A stretch of DNA of 64,000 bases, taken from NCBI RefSeq assembly GCF_041080625.1, contig NZ_CP163518.1, forward strand, positions 930,001 to 994,000. The letters run 5' to 3'. How positions within the stretch are numbered: the stretch's first letter is position 1; the number at the start of each line of letters is the position of its first letter. Positions 1 through 64,000 of the stretch are shown piece after piece. The DNA is from Streptomyces sp. CG1. Its GTDB lineage: Bacteria; Actinomycetota; Actinomycetes; Streptomycetales; Streptomycetaceae. Position numbers and translations under genes: made by a program. The notes under the pieces were generated by a model. It saw only the letters and a list, made by a program, of their open reading frames with translations, searched no databases and was not told the DNA's origin.

Positions 1-437
1 CGGTGCGCCGCCCCGGCGATGGCCGGATACAGCACGGCGCAGCGTCCGGTCTCGTTGGTCCGCGTCTTCCGCTGCGCGGCGATGGCCACGACCGTGTCGG
101 TCATCCGCAGCAGGGTGTCGATCGCCACGCCGGCGGCAGCGTCGCCGTCCGCAGCGGCATAGGCCGCGGCGAGCGCCGGTGCCCGTCCGGCCAGGGCGAG
201 GTCGTGCAGCGCGGCGAGGATCACCGTGGGGTGCCGCTTGCGTGGCGGCGCCGCCTCGATGGCGCGCAGCGCCTCGTCGGACTCGCTCAGGGCGACGGCG
301 ACGCGCTCGTACAGCGGTGATGTTCCGGCGGCGTCGACCTCACCGAAGCGTCGGTATACCTGAGCGAGTGTGCGGACCCTGCCCACGGGTGCGGCGTTTG
401 CTGAAGTCGATCCTGGCATTTCGACAACTGTAGCCAT
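1..437 (-). CDS. DUF2332 family protein (3' part outside window)
   Basis: Reading the minus strand from ATG at 437 gives an open frame that leaves the window at position 1, so only about the first 145 residues are seen. The stretch RKTRTNETGRCAVLYPAIAG is the characteristic core of DUF2332 proteins, which are common in actinomycetes and have no established function. A second in-frame ATG lies six codons downstream at 419, but it has no ribosome site, so 437 is preferred. A -10-like TATACG lies upstream near 470. The protein looks soluble, with no signal peptide or membrane segment in the visible part. Family is seen directly; function is unknown. Confidence 0.75.
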   Translation of the reverse strand, partial: MATVVEMPGSTSANAAPVGRVRTLAQVYRRFGEVDAAGTSPLYERVAVALSESDEALRAIEAAPPRKRHPTVILAALHDLALAGRAPALAAAYAAADGDAAAGVAIDTLLRMTDTVVAIAAQRKTRTNETGRCAVLYPAIAGAAH

Positions 438-576
438 GGGAACGACTACCCACGGCCCTTTCCCTCAGCGTATAGCGAGCGCTCCAACCTGACAGGAAAC
501 CAGGGCCTGTTCCAAGTTCAGTTCGCGGGTGGCGGGAGCCTCACCACTCGCTGCGACAAGTCTCCGGACAGCTACC

Positions 577-1248
577 TCACCGGCCTTCACCTAGTGCGCC
601 GCAGTTCCTGTCCGCCGGGGACGACATGCCGCTCGGGCCCCTGGAAGCCCGCGCCGGCCAGGATCGCCGCCTCCCCGCCGGCCGTCCCCTGCGGCAGCAG
701 TCCCCGGCCGGCGCGGCGGACCGGCCCAGGTAGCGCTTGACCAGCTCCTCGATGTCCCGGTAGGGCACGGCCGGATACGGCAGCGCGTCGACCGTACGGG
801 ACTCCTTCTTCAGATCCGACAGGTGCACCAGCACCCCGCCCGGACTCAGCATGCCCCGCACGGTCTGCGCCCCCCGCTCACGGTCCGTCCAGCGGAAGGA
901 CTGGGCGAACACCGCCACGTCGAACCGTCCCAGACCGCCAAGGAGTTCCTCGGCACGCATGCGCACCCAGCGGGTCCTGTCGGCCGCCCCGGCGGCCGCG
1001 GCCCGGCTCGCCGCTTCGGCGATCATCCCGGCGTCCGGGTCGACCCCGACGACCTCCCGGAAGAGTGGCGCCAGCGGCACACCGACGGTCCCCGGCCCGC
1101 AGCCCACGTCCAGCAGCCGTCCCTTCCCGTCGGCAGCCAACACCTCGGCGAGCAGCGACACCAGCCCCGGGGCGTAGGGCAGTCGGCCCCGCTCGTAGCA
1201 GCGAGCCGCGCCCTCGAAGAGGGTCTCGTCCCACTGCCAGTCGCTCAT
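577..1248 (-). pseudogene. SAM-dependent methyltransferase, frameshifted and truncated
   Basis: The N-terminal ~165 residues form a class I methyltransferase fold: the glycine-rich SAM motif LLDVGCGPGTVG, the acidic loop VVGVDPDAGM and FDVAVFAQSFRW, as in actinomycete methyltransferases of about 270 residues. After VKRYLGR (near 725) the reading frame turns into Arg/Cys/Ala-rich nonsense. The -1 frame instead reads PVRRAGRGLLPQGTAGGEAA and then GFQGPERHVVPGGQELRR, the expected continuation, so one base seems lost in a GC run. That frame stops near 585, well short of family length, so the C-terminus is missing as well. ATG at 1248 is chosen because AAGGA lies upstream; GTG at 1269 is possible. 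Probably non-functional, unless the frameshift is a sequencing error. Confidence 0.65.
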
Positions 1249-1384
1249 CGCGGATCCGTGTCCTTTCACGGGGCCGAAGGCGTCGCGGCGCTGAAGCGCG
1301 ATCGTCCACTGCCAAGAAACCGGCGCAGCGGTTTGGTATGCACCATGGACGCGGGGCTGTTCAGCGGCCAGGGGCGCACGAAGC

Positions 1385-2050
1385 TCAGTTGCTCGCGCCG
1401 GCCAGGGAGGCCGACGGCTTTCGCCGTACCTCCGCGATCACCCTGGCACCGCGGTCCGGTGCGGTGTCGAGCCGGACGAGCACGGCCGGGGCGGCGATCG
1501 CGGGGAGCAGATGACTGAAGAGGGCCGACACACGGTCGTCGAGGTCGGCCCAGCCCGCGACGGCCTGCGAGACGAACTGCACGCCGATCCATGCGCCGAA
1601 GAACACCTGGGCGGTCTCCCCGGGCACCACGTGCGGGAGCACCTCTCCGCGTTGCTTGGCCTCCGTCAGGAGCGTCTCGGTCAGCTCGGCCCAGGCCGGC
1701 CAGGCACTGCCGAACACCTCGCGGCCCTGCAGGTCGGCGGAGAGCCGGACTCCGGCGAGCAGCATCGGCTCCCGGGGCAGCCGCTCGGCCAGGGTCATGC
1801 CCGCGTCGACCCACTCCTGCAACTTCAGTTCGCGGGGCACGCGGTACTCGGTGGCGATCTGCTCCTGCAGGACGCCCTGGGCGAGGGCCGCCTTGGAGTC
1901 GAAGTGGAAGTACAGGGCGCCCTTGGTCACCCCGGCCCTGTTGAGGATCTCGGCGATGGTGGCCGCCGCGTATCCGCGTTCGGCGAAGACCGCCGCGGCG
2001 GCTTCGAGAACAGCGCGTCGGGTCCGGACGGCTCGCTCCTGTTGAGCCAT
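1385..2050 (-). CDS. TetR regulator of the gamma-butyrolactone receptor (ScbR/ArpA-like) type
   Basis: 221 residues. The N-terminal helix-turn-helix (residues ~8-55; AAATIAEILNRAGVTKGALY then FHFDSK) and the body (GVRLSADLQGR, then LPHVVPGETAQVFFGAWIGV and LDDRVSALFSHLLPAIAAP) closely follow ScbR/ArpA-family receptors, which bind gamma-butyrolactone signals and repress antibiotic or morphology genes. A good ribosome site (GAGGGGGG) precedes ATG 2050. It is divergent from a TIGR01777 epimerase. No butenolide or butyrolactone synthase (afsA type) is present in the window, so it may be an orphan 'pseudo-receptor'. Family membership is clear; ligand and targets are inferred. Confidence 0.85.
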   Translation of the reverse strand: MAQQERAVRTRRAVLEAAAAVFAERGYAAATIAEILNRAGVTKGALYFHFDSKAALAQGVLQEQIATEYRVPRELKLQEWVDAGMTLAERLPREPMLLAGVRLSADLQGREVFGSAWPAWAELTETLLTEAKQRGEVLPHVVPGETAQVFFGAWIGVQFVSQAVAGWADLDDRVSALFSHLLPAIAAPAVLVRLDTAPDRGARVIAEVRRKPSASLAGASN

Positions 2051-2131
2051 GGACCCCCCTCAAGCTGAAAATTAAACCAAACAGGTCGCACCTTACCGCA
2101 GCGCCTGCCCGCCGAAAGGGACCCGGAAGTC

Positions 2132-2162
2132 TTTTGAACGCGTTCAAAAATGCGGGTACGCT
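2132..2162 (+). promoter_or_regulatory. Palindromic operator fused to a promoter
   Basis: TTTTGAACGCGTTCAAAA (2132-2149) is a perfect 18-bp palindrome. It contains TTGAAC (2134-2139), which with TACGCT (2157-2162) at a 17-bp spacing makes a good -35/-10 pair for the epimerase starting at 2188. A dimeric repressor bound here would block the -35 box. The divergent TetR gene is the obvious candidate regulator, although the site does not look like a classical ARE box. Confidence 0.6.
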
Positions 2163-2187
2163 GTGCGCACCGAACCGAGGGGGCTCG

Positions 2188-3183
2188 ATGAAGGTAGTTC
2201 TGCCTGGGGGAACCGGTCAGGTCGGCACGGTTCTCGATCGTGCGCTGACGGCTGCCGGTCATGAGGTCACCGTGCTGACGCGGCGACCGGTGCGCACGCG
2301 GGAAGTCGGCTGGGACGGGGTCACGCTCGGCCGCTGGGCCGAGGTGGTCGACGGCAGCGATGTCGTGATCAACCTGGCCGGACGCAGCGTCTCTTGCCGC
2401 TACACCCCCGAGAACCTGCGGGCCATGATGGATTCGCGGGTGGACTCGGCACGTGTGGTCGGGGAGGCGATCGCGGACGCCGCGCGGCCACCGCGGGTGT
2501 GGCTGCAGATGAGTACGGCGACGATCTACGCCCACCGCTTCGACGCGGCGAACGACGAGGCGACGGGGGTGATCGGCGGCTCGGAGGCCGGAGTTCCGGG
2601 CTACTGGGCCTACAGCGTCGACATCGCGAGGAACTGGGAGCGGGCGCAGGCCGAGGCGTCGACACCGGCGACCCGGAAAGTGGCGCTGCGCTCGGCGATG
2701 GTGATGAGCCCGGACCGGGGCGGGGTGTTCGACGTCCTGCTGGGTTTGGCCCGGCTGGGGCTCGGCGGGCCGGTCGCGGGCGGCGCGCAGTACGTCTCCT
2801 GGATCCATGACCAGGACTTTGTACGCGCCGTGGAGTTCCTGATCGACCGGGACGACATCGACGGGCCGGTGAACCTCGCCTCCCCCGGCCCGCTACCGCA
2901 GCGGGACTTCATGCGAGCGCTGCGCGCGGCCCGGGGCGTCCCCGTGGGGCTGCCGGCCACGCGGTGGATGGCCGAGCTGGGCGCGTTCGCGCTGCGCTCG
3001 GACACGGAACTGCTGCTCAAGAGCCGCCGGGTGGTGCCGGGTCGGTTGCGGGAGGCCGGGTTCGGTTTCCTGTATCGCGCATGGCAGCCGGCCGCATTGG
3101 ACCTCGTCCAGCGGGTCACGTTGTCCCGTGCGGGCCGCCTCCGCCGGGTGGCAGCGGAAGCGGAGTCCGGGCGGCGGACCTGA
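2188..3183 (+). CDS. TIGR01777-type NAD(P)-dependent epimerase
   Basis: 331 residues from ATG 2188, preceded by GAGGGGG. The N-terminal Rossmann motif is MKVVLPGGTGQVGTVL; the first Gly (G-G-T-G-x-x-G) lies at residues ~7-13. Later motifs are VINLAGRSVSCRYTPENL, YWAYSVDIARNWE, the family signature ALRSAMVMSPDRGGVFDVL and VSWIHDQDF. These define the YfcH/SULA-like TIGR01777 group of extended short-chain dehydrogenases, whose substrates are unknown. It has its own palindromic promoter and runs convergent to the isonitrile synthase. A paralogue lies at 12893. Substrate cannot be named. Confidence 0.85.
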   Translation: MKVVLPGGTGQVGTVLDRALTAAGHEVTVLTRRPVRTREVGWDGVTLGRWAEVVDGSDVVINLAGRSVSCRYTPENLRAMMDSRVDSARVVGEAIADAARPPRVWLQMSTATIYAHRFDAANDEATGVIGGSEAGVPGYWAYSVDIARNWERAQAEASTPATRKVALRSAMVMSPDRGGVFDVLLGLARLGLGGPVAGGAQYVSWIHDQDFVRAVEFLIDRDDIDGPVNLASPGPLPQRDFMRALRAARGVPVGLPATRWMAELGAFALRSDTELLLKSRRVVPGRLREAGFGFLYRAWQPAALDLVQRVTLSRAGRLRRVAAEAESGRRT

Positions 3184-3184
3184 A

Positions 3185-3243
3185 CCGGCCGGAGCCCTTG
3201 CGTTCGCCCTTTGGAGTCCGTCGGCCTCCCGGCTCCCGGCCGG
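3185..3243. terminator. Inverted repeat between convergent genes
   Basis: CCGGCCGGAGCC (3185-3196) pairs with GGCTCCCGGCCGG (3231-3243) apart from one bulged C. It fills the space between the stops of the epimerase and the isonitrile synthase and probably terminates both. The loop is long (~34 nt), so this is moderate evidence. Confidence 0.45.
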
Positions 3244-3244
3244 C

Positions 3245-4180
3245 TCAGCCCTGGCGGAAGTGGCTCGGTCTGCCGTCGGCCGTCACCAGCCGGCCCAGCT
3301 GTGCGGCTCTGGCGCGCGGCATCAGTGTCCAGGTTCCGTCCGCTCGCTGCAGGGCGGCCGAGTGCCAGGGGGTGGTCCAGGCGTCCGGTGCGTCCAGGAG
3401 GCGGATGCCGAACTTCGCGGCGCCGACCGGCTGGGGGTGGATGGACAGTCGTACGGCGGCCGGATGGTGTTCGGCGATCAGGGCGCCCCAGGCGCGGCTG
3501 CGCTGCAGGACGCCGTACGCCCGCTGCCGGCACGCGCGTTGGAGCGCGGAGCGGGTCCCCGGGAAGTCGGCGGTGTCCTCGACGAGGAAGCGTGTGACGC
3601 CCCGGTACAGGGCGCGTGTGTGGTCATCCGTGTGCACCTCGGCTCGCAGGGCCTCGACGCTGGGCGCGTGGTGCCGGTGGAGGTGGCAGCGTTTCCTGTC
3701 GTACGACAGGTCGCCCGGCACGTCGCGCAGGTCGAAGACGGACAGCCTGGTGAGGCCCAGGCCGGTGATGAGGCCGCGCAGTTCGTCGGCGTAGGCGTCG
3801 ATGTGGGGGTCGGGGACGTGGATGACGTCGCCGAAGACATGTCCGTCGGAGCAGATGACGATGCGGGCGCCGGGCGGGTGGATCCGCTCGATGTCGGTGC
3901 AGAGCCGGTGCAGGAAAGTGAGGGAGAGGCGTTCGCCCTGGTCGGGCAGGTGGCCCAGCACTTTGGCCGGGTTGGGGGACTTGCAGGGGAAGCCGGGGAG
4001 AGTGAAGACGACCGGGGCGCCGCGGCGGACGAAGTCGGCGATGCGGCGCAGCTGGTGCGGGAATGCCGTAACGGACGCGGGAGCCGCCGGGTCGGTGGTG
4101 CGGTGGTGGGGCAGGAGCAGGCCCAGGATGGCGGCGCTCGTGGTCGTGATGTGTGTGTCCGGCGCGGTCGCCAGTGGCAT
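3245..4180 (-). CDS. Isonitrile (isocyanide) synthase, PvcA/DIT1 family
   Basis: 311 residues. The family blocks LPGFPCKSPN (61-70), KVLGHLPDQGERL, RIVICSDGHVFGD (107-118) and the C-terminal RLSIHPQ are typical of pyoverdine/dityrosine biosynthesis proteins of the PvcA/IsnA type, which turn the alpha-amino group of Tyr or Trp into an isonitrile using ribulose-5-phosphate. ATG 4180 has GGAG six bases upstream. It lies 63 bp downstream of a P450, as in many isonitrile clusters, where the P450 or a 2-oxoglutarate oxygenase modifies the product. No 2-oxoglutarate oxygenase (PvcB/IsnB) is seen. The gene itself appears intact, although its upstream partner has been rearranged. Confidence 0.88.
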   Translation of the reverse strand: MPLATAPDTHITTTSAAILGLLLPHHRTTDPAAPASVTAFPHQLRRIADFVRRGAPVVFTLPGFPCKSPNPAKVLGHLPDQGERLSLTFLHRLCTDIERIHPPGARIVICSDGHVFGDVIHVPDPHIDAYADELRGLITGLGLTRLSVFDLRDVPGDLSYDRKRCHLHRHHAPSVEALRAEVHTDDHTRALYRGVTRFLVEDTADFPGTRSALQRACRQRAYGVLQRSRAWGALIAEHHPAAVRLSIHPQPVGAAKFGIRLLDAPDAWTTPWHSAALQRADGTWTLMPRARAAQLGRLVTADGRPSHFRQG

Positions 4181-4243
4181 AGGGGTCTCCGGGGAGCGTG
4201 CGGGTGTGTGTGCGGGGGGACAGCGGCCCCGGGCGGGGACCTC

Positions 4244-5497
4244 TCACAGGCGGCGGTCGTAGCCGGCCGGCAGGTGATGGGTGCCGCGGCCGAGGACCGC
4301 CGGGATCCACTGGATCTCGTCGTCCGGGATGGCGAGGCGGAGGCCCGGAAGCCGGGTCAGGAGCGTGCCGAGGGCGATCTGGAGTTCGGCGCGGGCGAGG
4401 GCCGCGCCGGGGCAGAAGTGGATGCCGTGGCCGAAGGCGAGATGCGGGTTGGGGGTGCGGTCGAGGTCGAGGGTGTCGGGGTCGGGGAAGCGGCGCGGGT
4501 CGCGGTTGGCGGCGCACAGGGACACGATCACGGAGTCCCCAGCCGGGACCCGGGTGCCGTGCAGATCGCTGTCCTGGTCGAAGAAGCGCCAGGTGGTGAG
4601 CTCGAAGGCGCTGTCATGACGGAGGAGTTCCTCGACCGCGCGGGGCAGCAGGGAGAGGTCGTCGACAAGCCGGGCGAGCTGGCCCGGGTTGCGGAACAGG
4701 GCGATCAGGGCGGTGGTGATCTGGTTGGTGACCGGTTCCTGGCCGGCGACCAGGAGCTGGAAGATCATCGAGTCCAGTTCCTCCTGGGACAGTTCGCCCT
4801 GGTCGCAGGCCGCGACGAGGCGGCTGAGGAGGTCGTCCTCCGGGTGTGCGCGTTTGTCGGCGACGACCTCGGCGATGTAGCTATGCAGGCCGTGCAGACG
4901 GGCCTCGTACGACGGACGGCCCGGGTCGGTCGGGCCGACCGGCTGGACCACCTTGCCCCAGTCGCGGTCGAAGCGGGCGGCCAGTTCCTGGGGCAGGCCG
5001 ATGACCTCGGCCAGCACCTGGAAGGGGAAGTGTGCCGCGAAACCGCCGACCAGGTCGGCGGGGCCGGTGTCGGGCAGGGCGTCGACGAGCCGGTGGGCCA
5101 ATTCCTCCATCCTCGGACGGAGTTGTTCGATCCGGCGTGGTGTGAAGGCGTCGGTGACGAAGCGCCGCATACGGGTGTGCCGCGGCGGGTCCTGATGCAG
5201 CAGATGGACCTGGAGCTGCGAGTGCTGCGGCTCGGGCATGATGGAGGCGCGGGCGCGCCAGCGGTCGTTGCCCCGGTCGTGGTTCTTGCCCAGCCGGTCG
5301 TCGTTGAGGGCGGCGTGGGCGGCGTCGTATCCGGTGACGAGCCAGGCCTGTACGCCGCTCGGGAAGAGCACGGGGTGGACCGGACCGGCCTCGCGCATCC
5401 GCTCGTAGAGCGGGTAGGGGTCGGCCTTGTAGGGGCAGCCCGTGAGGGGGACGGGTTCCTGCGTGTCCGTGGTGATCGTCGGTTCGTGGCGGGTCAC
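4244..5497 (-). CDS. Cytochrome P450
   Basis: 417 residues from GTG 5497; GGAG lies 8 bases upstream and the previous stop is 11 bp away. The heme-binding loop FGHGIHFCPGAALARAEL carries Cys362, the ExxR pair is E290/R293, and HQDPPRHTRMRR is present. The I-helix reads LLVAGQEPVTNQ (249-259): Gly and acid are kept, but the usual oxygen-activating Thr of AGxxT is replaced by Pro254-Val255. Such changes occur in P450s with unusual chemistry or substrate-assisted catalysis. It sits between an asparagine-synthetase remnant and the isonitrile synthase, probably in one transcript, so an isonitrile or its precursor is the likely substrate (inference). Confidence 0.88.
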   Translation of the reverse strand: MTRHEPTITTDTQEPVPLTGCPYKADPYPLYERMREAGPVHPVLFPSGVQAWLVTGYDAAHAALNDDRLGKNHDRGNDRWRARASIMPEPQHSQLQVHLLHQDPPRHTRMRRFVTDAFTPRRIEQLRPRMEELAHRLVDALPDTGPADLVGGFAAHFPFQVLAEVIGLPQELAARFDRDWGKVVQPVGPTDPGRPSYEARLHGLHSYIAEVVADKRAHPEDDLLSRLVAACDQGELSQEELDSMIFQLLVAGQEPVTNQITTALIALFRNPGQLARLVDDLSLLPRAVEELLRHDSAFELTTWRFFDQDSDLHGTRVPAGDSVIVSLCAANRDPRRFPDPDTLDLDRTPNPHLAFGHGIHFCPGAALARAELQIALGTLLTRLPGLRLAIPDDEIQWIPAVLGRGTHHLPAGYDRRL

Positions 5498-5508
5498 GTT
5501 CGGGCTCC

Positions 5509-6604
5509 TCACAGGGCGAGTTCGGGTCGGTGGTGGTCCAGCCACAGGGCGAGTTCGGGTCGGTGGTGGTCCAGCCACAGGGCGAGGTCGACGACGCGTT
5601 CCAGGCGCAGGCGGTGGCCCCACCGGAGTCGGTCGGGCGGGGTGTCGAGGCAGGGTTTGATGCGGGCCTCGTCGGCCAGGGCGCGTACCTGCGGTTCGGC
5701 GAGGGCATCCCGGGCCAGCTGTTGCAGGCCGCGGTTGTAGTCGGGGTGGTGGGTGGCCGGGTAGTGGTTCTTGGGCCGGTGCAGGACCGAGTCGGGGGCC
5801 AGGCCGGCGCCCATGGAGCGCAGCAGGCTCTTCTCCCGGCCGTCGTGACGCTGCAGCGACCAGGGCGCGTTGAAGGCGTACTCGACCAGCCGGTGGTCGC
5901 AGTACGGGACGCGTACCTCCAGGCCGCGTGCCATGCTCAACCGGTCTTTGCGGTGCAGGAGTTGCCGCAGCCAGCGGGTCAGCGACAGATGCTGCAGCTC
6001 GCGTCGCCGGTGCTCGGCCGGCGTCTCGTCGTCGAGGTGCGGTACGGCCACCAGGGCGCTGCGGTAGATGTCGGCGCGGAACTCGCCGATACGCAGGTCG
6101 AGTTCGGGGTTGAGGGGCATGGCGGCCTCGTCTCCGGTCACCAGCAGCCAGGGGAAGGTGTCGGCGGCGAGGGCCTTCGGGTCGTGGAACCAGGGGTAGC
6201 CGCCGAACACCTCGTCCGCGGCCTCTCCGGACAGAGCCACCGTGGAGTGCCGGCGGATCTCGCCGAACAGCAGGTACAGCGAGGTGTCCATGTCGCCGAC
6301 GCCGATGGGCGAGTCCCGGGCCACGACCACGGCCGTGCGGTGCTCGGGGTCGAGCAGGGCGCGGGGCACGCGCAGCTGCCAGACGATCAGGTCGTCGGTG
6401 CCGGGCCGGGGCGCGTCACCGGTCAGTCTGCGGCCGATCACCTGCCACACCTGGGCGGGCGGGACGGACGTCGGCCCCCAGGCCACGGCCGCCGTGAGGG
6501 ACGCGAGCAGGACGACGGTCAGGACCAGCAGCAACGGCCCGGCGGGCAGTGCGCGCGCCGTCGGCGACGGCCGCGTCCTCGCGCTGTGACAGAGCGGAGC
6601 GCAC
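5509..6604 (-). pseudogene. FecCD permease start fused to asparagine-synthetase-like C-terminus (deletion chimera)
   Basis: The first part is a metal-siderophore ABC permease start: GTG 6604 overlaps the end of the binding-protein gene and gives VRSALSQREDAAVADGARTA. A one-base shift near 6540 leads to PLLLVLTVVLLASLTAA and QVWQVIG...WQLRVPRAL. At about 6345-6365 the protein jumps in frame to an AsnB-like synthetase domain: ARDSPIGVGDMDTSLYLLF, STVALSGEAADEVFGGYPWF, LLHRKDRLSMARGLEVRVPY. The rest of the permease, any ATPase gene, the glutaminase domain with its Cys nucleophile and the SGGxDS ATP loop are absent. Neither activity can remain. The simplest reading is a deletion between a transporter operon and an asnB-P450-isonitrile synthase operon; misassembly is the alternative. 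Confidence 0.75.
5510..5586. repeat. 33-bp tandem duplication at a gene end
   Basis: A 33-bp unit occupies 5511-5543 and recurs exactly at 5544-5576, followed by ten bases of a third copy (5577-5586). On the minus strand it encodes LALWLDHHRPE twice at the C-terminus of the synthetase remnant. It ends at the stop, just before the P450 ribosome site. It looks like a recent slippage or duplication event that kept the frame. Confidence 0.85.
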
Positions 6605-6606
6605 GG

Positions 6607-7680
6607 CTAGCCGACCTTGGCGGGGTAAAGGGTGCGGGCGATCTCCCGGACGGTGTCGGCGTTCTCGACGCCGGCGATGGTGGTCCGCTCGGAGCCGATC
6701 CGGAGGAAGTGCCCTGCCTTGACGGCCTTGAGGCCCTTGGTGGCCGGGTTGGCCTTCAGCCACTGTTCGGCCTCGTCGAACGCCTTCTGGTTCGCCGCCG
6801 CGCTGCCCCGGTCGCGCACGCCGAGCTGGATCCAGTCGGGGTTCTTGGCGATGAAGTCCTCCCAGCCGACCTGCCGGTAGTCGCCCGCGCAGTCGGCGAA
6901 GGCGTTGCGGGCGCCCGCGAGGGTGATCACGGCGTTGGCGACCTGGCGGTCGCAGACGACGGTGGGCTGCTTGGTACCGGCGTCGTAGTCGAAGAAGAAG
7001 TACGTCGGACGGGCGCTCCGCGCGGCGTCGCCGATCGCCTTCTGCACCGCGTCGACCGTCTTCCGCATCCCGGCGACGAGTTCCTTCGCCCGTGCGCCGG
7101 TGCCGGTGACCGCGCCGAGGGTGGTGCTGTCCGACTCGACGCCCGTCAGGTCGGTGACCGGCTTCCTGCTCCGCGCGGCGCAGGCGGTGGACTTCAGGTA
7201 GATGTGCTTGATGCCGGCCGCCTTGAACTCGTCCTCTCTCGGCGTGTCGCCCATCCCGCCGCCGCCCATGCCGCCCATGGCGGCGAACGTGTCGAGGTAG
7301 AGGTCGGCGCCGGAGCCGAGCAGCTTCTCCTTCGGGATGACGCTCCGGCTGAGCACCGTGACCTTGCGGGCCTGTGCGTCGAGGGCACCGGGCAGTGTGC
7401 CCTTGCCCGGCGGGAACCCGGTACCGATCACCCGGTCCCTCGCCCCCAGGCGCAACAGCAGCTCCAGCCCCGCGGCATTGCTGGTGACGATCCTCTCGGC
7501 GGCCTTGGCGAAGGTCGTCCGGGCACCGGCGCAGTCGGTCACGGTCACCGGGTAGCCACCGGATCCGGCAGTCCCCGGGCTGTCGTCCGCGGCGTCCTCC
7601 TTCGCACCGCCGCCGCAGCCCGCCACCAGCAGGGCGCCCAGTACGACGGCCGTCGTACCGCCCCACACACGAGAACGCAT
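6607..7680 (-). CDS. Iron-siderophore ABC transporter substrate-binding lipoprotein
   Basis: 357 residues. The signal peptide ends in the lipobox LLVAGCGGG, so Cys22 would be lipidated and the protein anchored outside the membrane. The mature part is a class III periplasmic-binding fold: VTVTDCAGARTTFAKAAERIVTSN, GLELLLRLGARDRVIGTGF and DWIQLGVRD. The closest type is FepB/FhuD/BtuF. A Met/Gly-rich insert (GGMGGGGMGD) lies near residue 145. GGGAG stands eight bases before ATG 7680. Its permease partner directly downstream is broken and no ATPase follows, so it can no longer be part of a locally encoded transporter. No DtxR/IdeR iron box was seen upstream. Confidence 0.85.
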   Translation of the reverse strand: MRSRVWGGTTAVVLGALLVAGCGGGAKEDAADDSPGTAGSGGYPVTVTDCAGARTTFAKAAERIVTSNAAGLELLLRLGARDRVIGTGFPPGKGTLPGALDAQARKVTVLSRSVIPKEKLLGSGADLYLDTFAAMGGMGGGGMGDTPREDEFKAAGIKHIYLKSTACAARSRKPVTDLTGVESDSTTLGAVTGTGARAKELVAGMRKTVDAVQKAIGDAARSARPTYFFFDYDAGTKQPTVVCDRQVANAVITLAGARNAFADCAGDYRQVGWEDFIAKNPDWIQLGVRDRGSAAANQKAFDEAEQWLKANPATKGLKAVKAGHFLRIGSERTTIAGVENADTVREIARTLYPAKVG

Positions 7681-7708
7681 CGAACAACTCCCGGATCCAC
7701 TCGGTACA

Positions 7709-7798
7709 CGGGTGAACCTCCGTCACCCGGTCCAGTAGTCGGGGCGGACGTGCCGGGAGTTCCCGCGCTCTGCCGATCCGGGTGATCCGGAGATCCGG
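7709..7798. promoter_or_regulatory. Leader hairpin and GATCCGG repeats upstream of the binding protein
   Basis: CGGGTGA and TCACCCG (7709-7715 and 7723-7729) form a perfect 7-bp stem around a 7-nt loop, which on the minus-strand transcript contains GGAGG. Farther upstream GATCCGG occurs three times at 8-9 bp spacing (7775, 7784, 7792). These may be promoter or regulator sites of the lipoprotein gene; no known motif was recognised. Confidence 0.3.
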
Positions 7799-7827
7799 TT
7801 CGGAAGGCGACGCCGGTGACCCGATCA

Positions 7828-7867
7828 GGAGGGTGACGCCGATCGTGTACGCGCGGCGTCACCCTCC
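7828..7867. terminator. Strong hairpin terminator after the ECF sigma gene
   Basis: GGAGGGTGACGCC (7828-7840) and GGCGTCACCCTCC (7855-7867) pair perfectly over 13 bp with a 14-nt loop, 8 bp beyond the sigma factor stop at 7875. No T-tract follows, which is usual for high-GC actinomycete terminators. Confidence 0.75.
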
Positions 7868-7874
7868 GGGCGGC

Positions 7875-8525
7875 TCAGGCCGCCGGCGCGGCGGCCGTCC
7901 GCTCTTCCCTCACTGCCTGAAGGGCGTGGGAGGTGCCCCCATCGTCGAGCAGGTCCATCAACGTCGCCCGGGCACGAGCCACTCGGGAGCGGACCGTGCC
8001 GACGGGACAGGCGCTGACCTCGGCGGCCTCCGCATAGGGCAGGCCGAGCAGCTGGGTGAGGACGAACGCCTCCCGGCGCTCGTCCGGCAGACAGGCCAGC
8101 AGGTCCAGCAGGGCGACGCCGTCGTCGAATCCGGGCAGGCCCCGCGGCTGGGCCGACTCCACCGCCAGCTGCCAGTCCGGCACGTCGGACAGCCGGGGCC
8201 GCGAGGCGGCGTACCGGTAGCTGTCGATCACCGCGCGGCGCGCGATGGACAGCAGCCAGGCGCGCGCCGAGGAGCGGCCCTCGAAGCGGTGCAGGCTGCT
8301 GATCGCGCGCAGGAAGGTGTCCTGCGCGAGGTCGTCGACGGCCTGGGGATCGGTGCAGAGGTGGGCGACATAGCACTGGACGTCGCGGTGCAGGGCACGG
8401 ACGAAGTGCTCGACCGCGTCCGCGTCACCACTGCGGGCGGCCAGCGCCCATGCGGTTATGGACTCGTCGGGAGATGCCGCTGGGTCGTATGCGGTCCGCG
8501 CTGCGGGCAGGACAGGAGTGATCAC
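7875..8525 (-). CDS. ECF-type RNA polymerase sigma factor
   Basis: 216 residues from GTG 8525 (AAGGA eight bases upstream). Region 2 reads AVEHFVRALHRDVQCYV...DDLAQDTFLRAISSLHRFEGRSSARAWLLSIAR. Region 4 reads ACLPDERREAFVLTQLLGLPYAEAAEV...PVGTVRSRVARARATL. Both are typical of ECF sigma factors close to the SigC/SigL group. No classical anti-sigma factor (ZAS domain) follows; transcription ends at the hairpin just downstream. It is the last gene of a minus-strand series that begins with copper genes, so a role in metal or envelope stress is possible but unproven. Confidence 0.88.
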   Translation of the reverse strand: MITPVLPAARTAYDPAASPDESITAWALAARSGDADAVEHFVRALHRDVQCYVAHLCTDPQAVDDLAQDTFLRAISSLHRFEGRSSARAWLLSIARRAVIDSYRYAASRPRLSDVPDWQLAVESAQPRGLPGFDDGVALLDLLACLPDERREAFVLTQLLGLPYAEAAEVSACPVGTVRSRVARARATLMDLLDDGGTSHALQAVREERTAAAPAA

Positions 8526-8758
8526 CTGGTGTCCTTCTCGGGTCAACCGTGACCGGACCGGGGCGCGGGTGAGCGCGAGCGGTCCGGTGAGTGAGGAGAC
8601 GGCCCTACGGCGCGCGACGACACAGGTGTGCTGCGGTACGAGAGCGCCTGGGCACATCGGTGCCACGGCACAGAAGTACGGCGACCCGGAGGTGCTGCGG
8701 CGCGTGCGCGGACGTACGACCGTGGCCCGAGGCGCGCAGGGGCGGCCCCGGGATACCG

Positions 8759-8777
8759 GCTGTCGTCAGGCGACAGC
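8759..8777. terminator. Hairpin overlapping the stop of the Met-rich membrane protein
   Basis: GCTGTCG and CGACAGC form a 7-bp stem around TCAGG; the loop includes the stop codon of the gene ending at 8766. It may terminate or attenuate transcription running from the copper genes toward the sigma gene. Confidence 0.35.
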
Positions 8778-9467
8778 GGTCCCCACGGGTGGCCCGCGCG
8801 AGGTGATCGCATGGACGAGGAGGTCCAGGCTCGGCGCCCGGTCGGAACGGGGCCGGCAGAGCCGCTGGTCCGGACGTTCGCCGGGGACGGGCAGGGCCAG
8901 CAGCAGCCGCAGCGGGGCTGCCAGCCATCCGGCCACGGCCCGCAGGATGCGGAAGGCGGCCTTCTCGCCGTACGCCAGCCAGAGCCCGGTGAGGAGCGCG
9001 GCCAGCAAGTGGGCGGCGGCCATCCCGAACGACGACCCGTCGCCGACGCCAAGGGAATGCCCCAGGTGCTGCAGGGGATTCATGGAGGCGTGCCCCATGT
9101 GGCCCATATCCATGGAGTCCATAGAGCCCATGGGCATGGAGCCCATGTCCCCCCTCCCCATGTGCATGGCCATACCCGCGTGTCCGGACGCCATCGGCGA
9201 GGTGCTCCCGGAAACCGACTGGGCGAGGGAGAACGCCGAGTGCAGTGCCGTTTGGGCGACGACCACGAGCGGCACGATCAGCCGCGGCCCGCGCTCACGC
9301 CCCGTCAGGCACCAGCCCACCGTGCCGGTGGCGAGGAGACCGGCGGCCAACGCCCAGGCGGGCACGTCCCGGCCGGACATCAGGACGTGGCCGAGGGCGG
9401 CGAGCACGACACAGACGGCCGCGAACACCGCGGCCCGGACCGTGCGCGAACCCCACCCTGCTGTCAT
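8766..9467 (-). CDS. Integral membrane protein with Met/His-rich extracytoplasmic loop
   Basis: 233 residues from ATG 9467, with GGGAGG upstream. Three membrane segments at residues ~10-35, 38-60 and 68-92 come first. A loop (~95-150) follows that is packed with about a dozen Met and several His (pattern GMAMHMGRGDMGSMPMGS and onward), then one or two more segments (~155-200). With the N-terminus inside, the Met-rich loop lies outside the membrane, as in copper-handling proteins. The family is not recognised. It lies downstream of CopA and the PCuAC-like gene and upstream of the ECF sigma gene on the same strand. Copper binding or sensing is an inference from composition and position. Confidence 0.7.
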   Translation of the reverse strand: MTAGWGSRTVRAAVFAAVCVVLAALGHVLMSGRDVPAWALAAGLLATGTVGWCLTGRERGPRLIVPLVVVAQTALHSAFSLAQSVSGSTSPMASGHAGMAMHMGRGDMGSMPMGSMDSMDMGHMGHASMNPLQHLGHSLGVGDGSSFGMAAAHLLAALLTGLWLAYGEKAAFRILRAVAGWLAAPLRLLLALPVPGERPDQRLCRPRSDRAPSLDLLVHAITSRGPPVGTAVA

Positions 9468-9630
9468 CGGGGCCCATCCTCCCATCCCGGCGTGCGCCGC
9501 CGTACGGAGGTACGGCATACGCCCCTCCCCCGCACTCACCGCACCGGACGTGATACACGTCACCGAGGAGGGCCGGGAACCATCAGGCCGCCGCATACGA
9601 CCTCTGAGGAAGAAGAGATCTGCGGGTTCG

Positions 9631-10173
9631 TCAGGCGGCGCCGTCGCCCGGCCGGACCACCACGGCGAGCGTGCGCACCGCCCCGCTGTGTGCGAAGTGC
9701 AGCGTGAACGGCACGAGGTCGCCCACGCGCCACCCAGGGCACGCCCGCAGTGTCACGGCCGGTCCGCGCGGCGACATGGCCACCGCGCCGCCCGCGGGAA
9801 CGGGCATGGAGTCCACAACGTCCCGGTACGCGGCCGTACGGCCGCGCATCCGGTGCCGGCTGAGGCCGATGTCCCCGCCGGTGCGGGAGGACGTGACCCG
9901 GACCAGCCGGTCGTCCGCGCCGCCGCTGTTGGCGACGGCGAAGAAAGCGGCCGTCTCGGTCGTGCCGCCATAGGGCAGCAGGACCCGCCCGGAGGTGACG
10001 GCGATCCGGGCCGGCCGGCCCGCCTGGCCCGCCGTCACCCAGGTGGTCAGGCCGGCCAGCGCAAGAGCGGAGGCGGCCACGGGTGCGAGTGCGGCTAGCA
10101 GGGCGTCGGTCAGCCGACGGCGCGTGGGCCGCCACGAGGGGCCGGCCGCACCGTCGGTCGTGCGGGTGGTCAT
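9631..10173 (-). CDS. PCuAC-like copper chaperone with one membrane anchor
   Basis: 180 residues. An N-terminal hydrophobic segment (ALLAALAPVAASALALAGLTTW, shown here to locate residues 26-46) would export and anchor a domain with the PCuAC/DUF461 pattern: FFAVANSGGADDRLVRVTSS, SRHRMRG (His107, Met109), DSMPVPAGGAVAM and VPFTLHF. In typical PCuAC proteins a His and Met in the 'YHVM' strand complete the Cu(I) site; here that strand reads PAVTL, so two ligands seem lost. ATG 10173 overlaps the copA stop by four bases, giving tight coupling. Role: probably periplasmic copper transfer, perhaps weakened or using other ligands. Confidence 0.75.
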   Translation of the reverse strand: MTTRTTDGAAGPSWRPTRRRLTDALLAALAPVAASALALAGLTTWVTAGQAGRPARIAVTSGRVLLPYGGTTETAAFFAVANSGGADDRLVRVTSSRTGGDIGLSRHRMRGRTAAYRDVVDSMPVPAGGAVAMSPRGPAVTLRACPGWRVGDLVPFTLHFAHSGAVRTLAVVVRPGDGAA

Positions 10174-12419
10174 CGAGCGGTCCTCCGGGCGGGGGCGGGC
10201 TGCCAGGCGCGCAGCTGCAGGCTGTGGCCGACGACCAGCAGGGAGCTGGCCGACATGGCCGCCGCGGCGAGCATGGGGTTGAGCAGGCCGGTCATGGCGA
10301 GCGGGACGGTGACGGCGTTGTAGCCGAAGGCCCGCGCCAGATTGGCGCGGATCGTGCCGAGCGTGCGGCGGGCCAGCCGTACCGCGTCGGGAAGCGCATC
10401 GATGTCGCCGCGGACGAGCGTCACGTCGGCGGCCCCGATCGCGACGTCCGTGCCGCCGCCGAGCGCGATGCCCAGGTCGTCGCGGGCCAGGGCGGCCGCG
10501 TCGTTGACCCCGTCGCCGACGACCGCCACACGGCAGCCCTGTTCCTGCAGCTCGCGCACGAGCCGGGCCTTGCCCTCGGGAGTGCAGCGGGCATGGACCT
10601 CCTCGATGCCCAGCTCCGAGGCGACGGCGGTGGCGGGCCCTTCGCGGTCGCCGGTGGCGAGCACCGGGCGGATGCCGAGGCGCCGCAGCCGGTGGACGGC
10701 CCGGTAGCTGCCGGAGCGCACGACGTCCCCGACATCGATCAGGGCCTCGGCCACGCCGTCCACACGGACGAGCACGGGGGTGTGCCCGGCGGCCTCGGCG
10801 AGCGGCAGCGCCTCGGCGAGCGAGGCGGGCAACTCCCCGTCGGGAGCCACGACTTCGACCAGCCGCCCCTCGACCCGACCCTGCACCCCGAGCCCCGGCT
10901 CGGCCCTGAACTCCGCCACCTCCGGCAGCCCGCTCGTACCCGCGTGCGCCACGATCGCCCGCCCCAGAGGGTGCTCCGAGCCCTGTTCGACAGCCCCGGC
11001 CAGGCGCAGTACCGTCCCGCTGCCGAGTCCCTTCGGTACGGCGGTGACCCGGGCGACGGTCATCCGGCCCGAGGTGAGCGTGCCGGTCTTGTCGAGGACG
11101 ACCGCGTCGAGGTGGCGCAGCCCCTCCAGTGCCTGCGGGCCGGTGACGAGCACGCCGAGCTGGGCGCCCCGGCCGGTCGCCGCCATCAGGGCGGTCGGGG
11201 TCGCCAGTCCGAGCGCACACGGGCAGGCCACCACGAGCACGGCCACGCACGCGGTGACGGCCGCCTGCGGATCGGCTCCGGCGCCCAGCCAGAATCCGAG
11301 TGTCGTGACGGCCAGCACCAGGACGACCGGCACGAACACACCGGCCACGGCATCGGCCAGCCGCTGCGCCCGCGCCTTGCCGGTCTGGGCCTCGGTCACC
11401 ATCCGCGTGATGTGGGCGAGCCGGGTGTCGGCGCCGACCGCCGTGGCCCGGACGAGCAACAGTCCCCCGCAGTTGAGGGCGCCGCCGACCACGGCCGCGC
11501 CCGGCCCGACCTCGACGGGCTCGCTCTCGCCGGTCACCAGGGAGAGGTCCACCGCGGAACTGCCCTCCACCACCTCCCCGTCGGTGGCGAACCGCTCCCC
11601 GGGACGTACGACGAAGACGTGACCGACCTCCAACTCCTCAGCAGGGATCAGCCGTTCGGTACGGCCCTCGCGTACAGCCACTTCCTTGACCGTGAGCCCG
11701 GCGAGCGAGCGCAGGGCCGCTCCGGTGCCCCGCCGGGCCCTGGCCTCCAGGTACCGGCCCGCCAGCACGAACAGCGGTACGCCGACGGCGGCTTCCAGGT
11801 AGAGGTGCGCGGCCCCGTCCGTCGCGGACGGCACCAGGGTGAACGGCATACCCATCCCGGGAGCACCCGCGCCGCCGAGGAACAGCGCGTACGCCGACCA
11901 GGAGAAGGACGCCGTGACACCGAGAGAGACGAGCGTGTCCATGGTCGCGGCCGCATGCCGGAGCCCGCGCAGCGCCCGTACGTGGAAGGGCCAGGCTCCC
12001 CACACGGCGACGGGCGCGGCCAGGACGAAGCACAGCCACTGCCAGTTCCGGAACTGCCAGGCCGGCACCATCGACAGCAGCAGTACCGGCACCGCGAGCA
12101 GCGCGGTGATCAGCAGCCGGTCCCGTTCCCGTCCTCCCCCGACGGTCTCGTCATCGTCGTCGTGCGCGTTGTGCCGTTTCTTCACCGGCTCGGGGAGTTG
12201 GGCGGTGTAACCGGCCTTCTGTACGGCCGCGACGAGTTCGGCCGGGCCGATGTGCGGCGGATGACTGACCCGGGCGCGTCCGGTGGCCAGGTTGACGGTC
12301 GCCGTGACGCCGTCGAGCCGGCCGAGCTTCTTCTCGACGCGCTGGACGCAGGCCGCGCAGGTCATGCCGCCGACGGTCAGGTCGGTCGTCGTCACGGGGG
12401 CGGCGGATTCCGTGGTCAT
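10170..12419 (-). CDS. copA: Copper-exporting P1B-type ATPase
   Basis: 749 residues from ATG 12419. It has one N-terminal heavy-metal domain with GMTCAAC (Cys21, Cys24) and eight predicted membrane segments. ATPase motifs are TGES, the metal-channel ACPCALGLATP, DKTGTLT with the phosphorylated Asp, the conserved SEHP and GDGVNDAAALA. TM7 carries YN and TM8 MSASS, the Cu(I) pattern of subgroup P1B-1. It pumps Cu(I) out of the cytoplasm. Both ends overlap neighbours by four bases (ATGA), with a Met-rich small protein before and the PCuAC-like protein after, so the three are translated together. No CsoR or CopZ gene is adjacent. Confidence 0.93.
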   Translation of the reverse strand: MTTESAAPVTTTDLTVGGMTCAACVQRVEKKLGRLDGVTATVNLATGRARVSHPPHIGPAELVAAVQKAGYTAQLPEPVKKRHNAHDDDDETVGGGRERDRLLITALLAVPVLLLSMVPAWQFRNWQWLCFVLAAPVAVWGAWPFHVRALRGLRHAAATMDTLVSLGVTASFSWSAYALFLGGAGAPGMGMPFTLVPSATDGAAHLYLEAAVGVPLFVLAGRYLEARARRGTGAALRSLAGLTVKEVAVREGRTERLIPAEELEVGHVFVVRPGERFATDGEVVEGSSAVDLSLVTGESEPVEVGPGAAVVGGALNCGGLLLVRATAVGADTRLAHITRMVTEAQTGKARAQRLADAVAGVFVPVVLVLAVTTLGFWLGAGADPQAAVTACVAVLVVACPCALGLATPTALMAATGRGAQLGVLVTGPQALEGLRHLDAVVLDKTGTLTSGRMTVARVTAVPKGLGSGTVLRLAGAVEQGSEHPLGRAIVAHAGTSGLPEVAEFRAEPGLGVQGRVEGRLVEVVAPDGELPASLAEALPLAEAAGHTPVLVRVDGVAEALIDVGDVVRSGSYRAVHRLRRLGIRPVLATGDREGPATAVASELGIEEVHARCTPEGKARLVRELQEQGCRVAVVGDGVNDAAALARDDLGIALGGGTDVAIGAADVTLVRGDIDALPDAVRLARRTLGTIRANLARAFGYNAVTVPLAMTGLLNPMLAAAAMSASSLLVVGHSLQLRAWQPAPARRTAR

Positions 12420-12658
12420 CGGCCGGCTCCCCCGTGCATCCCGCCCATGTCCATGCCGCCGTCGCCGTCGCCGTCCCCCGTACGGCCGGGGCTCGTGCCG
12501 TGCATGCCGGGGGCGACGGGCCCGGCGGCCGCGCCAACGGCATGGGCCACCGTGAACATCACCGCCAGCAGCAGGAGGAAGCCGCACAGGGCGGGCGGCG
12601 GTACGGCCTTGCGCCACACCGTTCCCCCGCCCGAGGCGGATTGCCGGGACTCGTCCAT
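12416..12658 (-). CDS. Small single-pass Met/His/Gly-rich membrane protein
   Basis: 80 residues from ATG 12658 (GGAG nine bases before). One hydrophobic segment (CGFLLLLAVMFTVAHAVG, ~residues 26-45) is followed by an outward tail rich in Gly, Asp, Met and His (GMHGTSP, GGMDMGGMHGG). Such tails bind copper in several unrelated families. Its stop overlaps the copA start, so it is the first gene of the copper operon. No named family was recognised. Presumed role: presenting or buffering copper near the ATPase. Confidence 0.65.
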   Translation of the reverse strand: MDESRQSASGGGTVWRKAVPPPALCGFLLLLAVMFTVAHAVGAAAGPVAPGMHGTSPGRTGDGDGDGGMDMGGMHGGAGR

Positions 12659-12808
12659 CAACCGCGTCTCCAGGTCCAGTCGTCCGGCGGCGGCCGGATG
12701 GCGCCGCAACGATTCAGGAGTCGGGCCGTGGAGCGGGCGAGTTCCGGTGGGCGCTCGTGGCTCCGGTCACTCGACGGGCACCCTGACGCGCCCCCCCCGG
12801 ACCTTTAC

Positions 12809-12860
12809 TTGAACTTACAAGCACTCCATGTATCGTGCAGCATGATTCAAATTTGAATCA
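12809..12860 (+). promoter_or_regulatory. Promoter with 18-bp palindromic operator
   Basis: TTGAAC (12809-12814), a 16-bp spacer and TATCGT (12831-12836) form a promoter for the epimerase at 12893. Just downstream TGATTCAAATTTGAATCA (12843-12860) is a perfect palindrome that would cover the transcription start. The arrangement parallels 2132-2162, where another TIGR01777 gene is controlled by a palindrome with the same TTGAAC box. Confidence 0.6.
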
Positions 12861-12892
12861 GCCGCCGGCACGAAGCTCCTCGGGAGGACGCC

Positions 12893-13807
12893 ATGCGCGT
12901 CGCGATCACCGGGTCCACCGGACTCATCGGCTCCGCCCTCACCCGCTCGCTCCTCATGGACGGCCACCGGGTCGTCCGCCTCGTCCGCGACCGGTCCGCC
13001 GCCGCTCCTCGGGACGGCAGCGCGTCCGCCGGATGGGACCCGGTCGCGGGCCGGGTCGAACCCGGCGCACTGGACGGCGTCGACGCCGTCGTCCACCTGG
13101 CCGGCGCGGGAGTCGGCGACAAGCGGTGGACCGCCGCCTACAAGCAGGAGATCCACGACAGCCGGGTACGGGGCACCGACACGATCGCGCGGGCGTGCGC
13201 CGCCTCGGCCGAGCCGCCGCGGGTCCTGGTGTCCGCGTCCGCGACCGGCTACTACGGCGACACCGGCGAACGGACCGTCGACGAGAGCGAGTCCGCGGGG
13301 CAGGACTTCCTGTCCCGCGTCTGTGTCGACTGGGAGGCGGCGGCCGACCCTGCCCGGCAGGCCGGCATCCGTGTGGTGCACCCACGCACCGGCCTGGTCG
13401 TCTCCGCCGAGGGAGGCGCCTTCGGGCGTCTCTTCCCGCTGTTCCGCCTCGGTCTGGGCGGCCGGCTCGGCTCCGGTGACCAGTACTGGCCGTTCATCTC
13501 GCTGACGGACCACATCGCGGCGCTCCGCTTCGCCCTCGACGCCGAGCAACTCTGCGGGCCCGTCAACTTCACGGCACCCGAGCCGCTCACCAACCGCGAG
13601 GTGACCCGGGCGCTGAGCCGCGCCCTGCACCGCCCGGCGCTCGCCGCCGTACCCTCCTTCGCCCTGCGCGCGGCACTCGGCGAGTTCGCCGCGAGCATCA
13701 CGTGCAGCGCACGCGTCGTACCGGCAGCCCTGCACAAGGCGGGGTTCGCCTTCGCTCACCCGACGATCGACGGAGCGGTCGACTCCGTGCTGCGACCGGC
13801 CGATTGA
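12893..13807 (+). CDS. TIGR01777-type NAD(P)-dependent epimerase (second copy)
   Basis: 304 residues; GGAGG five bases before ATG. The Rossmann motif MRVAITGSTGLIGSALTRSL and the family markers VVHLAGAGVGDKRW, VSASATGYYGDTGERTVDE, VVHPRTGLVVSAEGGAFGRL and WPFISLTDHIAAL are all present. Unlike the copy at 2188, it keeps a classical GYYG...-like catalytic region with Tyr. It is divergent from the copper operon across about 230 bp. Substrate unknown; many genomes carry several copies. Confidence 0.87.
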   Translation: MRVAITGSTGLIGSALTRSLLMDGHRVVRLVRDRSAAAPRDGSASAGWDPVAGRVEPGALDGVDAVVHLAGAGVGDKRWTAAYKQEIHDSRVRGTDTIARACAASAEPPRVLVSASATGYYGDTGERTVDESESAGQDFLSRVCVDWEAAADPARQAGIRVVHPRTGLVVSAEGGAFGRLFPLFRLGLGGRLGSGDQYWPFISLTDHIAALRFALDAEQLCGPVNFTAPEPLTNREVTRALSRALHRPALAAVPSFALRAALGEFAASITCSARVVPAALHKAGFAFAHPTIDGAVDSVLRPAD

Positions 13808-13964
13808 GGGTTTCGCGGCGGGGCCGAGCGTCGCACCCGCCCCGGGTGCGCGACCCGATGCCGTCGGTCACGCCGGGTGCGGGAACGGCCGCAGCGCGGG
13901 ACGATGGTCGTCCGGGTGCCCGGGAACGGGGCCCGCCCGGAAGACGGGTGATGAGGAGGTTGCC

Positions 13965-14834
13965 GTGTGCCGGCTGTTCGGGCTGATCAGCTCCCCGCTT
14001 CGCACGCACGCCACGTTCTGGCTGCTGGACGCCCCCGACAGTCTCAGCGCGCAGAGTCACCGCGAACCCGACGGCACCGGGCTCGGGTACTACGACGCGG
14101 ACGGCACCCCGGAGGTGCACAAGGCACCGATCGCCGCCTACGAGGACCGCGCCTTCGCCCAAGAAGCCCGCGAGGTGGAGTCGGCCACCTTCCTCGCGCA
14201 CATCCGGTACGCGTCCACCGGCGGGCTGGAGCTGCGCAACACGCACCCCTTCGAGCAGCACAGGCGGCTGTTCGCGCACAACGGTGTGATCGAGGGGCTG
14301 GACGCGCTCGACCGCCAACTGGACGAGGACCGCTCACTGGTGCGCGGCGACACCGACTCCGAGCGCTTCTTCGCGCTGGTGACGCGGGAGACCGCGGCGC
14401 ACGGCGGGGACGTGTCGGCCGGCCTCGTCGCCGCGGCACGCTGGGTCGCCGCGAACCTGCCCCTGTACGCCCTGAACGTCATCCTCGTCACCACCCGTGA
14501 GCTGTGGGCCCTGCGCTATCCCGACACGCATGAGCTGTATGTGCTGCGGCGGCCGGCCGGAGGTCACGGGGGATCGCGGCATCTGGACCACACCGGCCGG
14601 GGCGGCCGGCTGCGGGTGCGCTCGGCGCATCTGGGAACCGTTCCGTCCGTCGTCGTGGCCAGCGAGCGCATGGACGAGAGCCCGCACTGGCAGCTCATGG
14701 AGCCGGGAGCGTTGCTCCATGTGGGCCCCGAGCTCGAGGTGACCTCCCGCATCGTCCTGCCCGATCCTCCGGCCCACCTGCTCACCCTGTCCGACCTGCG
14801 TCCCGAGGCGGCGGCCTCCCAGCGGCCCGCGTAG
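13965..14834 (+). CDS. Class II glutamine amidotransferase (GATase_4, EgtC-like)
   Basis: 289 residues from GTG 13965, with GAGGAGG upstream. Removal of the initiator exposes Cys2 (sequence CRLFGLISSPLRTHATFW), the N-terminal nucleophile of class II glutamine amidotransferases. QSHREPDGTGLGYYD, FLAHIRYASTG and FAHNGVIEG form the glutamine site. EgtC-type proteins hydrolyse a gamma-glutamyl amide in ergothioneine synthesis, but no egtB or egtD is nearby. Stand-alone homologues are frequent in Streptomyces with unknown substrates, so the specific role is open. Confidence 0.82.
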   Translation: MCRLFGLISSPLRTHATFWLLDAPDSLSAQSHREPDGTGLGYYDADGTPEVHKAPIAAYEDRAFAQEAREVESATFLAHIRYASTGGLELRNTHPFEQHRRLFAHNGVIEGLDALDRQLDEDRSLVRGDTDSERFFALVTRETAAHGGDVSAGLVAAARWVAANLPLYALNVILVTTRELWALRYPDTHELYVLRRPAGGHGGSRHLDHTGRGGRLRVRSAHLGTVPSVVVASERMDESPHWQLMEPGALLHVGPELEVTSRIVLPDPPAHLLTLSDLRPEAAASQRPA

Positions 14835-14845
14835 ACCGGCGCCGG

Positions 14846-14923
14846 CTACCGGACCGGGCGGGTGCGGGGCGGCGGTTCGGTGCCGTCGTAGTCGTCGATG
14901 AAGAGACAGCCCGCCGCGCGCAT
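14846..14923 (-). CDS. Possible 25-residue small protein
   Basis: A short frame reads MRAAGCLFIDDYDGTEPPPR and ends TRPVR. Nearly all its third codon positions are G or C and its amino-acid make-up is protein-like, unlike surrounding shadow frames. It ends tail-to-tail with the amidotransferase gene. It could be a real small protein or the remnant of a longer one; there is no strong ribosome site and no recognised family. Confidence 0.3.
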   Translation of the reverse strand: MRAAGCLFIDDYDGTEPPPRTRPVR

Positions 14924-14991
14924 TCCCAGCCGCGCGCACGCAACGGGCTGCCCTCCGCGGCCCCTTCCCGCGCTCTTTGTAGGGTCGAGCC

Positions 14992-15573
14992 ATGAGGACG
15001 ACGGACGACGACGCGACGGTTCCCGGCGAGGCAGGGACCGTCGTCTACCGGCCCGCACGAGCCGAGGACTTCGCGGCCATGGCGGAGATCGACGGGTCCT
15101 TCACCACGGACTCGGTGTTCGAAGTGACCGCCGCGGCTGGGGTGTTCACGATCCGGCAGACCGCGCTGGACAGTCCTCTCCACAAGACCTTCCCGGACGA
15201 GTCCGATGATGACGACGGCGGCGGCGATGCGGAGCCGACGCATACGGTGGTCGCCGTCGCCGGCGACGAGCTGTGCGGGTTCCTTCAGGCCTCGTTCGCA
15301 CCCTGGAACGCTCGCGTGACCATCCGCGACATCGAAGTGGCACCGCAGTGGCGGGGCAGAGGCATCGGCTCGAGCCTGATGCGGCACGCCTTCGGCTTCG
15401 CGCGGGAGCACGGGGCCGTTCATGTGTGGCTGGAGGTCAGCAACATCAACGCTCCCGCCGTCCGCGCCTATCTGCGTATGGGCTTCGTCTTCTGCGGGCT
15501 GGACACCACGCTCTACGACGGCACGGAGTCGGCCGGCGAACGGGCCCTCTTCATGTCCCGCCGGGTGGACTGA
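14992..15573 (+). CDS. GNAT N-acetyltransferase resembling streptothricin acetyltransferase
   Basis: 193 residues. The whole length follows streptothricin acetyltransferases (Sat/STAT): start VVYRPARAEDFAAMAEIDGS, acidic stretch DESDDDDGGGD, the acetyl-CoA loop IEVAPQWRGRGIGSSLMRHA, and the end LWLEVSNINAPAVRAYLRMG-like block followed by FVFCGLDTTLYDGTES and ALFMSR. These enzymes inactivate streptothricin by acetylating beta-lysine. No streptothricin biosynthetic genes are in the window, so it is probably a stand-alone resistance or housekeeping acyltransferase. The match is from memory of the family; substrate not proven. Confidence 0.75.
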   Translation: MRTTDDDATVPGEAGTVVYRPARAEDFAAMAEIDGSFTTDSVFEVTAAAGVFTIRQTALDSPLHKTFPDESDDDDGGGDAEPTHTVVAVAGDELCGFLQASFAPWNARVTIRDIEVAPQWRGRGIGSSLMRHAFGFAREHGAVHVWLEVSNINAPAVRAYLRMGFVFCGLDTTLYDGTESAGERALFMSRRVD

Positions 15574-15648
15574 CAGGCGGTGCACCGGACGTACCAGTGA
15601 CCCGACTCACTGTCCCGAATAGTTGCGTAACCCTTAAACTGTTCGGCT

Positions 15649-15882
15649 GTGGAGACTACCGAAGTGAAGGCCTGGGAGACCGTCGTGCTCGACGGAGGGC
15701 CGGCGGACGGGCTGCGGATGAAGGTCTCCGACCGGCCGCGCGTGGTCCAGGTGACGTTCCCCTGCCGGATCGAGGCCGCACCGCAGGGCGGCGTGCGCGC
15801 CGAGGCGGTGTACCTGTACCGCAGGGACTACAGCGTCACCACCGAGCCCTTGCGGTACGGATTCGACATCGCCAGCCCCTGA
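15649..15882 (+). CDS. Small conserved actinomycete protein
   Basis: 77 residues from GTG 15649, or 72 from GTG 15664, which has the better-placed GGAG and may be the true start. The sequence WETVVLDGGPADGLRMKVSD, then VTFPCRI and YLYRRDYSVTTEPLRYGFD, suggests a compact beta-rich soluble protein. Such short proteins recur in Streptomyces but no function is known to me. It runs convergent to the LCP gene with a small hairpin between. Confidence 0.6.
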   Translation: METTEVKAWETVVLDGGPADGLRMKVSDRPRVVQVTFPCRIEAAPQGGVRAEAVYLYRRDYSVTTEPLRYGFDIASP

Positions 15883-15885
15883 CAG

Positions 15886-15901
15886 GCCATGTGGGCATGG
15901 C
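15886..15901. terminator. Small hairpin between convergent genes
   Basis: GCCATG and CATGGC pair around TGGG between the stops of the small protein (15882) and the LCP gene (15914). Six base pairs only, so weak on its own, but the position is right for a shared terminator. Confidence 0.4.
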
Positions 15902-15913
15902 TCAGTGCCCGGT

Positions 15914-17629
15914 TCAGGAGTCGGAGTCGGGTGTGCCGCGTGCTGCCGCGTAGGCCTGGGACGGGGTCATGGAGATGCCGTTGAGGTTGACCGTCTTGTA
16001 GGGGCTGACCTTGGCGCAGGTCTTGGCCTGGTCGGCGGTGGAGGCGTGCGCGTTGGACACGGCGGTCTTGGTGTCGGCGGGCGCGGGCTGGGAGCTGCCG
16101 CCGGGGAAGCCGGTGCCGCTGGGCCAGTCGCTGCCGATGACCAGGGTCAGGCCGGTGCCGGTGCCCTGCTTCAGGTGCGAGCCGGACAGGCCGAGTGCCT
16201 TGGCGACCGTCTGCGCCTCGCCCTTCTGGCCGGTGCCGTAGGTGAGGGTGGTGTCCGTCGCGGGGCTGGGCGCGTTGGCCGTGGTGGTGGCCGGGCTGAA
16301 GCCCTGGTCGGTCAGCGCGGAGGCGATCACGGAGGCGCGGCCGGTGACCGCGGTGCCGTTCTCGACCGTGACGGCGATCTGCGAGGCAGGCACGGCCGGG
16401 GCGGCGGGGGCGGCGGGTTTCGCGGTCGCCGAGGCCGCCGCGGCCTTCTGGCCGGAGCCGGTGGTCAGCGACTGGTCGCCCGCGATGGTGGCGAACAGGG
16501 TCTTGGCGCCCGGGCCCACCACCACCCGTTCCTTGTTGTTCGGGTCCGCGGCCGTCTGCATCGTCGTGAACGTCATCCGTTTCGTCGGCACCTTGTTCAC
16601 GTCCGACGCGAGCGAGATCAGCTTGTTCACACTGCCCAGCCCGTCGTCCACGGTCAGTGCCTTGGTCGCCGCGTCCGCCAGGCCGTAGACCGCGGTGGGG
16701 TCGGTGAGCGTGCCCGCGCTCTTGAACTTGCGGATCATCGCGCTGAGGAAGAGGTGCTGCGAGACCGTACGGCCCAGGTCGCTGCCGTCACCGAAACCGT
16801 GCCGGGAACGGACGAACTCCAGCGCCGCCTCGCCCTTGAGGGTGTGCGTGCCCTGGGACAGCTTCAGATGCGAGTAGGTGTCGTAGACGTCGTCGCTCAC
16901 ACACACGGGCACACCGCCCACCGCGTCGGACATCTTCACCACACCCGAGAAGTCCAGCTTCACGAAGTGATCGATCGGAATGCCGGTGAGCTGGTGGACA
17001 GTTGCCACCTGACAGGCCGGACCATATTGCAGCGCGCTGTTGATCTGTCCGTAGTAGCCGGACGTGGACTGACTGCTCTCGCTGTCCTTGCAGGCCGGGA
17101 CCTGGGTCATGGTGTCGCGCGGAATGCTCATGACGGTGGCGTTGGAGCGGTCGGCGGATATGTGCACGACCATCTCCACGTCCGCGTTGCTGCCGGTCTG
17201 TACGCCGGTCTTCGCACAGCCGCCGCCGAGCCTGCAGTCCTCCGCGCTGGTGCGGCCGTCCGAGCCCATGACCAGGATGTTGATCGGGGTACGGCCGAAG
17301 GCGTCGGCCTTCTCGATGCCGCCCTTGCCGTCGAGCGAGAGGCTGTGGATGTTGCCGTTCAGGTGCTCGTAGAACCACCAGCCGGCACCGGCCGTGACCA
17401 CGATGATGACCGACAGGCCGATCCCGATGGCCTTCAGCACCTTCTGGGCGCGGCCCGCCTGACGAGCCCGGCGCCCCCGCTTGCCCCCGCTCGCCCTGGC
17501 GGCCGCGCGGGCAGCCGCCCTGCCGCCCGGTGAACGCGCCCCGTCGGGCTCGGCCGCTCGCTGTCCGGGTACCCGCGCGCTACGGCTGCGCGTGGCCTGC
17601 CCGGAGGGCCCGTCCCACGGGTCGCTCAT
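15914..17629 (-). CDS. LytR-CpsA-Psr (LCP) family cell-wall glycopolymer ligase
   Basis: 571 residues from ATG 17629. A basic Arg/Ala-rich cytoplasmic tail (1-~65) precedes one membrane segment (IGIGLSVIIVVTAGAGWWFY). The LCP domain (~100-350) has PINILVMGSDGR, the Arg-rich loop SIPRDTMTQVP, IDHFVKLDFSGV and EGALEFVR-like ALEFVRSRHGFGDGSDLGR. A Pro/Ala linker follows, then a LytR_C domain (IAVTVENGTAVTGRA to IGSDWP). LCP proteins move teichoic-acid-like polymers or arabinogalactan from lipid carriers to peptidoglycan on the outer face of the membrane. Monocistronic; long upstream region. Confidence 0.92.
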   Translation of the reverse strand: MSDPWDGPSGQATRSRSARVPGQRAAEPDGARSPGGRAAARAAARASGGKRGRRARQAGRAQKVLKAIGIGLSVIIVVTAGAGWWFYEHLNGNIHSLSLDGKGGIEKADAFGRTPINILVMGSDGRTSAEDCRLGGGCAKTGVQTGSNADVEMVVHISADRSNATVMSIPRDTMTQVPACKDSESSQSTSGYYGQINSALQYGPACQVATVHQLTGIPIDHFVKLDFSGVVKMSDAVGGVPVCVSDDVYDTYSHLKLSQGTHTLKGEAALEFVRSRHGFGDGSDLGRTVSQHLFLSAMIRKFKSAGTLTDPTAVYGLADAATKALTVDDGLGSVNKLISLASDVNKVPTKRMTFTTMQTAADPNNKERVVVGPGAKTLFATIAGDQSLTTGSGQKAAAASATAKPAAPAAPAVPASQIAVTVENGTAVTGRASVIASALTDQGFSPATTTANAPSPATDTTLTYGTGQKGEAQTVAKALGLSGSHLKQGTGTGLTLVIGSDWPSGTGFPGGSSQPAPADTKTAVSNAHASTADQAKTCAKVSPYKTVNLNGISMTPSQAYAAARGTPDSDS

Positions 17630-17975
17630 CTCCCACTCCCATGAACGGTCGGGCCCGTCGGACCGGTCCGTGGGGTGTACGGCCCGGCCCGCGCGGCGAT
17701 GTACGGGCGGGCGGAGCGTGCCGCTCCGCCCTGCTTGCGTGGCTGCGCAATGTAACAAACCAGCGGCCCGAACAGCACAGATACGCACACGATTCACAGC
17801 TGAGGTGCCTCACGGAACCTCTGTGCGGACCGGGCCGGTACGAGATCGGGAGTCTACGCGTCATACATAAGAACGGATATAAGAACGTAGCCAGGCCACA
17901 CCCGGGAGGGGCGCAAAACGGATACTGGGCCATAAAAGGGGTCACGCAAGGCGGCCGTATGCGTGCGCGGTACTC
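17630..17975. other. 346-bp non-coding region upstream of the LCP gene, with direct repeats
   Basis: No gene is supported here. ATAAGAACG occurs twice with a 12-bp period (17867-17875 and 17879-17887) in an AT-richer patch some 240 bp before the LCP start. It may mark a promoter or activator site for LCP. It also contains the 3' flank of the ArsR gene, which is transcribed in the same direction. Confidence 0.4.
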
Positions 17976-18338
17976 TCAGCCGCCCGCCCGGCGCAGGCCC
18001 TGGACAGGCGTGCCGGCGTGGTGCGAGCGCGCCGTCAGCTGGCCCACCATCACCCGGACCAGGGTCACGACGTCGGGGTCGTCGATGTAGTAGACCTGCC
18101 GGCGGCCCTCGCGGCGCGAGCGGACGAGTCCGGCCAGCTTCAGCTTCGCCAGGTGCTGGCTGACCGCGGGCAGCGCGCCGCCCACCCGGTCGGCGAGATG
18201 CGTGACATCGCTCTCCCCCTGCGACAGGGCCCACATCAGATGCAGCCGGGCGGAGGAGGCGAGCAGGCCGAACGCCGCCGCGGCCTCCGCCAGCACCTCG
18301 GCGGGCGGATCCTCGAAGCCGGCGGCGTTCTCCGTCAC
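17976..18338 (-). CDS. ArsR-family winged-helix repressor
   Basis: 120 residues. A single winged helix: AFGLLASSARLHLMWALSQG, THLADRVGGALPAVSQHLAK as recognition region, LKLAGLVRSRREGRRQVYYI as wing. This is typical of ArsR/SmtB regulators. No Cys pair for metal (ELCVCDL motif) is present, so it probably does not sense arsenic or Zn through that site. No exporter is adjacent, so its target is unknown. Confidence 0.85.
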   Translation of the reverse strand: MTENAAGFEDPPAEVLAEAAAAFGLLASSARLHLMWALSQGESDVTHLADRVGGALPAVSQHLAKLKLAGLVRSRREGRRQVYYIDDPDVVTLVRVMVGQLTARSHHAGTPVQGLRRAGG

Positions 18339-18491
18339 AGTCTTCTCCCGTCCCCGCGCTCGTCACGGCCGACGTACACGCGCCCACCCAGTGTAGGCGG
18401 CAGGTTCGGGCGTCCGGGCGGCTACGGGACGGCCCGCGCGGAAGCGCGGGCCAGGAGCATGGGAGAGGACTCGATCCTCGTGGGAGAGGAC

Positions 18492-19604
18492 TCAGTCCTC
18501 CTCGTAGTAGTTGTTGACCACGACCTCCGGCTCGTCGTCGTCGAACGCTTCGTTGAGCAGCGCGCCGCCGATGAGGCCGGCCGCACCGGCGCCGATGAGC
18601 GCGCCCGTGCCGAACCGCCGGCCGCCGCCCTGCTGGTGGTGGTCCTGGTCGCCGTACGGCTGTCCGTACCCCTGCTGCGGGTAGCCCTGCTGCGGATAAC
18701 CCTGCTGCACCGGCTGCGGATAGCCCTGCTGGGGCGGGGTGTAGAACGGCGGCGGCGTGGTCTGCACGCGCTGCGCGCAGGCGCCGCAGGTCTGGACGGG
18801 CCGGGGCACGCCCCACTGCGGGGACCAGGTCACGGTCGTGACGCCCGGGCCGTGGTTGGGGTCGAAGAAGCAGGTCACAGTGGAACTCCCGGTGGGTTGC
18901 GGGGATGTGGTGAACGCCGGGGCCGACGGGGCGACCGCCAGCCGTTTCGGCGGGACGGGCGGCGTAGGTGCACCGCCGGTCGGCTGCGGGGTGGTGGCCG
19001 GGGCCGGACTCGGTGTCGGGCTCGGCGCCGAGGGCGCCTCCCGCAGCACGGCGACGCCGTAGTCCGTGGCGATGCCGGCAAGTCCCGAGGCGTACCCCTG
19101 GCCGATCGCGCGGAACTTCCACTCCGCACCGTGCCGGTACAGCTCGCCGAAGACGAGTGCCGTCTCGGTCGACAGGCCACCGGGAGTGAGGTCGTAGCGA
19201 GCCAGTTCGGCGCCGCTGTCCCGGTCGAGGACGCGGATGTGCGCCCGGAGCACCTGGCCGAAGGACTGGCCGCGGCTCGCGCCCTCGTAGAGGGAGACAG
19301 GGAAGACGATCTTCTCGACCCGGTCCGGGACCCTGGTCAGGTCGATCTCGATGCGCTGGGTGTCGCCGTCGACCGGGCTGGCGCCGCCGGAGTGGCGGAC
19401 CGAACCGTCGGGACTGCTCAGGTTGTTGAAGAACACGAAGTGCTCGTCGGACAGCACCTGGCCCGACTGGTCGCACAACAGCGCGCTGGCGTCCGGTTCA
19501 TACCCGGTGTTCGCCTGCCAGCCCAGCCCGACCGTCACCGCAGTCAGACCCGGGGCCTGCTTGCTCAGCGACACATTGCCGCCCTTGGTCAGGGACACAC
19601 TCAT
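18492..19604 (-). CDS. TerD-domain protein with long low-complexity C-terminal extension
   Basis: 370 residues. Residues 1-~190 form a TerD domain ([39 protein letters not shown], the acidic Ca-binding DGDTQRIEIDL). A Pro/Thr linker follows, then VTCFFDPNHGPGVTTVTW and a Cys pair (TCGACAQRV). Next come repeats of QQGYPQ, a Gly/Ala-rich helix (TGALIGAGAAGLIGGALLNE) and an acidic tail VVVNNYYEED. TerD proteins belong to a Ca-dependent surface/stress system; in Streptomyces they affect development. The extension may mediate oligomerisation or membrane contact. First of three TerD paralogues within 3 kb. Confidence 0.9.
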   Translation of the reverse strand: MSVSLTKGGNVSLSKQAPGLTAVTVGLGWQANTGYEPDASALLCDQSGQVLSDEHFVFFNNLSSPDGSVRHSGGASPVDGDTQRIEIDLTRVPDRVEKIVFPVSLYEGASRGQSFGQVLRAHIRVLDRDSGAELARYDLTPGGLSTETALVFGELYRHGAEWKFRAIGQGYASGLAGIATDYGVAVLREAPSAPSPTPSPAPATTPQPTGGAPTPPVPPKRLAVAPSAPAFTTSPQPTGSSTVTCFFDPNHGPGVTTVTWSPQWGVPRPVQTCGACAQRVQTTPPPFYTPPQQGYPQPVQQGYPQQGYPQQGYGQPYGDQDHHQQGGGRRFGTGALIGAGAAGLIGGALLNEAFDDDEPEVVVNNYYEED

Positions 19605-19848
19605 CCACGTCCTCCGCAGCCGCTCACACTTACCGCGTCCATCATGATCAACGCCTCTGGACCACTCTCGGTTCCACGATTGCGCAATGTCTTAATCATG
19701 TTGCAGAACCTTTACGGCTCATCACCAGGGGCCGAACCCCCTGCCCAGAGGGCCGCAACAACCCCCTAGGCTTGCGCGAACAGGCAAACCACAGTGTCGG
19801 CGTCCGGCGCACCCGGCGCGGATTCCGACCCGACTGGAGGACAACACC

Positions 19849-20115
19849 GTGGGCATCATCAGCTGGATCATCCTCGGCCTGCTCGCCGGAGCCATCGCCA
19901 AGATCCTGCTGCCCGGCCGCGACCCGGGCGGCCTGATCGGCACGACCCTGATCGGCATTGCGGGCGCCTTCGTCGGAGGCTGGCTCTCCTCCCACTTCCT
20001 CCACCGCCCGGTGGAGAAGAACTTCTTCGACCTCTACACCTGGGGCGCGGCGATCGGGGGCTCCCTGGTGCTGCTGATCGGATACCGCCTCCTGTTCGGC
20101 AACTCCCGCGACTGA
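19849..20115 (+). CDS. GlsB/YeaQ/YmgE-family stress membrane protein
   Basis: 88 residues from GTG 19849, GGAGG upstream. Three short hydrophobic segments carry the family's glycine pattern: WIILGLLAGAIAKILLPGRD, GLIGTTLIGIAGAFVGGWL and GAAIGGSLVLLIGYRLLF. These transglycosylase-associated-type small membrane proteins are induced by stress in many bacteria; the biochemical role is unknown. It lies between TerD genes and is divergent from one and convergent with the other. Confidence 0.88.
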   Translation: MGIISWIILGLLAGAIAKILLPGRDPGGLIGTTLIGIAGAFVGGWLSSHFLHRPVEKNFFDLYTWGAAIGGSLVLLIGYRLLFGNSRD

Positions 20116-20136
20116 CCCCGCCCTCGGGTCCTCCGC

Positions 20137-20721
20137 TCAGAGATGGGCGGCGACGGCGGGCAGCAGGTCCTGGAACGTCCGCCCCGCGGCCGGCTCGCCC
20201 AGGGCCGTCAACTGCCAGCCGGAGCCGCCGCGGTGGAGCTTGGCCATGATCTGTGCCGTGTACGCTCCACCGCCACTGAGGGTGTAGCGCGCGAGTTCCT
20301 GGCCGGTGTGCTCGTCGACCAGCCGGCAGAACGCGTTCTGCACCTCGGTGAAGGTCTGGCCGGTGAACGAGTTGACCGTGAAGACGATCTGGTCGACATG
20401 GCCGGGGACGCGCGGCAGGTCCACCAGGATGACCTCGTCATCGTCCCCGGCGCCCGCGCCGCCGGTGAGGTTGTCGCCGAGGTGCCGCACCGAGCCGTCC
20501 TCGCTGGCCAGGTGCTGGAAGAAGGCGACATCCGCCAGCTGTCCGCCCGCGAACAGCAGGGCGGAGGCGTCCAGGTCGATCTCACGGGTGCCGACCAGCT
20601 TGGCCAGGAACCCCTTGCGCGGTGCGGCCTGCCAGCCCAGGCCCATACGGACGGCGGTCAGCGCTCCGCCGTCGGACTTGCTCAGACTGATCCGCTGTCC
20701 CTTACTCAGGTTGACCGACAC
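20137..20721 (-). CDS. TerD-family protein (TerZ/TerA-like)
   Basis: 194 residues. TerD fold: [40 protein letters not shown], a Gly/Asp-rich loop GAGAGDDDEVILVDL likely to bind Ca, then FTEVQNAFCRLVDEHTGQEL. It lacks the [11 protein letters not shown] end of the classical TerD and instead ends AAGRTFQDLLPAVAAHL, as in TerZ-like members. It lies 44 bp downstream of the next TerD gene on the same strand, probably in one operon. Confidence 0.88.
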   Translation of the reverse strand: MSVNLSKGQRISLSKSDGGALTAVRMGLGWQAAPRKGFLAKLVGTREIDLDASALLFAGGQLADVAFFQHLASEDGSVRHLGDNLTGGAGAGDDDEVILVDLPRVPGHVDQIVFTVNSFTGQTFTEVQNAFCRLVDEHTGQELARYTLSGGGAYTAQIMAKLHRGGSGWQLTALGEPAAGRTFQDLLPAVAAHL

Positions 20722-20764
20722 CGGTCGCCTCGCTCTCTCTCGGTCTCTAGCCGTGCGTGCCGTG

Positions 20765-21340
20765 TCAGACGTTGACGCCGAAGTCGCCCGCGATGCCCGC
20801 GAGTCCCGAGGCGTAGCCCTGTCCGACGGCCCGGAACTTCCACTCGGCGCCGCTGCGGTACAGCTCGCCGAAGACCATCGCCGTCTCGGTCGAGGCGTCC
20901 TCCGTCAGGTCGTAGCGGGCGAGTTCGGCGCCTCCGGACTGGTTGACGACGCGGATGAAGGCGTTGCGCACCTGGCCGAAGCTCTGGCCGCGCGTGTCGG
21001 CGTCGTGGATGGACACCGGGAAGACGATCCGGTCGACCTCGGCGGGCACGGCGGCAAGGTTCACCTTGACGGTCTCGTCGTCCCCCTCGCCCTCGCCGGT
21101 GAGGTTGTCGCCGGTGTGCTCGACGGAGCCGTCCGGGCTGGTGAGGTTGTTGTAGAAGACGAAGTGACGGTCGGAGACGACCTTGCCCGAGCCGTTCAGC
21201 AGCAGGGCGGAGGCGTCGAGGTCGAAGTCGGCGCCCGTGGTGGTCCGCACGCCCCAGCCGAGTCCCACGACCACCGCGCTCAGGCCCGGTGCCTCCTTGC
21301 TCAGCGACACGTTCCCACCCTTGGCCAGGGAAACACTCAT
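20765..21340 (-). CDS. terD: TerD-family tellurium-resistance/stress protein
   Basis: 191 residues from ATG 21340, chosen for GGAGGGA upstream and homologous start [20 protein letters not shown]. Complete TerD domain: [33 protein letters not shown] (acidic Ca loop), [20 protein letters not shown] and the C-terminal [19 protein letters not shown]. Known family role: Ca-binding stress protein linked to tellurite resistance and differentiation. Shares its upstream region with the blaI-like gene, where a BlaI-type operator lies, so its expression may depend on that repressor. Confidence 0.9.
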
Positions 21341-21398
21341 GGTTCGTCCCTCCACGCTCACGATCGGTTCGGATCCGTCTCCCGGACCCGTCCTGAAT

Positions 21399-21412
21399 CT
21401 ACAACACTGTAG
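21399..21412. promoter_or_regulatory. BlaI/MecI-type operator
   Basis: CTACAACACTGTAG has the TACA-N4-TGTA dyad bound by BlaI/MecI repressors. It lies in the 217-bp gap between divergent terD and the blaI-like gene, in an AT-rich patch likely to hold the promoters of both. Auto-repression, and perhaps control of terD, is inferred. Confidence 0.65.
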
Positions 21413-21557
21413 AATTTACGGAGCTGCACGGCACGGCCGACGCCGCCGCGCGCAGCGGAAACCGGCCGGGAGTGCCCGCTCTGTACGATGTGACGTTCCT
21501 CCGGCACGAGGGGTTGAGGCGAGGCCCGGCAGAGTGGCCCGCAGATGGGAGGCAGCG

Positions 21558-21941
21558 GTGACGGAGCCCGGCACGCGCCGCCCGCGCAGGGCGCAGGGTG
21601 CGCTGGAGACACGGGTGCTCGCGGCGCTGAACGAGGCGGGGGCGCCGGTGACCGCGGGCTGGGTGCAGGAGCACCTGGCGGCCGACCTCGCCTACACGAC
21701 CGTGATGACGGTCCTCGCGCGCCTGCTGGCGAAGAACGCCGTGACCCGCAGACGTGAGGGCCGGTCGTTCGTGTGGCTGCCCGCCGCGGACGAGGCGGGG
21801 CTCGCCGCGCTGAAGATGCGCAAGGTCCTGGACGGCGAGCAGGACCGCCGGGCGGTGCTGGCGAGTTTCATCACCGCGCTGCCGGAGGGCGACGAGCGAG
21901 TGCTGCGCGAACTGCTGGACCAGGCCGCCGACGACGACTGA
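21558..21941 (+). CDS. BlaI/MecI-family repressor
   Basis: 127 residues from GTG 21558 (GGGAGG five bases before). Winged-helix BlaI domain: RAQGALETRVLAALNEAGAP, VQEHLAADLAYTTVMTVLAR, NAVTRRREGRSFVWLPA. A C-terminal dimerisation part follows with LRELLDQAADDD at the end. BlaI proteins repress beta-lactam or envelope-stress genes until an M56 protease sensor relieves them. The M56 gene starts 7 bp downstream, a classic pair. Confidence 0.92.
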   Translation: MTEPGTRRPRRAQGALETRVLAALNEAGAPVTAGWVQEHLAADLAYTTVMTVLARLLAKNAVTRRREGRSFVWLPAADEAGLAALKMRKVLDGEQDRRAVLASFITALPEGDERVLRELLDQAADDD

Positions 21942-21947
21942 GTACGC

Positions 21948-22880
21948 ATGGGAATCTTTGTCCTCCTCCCCCTGATCCTGCCGCTCACGGCCTGGCCGGT
22001 CGCGCGCCTGGCCGAGCAACGCCTCCATCCGCGCACCGCCACCGTGCTGCTGACCGGGGTCTCCACGGTGATGGCGCTGTGCAGCACGGTGTGTCTGGCA
22101 CTCCTGATGGTCGTCGGCACGGCTCAGCTGCCCGGCAACCCCCTGCCGGACGGCTGGTCGGACCCCGAGGTGCGTGACAGCGTGCCGCGGCACGAGGTCG
22201 CCGGGAAGGCCGCGATCCCCGCGCTGCTCGCGGTCCTGAGGACCTGCGCCCGTGCCCTGCTGCGACACGGCCGGGTACGGCGACGCGCCCACGCGGCGCT
22301 GCGCGGACTGCCGCGCACGCAGGTGGCCGTGCTGTCCGACACCGCGCCGTACGCCTACGCCCTCCCGGGCGGCCCGCGCGACCGGATCGTGGTATCCACG
22401 GCGATGCTCGACTGCCTCGGCTCCCGGGAGCGCCGCGCGCTGTTCGCGCACGAGCGCGCCCATCTCGCCGCCCGGCACCACCGGCACCTGCTGCTCGTCC
22501 AACTCGCCGCCTGTGCCAACCCGTTCCTGCGGCCGCTGCGGACGGCGGTCGCCTACACGGCGGAGCGCTGGGCGGACGAGGAGGCGGCTCGGGCCGTCGG
22601 AAGCCGCAAGGCGGTCGCCCGCGCGATCGGCACCGCCGCACTCGTCTCCCGCGCCACACCGGCGCCGACGCTGGCCGCGCTGGCGGCGCCGGGACCGCTC
22701 CCCCGGCGGGTCGCCGCGCTCCTCGCTCCGGCGCCGGGCGGGCGTGCCTGGCCGTCCGTCTTCACGACGGTGGGCCTGGCCCTGTGGACCGCGGCCACCG
22801 GAGCCGTCCTCTCCGCGATGTTCTCGGCCAACTCCACGGTCACCCTGCTCCTCCTGCTGCGGGCGGCGACTCCGCTGTGA
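21948..22880 (+). CDS. M56-family membrane metallopeptidase (BlaR/HtpX-like)
   Basis: 310 residues. Two membrane segments at the start (PLILPLTAWPVARLAEQRL; LLTGVSTVMALCSTVCLALL), a zinc-protease domain with RRALFAHERAHLAARHHRHL (HExxH, catalytic Glu) and a downstream YTAERWADEEAAR metal ligand region, then a C-terminal membrane segment. It lacks the C-terminal penicillin-binding sensor of BlaR1, as do most Streptomyces M56 proteins, so its signal is unknown. Presumed to trigger inactivation of the BlaI-like partner. The last 41 bp overlap the convergent oxidoreductase gene. Confidence 0.88.
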   Translation: MGIFVLLPLILPLTAWPVARLAEQRLHPRTATVLLTGVSTVMALCSTVCLALLMVVGTAQLPGNPLPDGWSDPEVRDSVPRHEVAGKAAIPALLAVLRTCARALLRHGRVRRRAHAALRGLPRTQVAVLSDTAPYAYALPGGPRDRIVVSTAMLDCLGSRERRALFAHERAHLAARHHRHLLLVQLAACANPFLRPLRTAVAYTAERWADEEAARAVGSRKAVARAIGTAALVSRATPAPTLAALAAPGPLPRRVAALLAPAPGGRAWPSVFTTVGLALWTAATGAVLSAMFSANSTVTLLLLLRAATPL

Positions 22881-24544
22881 GCTGGCCGGCTCCGGGGAGG
22901 CGGATCGACTGGCGGTGGCGGAAGACGTTACGAGGATCCCAGTGGGCCTTGGTGGCCTGGAGCTTTTGGTAGCTGTCCTTGTAGTAGAGGCGGTGCCAGG
23001 GCTGTCCGTTGGCGGGCGGATTGATGGCGGGGTCGCTGAGGTCGGCGTCGCAGTAGCCGATGTAGCAGCCGTCGGTGGTGTGACCGGCCGCTGGTGCGGC
23101 GGACGACGGGACGGCCGGTACGCCGCCGGTGGGTTGGTACATGTCGGCGTAGAAGGAGCGGATCCAGTCCAGGTGGGGCTGGGCGATGGTCGGGTCGGCG
23201 CGGGCGTCCAGGTAGTCGTGGACACCGTCGAAGTTGGCGTCCTTGTCCCAGGTCCAGTACGTCTGGAGCTTGAGCACCGAGGAGCGCTGCGGTACGGCGG
23301 TGGCGTCCGGCGGGATGTCGTTGATGCGCCCGCCATAGGAGTCCATCTGGAGCAGAGCCTGGTCGTTGGCGTAGCGCGGGTCGGTGAGGTGCTGGTAGAT
23401 GACCTGGAGCTGGCGTTCCGTGAAGGCTGCCGTGTGGTAGGCGGACTTGTACGTGCCGCAGCGGCTCGGACCGGATTCGTTGAGGTTCTGCGTGGCCGTC
23501 AGCCAGGGCAGCCGGGTCGGGATGTAGAGCGCCTCCAGTGCCGGGTGCTCGCCCGTCCGCCGGTCCAGGGTGCTGCGCGGGTAGTCGCGTTCCGGGGCGA
23601 GATAGTCGAGGAAGCGTTCCAGCCGGTCCGGGGAGTCGGCGCGGTCTCCGTCCAACTGCACGATCAGGCCGCCCTTTCCGGCCTTGCGGTGGTTCAGCTT
23701 GAGCAGGGTGAACACGTCCCAGTGGCCGTACGGCCACGGGAAGTCGCTGTCGCCGCCGCTGTGTTCGTCCTGGAAGAACCGGCCGTAGCGGTCCACGAGC
23801 GAGCGGAACCGATCGGGATGCTTCTCGAACAGCTTCCATTCCCAGGCGATCGTACACAGCAGCACCTGGGCGGGCGGCTGGGCCAGGTCGCGGAACCAGT
23901 ACCGCGTGATCACACCGAAGTTGCCGCCTCCGGCCCCGGTGTGCGCCCACCACAGGTCGCGCAGCGACTCGTCCGTGGAGTCCCTGCGTGCGACCGTCAC
24001 TGCGGCACGGGTGCGGTCGCGTACGGTGACCACCTCGACCGCGTACAGGTGGTCGACGGTGAGGCCGTGCAGACGGGACAGCGGGCCGAAGCCCCCGGCG
24101 GAGATATGGCCGCCGGCCCCGACGGAGTAGCAGGAGCCGCCGGGCAGCGCGAGGCCGTGGCGGCGGTAGAGCTGGGTGGCGATGTGCCAGTTGCTCGCGC
24201 CGGCCTCCAGGCAGTACGCGTCCATCGTGGCGTCGTGGTAGACCCGGTCCATGGCGCTGATGTCGATGATGACCGCGACGTCGTCCCCGCAGACGAAGTT
24301 CTCGTAGCAGTGGCCGCCGGAGCGGACCGCTATCCGGCGGACCGGGGGTGTCGGTGCCGGGATGGCGGGCCAGCCAGGCGTTCACGGCGGCCACCACGTC
24401 GTCGGTGCCGGTGGCAACCACGATGTGATCCGGGGTGGCGATCCACCGTTGGTTGAACCCCCGGCGGAGCGCCTCGTAGCGGTCGTCCCCGGGACCGACC
24501 TCGATGAGGGCGCGCGAGCCGGGTTGGGAGGAGGGCGTGGACAT
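22840..24544 (-). pseudogene. FAD-linked BBE oxidoreductase with a frameshift
   Basis: From ATG 24544 the frame reads IEVGPGDDRYEALRRGFNQR and AVNAWLARHPGTDTP, an FAD_binding_4 start. It then becomes nonsense at about 24345. Another frame continues as RRIAVRSGGHCYENFVCGDD and stays open to a BBE-type end with NVFRHRQSIRLP. The shift is next to a run of five C, consistent with a one-base insertion (natural or a sequencing error). His in RSGGH and Cys in GGSCYSVGAGGH match the two FAD attachment residues of bicovalent berberine-bridge/glucooligosaccharide oxidases. If the frameshift were corrected, a protein of about 567 residues would result. No signal peptide. Substrate unknown. Confidence 0.7.
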
Positions 24545-24720
24545 GGCGGCACCTCGACAGCGGTTGACCAGCGTCGATCACGGCAAGTTACCGAGGCCCG
24601 GCGCGCCGGGTACTCTGCCATTCGGGTGAGGCGGCCGGGTGTGCGGAAGCCAGGGGCGAGACGGGACGGGCGCCGGAGCACGCCACCGGCGACGCCGCTC
24701 CCCCGGAAGTCGGACAGGCT

Positions 24721-25482
24721 CTAGCGGTGCCGCTGAGCATCCCGTTGCGCGGCGGCTGTCGAGAGGGCCTCCTGCGTCGGGCGGTCGGCCGGCAGGAACG
24801 CCTCCAGTTTCAGCTCGGCGAGGGTGACGTCGACGGCGGTGGCGAAGGTCGTCACGGTCGTCATCAGCCGCAGCTCGCCGAACGAGGAGCGCAGGAGCAG
24901 CGGGACGGCGAAGCCCAGGTGGCCGGTGGACTGGTCCAACTCCGGTACATAGTCGATGAGTTCATCCCGCAGTTCGGGCAGATGGCCGAGGCGGGCCAGG
25001 ATGTGCTGGGCCCATTCGGCGAGATTGCCGATCCGCGGGGCCAGCCCCTGCGGGTGCAGTGCGAGCCGGTAGACGTTCTTGCCGGTGCCGATGAGTTCCG
25101 GGGCCGCGCCCTCGGTGATCACGTCGAACGCCTGGTTCGCAGCGATCAGTTCACCGGCCCGGTCCACGACGAGCGCCGGATACGGCAGATGCCCGCGCAG
25201 GATGTGATCGATGGCCGAGCGCACCGGGGCCAGCTCGGGGTCGTCGAGGGAACTCTCCGGGTACGCGGGCGCGTAACCGGCGGCCAGCAGCAGCTCGTTG
25301 CGTTCGCGCAGCGACAGCTCCAGCGACTCGGCCAGGCGTACGACCATGGTGCGGCCGGGGACGGACCTGCCGGACTCGATGAAGCTGACGTGGCGTTGGG
25401 TGGTGCCCGCCCGCAGGGCCAGCTCGAGCTGGCTGAGGCGGCGGCCGGTGCGGCGGGCGCGCAGGGCGCGGGGGAAGTCCAC
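24721..25482 (-). CDS. XRE-family regulator with MmyB-like ligand domain
   Basis: 253 residues. N-terminal Cro/C1 helix-turn-helix (LRARRTGRRLSQLELALRAG, TQRHVSFIESGRSVPG) and a PAS-like MmyB domain (VRSAIDHILRGHLPYPALVV, AANQAFDVI, LRSSFGELRLMTTVTTFATA), thought to bind fatty acids or similar ligands. Such proteins usually control a divergent oxidoreductase gene; here an LLM-class enzyme begins 86 bp away in the opposite direction. Confidence 0.9.
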   Translation of the reverse strand: MDFPRALRARRTGRRLSQLELALRAGTTQRHVSFIESGRSVPGRTMVVRLAESLELSLRERNELLLAAGYAPAYPESSLDDPELAPVRSAIDHILRGHLPYPALVVDRAGELIAANQAFDVITEGAAPELIGTGKNVYRLALHPQGLAPRIGNLAEWAQHILARLGHLPELRDELIDYVPELDQSTGHLGFAVPLLLRSSFGELRLMTTVTTFATAVDVTLAELKLEAFLPADRPTQEALSTAAAQRDAQRHR

Positions 25483-25567
25483 GGGCCCGTTCTAGCCGCT
25501 GCCGCAGCGCTCGGCCATTCCCTGCGGGGAATTGTCGCGCCGTAGCCGGGACCGGAGCATCGTCGGC

Positions 25568-26551
25568 ATGGACATCGGCGTACTCCTTCCGACCGGCACC
25601 GCCCAGTGGGGCCCGCGCGACGACCCGCGTGAACTGATCGCCTTCGGCCGGCAGGCCGAGCGCTCGGGCTTCTCCTCCCTGTTCGTCAACGACTCGCTGA
25701 TCAGCCCGCGTATCGAGGCACTGACCATGCTGGCCGTACTCGCCCCGGCGACCGAGACCGTGACCCTGGGTACGGCGGCCCTGCTCCCGTTCCTGCGCCG
25801 GCCGGTGCAGACCGCGCAGGCCCTGGCCTCGGTCGACCTGCTGTCCGGCGGGCGGCTCGCCGTGGCCGTCGGCGCGGGCTTCCCCGGGCGCTTCGGAAAG
25901 CCCCTCTACGATCTGTCCGAGGTGCCGTGGGAGCGCCGTTTCGCCCGGCTGGACGAGACCGTCGCGCTGTGGCGGGCCGTGTGGAGCGGGGCGCACTCGT
26001 TCCGCGGCGAGATCCTCCGCGTCGACGGCATCCCGCCGGCGACCCGGCCGTACCGTCCCGGTGGCCCGCCGGTCTGGCTGGGCGGGGCGACCCCGGCGGC
26101 CCAGGACCGCACCGGCCGACTCTACGACGGCTGGCTGCCGTACCCGCCCGACCCGGCCGACTACGCCTCCGGCCTGCAGAACGTGCGCGCGGCGGCGGTC
26201 GGCGCGGGGCGCCGGGCCGAGGACGTCACACCGGCTCTCTTCGTCTCGGTGCGGATCACCGAGGACGTCGACAGCGGGCGGCACGACCTGGAGGCCTACG
26301 CTCGGGCCGTCTACGGCATGCCGCTCGCGGAGCTGGAGGGGATCCAGGCGGTCGTCACCGGCTCCGCCGACCAGGTCCGCGACCACCTCACCCGCTTCGC
26401 CGGGGCAGGCGCCCGGCACTTCGTCGTCCGCCTCGGCGCCCTGGACCTGACCTCACAGCGCGACCAGCTCGAACGGCTCGCCGATCTGCTCCCGACGCTC
26501 AAGGCGTCGGCAGCCGCACACGTCCAGGAGGACACGCGCCCGGTGGCCTGA
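25568..26551 (+). CDS. LLM-class, probably F420-dependent, oxidoreductase
   Basis: 327 residues; ATG 25568 is used because the family starts MDIGVLLPTG. TIM-barrel signatures of the luciferase-like family: EALTMLAVLAPATETVTLGT, RRPVQTAQALASVDLLSGGR, GAGFPGRFGKP and PPVWLGGATPAAQ. Actinomycete members use reduced F420 or FMN. Divergent from the XRE/MmyB regulator, which likely controls it. Substrate unknown; possibly redox detoxification. Confidence 0.87.
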   Translation: MDIGVLLPTGTAQWGPRDDPRELIAFGRQAERSGFSSLFVNDSLISPRIEALTMLAVLAPATETVTLGTAALLPFLRRPVQTAQALASVDLLSGGRLAVAVGAGFPGRFGKPLYDLSEVPWERRFARLDETVALWRAVWSGAHSFRGEILRVDGIPPATRPYRPGGPPVWLGGATPAAQDRTGRLYDGWLPYPPDPADYASGLQNVRAAAVGAGRRAEDVTPALFVSVRITEDVDSGRHDLEAYARAVYGMPLAELEGIQAVVTGSADQVRDHLTRFAGAGARHFVVRLGALDLTSQRDQLERLADLLPTLKASAAAHVQEDTRPVA

Positions 26552-26826
26552 CCGGCTCACCCCTGCACCCTCCCGAAGGCCCGTGCGGACGCCAGGCCGC
26601 TCGGCCCGGGCGGCGGGCGAGGGTGCCCGGTTCACTTCCCTGCGGGTCGGCGGCGTACGGCCCGGCGCCCAGGTTGTCGGATCCGGCGCGCCAGGCCTGG
26701 TGGGGCGGCGGATTCCGTGGTCTGCTGGTAGTGGCGGGAAGGACCGAGAACAGACGCGGGGAAGCGGCCCCAGTGCCGTGCACCGCGCAATCCGGATCCG
26801 CGAGAAGCGGGTGGCCCTTTCCGCCC
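26552..26826. other. Gap between convergent genes
   Basis: No gene is supported. GCACCCTC (26565-26572) pairs with GAGGGTGC (26619-26626) just after the LLM gene stop and may form part of a terminator. The remainder shows nothing recognised. Confidence 0.35.
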
Positions 26827-27429
26827 TCAGCCTCGTCCGCCGCTGAGGTTGCCCCAGCGGGGCCCTATCTGCTTCCACTCCTCGTCCCACTCGGCCATGC
26901 GCCGCCGGATCAGCCGGGTGCGGACCAGCCAGCCCGCGCTCCAGACCGCCGCGCCGACCGACGGGGCGACGAGGGCGCCGGTGAGGGCAGCCTGCAGGTC
27001 CGCCGCGGCGCCGGTGACGGGCGCGGAGACCACGTGACCGGCGCGGTTGGTCCACACGGTCACCTGGGATCCGGCGGGGGTGCCGGGCCGGACCTTGGTC
27101 CGGTCGGTGTGCACGGTGCCGTGGGTGTCCGTCCAGCGCACGGTGACCCAGACCTGGCCGTCGTCGTAGCCGGTCCCGGAGGTCGGGCTGCTTGCCGCAC
27201 TGTCGGTGAGCACGGCGGACTCGGCGTGCACCCGGGCCTGCCGGGCGGCGAACGCCGCGTCGGCGCTGTGGGCCGCCGCGAGTCCGGCGACCGCGCCGCC
27301 GAGGACGGCGAGCACCCAGGTCGCGAGGACGATCCAGGCCTCGACGACGTCGCTGTGCCGTCTGAGCGGATTGCGCCGCCAGCGCCACAGCCGTACCCGG
27401 GCGACCGTCGTGGGAGGTGTTCGGTTCAT
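26827..27429 (-). CDS. Rv1733c-like two-pass membrane protein
   Basis: 200 residues from ATG 27429 with GAGGAGG upstream. Pattern: WRWRRNPLRRHSDVVEAWIV, membrane segment (~28-50), extracytoplasmic domain with WVTVRWTDTHGTVHTDRTKV and WTNRAGHVVSAPV, second membrane segment (~155-175) and a basic end MAEWDEEWKQIGPRWGNLSG. This is the Rv1733c family, in mycobacteria a DosR-controlled dormancy antigen of unknown biochemical role. A PNPOx-type protein, also typical of such regulons, lies next door. Confidence 0.78.
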   Translation of the reverse strand: MNRTPPTTVARVRLWRWRRNPLRRHSDVVEAWIVLATWVLAVLGGAVAGLAAAHSADAAFAARQARVHAESAVLTDSAASSPTSGTGYDDGQVWVTVRWTDTHGTVHTDRTKVRPGTPAGSQVTVWTNRAGHVVSAPVTGAAADLQAALTGALVAPSVGAAVWSAGWLVRTRLIRRRMAEWDEEWKQIGPRWGNLSGGRG

Positions 27430-27836
27430 CGACACCGCCTCCTCTCGCGCACCGGCGGCTTTGCCGCACACTCCGCGTCCGCCTCGCCGGGCGGAATCTC
27501 GCCCGGCGGGCGGCGAGCACGGTCGGGGCGGTCTCCCGAACCCGGCCGTACACTCTCACCCCACCATCGTGCACCTCATTCCGGGCAGTGGCGGGATGAG
27601 TGCCGAAGCCGCGCCCGATGACGTGGGACCAGACCCCTTGTGACCAGCGAGGCCGGGACATCCGGCCCCGCGCCCGGGGCCGAAGGGCACTGGGCGCTCG
27701 GCGGGGGATCCGCGACAGTGGGCGTCAGGAGCGGTACCGGTTCCCCCGCGGTGCCGCTCCGCCCCCGGCAGGGCTCCACGCGCGCCGGGGGCCGGAGGGG
27801 CGAGGAGACCGTCACGCACCCGCGAAGAAGCCAGCC
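27430..27836. other. 407-bp region upstream of two divergent dormancy-type genes
   Basis: No gene is supported. CGCCGGGC and GCCCGGCG (27485-27508) make a perfect 8-bp stem in the leader of the Rv1733c-like gene. GGGACcagaCCCC at 27625-27637 is a weak DosR/OsdR-like near-palindrome. GGAG sites precede ATG 27837. Confidence 0.35.
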
Positions 27837-28301
27837 ATGATCCGTCACGAAGAGCCGGCGCACCGGCGCATCGACCTCGACACCAGTGAGGCACTGCGGC
27901 TGCTGGGCACCGTGTCGCTGGGGAGGATCGTCTTCACCCGGCAGGCGCTGCCCACCGTCCGCCCGGTCCACCACGTCCTGGACGACGGCGACATCGTCAT
28001 CCGCACGCAGGAGGGCGCGGCGCTCACCGCGCACGCGCAGCAGGACGGCGGCAAGGGCGTGGTGGTCGCCTACGAGGCCGACGTGATCGATCCCGCCACA
28101 CACCTCGGCTGGAGCGTGGTCGTCACGGGATACGCGCGGCTCGTCACGGACCCCGCCGACCTGGCCCGGGTCCGGACGCTGCTCGCCCCCTGGGAGCCGT
28201 ACGAGGATCTCGACCACGCCGTGCGCATCCTCCCCCACCTGGTCACGGGCGTGCTCCTCACGGACGCGGTCGGGTCCGGTACGGCGGCTACGACGGTGTG
28301 A
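27837..28301 (+). CDS. Pyridoxamine 5'-phosphate oxidase-like flavin/F420-binding protein
   Basis: 154 residues. Split-barrel fold: LLGTVSLGRIVFTRQALPTV, RPVHHVLDDGDIVIRTQEGA, GWSVVVTGYARLVTD. Family members bind FMN, F420 or heme and act as small reductases or binding proteins. Homologues in mycobacteria and Streptomyces are often induced by hypoxia. The divergent Rv1733c-like gene fits the same regulon. GAGGAG lies some 30 bp upstream and the immediate ribosome site (AAGAAG) is weak. Confidence 0.85.
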   Translation: MIRHEEPAHRRIDLDTSEALRLLGTVSLGRIVFTRQALPTVRPVHHVLDDGDIVIRTQEGAALTAHAQQDGGKGVVVAYEADVIDPATHLGWSVVVTGYARLVTDPADLARVRTLLAPWEPYEDLDHAVRILPHLVTGVLLTDAVGSGTAATTV

Positions 28302-29061
28302 GCGGCAGGTCGTCGGTGTAGGCGTTCACCGGCTGGGCGATGGGCCGGGTGGCCTTGACGTCGAGGGCGGCCTGCGCGGTCCTGGTGCCGAGGGCGCCCC
28401 GGGGGTGCCAGGTGCCGGTCACCGCGAGCCAGGTGTTCGCGGCTGGTGCGTCGGTGCCGTACACCCGGATCTTGACGCTCTGTGAGTCCGCCGCGCAGCA
28501 CGTGAAGATGATCCGGGTCAGATACCAGCCGTCGTCGTCCCCGGCCGGGGTGACGAAGCCCGTGAGCTGGACGATCCGGCCCTTGATGGCCTTGCTGCGG
28601 TCCTGTTGGACGCGCTTGGTGAAGTCGGTGAGGGTCAGGGGCAGCGGTGAGGTCGCGGGCAGCGGGGCGAACCCTTTCTTCTGCACCGCCACCGGCTTGC
28701 TGCTCGAGCGTGCCGCCGTGTACGCGCCAAGAGCGGGCGGCGCGTAGAAGAGCAGGCTGAGCGCCGGGAGGAACAGCAGCCAGGCGATGCGCGGGGCGCC
28801 GGAGTGGTCGTGATCGTGTGCGTTTCCGAGTTCGTCGGCGTGGCCGCGGTCGTCGGCGCGGCCGTCATGGGTGGCGTGCCGCCGTTCGCCCCGGAGAACC
28901 CCGGCGGCCAGGCCGAGCAGCAGGAGGACGACGCCGGACGCGATCAGCAGGGGTCGTAGACCTGCCTTGACGTAGCGCAGGTAGGTGTCGGTGAACAGGG
29001 CCGTGTGCAGCAGGCCGATGCCGGTCAGCGTCAGGAGCAGGGTCTGGGCAGGGCGTTTCAC
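28288..29061 (-). CDS. TIGR03943/DUF1980 (YcgQ-like) protein
   Basis: 257 residues from GTG 29061, overlapping the permease stop by four bases. Two or three membrane segments at the start (LLLTLTGIGLLHTALF, LLIASGVVLLLLGLAAGVL), a His/Asp-rich loop (GHADELGNAHDHDHSG), and an exported C-terminal domain with FTCCAADSQSVKIRVYGTD. The family nearly always follows a DUF318 permease and is suspected to help metal or small-molecule transport. The His-rich loop would suit Zn or another metal. Its end overlaps the convergent PNPOx-like gene by 14 bp. Confidence 0.85.
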   Translation of the reverse strand: MKRPAQTLLLTLTGIGLLHTALFTDTYLRYVKAGLRPLLIASGVVLLLLGLAAGVLRGERRHATHDGRADDRGHADELGNAHDHDHSGAPRIAWLLFLPALSLLFYAPPALGAYTAARSSSKPVAVQKKGFAPLPATSPLPLTLTDFTKRVQQDRSKAIKGRIVQLTGFVTPAGDDDGWYLTRIIFTCCAADSQSVKIRVYGTDAPAANTWLAVTGTWHPRGALGTRTAQAALDVKATRPIAQPVNAYTDDLPLTPS

Positions 29062-30098
29062 AGCAGGGCGCCTCCGATCAGGAGGCTCGCGGCGACCGCC
29101 ACCACGGTGGTGGCCGTGGAGAACCGCCAGGCGAAGGCCCGTCCGAAGGTGCCCGCCTGAAGGGCGATCAGCTTCAGGTCGACCATCGGCCCGACCACCA
29201 TGAACGCGAGCCGCGCGGTCGGCGAGAACCCGGAGAGCGAGGCGGCGACGAAGGCGTCGGCCTCCGAGCAGACCGCGAGCAGCACGGCGAGCCCGGCCAG
29301 GAAGAGCACCGAGAGCCAGGGTGAACCGGAGAAGGTGTCGAGGACGGAGCGTGGCACGGCGACGTTGAAGGTGGCGGCGGCCATGGCGCCGAGGACGAGG
29401 AAGCCGCCGGCGTGCAGGAAGTCGTGCTGGAATCCGAGCCGGAACTCGTTCCAGCGGCTGTGGCCCTGCCGGTGCCCGGAGTGCCCGTGCCGCAGGATGC
29501 CCCGCAGCCACTTCTCCTTGCCCAGCCAGAGCCAGAGCCAGCCCATCACGGCCGCCGTGGCAAGCGAGGCGAGCAGCCGGGCGACGACCATCGCGGGGTT
29601 GCCAGGGAAGGCGACGGCGGTGGCGGTCAGCACGACGGGGTTGATGGCGGGCGCGGAGAGCAGGAAGGCGAAGGCGGCGGCCGGAGTGACGCCCCGTCGG
29701 ATGAGGCTGTTGGCGACCGGGACCGAGGCGCACTCGCAGCCCGGCAGCACCGCGCCCGCGACACCGGCGACCGGCACGGCGAGAGCAGCCCGCTTCGGCA
29801 GGATCTTCGTGAACAGCTCGGCCGGCACGAAGGCGTTGATGGCGCCGGACAGGGCGGTGCCGAGCAGCAGGAAGGGGAGAGCCTGGACGGTGATGGCCAG
29901 ACAGACGGTGCGCCAGGCCTGGACGGCCGACTCGTTCAGCCACTGCGTGCCGGCGACGAGGAGGGCGGCCGCCGCGCAGGCCGTGAGCGCGATGGCGGCG
30001 ACGAGCGGCCACGGCCGGATACGGCGTACGGGCGGCGAACCGACGGGCGCGGCCACCACACTCCCAGCCACGCCAACCATTTCATCCGTTTTTTCCAT
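29058..30098 (-). CDS. DUF318 (ArsP_1-type) permease
   Basis: 346 residues from ATG 30098. About eight membrane segments; signature AVLPGCECASVPVANSLIRRG (Cys pair in a re-entrant region) and FLLSAPAINPVVLTATAVAF in the first half, SEADAFVAASLSGFSPTARL and VVGPMVDLKLIALQ in the second. A His-rich cytoplasmic loop (RHGHSGHRQGH) lies between. Related proteins export organoarsenicals or move thiol conjugates. Operon with the TIGR03943 partner. No clear Zur box was found upstream. Confidence 0.87.
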   Translation of the reverse strand: MEKTDEMVGVAGSVVAAPVGSPPVRRIRPWPLVAAIALTACAAAALLVAGTQWLNESAVQAWRTVCLAITVQALPFLLLGTALSGAINAFVPAELFTKILPKRAALAVPVAGVAGAVLPGCECASVPVANSLIRRGVTPAAAFAFLLSAPAINPVVLTATAVAFPGNPAMVVARLLASLATAAVMGWLWLWLGKEKWLRGILRHGHSGHRQGHSRWNEFRLGFQHDFLHAGGFLVLGAMAAATFNVAVPRSVLDTFSGSPWLSVLFLAGLAVLLAVCSEADAFVAASLSGFSPTARLAFMVVGPMVDLKLIALQAGTFGRAFAWRFSTATTVVAVAASLLIGGALL

Positions 30099-30239
30099 TA
30101 TCACTCCGGATGTCGGTGTCTGGCCGACGATAGGCGAGACACCGGTTCCGGCCGCGCGTACACGCCGCCGCACGGCCAAGCCATGCATCGCAATGCGCCC
30201 CATGGGTGGCGCAGGTGGTGTGAGCGGCGCCGTTGGCAC

Positions 30240-30758
30240 TTCACTCAATTCGCCACCCACAGAGGCGAAGGTGACGGCGGACAGCGCGTACGACACCGCC
30301 GGCATCGTCAAGGTCGACACCCTCGCGGCGCTCCTCCTCCAGGCCCAGGACTCCGGGCGGCAGCTCACCACTGAGGAGCGACAACACGGCCGCCAACGCG
30401 CTCTGGCACCGGATCGGCCAGGCCTGCGGGCCGGCGACGGCCAACAAGCGGTGGGCCGACCTCGACCGCGGGCGGGCCCGGCGTCACATGAGGACTGACC
30501 CGGACGACCACCGGTGAGCGGATACGGCTGCTCAGGGCCGTGTTCGGCAGCGATACGACGGCACGGTCCGGCTCCTCGCCCGCGCTGAAGAACGGCCGGC
30601 TGCAGCGCGCCACCTCCGGTCTCCGGGACATCGACAGCGTCGGCCAGGTCACGGTGAAGGGACACCGGTATCTCGTCGCCGTTCTCTCGAACGGCAGCGC
30701 CTCGATGAGCGACGGGATCTCCCTGGTGAAGCGGACGGCACGTCAGGCCGTCGCGTGA
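30240..30758 (+). pseudogene. Decayed secreted serine hydrolase (class A beta-lactamase-like)
   Basis: Three pieces in different frames spell out a Streptomyces serine hydrolase. First ADSAYDTAGIVKVDTLAALL then LLQAQDSGRQLTTEER. Next RSDNTAANALWHRIGQ...ATANKRW. Last IRLLRAVFGS, SPALKNGRLQRAT and HRYLVAVLSNGSASMSDG. The usual GLTxT...GxWGLTxTT block between parts two and three is deleted. Gly replaces Ser in the expected SxxK motif (AGIVK), removing the nucleophile. The N-terminus and signal peptide are not recognisable. This is a genuine decaying gene rather than one sequencing error. Confidence 0.72.
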
Positions 30759-30771
30759 GCCCGCGTCGCGG

Positions 30772-32304
30772 TCAACGGCGGGGACGGACGAGGGCGGTGA
30801 CAGTGAGCGCCGCCAGGGCGGCCAGACAGAGCCAGGCGAAGGCGTCGCCGACGCGGTCGTAGACCGTGGTGCCGCCCCGCACGGGCACGTAGGCGACCAT
30901 GGTCTGCCGGCCGGTCGGGCCGGTCGCGAAGTAGTCGGCGGTGGCGAGGACGCGGCCCCTGTCGTCGTACGCGGCCGAGACGCCCTCCTCGTCCTGGCGG
31001 ATCAGGGAGTAGCCGCCCTCGACGGCGGCCAGGGCCGCCTTGTCGGTGTGCGCGCCGCCGTACTCCTTCCAGTCGTGCGCGGGCACGAGCATGATGTCGG
31101 CCCGTGTGCGCATCAGGGCCGGGAAGTCGGCGTCGTAGCAGATGACGTCGGCGAGCCTGCCGTACGGGGTGCGGACGACCGGCACATGGCCGTCGCCGGG
31201 CGTGTACCGCTCCGAACCGGGGATGGGGTGGGCTTTCTGGTAGGTCCACAGGACCGTGCCGCGGGGATCGATGAGGAGCGCCTCGTCCCGGCCGTAGGCG
31301 GGCGCGGTGGTGCTGAAGACGCGGACTCCGATCTCCAGGTAGATACCCGAACGGCGGGCCTCGGCCCGGGCGGCGATGGCGGCGGGCTCCTGCGACTCCT
31401 GGGTCCTGACGGCGTTCTCCGGCCAGATCACGATCTTCGCGCCGGCGGCGGCCTCACGGCGGGTCGAGGCCAGCAGGTCGTCCTCGACCGCCGACATCGC
31501 GGGCCGCACCGCCGCGGCGGGGGCCGCGGCGACGCCGCCCTGGCCGCCGGCGAACCGGTCGAGCGTGGTCTGCAGCCGCTCGGTCACGGTGCGGGCCGGG
31601 CTGACGCCGGCGATCCGTACGGTCGTGCCCTGGGGCGGGAAGAAGGCGAGCCGGGCGCCACCGGCGAGCAGGACGCTCAGCAGGACGGCGGTGCAGACGA
31701 GGCCGTCTCGCCAGGAGGGGCGGTCCCAGACGCGGTTGACCGTGCTCGCGACGTAGCCGATGAGGAAGCCGATGCCCCAGGGGCCGGTGACCGCGACGAC
31801 CTGGAGGAGGGGCAGGTCCGCGTGCTGGGTGACGGCCAGGGAGCCGTAGGCCGTGCCGAACGGGGACACCAGGGTGATCAGGAACTCGGCGGCGGCGACA
31901 CCGGCCGGGAAGACCAGGGCGGCCGGCGCCGGTCGCAGGCGGTGCGCCAGCAGCCTGTCAGCCAGAAAGGGCAGTGTCTGTACGGCGGCCAGGGCGAGGG
32001 CTCCGGCGAGCACCACGGCGTTGAAGCCGATCGCCGACTCCTGGACCCAGAAGACGGCGGCCCCGAGGTGCGCCAGCCAGATCCACAGGGCTCCGGACCA
32101 GGCGCGGCTCAGCCGGGTGAAGCGCAGGAGCAGGACGGGGAAGATCCAGGCGGCGGCCGCGATGTCCCACCGGCCGCCGACCGCAAGGAGCATCGTCCCG
32201 GTGCCGAGCAGCAGGAGGAGCCACGTGTGCCGGTGGGCGGGTGTCGGCGGCGCGGGCGGCTGTGCCGTCGGGTGGGTCGGGGCCGGTACGGCTGTGTTCG
32301 TCAT
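30772..32304 (-). CDS. lnt: Apolipoprotein N-acyltransferase-like (Lnt) protein
   Basis: 510 residues from ATG 32304. Six or so membrane segments (residues ~30-215) are followed by an extracytoplasmic nitrilase-type domain and a last membrane segment. Catalytic triad: Glu in VIWPENAV, Lys in TYQKAHPIPGSE, Cys in DVICYDADFP. Lnt adds the third acyl chain to lipoproteins; in actinomycetes several partly redundant homologues exist. Divergent from the histidine kinase across 137 bp. Confidence 0.85.
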   Translation of the reverse strand: MTNTAVPAPTHPTAQPPAPPTPAHRHTWLLLLLGTGTMLLAVGGRWDIAAAAWIFPVLLLRFTRLSRAWSGALWIWLAHLGAAVFWVQESAIGFNAVVLAGALALAAVQTLPFLADRLLAHRLRPAPAALVFPAGVAAAEFLITLVSPFGTAYGSLAVTQHADLPLLQVVAVTGPWGIGFLIGYVASTVNRVWDRPSWRDGLVCTAVLLSVLLAGGARLAFFPPQGTTVRIAGVSPARTVTERLQTTLDRFAGGQGGVAAAPAAAVRPAMSAVEDDLLASTRREAAAGAKIVIWPENAVRTQESQEPAAIAARAEARRSGIYLEIGVRVFSTTAPAYGRDEALLIDPRGTVLWTYQKAHPIPGSERYTPGDGHVPVVRTPYGRLADVICYDADFPALMRTRADIMLVPAHDWKEYGGAHTDKAALAAVEGGYSLIRQDEEGVSAAYDDRGRVLATADYFATGPTGRQTMVAYVPVRGGTTVYDRVGDAFAWLCLAALAALTVTALVRPRR

Positions 32305-32441
32305 GCTCAGGACGCTAGGGCGGCGAAACCCGGCCGCGCCTCGGGACTGGTGACGATCCTCGGCGCGGTGACGCATCTTTCGATGCGCGCCCGGCGGTGG
32401 ATCCGCCCGGCCCTCCGCGTCGTCTAGCCTGACGAACCGAC

Positions 32442-33659
32442 ATGAGCGCCCAGGTGAACGCCCTGCCCCGAGCCGCACAGCACTGGCTCGCCGACCGACC
32501 GCGTCTGACGGACGCACTGTGGGTCGGCGGTCTCACCCTGCTCGACGTGGTCACGGTGCTGGACCGGACACCGCGGCCGCCGGGCTGGGGGGTGGCGCTG
32601 TGGGGCGCGCAGACCGTGCCGCTGCTGTGGCGGCGGACGCGTCCGCGGACCGTGCTTGTCGCGATGACCGTGCTCTACGTCCTCTTCCAGGCGCTCGCCC
32701 CGATCTACGGGAAGGTCCCCGGGCCGTTTCTGCTGATGATCGGCGTGTACGCCGTGGCCCGGTACGCGCCGGCGCCGGCGAGTGGGCCGCTCACCCTGCT
32801 CTGCCTCGCCACCACCGCCGTCACGGATGCCCTGACCGGGCACTGGGAGCCGCCCCGTCCCGGCTCGCTGGAGCCGATCAGCGTCACGACGTTCCTGTTC
32901 TTCTTCGCCGTGGCCTGGCTGCTGGGGTACGGACGGCGCAGGATCGGCGCCGATGCGGAACGGCTGCGCGAACTCAACCGGCGACTCGCGGCCGAACAGG
33001 AGCTCAACGCCCGGCAGGCCGTGCTGACCGAGCGGGCCCGGATCGCCCGCGATCTGCACGACGTCGTCGCCCATCACGTCAGCGCGATCGCCCTCCAGGC
33101 ACGCGCCGCCGAGGACGTACTGACCTCCGATGCGGGCGAGGCCGCGCACGGCGTCGGTCTCATCGCGCGGACCGCCGACACGGCCCTCATCGAGATGCGG
33201 CGGCTGCTCGGACTGCTGTCCTTCGACGAACGCGAACTGGCACCCGAGCCGTCCCTGGACCACCTCGACCTGCTCGTCGGTGTCGCGACCTCGGCCGGAT
33301 GCAGTGTCACCTGCGCCTTCGAGACACCCTCGAGGAAGGCGCTCCCGGCCGGGATGCAGGTCTCGGCCTACCGGGTCGTCCAGGAGGCGCTGACCAACGT
33401 CGTCAAGCACGCCGGTCCGGTCGGCGTGCGGATCGCCGTACGCGGGGACGAGGCGCGCCTCACGGTCGAGGTGGAGAACGACGCACCGGCCCCGGGCCAC
33501 CGGCCGGTGCCCGGCGCCGGGCACGGGCTTGTCGGCATGCGGGAACGGGTGGCGGCCTTCGACGGGGAACTGCACGCCGGGCCACATCAGGAGGGCGGCT
33601 GGCGCCTGCGCGCGGTCCTGTCCGCGCGGGCTCCGGGATCGGCTCAGGGGGACGGATGA
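32442..33659 (+). CDS. NarL-type sensor histidine kinase
   Basis: 405 residues. Four to five membrane segments in residues ~25-165, a short coiled coil (RLRELNRRLAAEQELNARQA), the HisKA_3 box ERARIARDLHDVVAHHVSAI with the phospho-accepting His, and an HATPase domain (YRVVQEALTNVVKHA; GAGHGLVGMRERV). No large sensory domain, so the membrane part probably senses the signal. Overlaps its response regulator by four bases. Confidence 0.92.
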   Translation: MSAQVNALPRAAQHWLADRPRLTDALWVGGLTLLDVVTVLDRTPRPPGWGVALWGAQTVPLLWRRTRPRTVLVAMTVLYVLFQALAPIYGKVPGPFLLMIGVYAVARYAPAPASGPLTLLCLATTAVTDALTGHWEPPRPGSLEPISVTTFLFFFAVAWLLGYGRRRIGADAERLRELNRRLAAEQELNARQAVLTERARIARDLHDVVAHHVSAIALQARAAEDVLTSDAGEAAHGVGLIARTADTALIEMRRLLGLLSFDERELAPEPSLDHLDLLVGVATSAGCSVTCAFETPSRKALPAGMQVSAYRVVQEALTNVVKHAGPVGVRIAVRGDEARLTVEVENDAPAPGHRPVPGAGHGLVGMRERVAAFDGELHAGPHQEGGWRLRAVLSARAPGSAQGDG

Positions 33660-34348
33660 CCGTACGCGTGCTCGTCGTGGACGACCAGGAGATCGTGCGG
33701 ACCGCGCTGCGGCTCGTCATCGACCGCCGGGAGGGTCTGACGGTCGTCGGCGAGGCGTCCGACGGCGACCAGGCCGTGGCCCAGGCCGTGGCGCTGCGGC
33801 CGGACGTGGTGCTGATGGACGTACGGATGCCGGGCACGACCGGCGTCGAGGCGACCCGGCGAATCGTCCGGGACTGGCCCGGCCCGGGGCCGGTACCGCG
33901 GGTGCTGGTGCTGACCACCTTCGACCTGGACGAGTACGTGCACGCGGCGCTGCGCGCCGGAGCCGTCGGCTTCCTGCTGAAGAACAGCCGGCCCGACCAG
34001 CTCGCCGAGGCCCTCCGCGCCGCGGCCGACGGCGAGTCCGTGCTCGCCCCGAGCATCACCCGGCGTCTGATCGACACCGTCACCGCGCTGCCCCCCTCCC
34101 TCCTCGCCCCCGCACCAGCCCCGGCCCCGGAGATCGGCGCGCTCACCGAGCGCGAGACCCAGGTACTCGTGCTGGTGGCGCGAGGGCTGTCCAACGCACG
34201 CATCGCCGCGGACCTGGGGCTCAGCGAGGCGACCGTGAAGAGCCGGGTCAACCGCATCCTGACCCGGCTGGGCCTGGAAAACCGGGTCCAGGCAGCGCTG
34301 TTCGCGCATCGGGCCGGTCTCGCCGGGCCCGGACCAGGGGTGGTGTAG
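33656..34348 (+). CDS. NarL/FixJ-family response regulator
   Basis: 230 residues. Receiver: VLVVDDQEIVRTALRLVID, phospho-Asp in DVVLMDVRMPG, Thr in VLVLTTFDLDEY, Lys in GFLLKNS. A Pro/Ala linker precedes the LuxR helix-turn-helix (LTERETQVLVLVARGLSNAR, LGLSEATVKSRVNRIL). It starts inside the kinase gene (ATGA), a normal pair. Targets unknown; the adjacent small LuxR protein and Lnt gene are candidates. Confidence 0.93.
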   Translation: MTVRVLVVDDQEIVRTALRLVIDRREGLTVVGEASDGDQAVAQAVALRPDVVLMDVRMPGTTGVEATRRIVRDWPGPGPVPRVLVLTTFDLDEYVHAALRAGAVGFLLKNSRPDQLAEALRAAADGESVLAPSITRRLIDTVTALPPSLLAPAPAPAPEIGALTERETQVLVLVARGLSNARIAADLGLSEATVKSRVNRILTRLGLENRVQAALFAHRAGLAGPGPGVV

Positions 34349-34490
34349 ACCACGGCCTGTAAACCATGTTCCGTTCCCTGTGACACGCCTGTGACAGTTG
34401 ACGGACAGCGCCATGACGTCCGGCAAGCAATCTGGAGCAACAAGGGCAAATCGCCCTAAACGGCCAGATACCTCGCCGGAGGACAGCACC

Positions 34491-34721
34491 ATGAGCGCCA
34501 CTCTCGCCACGCCGCACACCGAGGCCCCCGCCCCCGCGCTGGCTCCGCGTGAGCGGGAGACGCTCCGGCACATCGCCGCGGGCCGCACCTATCTCCAGAC
34601 CGCCCGCCACATGGGACTGTCCACCCACACCGTGGACGCCTACCTCCGCCGGATCCGGGCCAAGCTCAACATCACCAACACGGCCGAGCTGACCCGCATG
34701 GCCATCTCCCTGGGCCTGTGA
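34491..34721 (+). CDS. Stand-alone LuxR-type helix-turn-helix protein
   Basis: 76 residues from ATG 34491, with GGAGG upstream. After a short Ala/Pro-rich start it is almost only a GerE/LuxR domain: LAPRERETLRHIAAGRTYLQ, TARHMGLSTHTVDAYLRRIR, AKLNITNTAEL. No receiver or ligand domain. Such mini-regulators occur near NarL-type pairs and may compete for or share DNA sites. Confidence 0.85.
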   Translation: MSATLATPHTEAPAPALAPRERETLRHIAAGRTYLQTARHMGLSTHTVDAYLRRIRAKLNITNTAELTRMAISLGL

Positions 34722-34892
34722 GCGGCGGCACCGACCGGGTCGGGCCGCCGGGCGACGGCTTCGCACACGGCCACCGGGCCCACGCACCGGCCGCCTGGAC
34801 TCGGCGGAGGAATCAGCAGGCCACGGAGTGGGAGTCCGCGGCCTGTTCCGCCGGGGCGGCGGCGCGTGGGCCCGCTGTCCTTCGGAAGGTGA

Positions 34893-36698
34893 TCAGCCGA
34901 CGGTCACGGAGAACGGTCCGGCCAGGACCGAATAGCCGTCATTGGCGAGGTAGTACACGTCGTACGTCCCCGCGCCGTTCAGCTTCCCGGTCGGGAAGGT
35001 GAGGGCGCCGCTGGCGTTCGGGGCGTAGGACCAGGCGAGCGAGGACTGCTTGCCGGGGGTGACGCCCGCCGGGTAGATGCCTATCCAGTTCTTGGCGCTC
35101 ACCTGGGCCGCCGACGGCACCGAGTAGCGGAAGGTGACATTGCCGCCGTCCGCGACCGCGTTGAGGTCACCGGTCAGCGTCGGCCTGGTCGCGGTGGACG
35201 GGGCGAACGCGTCGTTGAGCGGGGTCGCGTAGGCGTCGTTGGCCGTGAGGCCGGGCAGGCCGAGCGCGTCCTCGATGGTGCGGCCGATGCCGTAGTGGTC
35301 GTAGTGGGCCGGGCTGCTGGTGCCGGCCGGGACGGTGCCCTGGGAACCGAGGACCGTGGTGGCGATGTGGTTGTACGCCTCGCCGGAGCTCTCGTCCCAG
35401 GTGAGGACGAGCAGCGAGCGCTGCTGGGTCCAGGCCGGGGAGGACAGGACCGGGGCGAGGGTCTGCTTCAGCCAGCCGTCCTGCGTCTTGAGGCTGGTGG
35501 CGTTGCCGTTGCCGGACGCCTCGCCGTCGTAGTAGTCGTCGGCGGCGATCCAGGAGAGGTTCGGGGTGGTGGCCGCGGACTTGAGGTCGGTGGTGAGCTG
35601 TGTGGTGTCGAACAGGTGGGCCGCGCAGCGGGAGGCGTTGCCGCTGATGTCGGTGTAGTTGATGAAGGGCGCGTCGTCGGGCTGGTAGTAACTGTCGTTG
35701 TTGTTCTTGGTGTTGCAGGGGGTGCCCATGCCCTGCTCGTAGGCCTTCCAGCTCTTGCCGGCCTCCTCGATGGTGTCGCCGAGGTTGCGCTCGGGGGAGT
35801 TGATGTTGGGGAAGTAGGTGGCGCCCTTGGCGTAGGTGTCACCGCCGGCGACGGCGAGGTAGTTCTCGTCGCTCGGGTGGTAGACGCCGTGGAAGTCGGT
35901 GAGCGTGGCGCCCTGGCCCATGAGGCTGTGGATGTACGGCGTGTCCGCCGGGTCGTTCATGACCTGGGAGTAGTCGGTGTTCTCCATCATGACCATGAAC
36001 ACGTGGTCGTAGCCCGGGACGTTGGAGGCGGGCGGGGTGAGCGGGGCGGGGGCGGTGACCGGGGTGTCCAGGGTGAGGGAGAGGTTGTCGAGGTAGCCGG
36101 TCTCACTGCTCGTCGACAGGAACTGCACCTCGACCTGGATGGACCTGGTCCCGGCCGGGACCGCGCCGGTGGCGCTGCGCGAGAGGAACTTGGTGGCCTG
36201 ACCCCGGTCACTCGCGGACACGGTGGGCAGTTCGGCGGTGGCGCCGACGGGGCGGCCGCTGCCGTCGTGGAAGTGCAGACTCACCGCGACATGGCCGCCG
36301 TACGTGGTCCAGCCGCCGAGCCAGCCGGAGAGGTCGTAGTGCACTGCGCCGCCGTCGATGGCCGTGGCCGCGGAGGAGACGTCCACGGTCTGGGTCATCG
36401 CGCCGTCGCCGAAGTTGCCGGGCGCGAAGAAGGCCTTGCCGGGCGTCTTGCCGTCGCTGGGCAGCCCGAAGGAGGCGACGGAGTGGCACATGACGTTCGG
36501 GCCGCCGGCTTCGGTGGTCCAGCCGGGCACCGTGGTGGCGGCCGCCCAGTCGCCGGTGCAGTAACCGCCGCTCTCCGCATCGCCGTTGACGATGAGGTTG
36601 CCGCTGCTGCCGGCCGCCTGTGCGGGTGCGGGAGCAGCGACGATCAGTGCGCCATGGAGGGCGAGCAGCCCGCCGAGGGATCTCCAGCGCAGTCGCAT
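34893..36698 (-). CDS. Secreted phosphoesterase (PF04185-like) with N-terminal binding domain
   Basis: 601 residues from ATG 36698. Sec signal peptide ending AAPAPAQA-AGSS. Residues ~32-215 form a carbohydrate-binding-like beta-sandwich (NLIVNGDAESGGYCTGDW). The phosphoesterase core (~230-480) has YDHVFMVMMENTDYSQVMND, the metal-site HPSDENYLAVAGG and LVLTWDESSGEAYNHIATTV. A C-terminal beta domain (NWIGIYPAGVTPGKQSS) ends the protein. The family covers phospholipase C and acid phosphatases acting outside the cell. Probably phosphate scavenging; no clear PHO box was seen, but a GntR-like inverted repeat lies upstream. Confidence 0.85.
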   Translation of the reverse strand: MRLRWRSLGGLLALHGALIVAAPAPAQAAGSSGNLIVNGDAESGGYCTGDWAAATTVPGWTTEAGGPNVMCHSVASFGLPSDGKTPGKAFFAPGNFGDGAMTQTVDVSSAATAIDGGAVHYDLSGWLGGWTTYGGHVAVSLHFHDGSGRPVGATAELPTVSASDRGQATKFLSRSATGAVPAGTRSIQVEVQFLSTSSETGYLDNLSLTLDTPVTAPAPLTPPASNVPGYDHVFMVMMENTDYSQVMNDPADTPYIHSLMGQGATLTDFHGVYHPSDENYLAVAGGDTYAKGATYFPNINSPERNLGDTIEEAGKSWKAYEQGMGTPCNTKNNNDSYYQPDDAPFINYTDISGNASRCAAHLFDTTQLTTDLKSAATTPNLSWIAADDYYDGEASGNGNATSLKTQDGWLKQTLAPVLSSPAWTQQRSLLVLTWDESSGEAYNHIATTVLGSQGTVPAGTSSPAHYDHYGIGRTIEDALGLPGLTANDAYATPLNDAFAPSTATRPTLTGDLNAVADGGNVTFRYSVPSAAQVSAKNWIGIYPAGVTPGKQSSLAWSYAPNASGALTFPTGKLNGAGTYDVYYLANDGYSVLAGPFSVTVG

Positions 36699-36821
36699 AC
36701 GTGGTACCTCGTCCCATTGGTGAGGATGCCGTGCAGGGCCGGGGGGCCTCACGGCCTGACTGTGCACAACGAACGGGACATGAGTAGTGGCCGCCGCTGT
36801 CGCGCGGAAGAACCACGACCA

Positions 36822-36839
36822 AACTTGACCAGACAAGTT
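36822..36839. promoter_or_regulatory. GntR/DasR-like inverted repeat
   Basis: AACTTGACCAGACAAGTT has 6-bp perfect arms. Read on the minus strand, its core agrees at 12 of 16 positions with the DasR consensus ACTGGTCTAGACCAGT as I recall it. It lies 124 bp upstream of the secreted phosphoesterase start. Confidence 0.4.
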
Positions 36840-36991
36840 AGGAGCGCGCGGCCTCTCCGGCCGTTCCGCGCAGCCCCCGCGCCGCTGCCGACGGCGGGGG
36901 CGGCGCCGGTGCTCGAAGACCGGCCCTCTTGTTGAGACTTGAACAGGCTGCACATCGGCGCACGCGACCGCCGTCCATACACATTCCTTAT

Positions 36992-37041
36992 TTGCCGTAT
37001 CACCCATTTGTCCGTTTATCCTTGGCGGTCTTGCCCGCCAA
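36992..37041 (+). promoter_or_regulatory. Promoter plus inverted repeat before the FUSC gene
   Basis: TTGCCG (36992-36997) and TTTATC (37015-37020) at 17-bp spacing are a plausible -35/-10. Directly downstream TTGGCGG (37022-37028) and CCGCCAA (37035-37041) form a 7-bp inverted repeat with a 6-bp spacer, well placed as an operator over the transcription start. Confidence 0.45.
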
Positions 37042-37073
37042 AGGGAGCTGCCGCGGAAGGGGACGAACGAGAC

Positions 37074-38189
37074 ATGCACGGCGCACGACTGCCCGCTCTC
37101 CTGACACGGATCAAACAGGCCGGCGGTGCCGAGGCCGCACGTGCCACGGTGGCGGCCGGGCTGACCTGGCAGACCTGCGCGACGCTGCTGCACGTCGGCG
37201 ACCCGTACGCGGGCGCCATCGCGGCCGTCCTCATAGTCGAGACGACGGTGGTGGCCACGGTCTCCGCCGCCACCCGGTACGCCGCCGGATGTCTGCTCGG
37301 AGTTCTCGTCGCCATACCCGGCGCACTGTTCGCCGAGCCCGGCATGGTGGGACTGGCCGTCGTCGCCTTCGCCTCCGTGCTGCTGGCCCGGCACGGATTC
37401 CTCGGCCACTACGGCCTGCACGTCCCGACGACCGCCCTGATCACCTTCGCCCTGGTCCGCGGCCGCCACCCCGGTGAGCTGGCCACACACCTCGCGGAGA
37501 TCGTGCTGGGCATCGCCTTCGGGCTGGCGTGCAGCATGCTGCTGTTTCCCACCGTGCGGGTACGGTCCGCCGAGCGGGCGCTGGAGGACCTGCGGCTGCT
37601 GATCGCCCGGCACCTCGACGGCCTGGCCGACGCGGTCCTACGGCACGAGCAGCCGCGGAAGATCCTCGGCACGGCCTGGGAGGACGACCTCGGCACGGCA
37701 CTCACCCGCGCGAGATCCGCCATGGACGAAGCGCACGAGAGCATGCGCTGGAATCTCCGGCCGACCGCCCGGCGCCGCCGCTCGCACCTGGACCACCGGG
37801 TGCTGCGCACGCTGGACGACGTCGCCGGGCAGGTGAGCGCGACGGGCCGGCTCCTCGACCGCCACCCCGATGCGGCCGAGACCTCCCGGCCCGGCTCCGC
37901 GTTCACCCAGCCGTACGCCCGCCTGCTGCGCACGACCGCCCTGTGCGCCTACTCCTGCCGCGGCGGCCGGCCGCACCCGGCCCTGCCCGCCGCACGGCAG
38001 GCCCTCGCCCGGCTCGAGGCCCCCGGCTGCGCCACCCCGGACAAGGCCGCCCCGGACCAGCGTCTGCTGCGCCCTCTGGACTCGGCCCTGAGCTGCCTGT
38101 CGGCGCCCGCGCCCACCGTGCCCACGCGATCCCACCGCCTCCTCGACCCGCTACGGCCTCACCACGACGATGACCTCTCACACCACTGA
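37074..38189 (+). CDS. FUSC/aromatic-acid exporter family membrane protein
   Basis: 371 residues from ATG 37074. Five or six membrane segments (~residues 30-165: DPYAGAIAAVLIVETTVVAT, GCLLGVLVAIPGALFAEPGM, EIVLGIAFGLACSMLLFPTV) precede a helical cytoplasmic half. The FUSC family (fusaric acid resistance, AaeB-like) exports aromatic acids. The last 20 bp overlap the start of a SpoIIE-type phosphatase, implying joint expression. Confidence 0.8.
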   Translation: MHGARLPALLTRIKQAGGAEAARATVAAGLTWQTCATLLHVGDPYAGAIAAVLIVETTVVATVSAATRYAAGCLLGVLVAIPGALFAEPGMVGLAVVAFASVLLARHGFLGHYGLHVPTTALITFALVRGRHPGELATHLAEIVLGIAFGLACSMLLFPTVRVRSAERALEDLRLLIARHLDGLADAVLRHEQPRKILGTAWEDDLGTALTRARSAMDEAHESMRWNLRPTARRRRSHLDHRVLRTLDDVAGQVSATGRLLDRHPDAAETSRPGSAFTQPYARLLRTTALCAYSCRGGRPHPALPAARQALARLEAPGCATPDKAAPDQRLLRPLDSALSCLSAPAPTVPTRSHRLLDPLRPHHDDDLSHH

Positions 38190-39375
38190 TCTTCAGGAAT
38201 CCACCACCGGACACGCCCCCGCACCCACACGCCGGAAGCCGATGGGCGGGCCCGCGGCGCCCTGGAACCGCCGCACCGGCTCCCGCGCGCTCCTGGCCTC
38301 GGCCCCCGTGCTTCTCATCGTGGTCGTCGGCGTCACCGACCTGCTCACCCCGGACTGGCCGCACGTCACACCGATGATGGCTGCCGTCCCGGTGCTGGCC
38401 GCCGTACTGCTCCCGTGGCGGGCGACGGCGGTGGTCGCTCTCGCCGTGCTCCTGATCACGGCCCTGCTCCAGTGGGACGCGGGCAGATACGGACACCCGG
38501 ACGCGAACGTCACCCTGATCACCCTGTTCGTCGTCGGACTCACCTCGCTGGCCGCGTGCTCCCTGCGTCAGCGCCGGGAACGGCAGCTGCACCGGATCCG
38601 CTCCGTCGCCGAGACCGCGCAGTGCGCCCTGATGCACCCCCTCCCCCAGCGGATCGGCTCGCTCGCCCTGAGCGGTGTGTATCTGCCGGCCGAGTCGGAT
38701 GCGCGGATCGGCGGCGATTTCTATGAGGCGGTGCGCACGCCGTACGGCACGCGGATGGTGATCGGCGACGTACGGGGCAAGGGGCTCGAGGCCGTCGGCG
38801 CCTCGGCGACGCTCCTCGGTGCGTTCCGCGACCTGGCGTTCCGGGAGCCTTCGCTGACGAAGGTGGCGGAGCAACTCGACGCACGGGCCCGCCGGCACAT
38901 CGCCGCGCTCGACGGCGACCCGGATGCGGACAGCTTCGACGGCCGTGACACGAACGCCCTGTTCACGGAGCGGTTCGCCACGGCACTGCTGGTGGAGTTC
39001 CCGCCCGGCGAGCCCGTCGCCCGCATCGTGCACTGCGGCCACCCCGAGCCGTACATCGTCCACGCGGGCGGGGTACGGGTCTACGAGCCGGACCAGCCCG
39101 GCGCTCCGCTCGGTCTGGGCGATCTGCTGGCCGCACGGCCGGTCGCCCAGACCGTGCCGTTCGGCCCGGGCGACCGGCTGGTGCTGTACACCGACGGGTT
39201 CATCGAGGCCCGCGACCGCCGGGGCCGCTTCCACGACCTGGCCGCCCATGTGCAGGCGCAGGCCGGACGCCCGCTGGAGGCGATGGTGGCGGCCCTGCGC
39301 CGCGACCTGCTGCGCCACGTGCGCCGCGACCTCGACGACGACGCGGCCCTGGTCGCCCTGGAACGCTTTCCGTGA
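38170..39375 (+). CDS. Membrane-bound PP2C/SpoIIE-type serine phosphatase
   Basis: 401 residues. Four membrane segments at ~42-125 (ALLASAPVLLIVVVGVTDLL; AVVALAVLLITALLQW), then a SpoIIE phosphatase domain: GVYLPAESDARIGGDFYEAV, RMVIGDVRGKGLEAV, RIVHCGHPEPYIVH and GDRLVLYTDGFIEARD, with metal-binding Asp residues kept. Such enzymes act on anti-anti-sigma factors in Streptomyces stress and development pathways; no such partner is in the window. The start lies inside the FUSC gene. Confidence 0.9.
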   Translation: MTSHTTDLQESTTGHAPAPTRRKPMGGPAAPWNRRTGSRALLASAPVLLIVVVGVTDLLTPDWPHVTPMMAAVPVLAAVLLPWRATAVVALAVLLITALLQWDAGRYGHPDANVTLITLFVVGLTSLAACSLRQRRERQLHRIRSVAETAQCALMHPLPQRIGSLALSGVYLPAESDARIGGDFYEAVRTPYGTRMVIGDVRGKGLEAVGASATLLGAFRDLAFREPSLTKVAEQLDARARRHIAALDGDPDADSFDGRDTNALFTERFATALLVEFPPGEPVARIVHCGHPEPYIVHAGGVRVYEPDQPGAPLGLGDLLAARPVAQTVPFGPGDRLVLYTDGFIEARDRRGRFHDLAAHVQAQAGRPLEAMVAALRRDLLRHVRRDLDDDAALVALERFP

Positions 39376-39401
39376 GCGGGCTGGGGGACCTGAGGCTCCG
39401 G

Positions 39402-39752
39402 TCAGCGGATCGCCGCCAGGGCCAGGGCGCCCGCGGCCAGCGCGAGGAAGAGGCCCGGGAACGCGATGTTGTGGAACACCCGCGCCCGCACATGAGCGGC
39501 CATCGCCCCCAGGTAGAACAGCACCAGCCCGACGCCGGCCGCGATCCCCAGCGGCCGTAGGCCGAACAGACCGAGGAGCAGCCCGGCCGCTCCGGCCGCC
39601 TTCAGCAGGGCCAGCGAGGGCAGCCAGGCGGGTGCCACGCCGACCTCGGCGGAGTTGGCGAGCACGAACGGCGCCTTGACGAGGTCGGCCGCCGCGATGC
39701 CCGCGTTGGCCAGCACGGCGACGCAGGTGACGGTCACACAGGCGATTTCCAT
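39402..39752 (-). CDS. DoxX-like membrane protein
   Basis: 116 residues with four membrane segments (CVTVTCVAVLANAGIAAADL, LPSLALLKAAGAAGLLLGLF, IAAGVGLVLFYLGAMAAHV, FPGLFLALAAGALALAAIR). The DoxX_2 pattern P-S-x-x-x-x-K-A-x-G is visible. The families' roles are poorly known, linked to redox or thiosulfate metabolism. Divergent from a LysR regulator, which probably controls it. Confidence 0.82.
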   Translation of the reverse strand: MEIACVTVTCVAVLANAGIAAADLVKAPFVLANSAEVGVAPAWLPSLALLKAAGAAGLLLGLFGLRPLGIAAGVGLVLFYLGAMAAHVRARVFHNIAFPGLFLALAAGALALAAIR

Positions 39753-39864
39753 GACGGCAGACCTTTCACGAAAGGCGGGGTTCCGAGTCCCTGACTACGG
39801 AGTGTCTCCAGCCTCTCCGCACGGTCGGCGCGACGTCCAATACCAGCGTCTATAACCTGTGGGA

Positions 39865-40761
39865 ATGGAAGTCGACACGCGTCTGCTGCGCTCCTTTCTC
39901 GCCGTCGCCGAGGACGGCAGCCTCACCCGCGCCGCCGAGCGCGTGTTCGTCTCCCAGCCGGCCCTGACCAAGCAGATCCGGCAGTTGGAGACCCAGCTCG
40001 GCGTACGGCTCTTCGACCGCTCGCGCGCCGGCATGGCGCTGACGGACGCGGGCCGTGAACTGGCGCGCCGGGCCCCGGAGGTCCTCGCCGCCTGGGACGG
40101 CGCCCTGCGCGCCACGAAGGCCACCGCACGGCAGGCCGCGCGGGTCCTGCGCGTGGGGTTCGTGGCGAGCGCGGCCAACGAGGCGACGCAGGAGATCGTC
40201 GCCGAGTTCGCCCGTCGGCGGCCCGGGTGGCGTGCCGAACTGCGGCAGTCCGCGTGGTCGAACCCGAGCGCGGGGCTGGCCGACGGTGACGTGGACGCGG
40301 CGCTGCTGCGGCTGCCCTTCCCGGGCCAGGCCGCACTGCGGGTGGAGGTGCTGTTCAGCGAGGCCCGCTGGGTGGCGCTGCCGAGCGGGCATCCGCTCGC
40401 GGCACGCGCCGGGATCGCCTTCCGCGAGCTGTGGGACGAGCCGTTCGTCGCCGCGCCCGAGGAGACCGGCGCCTGGCGCGACCACTGGCTGGCCGCCGAC
40501 GAGCGCGAGGGCCGCCCGGTCCGCGTAGCCGCGGTCACCGAACAGCCCGACGACTGGCTGAGCGCCATCGCCAACGGATACGGCATCGCCCTCGCACCCG
40601 AGTCCGCCGCGCGGTTCTACGCCCGCCCCGGCGTGGTCTACCGCCCGGTCACGGGAGTGAGCCCGACGCGGGTGGGTGTGGCCTGGTCACCGGCCAACGA
40701 CGGCAATCCGGTGGTCCAGGACTTCGTCCGCTGCTGTCTGGACCTCGCGCGACCCGCCTGA
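39865..40761 (+). CDS. LysR-family transcriptional regulator
   Basis: 298 residues from ATG 39865 (a GTG two codons earlier is possible). Helix-turn-helix at residues 1-60: LLRSFLAVAEDGSLTRAAER, VFVSQPALTKQIRQLETQLG, VRLFDRS. The effector domain has LRVGFVASAANEATQEIVAEF and WVALPSGHPLA. Divergent from DoxX; the gap of ~110 bp would hold its T-N11-A sites. Effector unknown. Confidence 0.9.
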   Translation: MEVDTRLLRSFLAVAEDGSLTRAAERVFVSQPALTKQIRQLETQLGVRLFDRSRAGMALTDAGRELARRAPEVLAAWDGALRATKATARQAARVLRVGFVASAANEATQEIVAEFARRRPGWRAELRQSAWSNPSAGLADGDVDAALLRLPFPGQAALRVEVLFSEARWVALPSGHPLAARAGIAFRELWDEPFVAAPEETGAWRDHWLAADEREGRPVRVAAVTEQPDDWLSAIANGYGIALAPESAARFYARPGVVYRPVTGVSPTRVGVAWSPANDGNPVVQDFVRCCLDLARPA

Positions 40762-40780
40762 CCGGACCGGGGACCGGCGG

Positions 40781-40984
40781 TCAGTGCTTGGCGCCGTTCT
40801 CGCCCAGCTTCCCGACGAGGTCCTGCGCCTTGTCGACGGCCGCGTCGATCTTGTCGCCCTGCTTGCCCTCGGTCCGCTCGTCGATGAAGTCGCCGGCCTT
40901 CTCCAGGCCGTCGGCGATCTTGTCCCCGTGCTCCTCGGCGATGCCCTCGGCCTTGTCCTTCAGGTTCTTCAGGGCGTCGAACAT
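40781..40984 (-). CDS. MT0933/Rv0909-like antitoxin-family small protein
   Basis: 67 residues from ATG 40984 (AAGGAG upstream). Almost all helical and charged: MFDALKNLKDKAEGIAEEHG, DKIADGLEKAGDFIDERTEG, DKIDAAVDKAQDLVGKLGEN. This matches the MT0933-type antitoxin family, where Rv0909 pairs with toxin Rv0910. No toxin gene (SRPBCC type) lies beside it, so in Streptomyces it may be a stress protein rather than an antitoxin. Confidence 0.75.
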   Translation of the reverse strand: MFDALKNLKDKAEGIAEEHGDKIADGLEKAGDFIDERTEGKQGDKIDAAVDKAQDLVGKLGENGAKH

Positions 40985-41223
40985 GTCCGGATCCTCTCCT
41001 TCGGCTGCCTGCGCGAACCCGGACCACGATCCCACGCCTGCGGTGCCGGGGAAGGCGGCTCCGGGCGGTGCTTCGAAGCACCGGGGGTGGCATCCGGAGC
41101 GCGCAAAACCGGTTCGCCGTCCCCTGCCCGGCGCAATCGGGGTGCGCCGGAGGGGCGAGGGGCTGTGACGGGTGTGACGGTGGTGGAAGGAGTCTGCGCG
41201 GGGGCCTGTGACGAGGAGGCTGG

Positions 41224-42723
41224 ATGTCGGGTGGAGCCGACGAGGGCGGCGCAGCGCCGGCCGCCGTGCTGGACAGCGACGGCGGCGGCGTGTCGTACGG
41301 CGTCTTCGAACAGGTCGGTGCGGTCGCGGACGCGGTGCTCTACGAGGGGTACCTGCTCTATCCGTACCGCCGGTCCTCGCCGAAGAACCGGGTCCGCTGG
41401 CAGTTCGGGGTGCTGCTGCCCCGTGACTGGGTGGAGCGCGACGGGCCGGTGACGCCGGGGATCTCCGGCTCCGCGGACTCCTGGTACCAGCGGACCGAGT
41501 GCCTGCTCCGGGCCTCGCGCGCGGACGCGGTCGTGCGGGTGCGGGTGCGGTATCTGCAGCTGCAGGACAAGCGGGTCGAGGCGATCGACGAGGACGGCCG
41601 GTTCCGCCCGGTCGAGTCCTTGCGGACGTCCGACGGCGCCGTGCATCTGTCCTTCGAGGAGGCGGTGCCGCGCGAGACCGAGCTGGTCCTGCCGCTGGCC
41701 GAGCTGATGCGCGGCGGTCGAACCGCCCCGGTGGGCGCGGCCGCGGGCGCCGAGTCCGAGCCGCTGCCGGACGGCGCGGGGCGGACGGTCCGGCGGCGCC
41801 GGGAGGTGCGGGCCGCTACGACGGTCGTGGCGGAGCCGCTCGCACCGGACCTGTACCGGCTCCGGGTGCGCACCGAGAACACCGGCGCGGCGACGGACCC
41901 ACAGGCCACGCGCGACACGGCACTGCGACAGGCGCTGATCGCCACGCACACGCTCGTCGGCGGGGACGGCATGGAGTTCGTGTCATTGATCGACCCTCCC
42001 GGGGAACTGGCGCAGCACGCGCGGGGCTGCCGGAACGCGTTCACGTACCCCGTGCTCGGCGGCGCACACGAGGAGGGCGCGACGGGCTCCGTGATGCTCT
42101 CCGCGCCGATCATCCTCCCGGACCGGCCGCAGGTGGCGCCGGAGAGTCCGGGCGATCTGCATGACGCGGCGGAGATCGACGAGATCCTCACGCTGCGCAC
42201 GATGCTGCTGACCGACGAGGAGAAGGCGGAGGCCCGAGCCACCGATCGGCGGGCGGCGCGGATCCTCGACCGCGTCGACACGATGCCCCGGGAGGTCTTC
42301 GAGCGGCTGCACGGCGCGATCCGTTCCCTGACACCCGCCGCGCCGCGCGAGAGCGCCAGGCCCGCCTGGTGGCAGGAGGGCGGCGACGACGGCCTGTCCC
42401 CGACGACCGACACGGTGCTCGTGGCCGGGGTGTCCGTCGGCGCCGGCAGCCCGGTGCGGCTGTGCCCGCACCTGCGCGGCGCCGACGCCCAGGACATGTT
42501 CCTCGCCGGGCGGACCGCGACGGTCGCCGCGGTCTTCCACGACGTCGACGGCAGTGCGCGGCTCGCCGTCACGGTCGACGACGATCCGGCCGCCGAACTG
42601 CACGACTGGTACGGCCGTTTCCACTACTTCCGGCCCGACGAGGTCGAACCCCTCGCGCCCCCGAGCCCGCCGGCTCCCGCCGGCCAGGCCCATGACCGAC
42701 TGCGACGGAGGCCGCAGACATGA
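41224..42723 (+). CDS. Uncharacterised 499-residue protein of the hydrogenase operon
   Basis: 499 residues. Residues ~20-270 are rich in beta strands (EGYLLYPYRRSSPKNRVRWQ, FGVLLPRDWVERDG), with SVMLSAPIILPDRPQVAP near 290. A helical middle (EIDEILTLRTMLLTDEEKAE) leads to a C-terminal small barrel with CPHLRGADAQDMFLAGRTAT, DDDPAAELHDWYGRFHYFRP and DEVEPL. No catalytic motif known to me. It overlaps the hydrogenase small-subunit gene by four bases (ATGA), and similar proteins accompany group 1h hydrogenases in actinomycetes. It may act in assembly or bind the enzyme; function unknown. Confidence 0.8.
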   Translation: MSGGADEGGAAPAAVLDSDGGGVSYGVFEQVGAVADAVLYEGYLLYPYRRSSPKNRVRWQFGVLLPRDWVERDGPVTPGISGSADSWYQRTECLLRASRADAVVRVRVRYLQLQDKRVEAIDEDGRFRPVESLRTSDGAVHLSFEEAVPRETELVLPLAELMRGGRTAPVGAAAGAESEPLPDGAGRTVRRRREVRAATTVVAEPLAPDLYRLRVRTENTGAATDPQATRDTALRQALIATHTLVGGDGMEFVSLIDPPGELAQHARGCRNAFTYPVLGGAHEEGATGSVMLSAPIILPDRPQVAPESPGDLHDAAEIDEILTLRTMLLTDEEKAEARATDRRAARILDRVDTMPREVFERLHGAIRSLTPAAPRESARPAWWQEGGDDGLSPTTDTVLVAGVSVGAGSPVRLCPHLRGADAQDMFLAGRTATVAAVFHDVDGSARLAVTVDDDPAAELHDWYGRFHYFRPDEVEPLAPPSPPAPAGQAHDRLRRRPQT

Positions 42724-43787
42724 CCACACAGAGCGGTACCACCGAAGCCAAGGCATCGAACGGCTTCGACGAGATCACCATCCTCTGGATCTCGGAGGGC
42801 ATGAGCTGCGACGGCGACACCGTGTCGCTGACCGCCGCGGGACAGCCGTCCATCGAGGACGTGGTCCTCGGCCTCATCCCGGGCCTGCCGAAGGTGAACC
42901 TCGTCAACAAGGTGCTCTCGCCCAGCCTGGGCGGTGAGGACTTCCTGGCTCCGTACCGGGCGGCGGCCCGTGGCGAGCTGGAGCCGTTCATCCTGGTGAT
43001 CGAGGGATCGATCCCGAACCAGAACATCATCGAGGGCGACGGCTACTGGACGTCGTTCGGCAACGACCCCGACACCGGCGAGCCGCAGACCCTGAACTCG
43101 TGGATCGACCAACTCGCGCCCCGGGCCTGGGCGGTGGTGGCCGCCGGGACCTGTGCGACGTTCGGCGGCATCCACGCGATGGCCGGCAACCCGACCGGCT
43201 GCATGGGCCTCGCGGACTACCTGGGCTGGGAGTTCAAGTCGCGCTCGGGGCTGCCGGTGGTCAACGTGCCCGGCTGTCCCATCCAGCCGGAGAACTTCAT
43301 GGAGACCCTGGTCTGGGTCCTGCAGCACGCGGCCGGTACCGCTCCCCCGCCGCCGCTGGACCACATGCTGCGTCCGCAGTGGCTGTTCGGGAAGACCGTC
43401 CACGAGGGCTGCGACCGGGCCGCGTACTACGAGCAGGCCGACTTCGCGAAGGACTACAACTCCCCCAAGTGCCAGGTGAAGGTGGGCTGCTGGGGTCCGG
43501 TCGTCAACTGCAACGTGCCCAAGCGCGGCTGGATGGCCGGCGTCGGCGGCTGCCCGAACGTCGGCGGGATCTGCATCGGCTGCACGATGCCGAGCTTCCC
43601 CGACGCCTTCATGCCGTTCATGGACGAACCCCCGGGCGGCACGCTGTCGACCCTGCTCGTCAAGCCGTACGGAGCCGTCGTCCGCCGACTGCGCGGCCTG
43701 ACCAACGACATGGTGAACCACGAGCCCAAGTGGCGCCACAACAAGCGCAGGCTCACCAGCGGTTACGACCCGCACTGGCGTGCCTGA
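42720..43787 (+). CDS. hhyS: Group 1h [NiFe]-hydrogenase small subunit
   Basis: 355 residues. No twin-arginine signal, so cytoplasmic or attached to the inner face of the membrane. Cys ligands of the proximal FeS cluster: EGMSCDGD (Cys30), AAGTCATFGG, VVNVPGCPIQPENF. Medial/distal clusters: VHEGCDRAAYY, CQVKVGCWGPVVNCN and GGCPNVGGICIGCTMP. The combination is that of the high-affinity, oxygen-tolerant enzymes of Streptomyces and Mycobacterium that oxidise H2 at atmospheric levels. It passes electrons from the large subunit toward the respiratory chain. 63 bp precede the large-subunit gene. Confidence 0.93.
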   Translation: MTTQSGTTEAKASNGFDEITILWISEGMSCDGDTVSLTAAGQPSIEDVVLGLIPGLPKVNLVNKVLSPSLGGEDFLAPYRAAARGELEPFILVIEGSIPNQNIIEGDGYWTSFGNDPDTGEPQTLNSWIDQLAPRAWAVVAAGTCATFGGIHAMAGNPTGCMGLADYLGWEFKSRSGLPVVNVPGCPIQPENFMETLVWVLQHAAGTAPPPPLDHMLRPQWLFGKTVHEGCDRAAYYEQADFAKDYNSPKCQVKVGCWGPVVNCNVPKRGWMAGVGGCPNVGGICIGCTMPSFPDAFMPFMDEPPGGTLSTLLVKPYGAVVRRLRGLTNDMVNHEPKWRHNKRRLTSGYDPHWRA

Positions 43788-43850
43788 CGCCGGCCCATCC
43801 CGTCCCACCGACGATCCGCCCGACCCGAACAGCGAGGGGCACCAGCGCAG

Positions 43851-45644
43851 ATGACGACCACCGAGTCCCGTGCCACAGGACGCAAACCCGCCCAGATCGT
43901 GGACATGTCCTGGGATCCGATCACCCGGATCATCGGCAACCTGGGTATCTACACGAAGATCGACTTCGCCAACCGGGAAGTCGTGGAGTGCCACAGCACC
44001 TCGTCGCTGTTCCGCGGCTATTCGGTGTTCATGAAGGGCAAGGACCCGCGTGACGCCGGGTTCATCACCTCGCGGATCTGCGGAATCTGCGGCGACAACC
44101 ACACCACCTGCTCCAACTACGCCCAGCAGATGGCCTACGGCGTCAAGCCGCCGAAGCTGGCCGAGCACATCACCAATCTCGGCGAGGCGGCGGAGTACAT
44201 CTTCGACCACACGATCTTCCAGGACAACCTGGTCTTCGTGGACTTCTGCGAGGCGATGGTCAAGGCCACCAACCCCGGTGTCCTGGCCCGCGCCGAACGC
44301 ACCGACGCACCCCGCGGGGACGTCCACGGCTACCGCACCGTCGCCGACATCATGAAGGCCTTCAACCCCTTCGAGGGCGAGGTCTACAAGGAGGCGCTGA
44401 AGGTCAGCCGGATCACCCGGGAGATGTTCTGCCTGATGGAGGGGCGGCACGTGCACCCGTCCACGATGTATCCGGGCGGGGTCGGCACGATGCCGCAGCC
44501 GAACACCTTCACCGACTACCTCAGCCGGCTGATGCGCGTCATCGACTTCATCAAGAAGGCGGTGGCGATGAACGACGACGTCTTCGACTTCTTCTACGAG
44601 GCGCTGCCCGGCTACGAGGAGGTCGGCAAGCGCCGTGTCCTGCTGGGCTGCTGGGGCGCCTTCCAGAACCCGGACGTGGTCGACTACCGCTACGCCACCA
44701 TGAACGAGTGGGGCCGGGCGATGTACGTCACCCCGGGCGTCATCGTGGACGGCGAACTGGTCACCAACAATCTGATCGACATCAACCTCGGGCTGCGCAT
44801 CATGCTGGGCAGCTCGTTCTACGAGGACTGGGTGAACGAGCAGCCGTTCGTCACCCACGACCCGCTCGGCAACCCCGTCGACATGCGCCACCCGTGGAAC
44901 CAGACCACGGTGCCGGTGCCGCAGAAGCGGGACTTCGACGGCAACTACAGCTGGGTGATGAGCCCGCGCTGGTACCACCCGCAGACCGGCGAGCACCTCG
45001 CCCTGGACACGGGCGGCGGGCCCCTCGCCCGGCTGTGGTCGACCGCGCTGAGCGGCCTGGTCGACACGCCGTACGTCAAGGCCACCGACGGCGGCATCCG
45101 GATCACCCTGCCCAAGGGTGAGAAGCTGCCGGAGACGACCCTGGAGTGGCGCATCCCGAAGTGGAGCAACACCCTCGAACGGGACCGCGCCCGGCCGTAC
45201 TTCATCGCCTACGCCGCCGCCATGGCCCTGCAGTTCTTGGAAGAGGCCATGGGGATGCTCAAGAGCGGCGACACGAAGGTGTTCGAGAACTTCGAGGTGC
45301 CGGACGAGGCGATCGGCTGCGGCTTCCACGAGGCGGTGCGCGGGGTCCTCTCCCACCACCTGGTGATCAGGGACAAGAAGATCGCCAACTACCACCCGTA
45401 CCCGCCGACCCCATGGAACGCCAGCCCCCGCGACCTCCACGGCACCCCGGGCCCGTACGAGGACGCCGTCCAGGGCCAGCCGATCTTCGAGGAGAACGGG
45501 CCGGACGACTTCAAGGGCGTCGACATCATGCGCACCGTGCGCAGCTTCGACCCCTGTCTGCCGTGCGGGGTCCACATGTACATGGGCAAGGGGAAGACCC
45601 TGACCACGGTGCACTCGCCGACGTACGGGGCGAACCATGGCTGA
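43851..45644 (+). CDS. hhyL: Group 1h [NiFe]-hydrogenase large subunit
   Basis: 597 residues. The NiFe site ligands are Cys77 and Cys80 in SRICGICGDNHTTC (L1) and Cys569 and Cys572 in DPCLPCGVH (L2). Start VDMSWDPITRIIGNLGIY and the L1 context place it in group 1h (formerly group 5). The 22 residues after His575 (MYMGKGKTLTTVHSP and onward) form the C-terminal peptide expected to be cut after Fe/Ni insertion by the protease encoded at 53333. It splits H2 into protons and electrons for persistence under starvation. The stop overlaps the NifU-like gene by 8 bp. Confidence 0.95.
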   Translation: MTTTESRATGRKPAQIVDMSWDPITRIIGNLGIYTKIDFANREVVECHSTSSLFRGYSVFMKGKDPRDAGFITSRICGICGDNHTTCSNYAQQMAYGVKPPKLAEHITNLGEAAEYIFDHTIFQDNLVFVDFCEAMVKATNPGVLARAERTDAPRGDVHGYRTVADIMKAFNPFEGEVYKEALKVSRITREMFCLMEGRHVHPSTMYPGGVGTMPQPNTFTDYLSRLMRVIDFIKKAVAMNDDVFDFFYEALPGYEEVGKRRVLLGCWGAFQNPDVVDYRYATMNEWGRAMYVTPGVIVDGELVTNNLIDINLGLRIMLGSSFYEDWVNEQPFVTHDPLGNPVDMRHPWNQTTVPVPQKRDFDGNYSWVMSPRWYHPQTGEHLALDTGGGPLARLWSTALSGLVDTPYVKATDGGIRITLPKGEKLPETTLEWRIPKWSNTLERDRARPYFIAYAAAMALQFLEEAMGMLKSGDTKVFENFEVPDEAIGCGFHEAVRGVLSHHLVIRDKKIANYHPYPPTPWNASPRDLHGTPGPYEDAVQGQPIFEENGPDDFKGVDIMRTVRSFDPCLPCGVHMYMGKGKTLTTVHSPTYGANHG

Positions 45645-46188
45645 TACCGGACGGCTGTCCGACCCGGCGGTGGAGGCGCGGCTCGCCCGGCTCGACGAGG
45701 TGCTGGCCGCGCTGGAGGCCGAGCCTGGCCCGGCCCTGGAGGCGGTGCGGCTGCTGACCGAGGTCTACGGCGAGGCGCTCGCCCGGGTGCTGGACCACGC
45801 GGACGAGCGGCTGCGGGAGCGGCTGGCCGACGACGAGCTGGCCGGGCATCTGCTGGTCCTGCACGGGATCCACCCGGAGTCCCCGGAGCGCCGGGCCGCT
45901 CGTGCGGTCGAGAAGCTGCGGCCCGCGGTGCGTGAGACCGGCGGTGACCTGGAGTGGGCCGGGGTCGAGGGACAGGTGGCGCGGGTGCGGCTGAGCTCCG
46001 GCGGCGGGTGCGGCTCCGGGTGCGGCGCCGGCTCGTCCGACGCCATCGAGGCGGTCCGGGCGGCGGTGCTGGCCGTCGCTCCCGAGCTGACCTCGGTGGA
46101 GACGGTGCCGGACGAGCGCCGGGCGGCACCGGCGTTCGTACCCCTGAGCACCATCAGAAGCCGGGCCGTGCCACAGAAGGCGCGGTGA
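45637..46188 (+). CDS. NifU-C-terminal-like protein of the hydrogenase operon
   Basis: 183 residues. The N-terminal ~110 residues are helical (LARLDEVLAALEAEPGPALE, LTEVYGEALARVLDHADERL). The C-terminal part resembles a NifU FeS-scaffold domain: LEWAGVEGQVARVRLSSGGG then CGSGCGAGSSDAIEAVRAAV. The usual CxxC is replaced by Cys-x3-Cys. It may supply or insert FeS clusters into the small subunit (inference). It overlaps both neighbours, so is translated with hhyL. Confidence 0.75.
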   Translation: MADTGRLSDPAVEARLARLDEVLAALEAEPGPALEAVRLLTEVYGEALARVLDHADERLRERLADDELAGHLLVLHGIHPESPERRAARAVEKLRPAVRETGGDLEWAGVEGQVARVRLSSGGGCGSGCGAGSSDAIEAVRAAVLAVAPELTSVETVPDERRAAPAFVPLSTIRSRAVPQKAR

Positions 46189-46775
46189 CCGTGGACGGAG
46201 CACTCGCCCGGGTCATCCGCTCCGCGGCCGAGCGGGCGGCGACCGCCGAGACCGAGGTCTGTGAGCTGTGCGCCGCCCGGGTCGCCGAGGAACACGCCCA
46301 CCTGTACGACATCGGTGCCGCCCGGGTGCGGTGCGTGTGCGGTCCCTGCTCGGTGCTGTTCGCCGACGACGCGGCGGGCCGCTACCGGCTGGTGCCCCGG
46401 CGGCGGCTGCGGCTGCCGCCGGTCGACACGGGGGTGCTGGGCGTCCCCGTGGGCCTGGTGTTCTTCGTGCCGCGGTCCGACGGCACGGTCACCGCGCAGG
46501 GACCGAGCCCGGCCGGGGCCATGCGCTGGGAGGTGGACGCGGCGGCCTGGCGGCGGCTGGCCGGCGCGGTCCCGCAGCTCGCGTCCATGACGCCCGACGT
46601 GGAGGCACTGCTGGTGAACACCGTGCGCGGCCTCGACGAACACTGGATCGTGCCGGTCGACGACTGCTACCGGATGATCGCCCTGGTCCGCCGCGAGTGG
46701 CGGGGGCTGTCCGGTGGCGGACGGGTCTGGCCGGCCGTAGAACAGTTCTTCAAGGAGCTCACCGAGCGGTCGTGA
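46185..46775 (+). CDS. DUF5947-like protein with Cys clusters
   Basis: 196 residues from GTG 46185, overlapping the previous stop (GTGA); GTG 46191 is an alternative. Two Cys pairs (VCELCAARV; RCVCGPCSVLF) suggest a zinc or FeS site near the N-terminus, separated by HAHLYDIGAARV. The rest is FVPRSDGTVTAQGPSPAGA, EALLVNTVRG and MIALVRREWRGLSGG. Found with group 1h hydrogenases in actinomycetes; function not established. Might be an electron-transfer or rubredoxin-like partner. Confidence 0.72.
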   Translation: MTVDGALARVIRSAAERAATAETEVCELCAARVAEEHAHLYDIGAARVRCVCGPCSVLFADDAAGRYRLVPRRRLRLPPVDTGVLGVPVGLVFFVPRSDGTVTAQGPSPAGAMRWEVDAAAWRRLAGAVPQLASMTPDVEALLVNTVRGLDEHWIVPVDDCYRMIALVRREWRGLSGGGRVWPAVEQFFKELTERS

Positions 46776-46795
46776 GACCCGGAAGGAGAACCGAC

Positions 46796-47002
46796 ATGGG
46801 CAGCATCCGAGTGGGCCGCCCCCAGGCGAAGCCCGACACGCCGTCCCACGTGCGCGGAATGCACCAGGGCAACCAGGGCCCGTACCAGCATCAGCCCGGA
46901 CACCACACGGACGGCACGTCCGACGCGCGCCGCTCCACCGGAATCCACTCCACACGGCATGACGCCCTGGTGCAGGACATGCCGAACATCTCCCCGGGAT
47001 GA
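46796..47002 (+). CDS. Small His/Gln-rich hydrophilic protein
   Basis: 68 residues from ATG 46796 with GGAAGGAG upstream. Rich in His, Gln, Gly and Asp: VRGMHQGNQGPYQHQPGHHT, then STGIHSTRHDALVQDMPNIS. No membrane segment, no Cys. The His content could bind Ni or another metal for hydrogenase maturation, but nothing proves this. Position within the operon supports a real gene. Confidence 0.6.
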   Translation: MGSIRVGRPQAKPDTPSHVRGMHQGNQGPYQHQPGHHTDGTSDARRSTGIHSTRHDALVQDMPNISPG

Positions 47003-47021
47003 GAGAGCAGGAAGTGACGCC

Positions 47022-47210
47022 ATGAACATGGGCAGGAGAAGCAGGACCGCGCGAGCGGGGATGACGGGGCGGCAGCTGCTGGTGGCGCAGATCGCGGCCG
47101 TCGGCAGCCTCTGCGCCGCCCTGTTCGTCAGGGAACTCCCGGGAATCCTGCGGGAGGTGCGCATCTACCGGATGACCGGTGGGCTGCGCGCCGGCCGCCG
47201 GTACCCGTAA
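47022..47210 (+). CDS. Small single-pass membrane protein of the hydrogenase operon
   Basis: 62 residues from ATG 47022. Basic start (MNMGRRSRTARAGMTGRQ), one hydrophobic segment (LLVAQIAAVGSLCAALFV), and a basic tail EVRIYRMTGGLRAGRRYP. Similar small proteins, possibly DUF6893, occur next to hydrogenase genes in Streptomyces. It might anchor the soluble hydrogenase to the membrane (inference). Confidence 0.58.
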   Translation: MNMGRRSRTARAGMTGRQLLVAQIAAVGSLCAALFVRELPGILREVRIYRMTGGLRAGRRYP

Positions 47211-47217
47211 GCCGCCG

Positions 47218-47559
47218 GTGCACGAGTTGTCGATCGCGACCGCGATCGTGGAACAGGCCGAGGAGATCGCCCGCGCGGACGGAGCGGACCGTGTGACCGC
47301 GGTGACCGTCCGCGTCGGGGAGCTGGCCGGGGTCGTGCCGGACGCGCTGCACTTCGCCTTCGAGGTGGCCCGCGACGGCACGGCACTCGCCGGGGCGCGG
47401 CTGGTCGTGGAGCAGGTGACCGCGCGGGCCTGGTGCGGCGGGTGTGCCGAGGAGTTCGCGGTCGGCATGCCGCCGTTCTTCTGGTGCCCGGGCTGCGACC
47501 GGCCCTCGCAGGAGCTGTGCAGCGGCCGGGAGCTGGAGATCTCGGGCCTCGAAGGGTGA
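47218..47559 (+). CDS. hypA: HypA nickel-insertion chaperone
   Basis: 113 residues from GTG 47218, seven bases after the previous stop; no Shine-Dalgarno, so coupled translation is likely. The N-terminal M-H-E (His2) is the nickel ligand of HypA. A zinc site is built by Cys73, Cys76, Cys90 and Cys93 (RAWCGGCAEEF; FFWCPGCDRP). With HypB it inserts Ni into HhyL. It is the last gene of the plus-strand operon, while all other hyp genes are on the opposite strand. Confidence 0.92.
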   Translation: MHELSIATAIVEQAEEIARADGADRVTAVTVRVGELAGVVPDALHFAFEVARDGTALAGARLVVEQVTARAWCGGCAEEFAVGMPPFFWCPGCDRPSQELCSGRELEISGLEG

Positions 47560-47563
47560 CCGA

Positions 47564-47592
47564 CCCGGCCCCGGCCTGAGGGCGGGGCCGGG
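47564..47592. terminator. Bidirectional terminator between hypA and hypE
   Basis: CCCGGCCCCG and CGGGGCCGGG form a perfect 10-bp stem with a 9-nt loop, exactly between the convergent stops at 47559 and 47600. It should end both hydrogenase operons. Confidence 0.75.
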
Positions 47593-47599
47593 CAGCCGC

Positions 47600-48673
47600 T
47601 CAGCAGATGCGGGGCAGTTGCTCCCCGAGCGGCAGGTCCACCACGCGGGTGCCACCGAGGCCGGTGGCGACGACCACCATGCCCGGGTGATCCTCGACGC
47701 ACTCCCCGATGATCGCCGCGCCGCCGCCCTGCGGATGGTCGCGCATCGCCGCGAGAACGGCCTCGGCGTGCCGCGGGGGTACGAAGGCGACGAGCCGGCC
47801 CTCGTTGGCCACGTACAGCGGGTCCAGGCCGAGGAAGCCGCAGGCGTTCGCGACCTCGTCGGGGACCGGAATGGCCCGCTCGCGCAGCCGGACCCCGGTG
47901 CCGGAGGCGCGGGCGATCTCGTTCAGGGACGCGCCGAGCCCGCCCCGGGTCGGGTCGCGCAGGACGTGGATGTCCTTCGTGACCGTCAGCATCGCCGCCA
48001 CGAGGCCGGCCAGCGGCGCGGTGTCGGAGGCGATCTCGATGCCGAACTCCAGGCCCTCCCGGACGCTCATGACGGCCACGCCGTGCAGCCCGATGGGGCC
48101 GCTGACGAGGACGGCGTCGCCCGGCCGGGCGCGCTGCGGGCGGATGTCGACGCCGTCGGGCACCAGGCCGACGCCGGCGGTGGTGACGTAGACGCCGTCG
48201 CCGTGCCCGGACTCGACCACTTTGGTGTCGCCGGTGGCGATGGTGACGCCCGCGGCCTCGGCCGCCGCGCCCATCGCGCGCGCGATCCGGCCGACCACGT
48301 CCAGTTCCACGCCCTCCTCCAGGACGAAGGCCGTGGACAGGTAGGCGGGCCGGGCGCCGCTCATCGCCAGGTCGTTCACGGTGCCGTTGACGGCGAGGTC
48401 GCCGAGGCTGCCGCCGGGGAAGAACAGCGGCCGTACGACGTAGGAGTCGGTGGAGAAGGCCAGCCGGGCGCCGCCGAGGTCGAAGACGGCCGAGTCGGTG
48501 AGGGCGGCCAGGGTGGGGTTGCCGTAGGCGGGGGCGAAGACCTGCTCGATCAGTTCCGCGGACAGGGCGCCGCCTCCGCCGTGGCCCATGACGACGACCG
48601 GCTGGTCGCGCAGGGGTGCGGGGCAGGTCCAGTTCGCGGGGTCGACGGCCGCTTCGGTAGCCGTGTCAGCCAA
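47600..48673 (-). CDS. hypE: HypE, cyanide-ligand synthesis
   Basis: 357 residues. The start appears to be TTG 48673, overlapping the hypD stop by 8 bp, with GAGGAG ten bases before. PurM-like ATPase: [58 protein letters not shown]. It ends in PRIC, so Cys357 is the residue that carries the carbamoyl group dehydrated to cyanide. Works with HypF, delivers CN to HypCD. Confidence 0.95.
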
Positions 48674-49811
48674 CGGTGTTCAGCTCCTCCCGAGGGATGC
48701 GGGATCCCCGCTGTGCCGGGCCGTCGGTCATCCGACGGTAGAGGTAATAGGCCGCGCAGGCGCCCTCGTTGGAGACCATGGTGGCGCCGAGCGGGGTGCG
48801 TGGGGTGCAGGCGGTGCCGAAGGCCTCGCACTCGGTCGGCTTGATCAGCCCCTGCAGCACCTCGCCGGCGCGGCACACGGCGGGCTCCTCGGTGCGGATC
48901 CCGGTGACGTCGAAGCGGTGCTCGGCGTCATAGGCCCGGTAGGCCTCGGACAGCCGCCAGCCGCTGGCGGGGATGGGGCCGATGCCGCGCCAGTTGCGGT
49001 CGGTGACCTCGAAGACCTCCTCCAGCATGCTCAGGGCCGCCGGGTTGCCCTGCTCGCGTACGGCACGCGGGTAGGCGTTCTCCACGCGGTGCTCGCCGCG
49101 CTCCAGCTGGTGGACGGCGCGTCGGATGCCCTCGAGGATGTCCAGCGGCTCGAAGCCGGTCACGACGACGGGCACGCGATGCCGGTCGGCCAGCTCGGGG
49201 TACTCGGCCATACCCATCACGCTGCACACGTGCCCGGCGGCGAGGAAGGCCTGCACCCGGCACTGAGGTGCCGTCATGATGGCCTCGATCGCGGGTGGGA
49301 CCCGGACATGGGAGACCAGCAGGCTGAAGTTGCCGAGGCCGAGCCGGCGGGCCTGGTGGACGGCCATCGCGTTGGCGGGGGCGGTCGTCTCGAAGCCGAT
49401 GGCGAAGAACACGACCTGACGGTCCGGGTTCTTGCGGGCGAGGGCGAGCGCGTCCAGAGGCGAGTACACCACGCGTACGTCGCCGCCCTCGCCCTTGACC
49501 CGGAACAGGTCGCGGTCGGTGCCGGGCACGCGCAGCATGTCCCCGAAGGAACAGAAGATCACTTCGCGGCGGGCGGCGATCTCCAGGGCTTTGTCGATGA
49601 CGTCGAGCGGCGTGACACACACCGGACAGCCGGGGCCGTGGATCAACTCCACTTCATCTGGCAGGAGTTGGTCGATGCCGTGCCGGATGATGGAGTGGGT
49701 CTGACCGCCGCACACCTCCATCAGCGCCCAGGGCCGGGTGACCGTGGCACGGATCTCGTCCAGCAACCGGCGTGCCAGGTCGGGGTCGTTGAACTCGTCG
49801 ATGTACTTCAC
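48666..49811 (-). CDS. hypD: HypD, Fe(CN)2CO assembly scaffold
   Basis: 381 residues from GTG 49811, overlapping hypC. Redox and iron-binding motifs: [48 protein letters not shown], and the C-terminal 4Fe-4S Cys ([32 protein letters not shown]). It carries the iron with HypC while CN and CO are added. Confidence 0.95.
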
Positions 49812-50098
49812 CGGGCCTCACTCCCGCTCTCCTGCCGGGCCGCCTGCTCCCAGGCGTCCCCGAACTCCTCCTCCAGCAGCCCCAGTTGCTCGAACAGTTC
49901 CAGGGACGCCCGGGCCGACTCCTCGTCCAGTCGCTGCAGGGCGAACCCGACGTGGACGATGACGTACTCCCCCACCCGTACGTCGGGCACATACTCCAGG
50001 CACGCCTGTTTTCGCACTCCGCCGAAGTCGATCAGCCCGGTCATGGGGTCGGCGCGATGGTCGATGGACACGACCTTGCCGGGCACTGCCAGACACAT
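49808..50098 (-). CDS. hypC: HypC chaperone
   Basis: 96 residues. N-terminal [12 protein letters not shown] with Cys2, the iron-binding residue of HypC, and [38 protein letters not shown]. It escorts the Fe(CN)2CO unit from HypD to HhyL. Overlaps hypD by four bases; starts three bases after the hypF stop. Confidence 0.95.
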
Positions 50099-50101
50099 GG
50101 G

Positions 50102-52444
50102 TCACTCCGTCTCGTGGTGGTTTGCCGTTCCCGCGACCATGAGCTGACCGAGCGCCAGCCCTCCGTCGTTCGGGGGGACTTCACGGTGCCGGAGGACGGC
50201 GAACCTCGCCCCGGCGAGCAGCGCGGCGGTCTCCTCCTCCAACAGGGCGTTGGCGAAGACGCCTCCGGTGAGGGCGACAGTGGTCAGGCCGGTCTGCGCG
50301 CGGGCGCGCCGGCAGATCTCGATGACGGCCCGCGCGACACCCCGGTGGAAGCGGGCCGCCAGAACCGGTGCGGGGATGCCGCGCCGCCGGTCCGCGAGCA
50401 GGGCCCTCAGCATCGGTGCCGCATCGCAGGCGAGGACGCCCGCACCGGTGAGGCCGAAGGGGTACGACACGCTGTCCGCGTTCCTGGCCTCCAGTGCCGC
50501 CGCCTCCAGTTCCAGCGCGGCCTGCGCCTCGTATCCCGCGCGATGGCACACCCCGGCCAGGGACGACACGGCGTCGAAGAGACGCCCCATGCTGGAGGTC
50601 GCAACGCAGGCGATCTGCCGGGTCAACTGCTGCCGCAGCACGGTGCGTTCGGCCTCCGTGCAGGCCAGGACGCTCGGCAGGTCCCGCTCCCACGGCAGTC
50701 CGGCCGCCCACAGCCGGGCCAGCGCCAGCCGGCAGGGGTTGGCCACGCCGGCGTCCGCGCCGGGCAGCGGGGCGGGGGTGAGGTGAGCGAAGCGCCGGTA
50801 GCCGGTGTAGTCGGCGAGCAGGATCTCACCGCCCCACACGGTGGCGTCGTCGCCGTATCCGGTGCCGTCGAAGGCGACCCCGATCACGGGGGTGGTGCCG
50901 TCCAGGCCGTGCTCGGCCATCGCGGAGGCGATGTGGGCGTGGTGGTGCTGCACCAGCCGCAAAGGCATCTTCGAGGCGCGGCGCCGGGCCCAGCGCGTCG
51001 AGTGGTAGCCGGGGTGCCGGTCGGCGGCGACGACGGCCGGGGCGACTCCGGTCAGGCGGCTCAGGTGCCGCTCGGCGTGCTCGGCGGCCTCCAGGGTGGC
51101 CAGCGCGCCCATGTCGCCGATGTGCGGCCCGAACCAGGCGTGATCGCCCTCGCCGAGGCACAGGACGTTCTTCAGGTCGCCGCCGACCGCGAGGGTGGGA
51201 CGGACCGGGACCGGGAGGCGCAGCGGGCTGGGGACATAGCCGCGGGAGCGTCTGAGGACCTGTTCGGTGCCGTCCGGGCGTACCCGCAGCAGGGAGTCGT
51301 CGCACGGTGAGGCGATGGGCCGGTCGTGGGTGAGCCAGGCGTCGGCCAGTCCGGCGAGCCGGGTCAGCGCCTCGGTGTCGTCGGTGACGATGGGTTCGCC
51401 GGAGCGGTTGCCGCTCGTCATCACCAGCGCACGCGGACCCGGCGGATCCCCGGGCAGCCCGAACAGCAGGGTGTGGACCGGGGTGTAGGGCAGCATCAGG
51501 CCCACATGCGGGCTGCCCGGGCAGACCTGACCGGTGAGACCGGGGCAACCCTGCGCGGTGCGGCGGCGCAGCAGCACGATGGGGCGGCGGGCGCTGGTCA
51601 GCGCGGCCCGCTCGGCCGCGGAGAGCACCGCGAGCCGCTCCGCGGTGGCGAGGTCCGCGCACATCACCGCGAAGGCCTTGCCGCCCCGTTCCTTGCGGCG
51701 GCGCAGGGTGGCCACGGCCCGGTCGTCGGTGGCGTCGCAGGCCAGGTGGTAGCCGCCGAGTCCCTTGACGGCGACGATCCGGCCGGCGGCCAGCAGCGCC
51801 CGCGCCGTGGCGAGGGCGTTCCCGTCCCTCGCCGCTCTCAGGCCGCTCAGGGCCGGGATCAGGGTGAGCCGCGGCCCGCAGCCGGGGCAGGCGACCGGCT
51901 GGGCGTGGAAGCGCCGGTCGGCGGGGTCGCCGTACTCGCGGGAACAGGCCGGACACATCGGGAAGCCGGCCATGGTGGTGGCCGCGCGGTCGTACGGCAT
52001 CCCGGTGGCGATGGTGAAGCGCGGGCCGCAGTGGGTGCAGGTGACGAACGGGTGCCGGTGCCGGCGGTCGGCCCGACCGGCCAGTTCGCGCAGGCAGTCG
52101 GCGCAGGTCGCGGTGTCCGGCGGAAGCTGGGTGCGGCCCCCGGCGCGCTCGGTGGAGCGGATCGCGAAGGGTCCGGTGTCGCCGGTGGCGGGCAGGTCCT
52201 CACCGGCGATGCCGCTCACGGTGGCCAGCGGCGGCGGCTGTTCCGCCAGCGTGGCGCAGAAGCGGTCGACCTCGTCCGCCGGGCCCTCGATCTCGACGAG
52301 CACGCCGTCGCCGGTGTTGCCGACGAACCCGGACAGGCCGAGGCCTGCGGCGAGCCGGTGCACATACGGCCGGAAGCCCACGCCCTGCACGGTTCCCCGC
52401 ACGGTGAGCCGACGGCGCACGAGGCCGGTGGCGGGGGCGGTCAT
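50102..52444 (-). CDS. hypF: HypF carbamoyltransferase
   Basis: 780 residues from ATG 52444 (ATGA overlap with hypB). Order: acylphosphatase domain (LTVRGTVQGVGFRPYVHRLA, ~10-95), two zinc fingers (CADCLRELAG...CTHCGPRF; CPACSREYGD...CPGCGPRL), YrdC-like domain (VAVKGLGGYHLACDATDDRA; LVMTSGNRSGEPI) and a Kae1-like domain (VQHHHAHIASAMAEHGL; TGGVFANALLEEE). It transfers carbamoyl from carbamoyl phosphate to HypE. Full length. Confidence 0.95.
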   Translation of the reverse strand: MTAPATGLVRRRLTVRGTVQGVGFRPYVHRLAAGLGLSGFVGNTGDGVLVEIEGPADEVDRFCATLAEQPPPLATVSGIAGEDLPATGDTGPFAIRSTERAGGRTQLPPDTATCADCLRELAGRADRRHRHPFVTCTHCGPRFTIATGMPYDRAATTMAGFPMCPACSREYGDPADRRFHAQPVACPGCGPRLTLIPALSGLRAARDGNALATARALLAAGRIVAVKGLGGYHLACDATDDRAVATLRRRKERGGKAFAVMCADLATAERLAVLSAAERAALTSARRPIVLLRRRTAQGCPGLTGQVCPGSPHVGLMLPYTPVHTLLFGLPGDPPGPRALVMTSGNRSGEPIVTDDTEALTRLAGLADAWLTHDRPIASPCDDSLLRVRPDGTEQVLRRSRGYVPSPLRLPVPVRPTLAVGGDLKNVLCLGEGDHAWFGPHIGDMGALATLEAAEHAERHLSRLTGVAPAVVAADRHPGYHSTRWARRRASKMPLRLVQHHHAHIASAMAEHGLDGTTPVIGVAFDGTGYGDDATVWGGEILLADYTGYRRFAHLTPAPLPGADAGVANPCRLALARLWAAGLPWERDLPSVLACTEAERTVLRQQLTRQIACVATSSMGRLFDAVSSLAGVCHRAGYEAQAALELEAAALEARNADSVSYPFGLTGAGVLACDAAPMLRALLADRRRGIPAPVLAARFHRGVARAVIEICRRARAQTGLTTVALTGGVFANALLEEETAALLAGARFAVLRHREVPPNDGGLALGQLMVAGTANHHETE

Positions 52445-53157
52445 ACGGCGGGAGCGCCGACGGTGTGGCCGTGCGGATGCGGCGCGAGGGGCGGCCGGTG
52501 AAGGGTGCCGTCCCGGGCGGCGAGGGCATGGTCCAGGAGGGTGCCCACGCCGGAGCCGGTGCGGGCGCAGGACCGCACGATCCGCACGCCCGGATTGACC
52601 CGGTGCACGTTGGTCCGGAAGGCGGCCTCGTCGAAGCCGGCCGGTTCGGCCAGGTCGGTCTTGGTGATCACGACCAGATGGGCGGAGCCGAACGCGGTCG
52701 GGTACTTCAGCGGTTTGTCCTCGCCCTCGGTGACCGCCATCAGCACGACCCGCAGGGTCTCGCCGAGGTCGTACGCGGCCGGGCAGACGAGGTTGCCGAC
52801 GTTCTCCACGAAGAGCACCGAGGTGTCCGCCGGCAGCCAGCCGGTCAGCCGGGCCCGGACCTGACGGGCCTCCAGGTGGCACAGCCCGTCGGTGAGCAGC
52901 TGCTGGACGGGGGCGCCGGAGCGGGCCAGCCGTACGGCGTCGTTCTCGGTGGCAAGGTCGGCGGTCAGGGCGGCCACCGGGACACCCTGTTCCACGGCGC
53001 GGGCCAGGACCCGGCCGAGGAGTTCGGTCTTGCCGCTGCCGGGGCTGGACAGCAGGTTGACGACGGTCACGCCCTGCCGGGCGAGGTCGCCGCGCAGCTC
53101 GGCGGCCAGGTCGTCGTTCTTGGCCAGGACGGCCTGCTTGACGTCGGACCGGCACAT
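52441..53157 (-). CDS. hypB: HypB nickel-binding GTPase
   Basis: 238 residues from ATG 53157 with GAGGAG upstream. P-loop LLSSPGSGKTELLGRVL, metal site VGNLVCPAAYDLGET, base motif VITKTDL. The long N-terminal His-rich stretch of many HypB proteins is absent; a short C-terminal His patch (HRPPLAPHPHGHTVG) may replace it. Provides GTP-driven Ni delivery with HypA. A MITE-like element lies just upstream. Confidence 0.94.
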   Translation of the reverse strand: MCRSDVKQAVLAKNDDLAAELRGDLARQGVTVVNLLSSPGSGKTELLGRVLARAVEQGVPVAALTADLATENDAVRLARSGAPVQQLLTDGLCHLEARQVRARLTGWLPADTSVLFVENVGNLVCPAAYDLGETLRVVLMAVTEGEDKPLKYPTAFGSAHLVVITKTDLAEPAGFDEAAFRTNVHRVNPGVRIVRSCARTGSGVGTLLDHALAARDGTLHRPPLAPHPHGHTVGAPAV

Positions 53158-53203
53158 GGGCGCTGCTCCTCGGGTGCGGGGGTGAGGCCCGGGGCGCTGC
53201 CTG

Positions 53204-53304
53204 GGCCCTGTCGTCACATTCCCGTCGTCCGCCCGGTGGGCGGGCACCGCGGCGAGCGTGCGTGCCAGGCGTCGCGGGGCAGGCGGGAATGTGACGACAG
53301 GGCC
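53204..53304. mobile_element. MITE-like 101-bp element with 21-bp perfect terminal inverted repeats
   Basis: The ends (53204-53224 and 53284-53304) are perfect inverted copies over 21 bp; the left one starts GGCCCTGTCGTCACATTCCC. About 59 bp of GC-rich DNA without coding content lies between, including a short GCCC/GGGC stem. The layout is that of a miniature inverted-repeat element or the fused ends of an insertion sequence; the termini resemble those of some Streptomyces IS elements (from memory). No clear target duplication is visible. It sits between the protease gene and hypB, in line with the operon. Confidence 0.65.
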
Positions 53305-53332
53305 TGAGGGCCGGGCCCCACCGATCTTCCGC

Positions 53333-53899
53333 TCAACCGCCCGCTGTGCCGGGCAGCGCAGCCGGGTGCGCGGGCGCGGATTCCATCGGGTGGCCCAACG
53401 GGGGTGCGGGCGCGGCGGGATCGGCGAGCAGAACCGGGATCAGCGTGTGCAGGGCATCCACGGCCCGGCCGACGGCTGCCCGGACCGGTGTGCTGAGCCC
53501 CGGCAGGAGGTCCGCGTCGCCGGCGGGCAGCACCTCGGGCTCGCAGGCCAGGACGAGGACGCGGGGCAAGGGCTCGTCGCCGAGGTGGGTGGCCAGGGCC
53601 AGCACCTTCGCCGGGTCCATGCCGTGGGCCTCGGGTACGACGGTGCCGTCGGGCGGTTCGGCCTCGATCAGGGAGAGGGTGCCGGGGTGGTGGCCGCGGC
53701 GCGCGGTGTCGACCAGGACGGCGGTGTCGTATCCGTCGAGCAGGTCGTAGGCGAGGTCCATCCCCCGGATGCCGTAGTCGTGGACCCGTACCTCGGGCGG
53801 CAGCGGGCGCTGGTCGAGGGCGCGGATCACCTCCGGGCCGAAGGCGTCGTCGGCGAGGAAGATGTTGCCGGCGCCGGCCACCAGCAGACGCGGCGTCAC
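53333..53899 (-). CDS. Hydrogenase maturation protease (HupD/HycI family)
   Basis: 188 residues from GTG 53899, overlapping the hypX stop. Nickel-recognising residues of the family: LLVAGAGNIFLADDAFGPEV (Asp/Glu), DYGIRGMDLAYDLLDGYDTA and the His in VVPEAHGMDP. It should remove the C-terminal 22 residues of HhyL after Ni insertion. A Pro/Ala-rich tail extends the C-terminus by ~25 residues beyond the usual. Confidence 0.93.
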   Translation of the reverse strand: MTPRLLVAGAGNIFLADDAFGPEVIRALDQRPLPPEVRVHDYGIRGMDLAYDLLDGYDTAVLVDTARRGHHPGTLSLIEAEPPDGTVVPEAHGMDPAKVLALATHLGDEPLPRVLVLACEPEVLPAGDADLLPGLSTPVRAAVGRAVDALHTLIPVLLADPAAPAPPLGHPMESAPAHPAALPGTAGG

Positions 53900-55605
53900 C
53901 GGAGGTCTCCCGCGGGTGGGGTCAGGGGCCGGGGCGAGCCGGACGGGGTCTTGCGGACGAAGGCGGAGCGCAGGGCGTGGTAAGGAGCCTCCGGGTCGAA
54001 GAAGAGGGTGTGCATGCGGGCCAGTTCTGCCTCGCGGTACGCGGCGAGCGGGCGTTCGCCCTCGCCCGCGGCGCGGGCTGCGGACTTGGCGGCGATCCGT
54101 GCGTCCAGGAAGGGTGAGGAGGCGAGCTCGGCCGCCAGTTGCCGGACCTCGGCCGGGAAGTCGCCGGGTGCGGCCGGTACGAGCCGGTCCACGAGGCCGA
54201 GCCGTTCGGCGGACGCTGCGCTGACGGGCAGGGCCTCGGTGGTCAGCCGGTGGGCCTGCTCCGGTCCGACGCGGCGGGGCAGGGTGTACGTCCAGAACTC
54301 CGAGCCGTACAGGCCCATGCGCCGGTAGTGCGGGTTGAGGACGACGCCGGTGCGGCACCACACCTCGTCGGTGGCGAGGGCGAGCATGGCGCCGCCGGCC
54401 GCCGCGTTGCCTGCGAGCGCGGCCACGACGAGCCGGTCGGTGGTGGTGAGGACCGCCTCGACCAGGTCGTCCATGGCGTTGAGGTTGACCCACGACTCCC
54501 AGCCCGGATCGGGGGCCGCCTCGATGACGTTCAGATGGATGCCGTTGGAGAAGAAGTCGCGGTCCCCGCCGAGGACGAGGACCCGGGTGGGGTGCGAGAG
54601 CGCGTGCCGGTAGGCGGCGAGCAGCCGTTGGCACTGGTCGGTGCTCATCGCGCCGCCCGGGAAGGAGAAGCCGAGGAAGCCGACGTCACCGCGCTGCCGG
54701 TAGCGGATGTCGGTCCAGGTGCGCCGGTCGGAAGGAAGGCTCAGCGGGACGGGCGCTTCGGGGAGGTCGAGGGAGGGCTCGCAGGCGGCGAGCACGGAGG
54801 CGGCCGGGCGCCGGAAGGGCGCGGGGTCACCGGAGTTCTTGCGGGGGCGCAGTTCCGGGATCCAGACCGCGCCGTCGCGGGTGGCCCGGCAGACGGCGCC
54901 CGCCCGCCGGGCGAGCAGTTCGCCGGGGTGGCCGCCCAGCCGGTCCTCGGGGTGCCCGCCGTGCAGGAACACCTCCCGGCCGAGGAGTTCGTCGCGGACT
55001 CCCGGCTGCGAGTCGGCGCCGCGGAGTTTGCGCAGGACCGTTTCGGTGTCGTCCCGCGCCCAGTCGATACGCCGGCGCTCCTGCCGGAAGGCCTCGCGCC
55101 AGACCACGCTGATCGACTCGTCGGTCTGCGACCGGGGCTTGTAGGAGCCTTCGGCGTAGCGCCGTACGGCGGTGCGGACGGCGGTGACGGCGGCGTCGGA
55201 GACCTCGTTCCGGTACAGGTCGCTCTTGCCGACGGGCGCCACGGGGAACGGCTCCGCCGCCCAGATCACGCCCGCGTCCATCGCCGCCTCCGCCTGCAGG
55301 ACCGTCACGCCCCACCGGGGTGCCCGCTCGGCCACGGCCCAGTCCAGCGAGGACGGGCCGCGGTCTCCGGGCGGCCCCGGATGGACGATCAGGCAGGCGT
55401 GTTCGCGCCACACATCCTCGGGCAGGGCGGTCTTCAGCATCGGCGCGATGACCAGTTCCGGCCGCATTTCGTGTACGGCGGCCCGGATCTGGTCGTCGCC
55501 CTGCGAGGCGAGGACGACGTCCACGCGGTGGCCGAGGTCCGACAGTTCGGCGTACACACGCTGAGAGAGGCTGTTGAACGCACTGGCGACGAGCAAAATG
55601 TCCAT
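53896..55605 (-). CDS. hypX: HypX (HoxX), CO-ligand synthesis enzyme
   Basis: 569 residues. N-terminal formyl-THF transferase-like domain (LVIAPMLKTALPEDVW; LIVHPGPPGDRGPSSLDWAV; VTVLQAEAAMDAGVIWA) and a C-terminal enoyl-CoA-hydratase-like domain (FLGFSFPGGAMSTDQCQRL; LGGDRDFFSNGIHLNVIEA; AALAGNAAAGGAMLALATDE). HypX makes the CO ligand from N10-formyl-tetrahydrofolate via formyl-CoA, which allows assembly of the NiFe site in air. Probably first gene of the hyp operon; 66 bp separate it from the upstream mgtC-like gene. Confidence 0.93.
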   Translation of the reverse strand: MDILLVASAFNSLSQRVYAELSDLGHRVDVVLASQGDDQIRAAVHEMRPELVIAPMLKTALPEDVWREHACLIVHPGPPGDRGPSSLDWAVAERAPRWGVTVLQAEAAMDAGVIWAAEPFPVAPVGKSDLYRNEVSDAAVTAVRTAVRRYAEGSYKPRSQTDESISVVWREAFRQERRRIDWARDDTETVLRKLRGADSQPGVRDELLGREVFLHGGHPEDRLGGHPGELLARRAGAVCRATRDGAVWIPELRPRKNSGDPAPFRRPAASVLAACEPSLDLPEAPVPLSLPSDRRTWTDIRYRQRGDVGFLGFSFPGGAMSTDQCQRLLAAYRHALSHPTRVLVLGGDRDFFSNGIHLNVIEAAPDPGWESWVNLNAMDDLVEAVLTTTDRLVVAALAGNAAAGGAMLALATDEVWCRTGVVLNPHYRRMGLYGSEFWTYTLPRRVGPEQAHRLTTEALPVSAASAERLGLVDRLVPAAPGDFPAEVRQLAAELASSPFLDARIAAKSAARAAGEGERPLAAYREAELARMHTLFFDPEAPYHALRSAFVRKTPSGSPRPLTPPAGDLR

Positions 55606-55671
55606 GACACGGCATCGTGGCGCCTGGCCGGGGTGGCGTGAAGCACCGCCGCGCTGAATCGGCCATCTCCG

Positions 55672-56409
55672 CTATTCGTCGTCCGCCGCGGCGCTCACCT
55701 CGACGTCGAGCACTCCCTCCTCATGGAACAGCTCCGAAGCCAGCACCGTCGGGTCCTCGGCGCCTTCCAGCTCCAGCAGCACCCGGGCCGCGTCGTCCGT
55801 GCGGCCGGGCAGCCGTTCGACCTTGACCTGCACGATCCGGAAGCCGCGCCGGGTGCATGTCTCCATCAGACGCGGCAGCAGGGCCGTCCCGGTGCGGTAG
55901 GTCAGCCGTGCCTCGAAGCCGGTGGCGACCGTCTCGGGGATCAGCCGGGACGTGAACAGCGGATAGCCGCGCACCACGAGGAAGTGCAGGGCGGTCACCG
56001 CCAGCGCGAGGATGGGCAGCCCGCCGCCGCAGGCCATGCCGACCGCGGCCGTCAGCCAGATGGTGGCGGCAGTCGTCAGCCCCCGTACGGCGTCCCGTCG
56101 TACGAAGATCAGACCGCCGCCGATGAAGCCGATGCCGGACACGATCTGCGCGGCGACCCGGGAGGGGTCGAAGGAGACGTTCTGCAGCCCGAGCACCGCC
56201 GTGAACCCGTGCTGGGACACCTCCATCATCAGCGCGCTCGCGATGCCGACCAGCGTGTGTGTACGCAGCCCGGCGCTCTTCTGCTGGGCCGCCCGCTCCC
56301 AGCCGATCAGGCTGGACAGCAGCAGCGCCAGCCCCAGCTCGGCCAGCTGCCGCACCCCCTGGCCGTTGTGCACGTCCCACAACGGTGCCGCGAGCCCCGC
56401 TCCTGCCAT
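55672..56409 (-). CDS. MgtC/SapB-family membrane protein
   Basis: 245 residues from ATG 56409. Five membrane segments (VRQLAELGLALLLSSLIGWE; RTHTLVGIASALMMEVSQHG; ILALAVTALHFLVV) with family marks GLRTHTLVGI and RVAAQIVSGIGFIGGG. A cytoplasmic ACT-like C-terminal domain (RRGFRIVQVKVERLPGRTDD) follows. MgtC proteins help survival under low Mg or acid; in actinomycetes the role is unclear. Confidence 0.88.
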   Translation of the reverse strand: MAGAGLAAPLWDVHNGQGVRQLAELGLALLLSSLIGWERAAQQKSAGLRTHTLVGIASALMMEVSQHGFTAVLGLQNVSFDPSRVAAQIVSGIGFIGGGLIFVRRDAVRGLTTAATIWLTAAVGMACGGGLPILALAVTALHFLVVRGYPLFTSRLIPETVATGFEARLTYRTGTALLPRLMETCTRRGFRIVQVKVERLPGRTDDAARVLLELEGAEDPTVLASELFHEEGVLDVEVSAAADDE

Positions 56410-56591
56410 GCACACCTCGCACGTCGATCCGCCCCGGTCCGGGCTCTTCGATGGTCCGCTGCTCGCGCCTACCCCGCGACGGGACCTCGATTCCTGCGGT
56501 CCGGGTGGTTCAATCTGGGTGTCCCCTCCGTGTGCGGGCGCCCGCCCGGCGCAGGCGCCGCAGCGACGCCCTCCACCCCGCAGAGGTCCCC

Positions 56592-56960
56592 ATGGCCTTC
56601 TTCGCACTCTCCCGGCACCAGCCGTTGACCCTGCTCTCCGTCACCGAGCTGGTCTCGGCCCACGACCGGCTGGTGAACGAGAACCAGCAGTTGCGGCGCG
56701 CCGTGTCCTCGCACGCGGTGATCGACCAGGCCATCGGAGCCATGGTCGTCCTCGGGCGGATCGCCCCGGAAGAGGCGTGGCGGGCGCTGCGGGACGTCTC
56801 CCAACGCACCAACGTCAAACTGCGGACGGTCGCGGAACACATCCTGGACTGCGCCCAGGGCGGGACGCTCCCGGAACCGCAGCGGACCGAGCTGGGCAAG
56901 GCAATCGCGCGCTACCGCCGGTGCGGCGACGCGGGCGAGCCCCCGACGACTGATCGGTGA
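56592..56960 (+). CDS. ANTAR-domain protein
   Basis: 122 residues. A short coiled coil (ELVSAHDRLVNENQQLRRAV) leads into the ANTAR domain: SHAVIDQAIGAMVVLGRIAP, EEAWRALRDVSQRTNVKLRT, VAEHIL. ANTAR proteins bind twin hairpins in nascent RNA and prevent termination. There is no receiver or GAF input domain. Divergent from the mgtC-like gene. Confidence 0.88.
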   Translation: MAFFALSRHQPLTLLSVTELVSAHDRLVNENQQLRRAVSSHAVIDQAIGAMVVLGRIAPEEAWRALRDVSQRTNVKLRTVAEHILDCAQGGTLPEPQRTELGKAIARYRRCGDAGEPPTTDR

Positions 56961-57114
56961 CGGTCCGCCCGCCCTCGTCCGACAGCGGGTCCGCGCCCGG
57001 CTCGCCGGCAGGTCACGGCAGGGCGAGGAAGCCGCGGTCACATCCGCGGTCCGGCCTCCGTCAGTACAGCGGAAGTCCGTCGGTACGGCGGAGGACGGAG
57101 CGGGCCAGGAGGTC

Positions 57115-57822
57115 ATGCGGGTGGATGTGTACGAGGCGGTGGCGAGCCGGCGGGCGGTGCGGGCCTTCACGGACGAACCGGTCCCGCATGCGGCGCTGGA
57201 CCGGGTCCTGGCCGCCGCCGCACGCTCCCCCGCGGGCGGCAATCTCCAGCCGTGGCACCTCTATGTGCTCACCGGCGCCCCGCTCGCCGAGCTGAAGAAG
57301 CGCACCGCCGAGCGTGCCGAGGCCGGCGACCCGGGGGACGAGCGGCAGTACCGGATGTATCCGCCGGAGCCGAAGTCCCCTTACCGGGAACGGCGGTCGG
57401 CGGCGGCCGCCCGGCGGTTCGCGGCGCTCGGGATCCGGCGCGAGGACTCGGAGGCCCGCCGGGCGGCCGTCGCCGCGAACTGGCGGTGTTTCGGTGCCCC
57501 GTGTCTGCTGCTGTGCTACCTCGACCGCGCGATGGGCGAGGCGCAGTGGGCCGACCTCGGGATGTATCTGCAGACGGTGATGCTGCTGCTCCGCGCCGAG
57601 GGGCTGCACAGCTGTGCCCAGATGGCGTGGTCGGTGTACCACCGCACGGTCGCGGACGTGGTGACCCCTCCGGAGGAACTGGTCCTGTTCGCGGGCCTGT
57701 CGATCGGCTTCGAGGACCCGTCGGCGCCGTTCGCCCCCATCGACCGGGCTCTGCTCGCGGAGACGGTCACGTTCCTCGGCGGCAGCGCAGGCAGTGGGAG
57801 GGGGCAGCCCGCCTCGCCGTAG
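57115..57822 (+). CDS. Nitroreductase-family FMN enzyme
   Basis: 235 residues. FMN-binding start VYEAVASRRAVRAFTDEPVP and RSPAGGNLQPWHLYVLTG; dimer and flavin contacts DLGMYLQTVMLLLRAEGLHS, CAQMAW. Typical NAD(P)H-dependent reductases of quinones or nitro-compounds. AI-2E-type permease follows after 135 bp; no pathway context. Confidence 0.88.
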   Translation: MRVDVYEAVASRRAVRAFTDEPVPHAALDRVLAAAARSPAGGNLQPWHLYVLTGAPLAELKKRTAERAEAGDPGDERQYRMYPPEPKSPYRERRSAAAARRFAALGIRREDSEARRAAVAANWRCFGAPCLLLCYLDRAMGEAQWADLGMYLQTVMLLLRAEGLHSCAQMAWSVYHRTVADVVTPPEELVLFAGLSIGFEDPSAPFAPIDRALLAETVTFLGGSAGSGRGQPASP

Positions 57823-57957
57823 GTCTGCGCGCCGAAACGTCGCCATCCGGGGGAAGTCATGCACGGACGCCTTCCGCGCGCCCCTCGCGCGACGGGCGCT
57901 TACGGTTCTCCCATGTGACCGACCGTCACCAGGGGCGACGGAGAGGAGCCGGAGGCG

Positions 57958-59127
57958 GTGGTGGGCGATGCGCGTCGGCGGGCGGCCGGGCCGGGCTGCG
58001 GGCGCCGCAGGGGGCGGGCGCCGGGCAGCCGGCCGGCGTACACCGTGCGGCGCGCGGCCGCCCCGCGCCCCGGGCCGGTGCCGGCGGCCGCGCGGGTGGT
58101 GCCCTGGCTGAGCATCGGGGCGGCCTACGCCTGGCGGCTCATCCTCATCGGGATCGTCGTCTACGGCGTCTTCAGCGTCCTCGGCAGTTTCCAGCTCATC
58201 GCCGTCGCCCTCTTCCTCGCGCTGATCGTCACGTCCGTACTGCGCCCGCTGGCCGACCTGCTCAACCGTGTCCTGCCGCGGCCGTTGTGCGTCGCCGTGG
58301 CACTGGTGGGCAGTCTGCTGCTCCTGCTGGCCCTGCTCGCCCTCGTGGGCAACGCGGTGGCCGGCGAGTCGGCGCGGCTGGCCGGTGAGTTCCGCGGCGG
58401 GGTGCACCGTATCGAGGAGTGGTTGCGCCGGCCGCCGTTCCGGCTGAGCCCGAGCCGGCTGGCCGAGTTGGAGAACCAGGTGACGCGCTACCTCTCGGCG
58501 CACCGCGCCAGCCTGCTCAGCCGCGCCGTCAGCGGCCTGGGCCGGGTCGTCGAGGTGGTCACCGGGGTGGCGCTCGCACTGTTCTCCTCGGTGTTCTTCA
58601 TCCATTCCGGCGAGCGTTTGTGGGGCTGGATCCGCGACCACGCGCTGCCGAGCGGCGCCCGTCCGGCGTGGGACCGGGCGGGGCGGGCGGCATGGCGGGC
58701 CTTCGCCGGGTACACGCGCGGCATCATCATCGTGGCCGCCACCAATGCCGTGCTCGTCGGCATCGCCCTGCTCGTGCTGCGGGTGCCGCTCGCGCTGCCG
58801 CTGACGCTGCTGGAGTTCTTCGCCACGTTCGTGCCGCTGGTGGGCTCGCCGGTCGCGCTCGGCGTCGCCACGGTCGTCGCGCTGGCCGGGCGCGGGCCGA
58901 TCACGGCGTTGGCCGTACTGGCGCTGATCGTCGTGATCGGCCAGTTGGAGGGCCATGTGCTGCATCCGCTGGTGATGAGCTGGGCGGTACGGCTGCACCC
59001 GCTCGTCGTCGCCGTGTCGGTGATCGCGGGCAGCATCATCGCGGGGGTGATCGGTGCCGTGGTGGCCGTGCCGCTGGTCTCGGTCGTCTGGGCGGTACTG
59101 CGGGCCTTGCGTGCGGTGCCGCGGTGA
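57958..59127 (+). CDS. AI-2E/UPF0118 family permease
   Basis: 389 residues from GTG 57958 (GGAGG just before). A basic Arg/Ala/Pro-rich N-terminus of ~45 residues precedes eight membrane segments: AWRLILIGIVVYGVFSVLGS, ALFLALIVTSVLRPLADLLN and LIVVIGQLEGHVLHPLVMSW (family signature Q-x-E-x-x-x-x-P). Family members transport small molecules or Na+/H+; substrate here unknown. Confidence 0.85.
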   Translation: MVGDARRRAAGPGCGRRRGRAPGSRPAYTVRRAAAPRPGPVPAAARVVPWLSIGAAYAWRLILIGIVVYGVFSVLGSFQLIAVALFLALIVTSVLRPLADLLNRVLPRPLCVAVALVGSLLLLLALLALVGNAVAGESARLAGEFRGGVHRIEEWLRRPPFRLSPSRLAELENQVTRYLSAHRASLLSRAVSGLGRVVEVVTGVALALFSSVFFIHSGERLWGWIRDHALPSGARPAWDRAGRAAWRAFAGYTRGIIIVAATNAVLVGIALLVLRVPLALPLTLLEFFATFVPLVGSPVALGVATVVALAGRGPITALAVLALIVVIGQLEGHVLHPLVMSWAVRLHPLVVAVSVIAGSIIAGVIGAVVAVPLVSVVWAVLRALRAVPR

Positions 59128-59201
59128 GGGATTGACCGCTCGTCACCCTCCCTCCTCAACTGCCGTACCGCACAAGGACTTTCACGACGATCCGAACACG
59201 G

Positions 59202-59229
59202 GATCAGTTGTTCCCTGGAACAGGTGATC
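59202..59229. promoter_or_regulatory. 28-bp interrupted palindrome
   Basis: GATCA / TGATC outer arms and TGTTCC / GGAACA inner arms are arranged symmetrically (59202-59206 with 59225-59229; 59209-59214 with 59217-59222). It lies 75 bp after the permease stop and 126 bp before a 19-residue peptide. It could be a repressor site for the peptide or a terminator. Confidence 0.45.
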
Positions 59230-59354
59230 GTCGCTCAGGAGAGCGCCGGGACGGGAGTGACGGGACCATACTCACGGTGTGCGAACAGCGGGCTGCAGAC
59301 CGTGGTCGACGCACAGGTCCCACTCACAGACACACCGCAAGGAGCAGCACGACC

Positions 59355-59414
59355 ATGAACGTCCTCACCGACATCCTCGCCGGACTCTTCCACTTCATCG
59401 GGTGGCTGGTCTGA
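59355..59414 (+). CDS. 19-residue hydrophobic peptide
   Basis: ATG 59355 preceded by AAGGAGCAGCACGACC (strong ribosome site) encodes MNVLTDILAGLFHFIGWLV, then stop. It is amphipathic and hydrophobic, long enough to lie on or span a membrane. No named family, though I believe similar micro-proteins recur in Streptomyces. Candidates: a small membrane regulator, type I toxin-like peptide or stress peptide. Confidence 0.5.
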   Translation: MNVLTDILAGLFHFIGWLV

Positions 59415-59490
59415 CGCCGCGGGGCGTGTGAAGAAGCGCGGCGCCGCCTCCTCGTCCCCCGAGGCGGCGCCGCCGCCGTCGTCGTACCGC

Positions 59491-60048
59491 TCAGCGCAGA
59501 GCCGCCGCCACAAGCCCTCGGACCTCCTCCTCCCGGACGTCTCCGCCGTTCACCAGCCGGTCGAAGACCAGGCCGTCCACGCAGGTCAGCAGCGTCACCG
59601 TACGGTCCGCCGCGTCGGCCACGCCCTGCCCGGCGAGGAAGTCGCACACCACCCGCCGCCCCAGGTTCTCGCGCGGCACCAGGATCTCGCGCAGTTCCGG
59701 ATGGCGCGCACTCTCGACGGCACACGCGTAGCGCGCCAGCGAGCGCGTCCGGCCGTCACCGTTGAGCCGCGCTCGGGCCAACTCCACGATTCCCGCGACC
59801 AGTTCACCGGCGGTCCGCGGTGCGGGCATCCTGGCCCCGATCTCCTGCAACTCGGCCTGGTCGAGCGCCACCAGGCGCCGGACCAGAGCGGTGAGCAGGG
59901 CCTGGCGGGTGCGGAAGTAGGCGGAGGTGGTCCCGGGAGGCAGGTGCGCCGCCCGGTCCACCGCGCGATGCGTCAGTCCCCGCATTCCGGCGTCGGCGAG
60001 CACGGCGATGGCCGCGTCGGCGAGGAGAGTACGTCGATCTGTGGACAC
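59491..60048 (-). CDS. TetR-family repressor
   Basis: 185 residues. Helix-turn-helix at the N-terminus: LLADAAIAVLADAGMRGLTH, RAVDRAAHLPPGTTSAYFRT. C-terminal domain LVAGIVELARARLNGDGRTR, VCDFLAGQGVADAADRTVTL is of the TetR_C type common near flavin monooxygenases. Divergent from such a monooxygenase with two operator copies in between; probably represses both. Confidence 0.9.
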   Translation of the reverse strand: MSTDRRTLLADAAIAVLADAGMRGLTHRAVDRAAHLPPGTTSAYFRTRQALLTALVRRLVALDQAELQEIGARMPAPRTAGELVAGIVELARARLNGDGRTRSLARYACAVESARHPELREILVPRENLGRRVVCDFLAGQGVADAADRTVTLLTCVDGLVFDRLVNGGDVREEEVRGLVAAALR

Positions 60049-60070
60049 CCCCTCTTTCTACACCCCCGCT

Positions 60071-60118
60071 TCTACATCTGTAGAGCACCCACGGTAGGGT
60101 CTTCTACATCTGTAGAAG
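60071..60118. promoter_or_regulatory. Twin TetR operators
   Basis: TCTACATCTGTAGA (60071-60084) and CTTCTACATCTGTAGAAG (60101-60118) share the same dyad core, with centres 32 bp apart (about three helical turns). A further half site TTTCTACA lies near 60055. They lie between the divergent tetR and monooxygenase genes. Confidence 0.75.
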
Positions 60119-60182
60119 ACGGCTGCGGCTGGACTCCGGCTGCGGCTGGACCGACGAGGACCGAGGTCGAAGGGGAACCGGA

Positions 60183-61340
60183 ATGGGTGGTACGGCGGTG
60201 GTGGTCGGGGGTGGCATCGGCGGTCTCGCGGCCGCGATCGGGCTGCACCGGATCGGCTGGGACGTACGGGTGGTGGAGCGGGCCGGCACCCTGGCCGACG
60301 CGGGCGCAGGCATCTCGCTGCACGCGAACGGGCTGCGCACCCTGGACGCGCTCGGGGTCGGCAGGGCAGTGCGTGCCGAGGCCCGGCCGCAGTACAGCGG
60401 TGGCACCCGCACCCCCGAGGGCGACTGGCTGAGCCGGATGGACGGCGCGGCCCTCGAACGCGCGCTGGGCACGCCGATCGTCGGCATCCGGCGCGCGGTC
60501 CTGCACCGTCTGCTGCGCGAGGCCCTGCCGGCCGGGTGTCTGCGCATCGGTGTCACGGTGTCCGGGCTGGACCGCACGGCTCCCGACAGGGTGGCGGTGC
60601 CGGTCGGCGACGACACACTGGACGCGGACCTGGTCGTCGCGGCCGACGGGGTGGGCAGCCGACTGCGCGGGCTGCTCTTCCCCGGCCATCCCGGCCCGGT
60701 CTACTCCGGCTCGACGGTGCTGCGGGCCGTCACCGAACGGCCGTTGCGGTTGCGCGGTGACTTCGAGCTGACCTGGGGAGGGGGTGCGGAGTTCGGGCAC
60801 ATCGCCTTCACCGACGGCCGGGCCGAGTGGCATGCGGTGCTCACCGCACCGGCCGGCGTGCGCCACTCCGACCCGCTCGGCATGCTGCGCCGGCGCTTCG
60901 GCGGCTGGCACGACCCGATCCCCGAGCTCCTGGACGCCACCCGGCCGGAAGCCGTGCTCCACCACGACATGCATGAACTGGCCACCCCTTTGCGGTCGTT
61001 CACAGCCGGGCGGGTGGCGCTCCTCGGCGACGCGGCGCACGCCATGACACCGAATCTCGGCCAGGGCGCCTGCCAGGCCCTGGAGGATGCGGCGACGCTG
61101 GCAGCCGCGCTCGCGCATGAGCCCTCGGTCGCCTCGGCACTCGCTCGCTACGACGCCGAGCGCCGCCCGCGCTCCCAGGCGGTCGCCCGCGCCGCGCGGC
61201 AGGCGGGCCGGATGGGCCAGCAGCTCTCCCGTCCGGCGGCCGTCGCCCTGCGCAACACCGCGCTACGACTCACCCCGTCCCGGGTGGCGATGCGAGCGAT
61301 CCTGCGGCACGCCGACTGGACACCGCCCAGCCTGGGTTGA
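60183..61340 (+). CDS. FAD-dependent aromatic-type monooxygenase
   Basis: 385 residues. GGTAVVVGGGIGGLAAAIGL (FAD dinucleotide motif), VVAADGVGSRLRGLLF (DG motif), ALLGDAAHAMTPNLGQGACQ (GD motif) and a conserved 'ALEDA'. This is the UbiH/PHBH class of flavoprotein hydroxylases. Substrate unknown; the TetR neighbour suggests induction by an aromatic compound or antibiotic. A strong hairpin follows. Confidence 0.9.
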   Translation: MGGTAVVVGGGIGGLAAAIGLHRIGWDVRVVERAGTLADAGAGISLHANGLRTLDALGVGRAVRAEARPQYSGGTRTPEGDWLSRMDGAALERALGTPIVGIRRAVLHRLLREALPAGCLRIGVTVSGLDRTAPDRVAVPVGDDTLDADLVVAADGVGSRLRGLLFPGHPGPVYSGSTVLRAVTERPLRLRGDFELTWGGGAEFGHIAFTDGRAEWHAVLTAPAGVRHSDPLGMLRRRFGGWHDPIPELLDATRPEAVLHHDMHELATPLRSFTAGRVALLGDAAHAMTPNLGQGACQALEDAATLAAALAHEPSVASALARYDAERRPRSQAVARAARQAGRMGQQLSRPAAVALRNTALRLTPSRVAMRAILRHADWTPPSLG

Positions 61341-61366
61341 CCTGCTCGCGGGGGGCCGCCGAGGCC

Positions 61367-61401
61367 GCCGGCCGGGGAGTGTTCACCCCTCCCCGGCCGG
61401 C
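61367..61401. terminator. Strong hairpin after the monooxygenase
   Basis: GCCGGCCGGGGAG and CTCCCCGGCCGGC form a perfect 13-bp stem with a 9-nt loop, 27 bp after the stop of the monooxygenase. Ends that transcript. Confidence 0.8.
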
Positions 61402-62010
61402 CGTCTTCGCTTCCGTCTTCCGCTTCCCGCCTCGGCCACCGCACGGGCAATCGCCGGACCGGTGGGCCGACGGCGTCAGGCCGGGCCGAGTTGCCTGGCG
61501 ATGTCTTGCCGTTCCTGACGAGCGACCGCGCCGGCCGTCGCCGTGACATCCCATGCCGTAGACCGACGGCCGGCGCGCCGGAGCCGCCCGTCGGATCCCG
61601 CCGTCCAGCCGACCGTGCCCGCCCCGATCAAGGACGGTGCCATCCCGTGCTGCTGGGCGGCACGGCTGCCGACGTTCCCGGACGCTCCACCCGAGCCTCC
61701 TCCCCCGCCGACGTGCCTGTAGTGGTACTCCGCGGAGCCGACAACGACGGCGTGGCACCCCCTACAGCCGGGCGTACGCCCATGGCCCGCGACGCGTCAT
61801 TTCGACGTGCTCGCCCCTTCGGGCCCGACGTGGCGCATGGCCCGCGACCGCTCCGGGACCTCCTCGCCCGACGGTTGCGCGGGTGGGTGTGCGGCGCCTC
61901 GGGGCGCTGCCACCGAGCGGCTGAATCGGTGAGGCGAGCGGTGTGTCCGGGCGGCCGGGGCGGCCGGCTCGGAGCAGGGTGGTCGGGGGTGTCGCCGTCG
62001 AGGAGGAATC
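61402..62010. other. 609-bp stretch without a supported gene
   Basis: Frames here lack codon-usage signals and recognisable motifs on either strand. It leads up to the small secreted peptide at 62011, whose promoter could lie within, but no clear -35/-10 pair was found. May hold decayed DNA. Confidence 0.4.
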
Positions 62011-62154
62011 GTGAAGCGTCGTTTCGTCGCCGCCGTGGCCGTCGCCCTCGCCGGGCTGTTGCTGTCCGCGGTGCCGGCCGCGTCCCGGGACGGCCATGGT
62101 GCCATGGGCAGCGACGACTGGAACATCCCGCTCACCAACGTCGGGTTGCTGTAG
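62011..62154 (+). CDS. 47-residue secreted peptide
   Basis: GTG 62011 follows GAGGAGGAAT, an excellent ribosome site. A signal peptide (KRRFVAAVAVALAGLLLSAV, cleavage near PAA-SRDG) is followed by a short mature part with DGHGAMGSDDWNIPLTNVGL. No Cys, no chaplin pattern. The mature ~20-25 residues may be a surface or signalling peptide. The family is not recognised with certainty. Confidence 0.6.
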   Translation: MKRRFVAAVAVALAGLLLSAVPAASRDGHGAMGSDDWNIPLTNVGLL

Positions 62155-62186
62155 ACGTCCGCTTGCCGCAGCGGGACGACTGCTCC

Positions 62187-63140
62187 TCAGCCCGCGCTGC
62201 GCATCGCCTCGCCCCGCCCCGCGTTCTCCCTGAGCAGGAGCCGTCCGCTCGCTCCGGCCGCCAGCAGTCCGGCAACCATGGCGATCAGACCCAGGCCGGG
62301 CCCTGAGGACCAGTGGACGTGGGAGGCGCGGGCGGCCAGGACGACCGTCAGGGCGAGGGCCGTGCCGGGCAGGGACAGCAGGGCGGCGCGCGTGCGGTCC
62401 AGGTCGTCTTCCGCGAGGGAGCCGAGGACGCCCACGCCGAGAGCCAGGGCCCAGACGCCGAGAGCCTGCGCGTCCACGCGGTTGGTGTGCCAGGGCACGA
62501 ACTCGGCCCAGAAGCCGGGCCGTACCAGCAGTCCCGTGCCGATGCCCAGCCAGGAGGAACCGAGCACGGCGAGCAGCGGCTTGGCCCAGCCCGGCAGGGG
62601 CGCGGTGCGCGCGGCGGGCGGTCCCGACCGGGTGAACGCCTGCGCCGAGAGACAGATCACCGCTGCCACGCACAGCAGGCCGAGGGTGAACAGCCAGCCG
62701 AGGCTGAACAGCACGGAGACGATCGGCCCGCCGCGGGCGATGTACAGCCGGCTCGCGTTGAGCAGGCTGACCGCGAAGAGACCGGTCAGGACCACGGCGA
62801 CCGGCAGGACGAGGGTGCGCGCCTCCTGCCAGCTCCTGGCGCTGCCGAGGGAGAACAGCGCCGGCGCGGTGCCCAGCATCGCGGCGCCGAGCAGTCCGGG
62901 GCTGAGCGGATCCGGTGACGGCCAGGCTCCGAGCACGTGGCCGGTGAGGGCGACGACCGTGAGGACAGCGCCGACGAGCAGATTGATCACCGCGACCGCG
63001 ACGGCCAGCAGCGCCACCCCGGGCGAGAGCGGACGGCCGGGCGGGGGCGGGGCGAGGGGCTGCCGTGGCGCAGAACTCTCGGATGCCGCAGAGGCCGCAG
63101 ACGCCGTGTCCGGTGCGGCGGGGTCGGTCGGTTGGGTCAT
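62187..63140 (-). CDS. Multi-pass membrane protein of unknown function
   Basis: 317 residues from ATG 63140. A Pro/Ala-rich N-terminus (~38 residues) then about eight hydrophobic segments, for example GVALLAVAVAVINLLVGAVL, LVLPVAVVLTGLFAVSLLNA and GWLFTLGLLCVAAVICLSAQ. WAEFVPWHTNRVDAQALGVW is a clear extra-membrane loop. No family I can name. The neighbour upstream is another membrane protein on the same strand. Confidence 0.65.
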   Translation of the reverse strand: MTQPTDPAAPDTASAASAASESSAPRQPLAPPPPGRPLSPGVALLAVAVAVINLLVGAVLTVVALTGHVLGAWPSPDPLSPGLLGAAMLGTAPALFSLGSARSWQEARTLVLPVAVVLTGLFAVSLLNASRLYIARGGPIVSVLFSLGWLFTLGLLCVAAVICLSAQAFTRSGPPAARTAPLPGWAKPLLAVLGSSWLGIGTGLLVRPGFWAEFVPWHTNRVDAQALGVWALALGVGVLGSLAEDDLDRTRAALLSLPGTALALTVVLAARASHVHWSSGPGLGLIAMVAGLLAAGASGRLLLRENAGRGEAMRSAG

Positions 63141-63345
63141 GGCTCGGGTTCCGTTCCGAAGAGGCGACGGGCGGGGCGGCGCGGGCCCCTCGTGTCGGGA
63201 GCTCAGGCTGCCGAGGGCGGGACGGCCGTGGCGGGCATCCTGATCGAGCCGGGACGACCGCCGTGGCCGGACCACGATCGGGCGAGCGGGCGGTGCGGAG
63301 AGCGGGCGCCGTGCGGGTGCGTACGGGACCGGTGCCTGGGCGCGG

Positions 63346-64000
63346 TTACGGCACCGCGGCGGTTGTCCGGGGTGTGGGCAGCGGGGCCGCCGGCAAGGAG
63401 CGTCGGCGTACCTCTCGGGCGTACATCAGCCGCAGGCTCACCACGAGCGTGGCGCCGAAGGCGGTGATCCCGCAGCCGATGGCCACGCCGGCGGTGAGCC
63501 CGGTGAACCGGCCGAGCCCCAGGCTGTGCTGGAAGACGGCGACCGCGCCGGCCGAGAGCGCGGGTGCCAGGCAGAGGCCCGTGAGATGGATCCGCCACTC
63601 CTCCCCCGCCCAGAACCGGCCCGCCCGGGCGGCACGCCGGGCACCGCTCGCCAGCACCGCGTACGCCACGGCGTAGGGCAGGAGATAGGCGGCCAGCAGG
63701 CGGTTCCCAGCCGCGCCGTAGGCGGTGAGGGCGCGCACGATCCAGACCAGGGCGGCCGCTCCGGCCAGGTGGGCCGCGGCGGTCACGGGCAGCGGGGCCC
63801 AGGACCGGCCGAGGCCCTCGACGGTGTCCCTCGGGTCCCTGGCGCGGGAGGCGAGCAGGGCGCCGAACACGACGAGGGAGCCCAGGTGCATGATCGCCAC
63901 CCGGTTGACCTCCGTCATCGGAAGGCCCGGCAGCACCGTCGGCAGGGCACCCCACTCCAGCCGCAGCAGCGGCGCGGTCAGCAGGTAGCCGTAGCACAGC
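63346..64000 (-). CDS. Multi-pass membrane protein, 5' end outside window
   Basis: The frame stays open to the window edge (LTAPLLRLEWGALPTVLPGL precedes the internal GTG at 63936), so the visible 218 residues are the C-terminal part. Five membrane segments are visible (IMHLGSLVVFGALLASRARD; AAHLAGAAALVWIVRALTAY; LLAAYLLPYAVAYAVLASGA; CLAPALSAGAVAVFQHSLGL; VAIGCGITAFGATLVVSLRL). Family not recognised. Confidence 0.6.
   Translation of the reverse strand, partial: LCYGYLLTAPLLRLEWGALPTVLPGLPMTEVNRVAIMHLGSLVVFGALLASRARDPRDTVEGLGRSWAPLPVTAAAHLAGAAALVWIVRALTAYGAAGNRLLAAYLLPYAVAYAVLASGARRAARAGRFWAGEEWRIHLTGLCLAPALSAGAVAVFQHSLGLGRFTGLTAGVAIGCGITAFGATLVVSLRLMYAREVRRRSLPAAPLPTPRTTAAVP

Follow-up and report, generated by a model that had tools for sequence, protein, structure and literature searches.

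A permease–AsnB fusion in Streptomyces sp. CG1 as a deletion scar within a second, probably hazimycin-type copper-chalkophore locus, and a promoter core apparently shared with other isonitrile loci

A stretch of 64,000 nucleotides from Streptomyces sp. CG1 (NZ_CP163518.1, positions 930,001 to 994,000; hereafter the window) holds an open reading frame that begins as a FecCD permease and continues into the C-terminal part of an amidotransferase resembling AsnB, about half of that protein, close to genes for a cytochrome P450 and a PvcA/DIT1-type isocyanide synthase. Such a frame raises the questions of which pathway the surrounding genes belong to, how this pathway would be switched on, and whether the fusion itself is a working gene or a scar.

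The locus is read on the minus strand between 12745 and 3245, in the order Met/His-rich protein, CopA, PCuAC-type protein, MetR, SigC-like sigma factor, binding lipoprotein, permease/AsnB remnant, P450 and PvcA/DIT1. A promoter core, GGAAC-N17-CGAC, was located by motif search before the copA operon (12720–12745), of which the first gene (12416–12658) encodes a small Met/His-rich membrane protein of 80 amino acids, assigned by eye, with a similar frame preceding CopA in a second locus of the same genome, L008. It is followed by a CopA-type copper P-type ATPase (10170–12419; NCBIfam TIGR01511, 482 bits against a cut-off of 397; 81–82% identical to L008), a PCuAC-type copper chaperone (9637–10173; 67% to L008) and the Met/His-rich membrane protein MetR (8766–9596; 68% to L008). 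NCBIfam returned no match for the PCuAC-type protein of the window or for MetR (8766–9473); a homologue of the former in the locus L211 (61% to L008) matches PF04314. A SigC-like ECF sigma factor of uncertain start (7875–8528; NF007231, below cut-off) lies before a second core (7738–7763), which precedes the importer operon beginning with a FecB/BtuF-type binding lipoprotein (6607–7680; PF01497, 59.4 bits against a cut-off of 27.5; 78% to L008). Beyond the fused frame, the P450 (4244–5497, start uncertain; PF00067; 85% to L008) and PvcA (3245–4180; PF05141, 249.7 bits) are both open frames by the ORF list and Pfam, in line with the original prediction; those of the binding lipoprotein, the SigC-like sigma factor and CopA are open as well. 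Two similar NAD-dependent epimerase-like genes, recognized by eye, flank the locus on the plus strand (2134–3183 and 12893–13807).

L008 (C1:5665001–5685000) agrees with the window in the order of the genes that both carry. Its permease (from 8006), ATPase, MFS exporter, AsnB (12249–14075), P450 and PvcA are all full-length, and its AsnB retains the MCG start, the GATase_7 domain and the SGGIDS loop. PF05141 was matched by the PvcA of both copies, and the P450 gene is beside that of PvcA in both. Since copper genes, namely those for CopA, the PCuAC-type protein and the Met-rich protein, were found at both copies, copper rather than iron is the metal to be considered, and a siderophore for iron, which the siderophore-type importer of the original prediction might suggest, was rejected on these grounds.

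In the intact locus, PvcA would turn tyrosine into its isonitrile, AsnB would amidate the carboxylate of the tyrosine isonitrile, and the P450, by comparison with yeast DIT1–DIT2, would couple two phenols; the MFS protein would export the resulting di-isonitrile, which would bind Cu(I), and the binding protein–FecCD–ATPase importer would take the copper complex back. From the joint presence of PvcA, AsnB and P450, the product would be a di-isonitrile of tyrosine that is both amidated and phenol-coupled; this we take to be the structure of hazimycin. Hazimycin biosynthesis is reportedly treated by Matsuda et al. in 2024 (J Antibiot 77:228; doi 10.1038/s41429-024-00706-6), with the compound said to be an actinobacterial chalkophore. 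PvcA, P450 and amidotransferase with importer and exporter would fit the hazimycin structure and its reported biosynthesis; unlike that pathway, the window copy has no working AsnB, permease, ATPase or MFS protein, all of which are present in L008. In yeast, a P450 is the partner of DIT1, and the PvcA/DIT1 enzyme is common to the present loci, the yeast pair and the fungal isocyanide synthase clusters, although we know of no AsnB, importer or SigC-like sigma factor in the latter two. For the fungal clusters, a link to copper is described in PMC9381783.

By its title as cited in PMC11085572, the 2024 paper of Matsuda et al. presents hazimycin biosynthesis as that of an actinobacterial copper chalkophore. 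The P450–PvcA–AsnB set with its importer fits this published pathway, so that the locus would be known in kind, and the notion of an undescribed metallophore, as first put forward, was rejected on that citation. With good confidence, we regard the window as containing a copper-chalkophore locus of hazimycin type, presumably under SigC-like control, that is the second copy in the genome and is decaying.

Seven genes (binding protein, FecCD, ATPase, MFS, AsnB, P450 and PvcA) were compared across 80 named loci, the best 80 of 154 chosen by PvcA. The complete set at 75% coverage or more was found in 51 of these 80. Complete loci thus exist, and the CG1 genome itself carries one, which bore out the expectation that Streptomyces genomes carry contiguous binding protein–FecCD–ATPase–AsnB–P450–PvcA loci. 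A further 13 had all but AsnB, suggesting that amidation is not universal, and the remaining 16 include two from Archangium and several cut at contig ends. Among 392 Streptomyces genomes, PvcA was matched in 86 and an orthologue of the binding protein was found in 74, of which 67 also had a PvcA match against 16 expected; importer and synthase thus go together across Streptomyces genomes. Full-length AsnB orthologues (at least 74% identity, the next listed being at most 55%) were found in 48 of the 392, a count that leaves out the partial orthologues of G265, G003 and G333.

The 13 loci devoid of AsnB alone bear on the alternative that hazimycin is not the product and that the locus instead makes, say, a tyrosine isonitrile lacking the amidation or the coupling, or a compound resembling rhabduscin or xanthocillin. 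This alternative also draws on the window PvcA, which scores about 275 bits against NF045653 (L-tyrosine isonitrile synthase), under the curated cut-off of 600, and on the P450, which reaches no NCBIfam cut-off. We hold it to be a possible but clearly less probable outcome, given that AsnB, P450 and PvcA would be the simplest combination of enzymes to yield coupled tyrosine isonitriles in diamide form and that the hazimycin paper, by its title as cited in PMC11085572, concerns actinobacteria.

As to how such a hazimycin-type pathway would be switched on, the promoter core was first seen by eye in intergenic stretches of L008 and the window, and these two loci are thus not independent evidence for it. 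In L008, the longer form GGAACTC-N15-CGACT precedes the copA operon, the binding protein gene, the MFS gene and a CopZ-like gene (the last by eye). When the spacer was allowed to vary from 11 to 18, this form gave 104 matches in 113 loci (including duplicates such as L109/L137 and L058/L149), 98 of which had a spacer of exactly 15, against 0 to 3 matches in five first-order Markov sets; 42 of the 104 stood before the gene of the binding protein (SBP), 32 before MFS, 10 before CopA and 20 elsewhere. The short core was scored from −350 to +30 of the gene start, with L109 left out as a duplicate of L137, in a survey where some loci may be strains of one species. It was present before 92 of 94 SBP genes (70/71 in Streptomyces-type and 22/23 in Kitasatospora-type loci) and 62 of 77 MFS genes (42/57 and 20/20, respectively, leaving 15 Streptomyces-type MFS genes without it), with about 0.004 expected for each, and before CopA in 13 of 14 Streptomyces-type and one of six Kitasatospora-type loci. 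Meanwhile, it was never found before the genes for the permease (0/94), P450 (0/85), SigC (0/61), MetR (0/24) or YcnI (0/3), and rarely before those for the ATPase (1/94), PvcA (1/87), AsnB (2/66) or PCuAC (1/19). The importer operon and the exporter/biosynthesis operon therefore appear to share one promoter core, which is new as far as our literature search reached.

The support for the core is positional, as no enrichment was observed across the genome: with both strands counted, the core occurs 220 times in Streptomyces sp. CG1 and the reversed control 218 times, which corresponds to about 0.004 per 380 bp of a single strand; in the surveyed loci, where the true sites contribute, the rate is 0.026. 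The longer motif gave 25 matches in this genome against 10 in the control; six of them lie in the two loci, and none of the other 19 was seen before a copper gene, with frames judged by eye. A lone GGAACTC-N15-CGACT occurs at 58368–58393 (−) of the window, with no clear target gene just downstream. The mycobacterial SigC consensus SSSAAT-N16-20-CGTSSS yielded no useful sites. In a literature search with the hazimycin paper and most subscription journals outside its reach, no SigC-type sigma factor was found reported at Streptomyces hazimycin or isonitrile-lipopeptide loci.

The sigma factor of the window has M. tuberculosis SigC as its best PDB match. Among 28 matches to NF007231 in the genome, the two locus sigma factors scored about 171.5 (up to 171.7 for the window protein) and 167.3 bits, and the next 61.7; since both are below the curated cut-off of 219, they are referred to as SigC-like. 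To our knowledge, M. tuberculosis has no PvcA pathway. Passages of PMC7924339 describe that induction of SigC in this organism raises ctpB and ppe1-nrp and that loss of sigC slows growth in copper-poor medium, in which no difference in ctpB was seen between the sigC mutant and its parent; further passages on SigC are found in PMC9600254. As far as those passages of PMC7924339 go, the M. tuberculosis regulon resembles the present case in the ECF subfamily, judged by best match, and in having a P-type ATPase and an isonitrile operon as targets. It differs in that the present sigma factors fall under the curated cut-off and that their control of the core-bearing operons is proposed from sequence. 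Under copper shortage, the SigC-like sigma factor would switch on the copA, importer and exporter/biosynthesis operons through GGAAC-N17-CGAC.

That the core belongs to another regulator is an unlikely alternative, slightly more so than a different product. It gains from the sub-threshold family score and from the fact that a SigC-like gene was not within the fetched stretch of every locus, but the two boxes with a fixed N17 have a sigma-like layout, the sigma gene sits between the copper and importer operons, and the core precedes the class of operon that M. tuberculosis SigC induces according to PMC7924339. Control by the SigC-like factor is the reading that we retain. Its link to isonitriles is not exclusive, since SigC-like sigma factors (E value of 1e-28 or better) were found in 75 of 106 Streptomyces genomes, many of which have neither a PvcA nor an FcoT match; Corynebacterium glutamicum also matched in this search.

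With FcoT (PF10862) as the marker for isonitrile-lipopeptide clusters, matches were obtained in 37 of the 392 Streptomyces genomes (36 over the cut-off) and none in Streptomyces sp. CG1. Thirty-five of 44 matching loci were fetched, 20 with and 15 without NRPS genes. Among the 20, 19 had their own SBP gene within the stretch and all 19 of these genes were preceded by the core, which also stood before CopA in six of nine cases; 12 of the 20 stretches showed a SigC-like gene. The 15 others showed no NRPS, SBP2, SigC or CopA match and contained six scattered cores. Altogether, the FcoT loci held 85 cores, against 89.5 expected at the enriched density of the hazimycin loci and about 13 at the rate of the CG1 genome. 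L211, ordered as CopA, PCuAC, Met-rich protein, SigC-like sigma factor, MFS, KASIII–TauD–FcoT–ligase–NRPS, binding protein and ATPase, illustrates the comparison with the isonitrile lipopeptide chalkophores of the SF2768/nrp type: it has the same chassis and promoter core, whereas its KASIII–TauD–FcoT–AMP ligase–NRPS pathway is unrelated to PvcA–P450–AsnB.

In 296 genomes of the class, FcoT was matched in five: two are Streptomyces, two (G539 and G589) come from a single further family, and G583 represents a third family. In the Mycobacteriales-like L237 (G539) and L238 (G589), the core precedes an operon of PPE-like and TauD-like (both by eye) and FcoT genes as well as an HMA-type gene (by eye), and in L237 also a P-type ATPase gene beside a SigC gene that exceeds the cut-off with 268.9 bits and lies 7.5 kb away from FcoT; the SigC of G589 (330 bits) lies on another contig. 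For G583 (L240), the best SigC match was 60.1 bits and the strict core was absent from the fetched stretch.

Stretches around SigC-like genes in genomes with neither a PvcA nor an FcoT match (40 stretches, from 41 of 46 matches) held 77 cores against 15 expected, which widens the regulon and weakens an isonitrile-only claim. In L251, L253, L255, L256, L257, L258 and L260, a divergent core pair 69 bp apart separates an acyl-CoA-dehydrogenase-like gene (by eye) from its neighbor, which in L260 is a CoA-transferase III (PF02515); SigC-like and Met-rich genes are near, and L258 has an AMP-binding gene and L260 an MFS gene. These loci could possibly represent a third, uncharacterized pathway of SigC type. 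L277 (G075, without PvcA or FcoT match) contains CopA, PCuAC, a SigC-like gene, a FecCD permease, an ATPase and a lipoprotein gene with the core upstream. PepSY_TM membrane proteins were also noted near SigC-type sigma genes in L237 (5336–6700, −) and L271 (5952–7364, +), in the latter with the core directly upstream.

The fused frame itself was confirmed as an in-frame ORF of 341 amino acids with a TTG start (5509–6534, −). Its AsnB part (5509–6350; 88% identical to L008 AsnB) was the only one matched by Pfam, as Asn_synthase (PF00733, positions 87–353 of 354); no FecCD match was obtained, and neither the glutaminase domain with its N-terminal Cys nor the SGGxDS loop was detected by Pfam or on reading the sequence. 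The permease part lies in a remnant (6364–6604) defined by comparison with L137, covers 18% of a permease and has lost the full transmembrane domain. A 2-nt frameshift near 6550 relative to L137 places the natural permease start out of frame, which makes the originally predicted start at 6604 doubtful. The AsnB remnant closes, at its 3' end, with 2.5 tandem copies of a 33-bp unit (5510–5590).

Comparison with L008 by blastn gave two blocks, window 4244–6366 with L008 15349–13251 (84.7%) and window 6351–9515 with L008 8258–5200 (77.5%), which overlap at window 6351–6366. The 13 bases at the junction (6351–6363) are present both in asnB of L008 and in the permease gene of L137, the latter being identical to the window up through these bases. 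Relative to L008, about 5.0 kb is absent, comprising most of the permease gene, the ATPase, CopZ-like (by eye) and MFS exporter genes, and the N-terminal half of AsnB with its glutaminase domain and SGGIDS loop. Because the same genome carries the complete locus, the fusion was shown to be a deletion scar: about 5.0 kb was lost between two 13-bp repeats, one in the permease gene and one in asnB; the deletion, and the missing permease remainder, ATPase, glutaminase domain and SGGxDS loop, had been correctly anticipated. Considering the frameshift, which leaves the natural start of the permease outside the fused frame, and the 33-bp repeat, the ORF is best read as a pseudogene in ordinary decay.

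A working chimera, with the AsnB half anchored in the membrane, could appeal to the open 341-aa frame across the junction and to the preserved identity to L008, but it would have to act without the glutaminase domain and the SGGxDS loop and begin at an internal TTG, and no other permease–AsnB junction, let alone the many homologues that would speak for such an architecture, was seen in the tblastn maps of the surveyed loci; we consider it highly improbable. Equally hard to credit is an assembly error, by collapse or mixing of the two related loci of one genome, given that the shared word is only 13 bp on a contig of 11.0 Mb, that both flanks differ from L008 by 15–23% while the permease piece is 89% identical to L137 (residues 15–61) and 73.8% to L008 (residues 20–61), so that the fusion is not a chimera of two copies, and that the nearby frameshift and tandem repeat fit decay.

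The deletion scar belongs to a separate lineage. In phylogenies built for the binding protein (89 rows; the bootstrap had not settled) and for PvcA, the window copy was sister to L137/L109, with support of 100/98 and 100/99, and L008 grouped with other species, apart from it. L137 (G146:C46) and L109 (Streptomyces sp. IMTB 2501), which have the same sequence in the trees, are broken by a different deletion, from the ATPase into the P450 gene, so that this second lineage appears to have decayed through different deletions in two genomes; Streptomyces sp. IMTB 2501 also carries a complete locus, L062, with a counterpart on C42 of G146.

Further broken copies were found in L058/L149 (binding protein into ATPase; MFS into AsnB), L094 (MFS into AsnB), L138 (permease into ATPase, a gap in MFS and a break in PvcA) and L162 (AsnB, P450 and PvcA all truncated). 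PvcA was not matched in seven of the 74 genomes that carry the binding protein, namely G106, G213, G223, G235, G329, G336 and G351. In L141–L147, the importer was present and the biosynthesis genes were absent; such importer-only strains may be cheaters. C-terminal pieces of PvcA in L151–L156 and L140, adjoined by CopA pieces in L140 and L151, are likely fossils of lost loci. In two Archangium loci (Myxococcota; L068 and L069), P450 and PvcA were the only members of the set within 10 kb, and their PvcA falls among Streptomyces rows in the tree, for which horizontal transfer is a likely explanation.

In five genomes (G301, G390, G348, G196 and G387), AsnB (L157–L161) has neither P450 nor PvcA beside it, and a P450–PvcA pair is located elsewhere (L196, L194, L195, L199 and L198, respectively), possibly representing a split pathway. 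On this precedent, the P450 and PvcA of the window could plausibly borrow the AsnB of L008; with AsnB and transporters supplied by the other copy, they would add dosage at most.

What had appeared as a puzzling fusion thus becomes a readable scar, with a working version in the same cell. Beyond Streptomyces sp. CG1, we lean, with moderate confidence, toward the view that Actinobacteria possess one portable copper-starvation chassis under a SigC-type sigma factor and GGAAC-N17-CGAC, consisting of CopA, PCuAC, the Met-rich protein, an exporter and the FecCD importer, into which varied metallophore pathways would be plugged, namely PvcA–P450–AsnB, TauD–FcoT–NRPS and perhaps a third with the divergent core pair, with producers decaying repeatedly to leave importer-only or remnant-bearing strains. 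One promoter word of fixed spacing was seen in two unrelated isonitrile pathways, and Mycobacteriales-like genomes have it at nrp-like loci; while the locus itself represents a known kind of chalkophore system, this sharing is the part most worth a bench test, and a cheap one, of how soil bacteria switch on isonitrile copper scavengers. If the chassis reading is true, the promoter core would serve as a search key for further copper metallophores.
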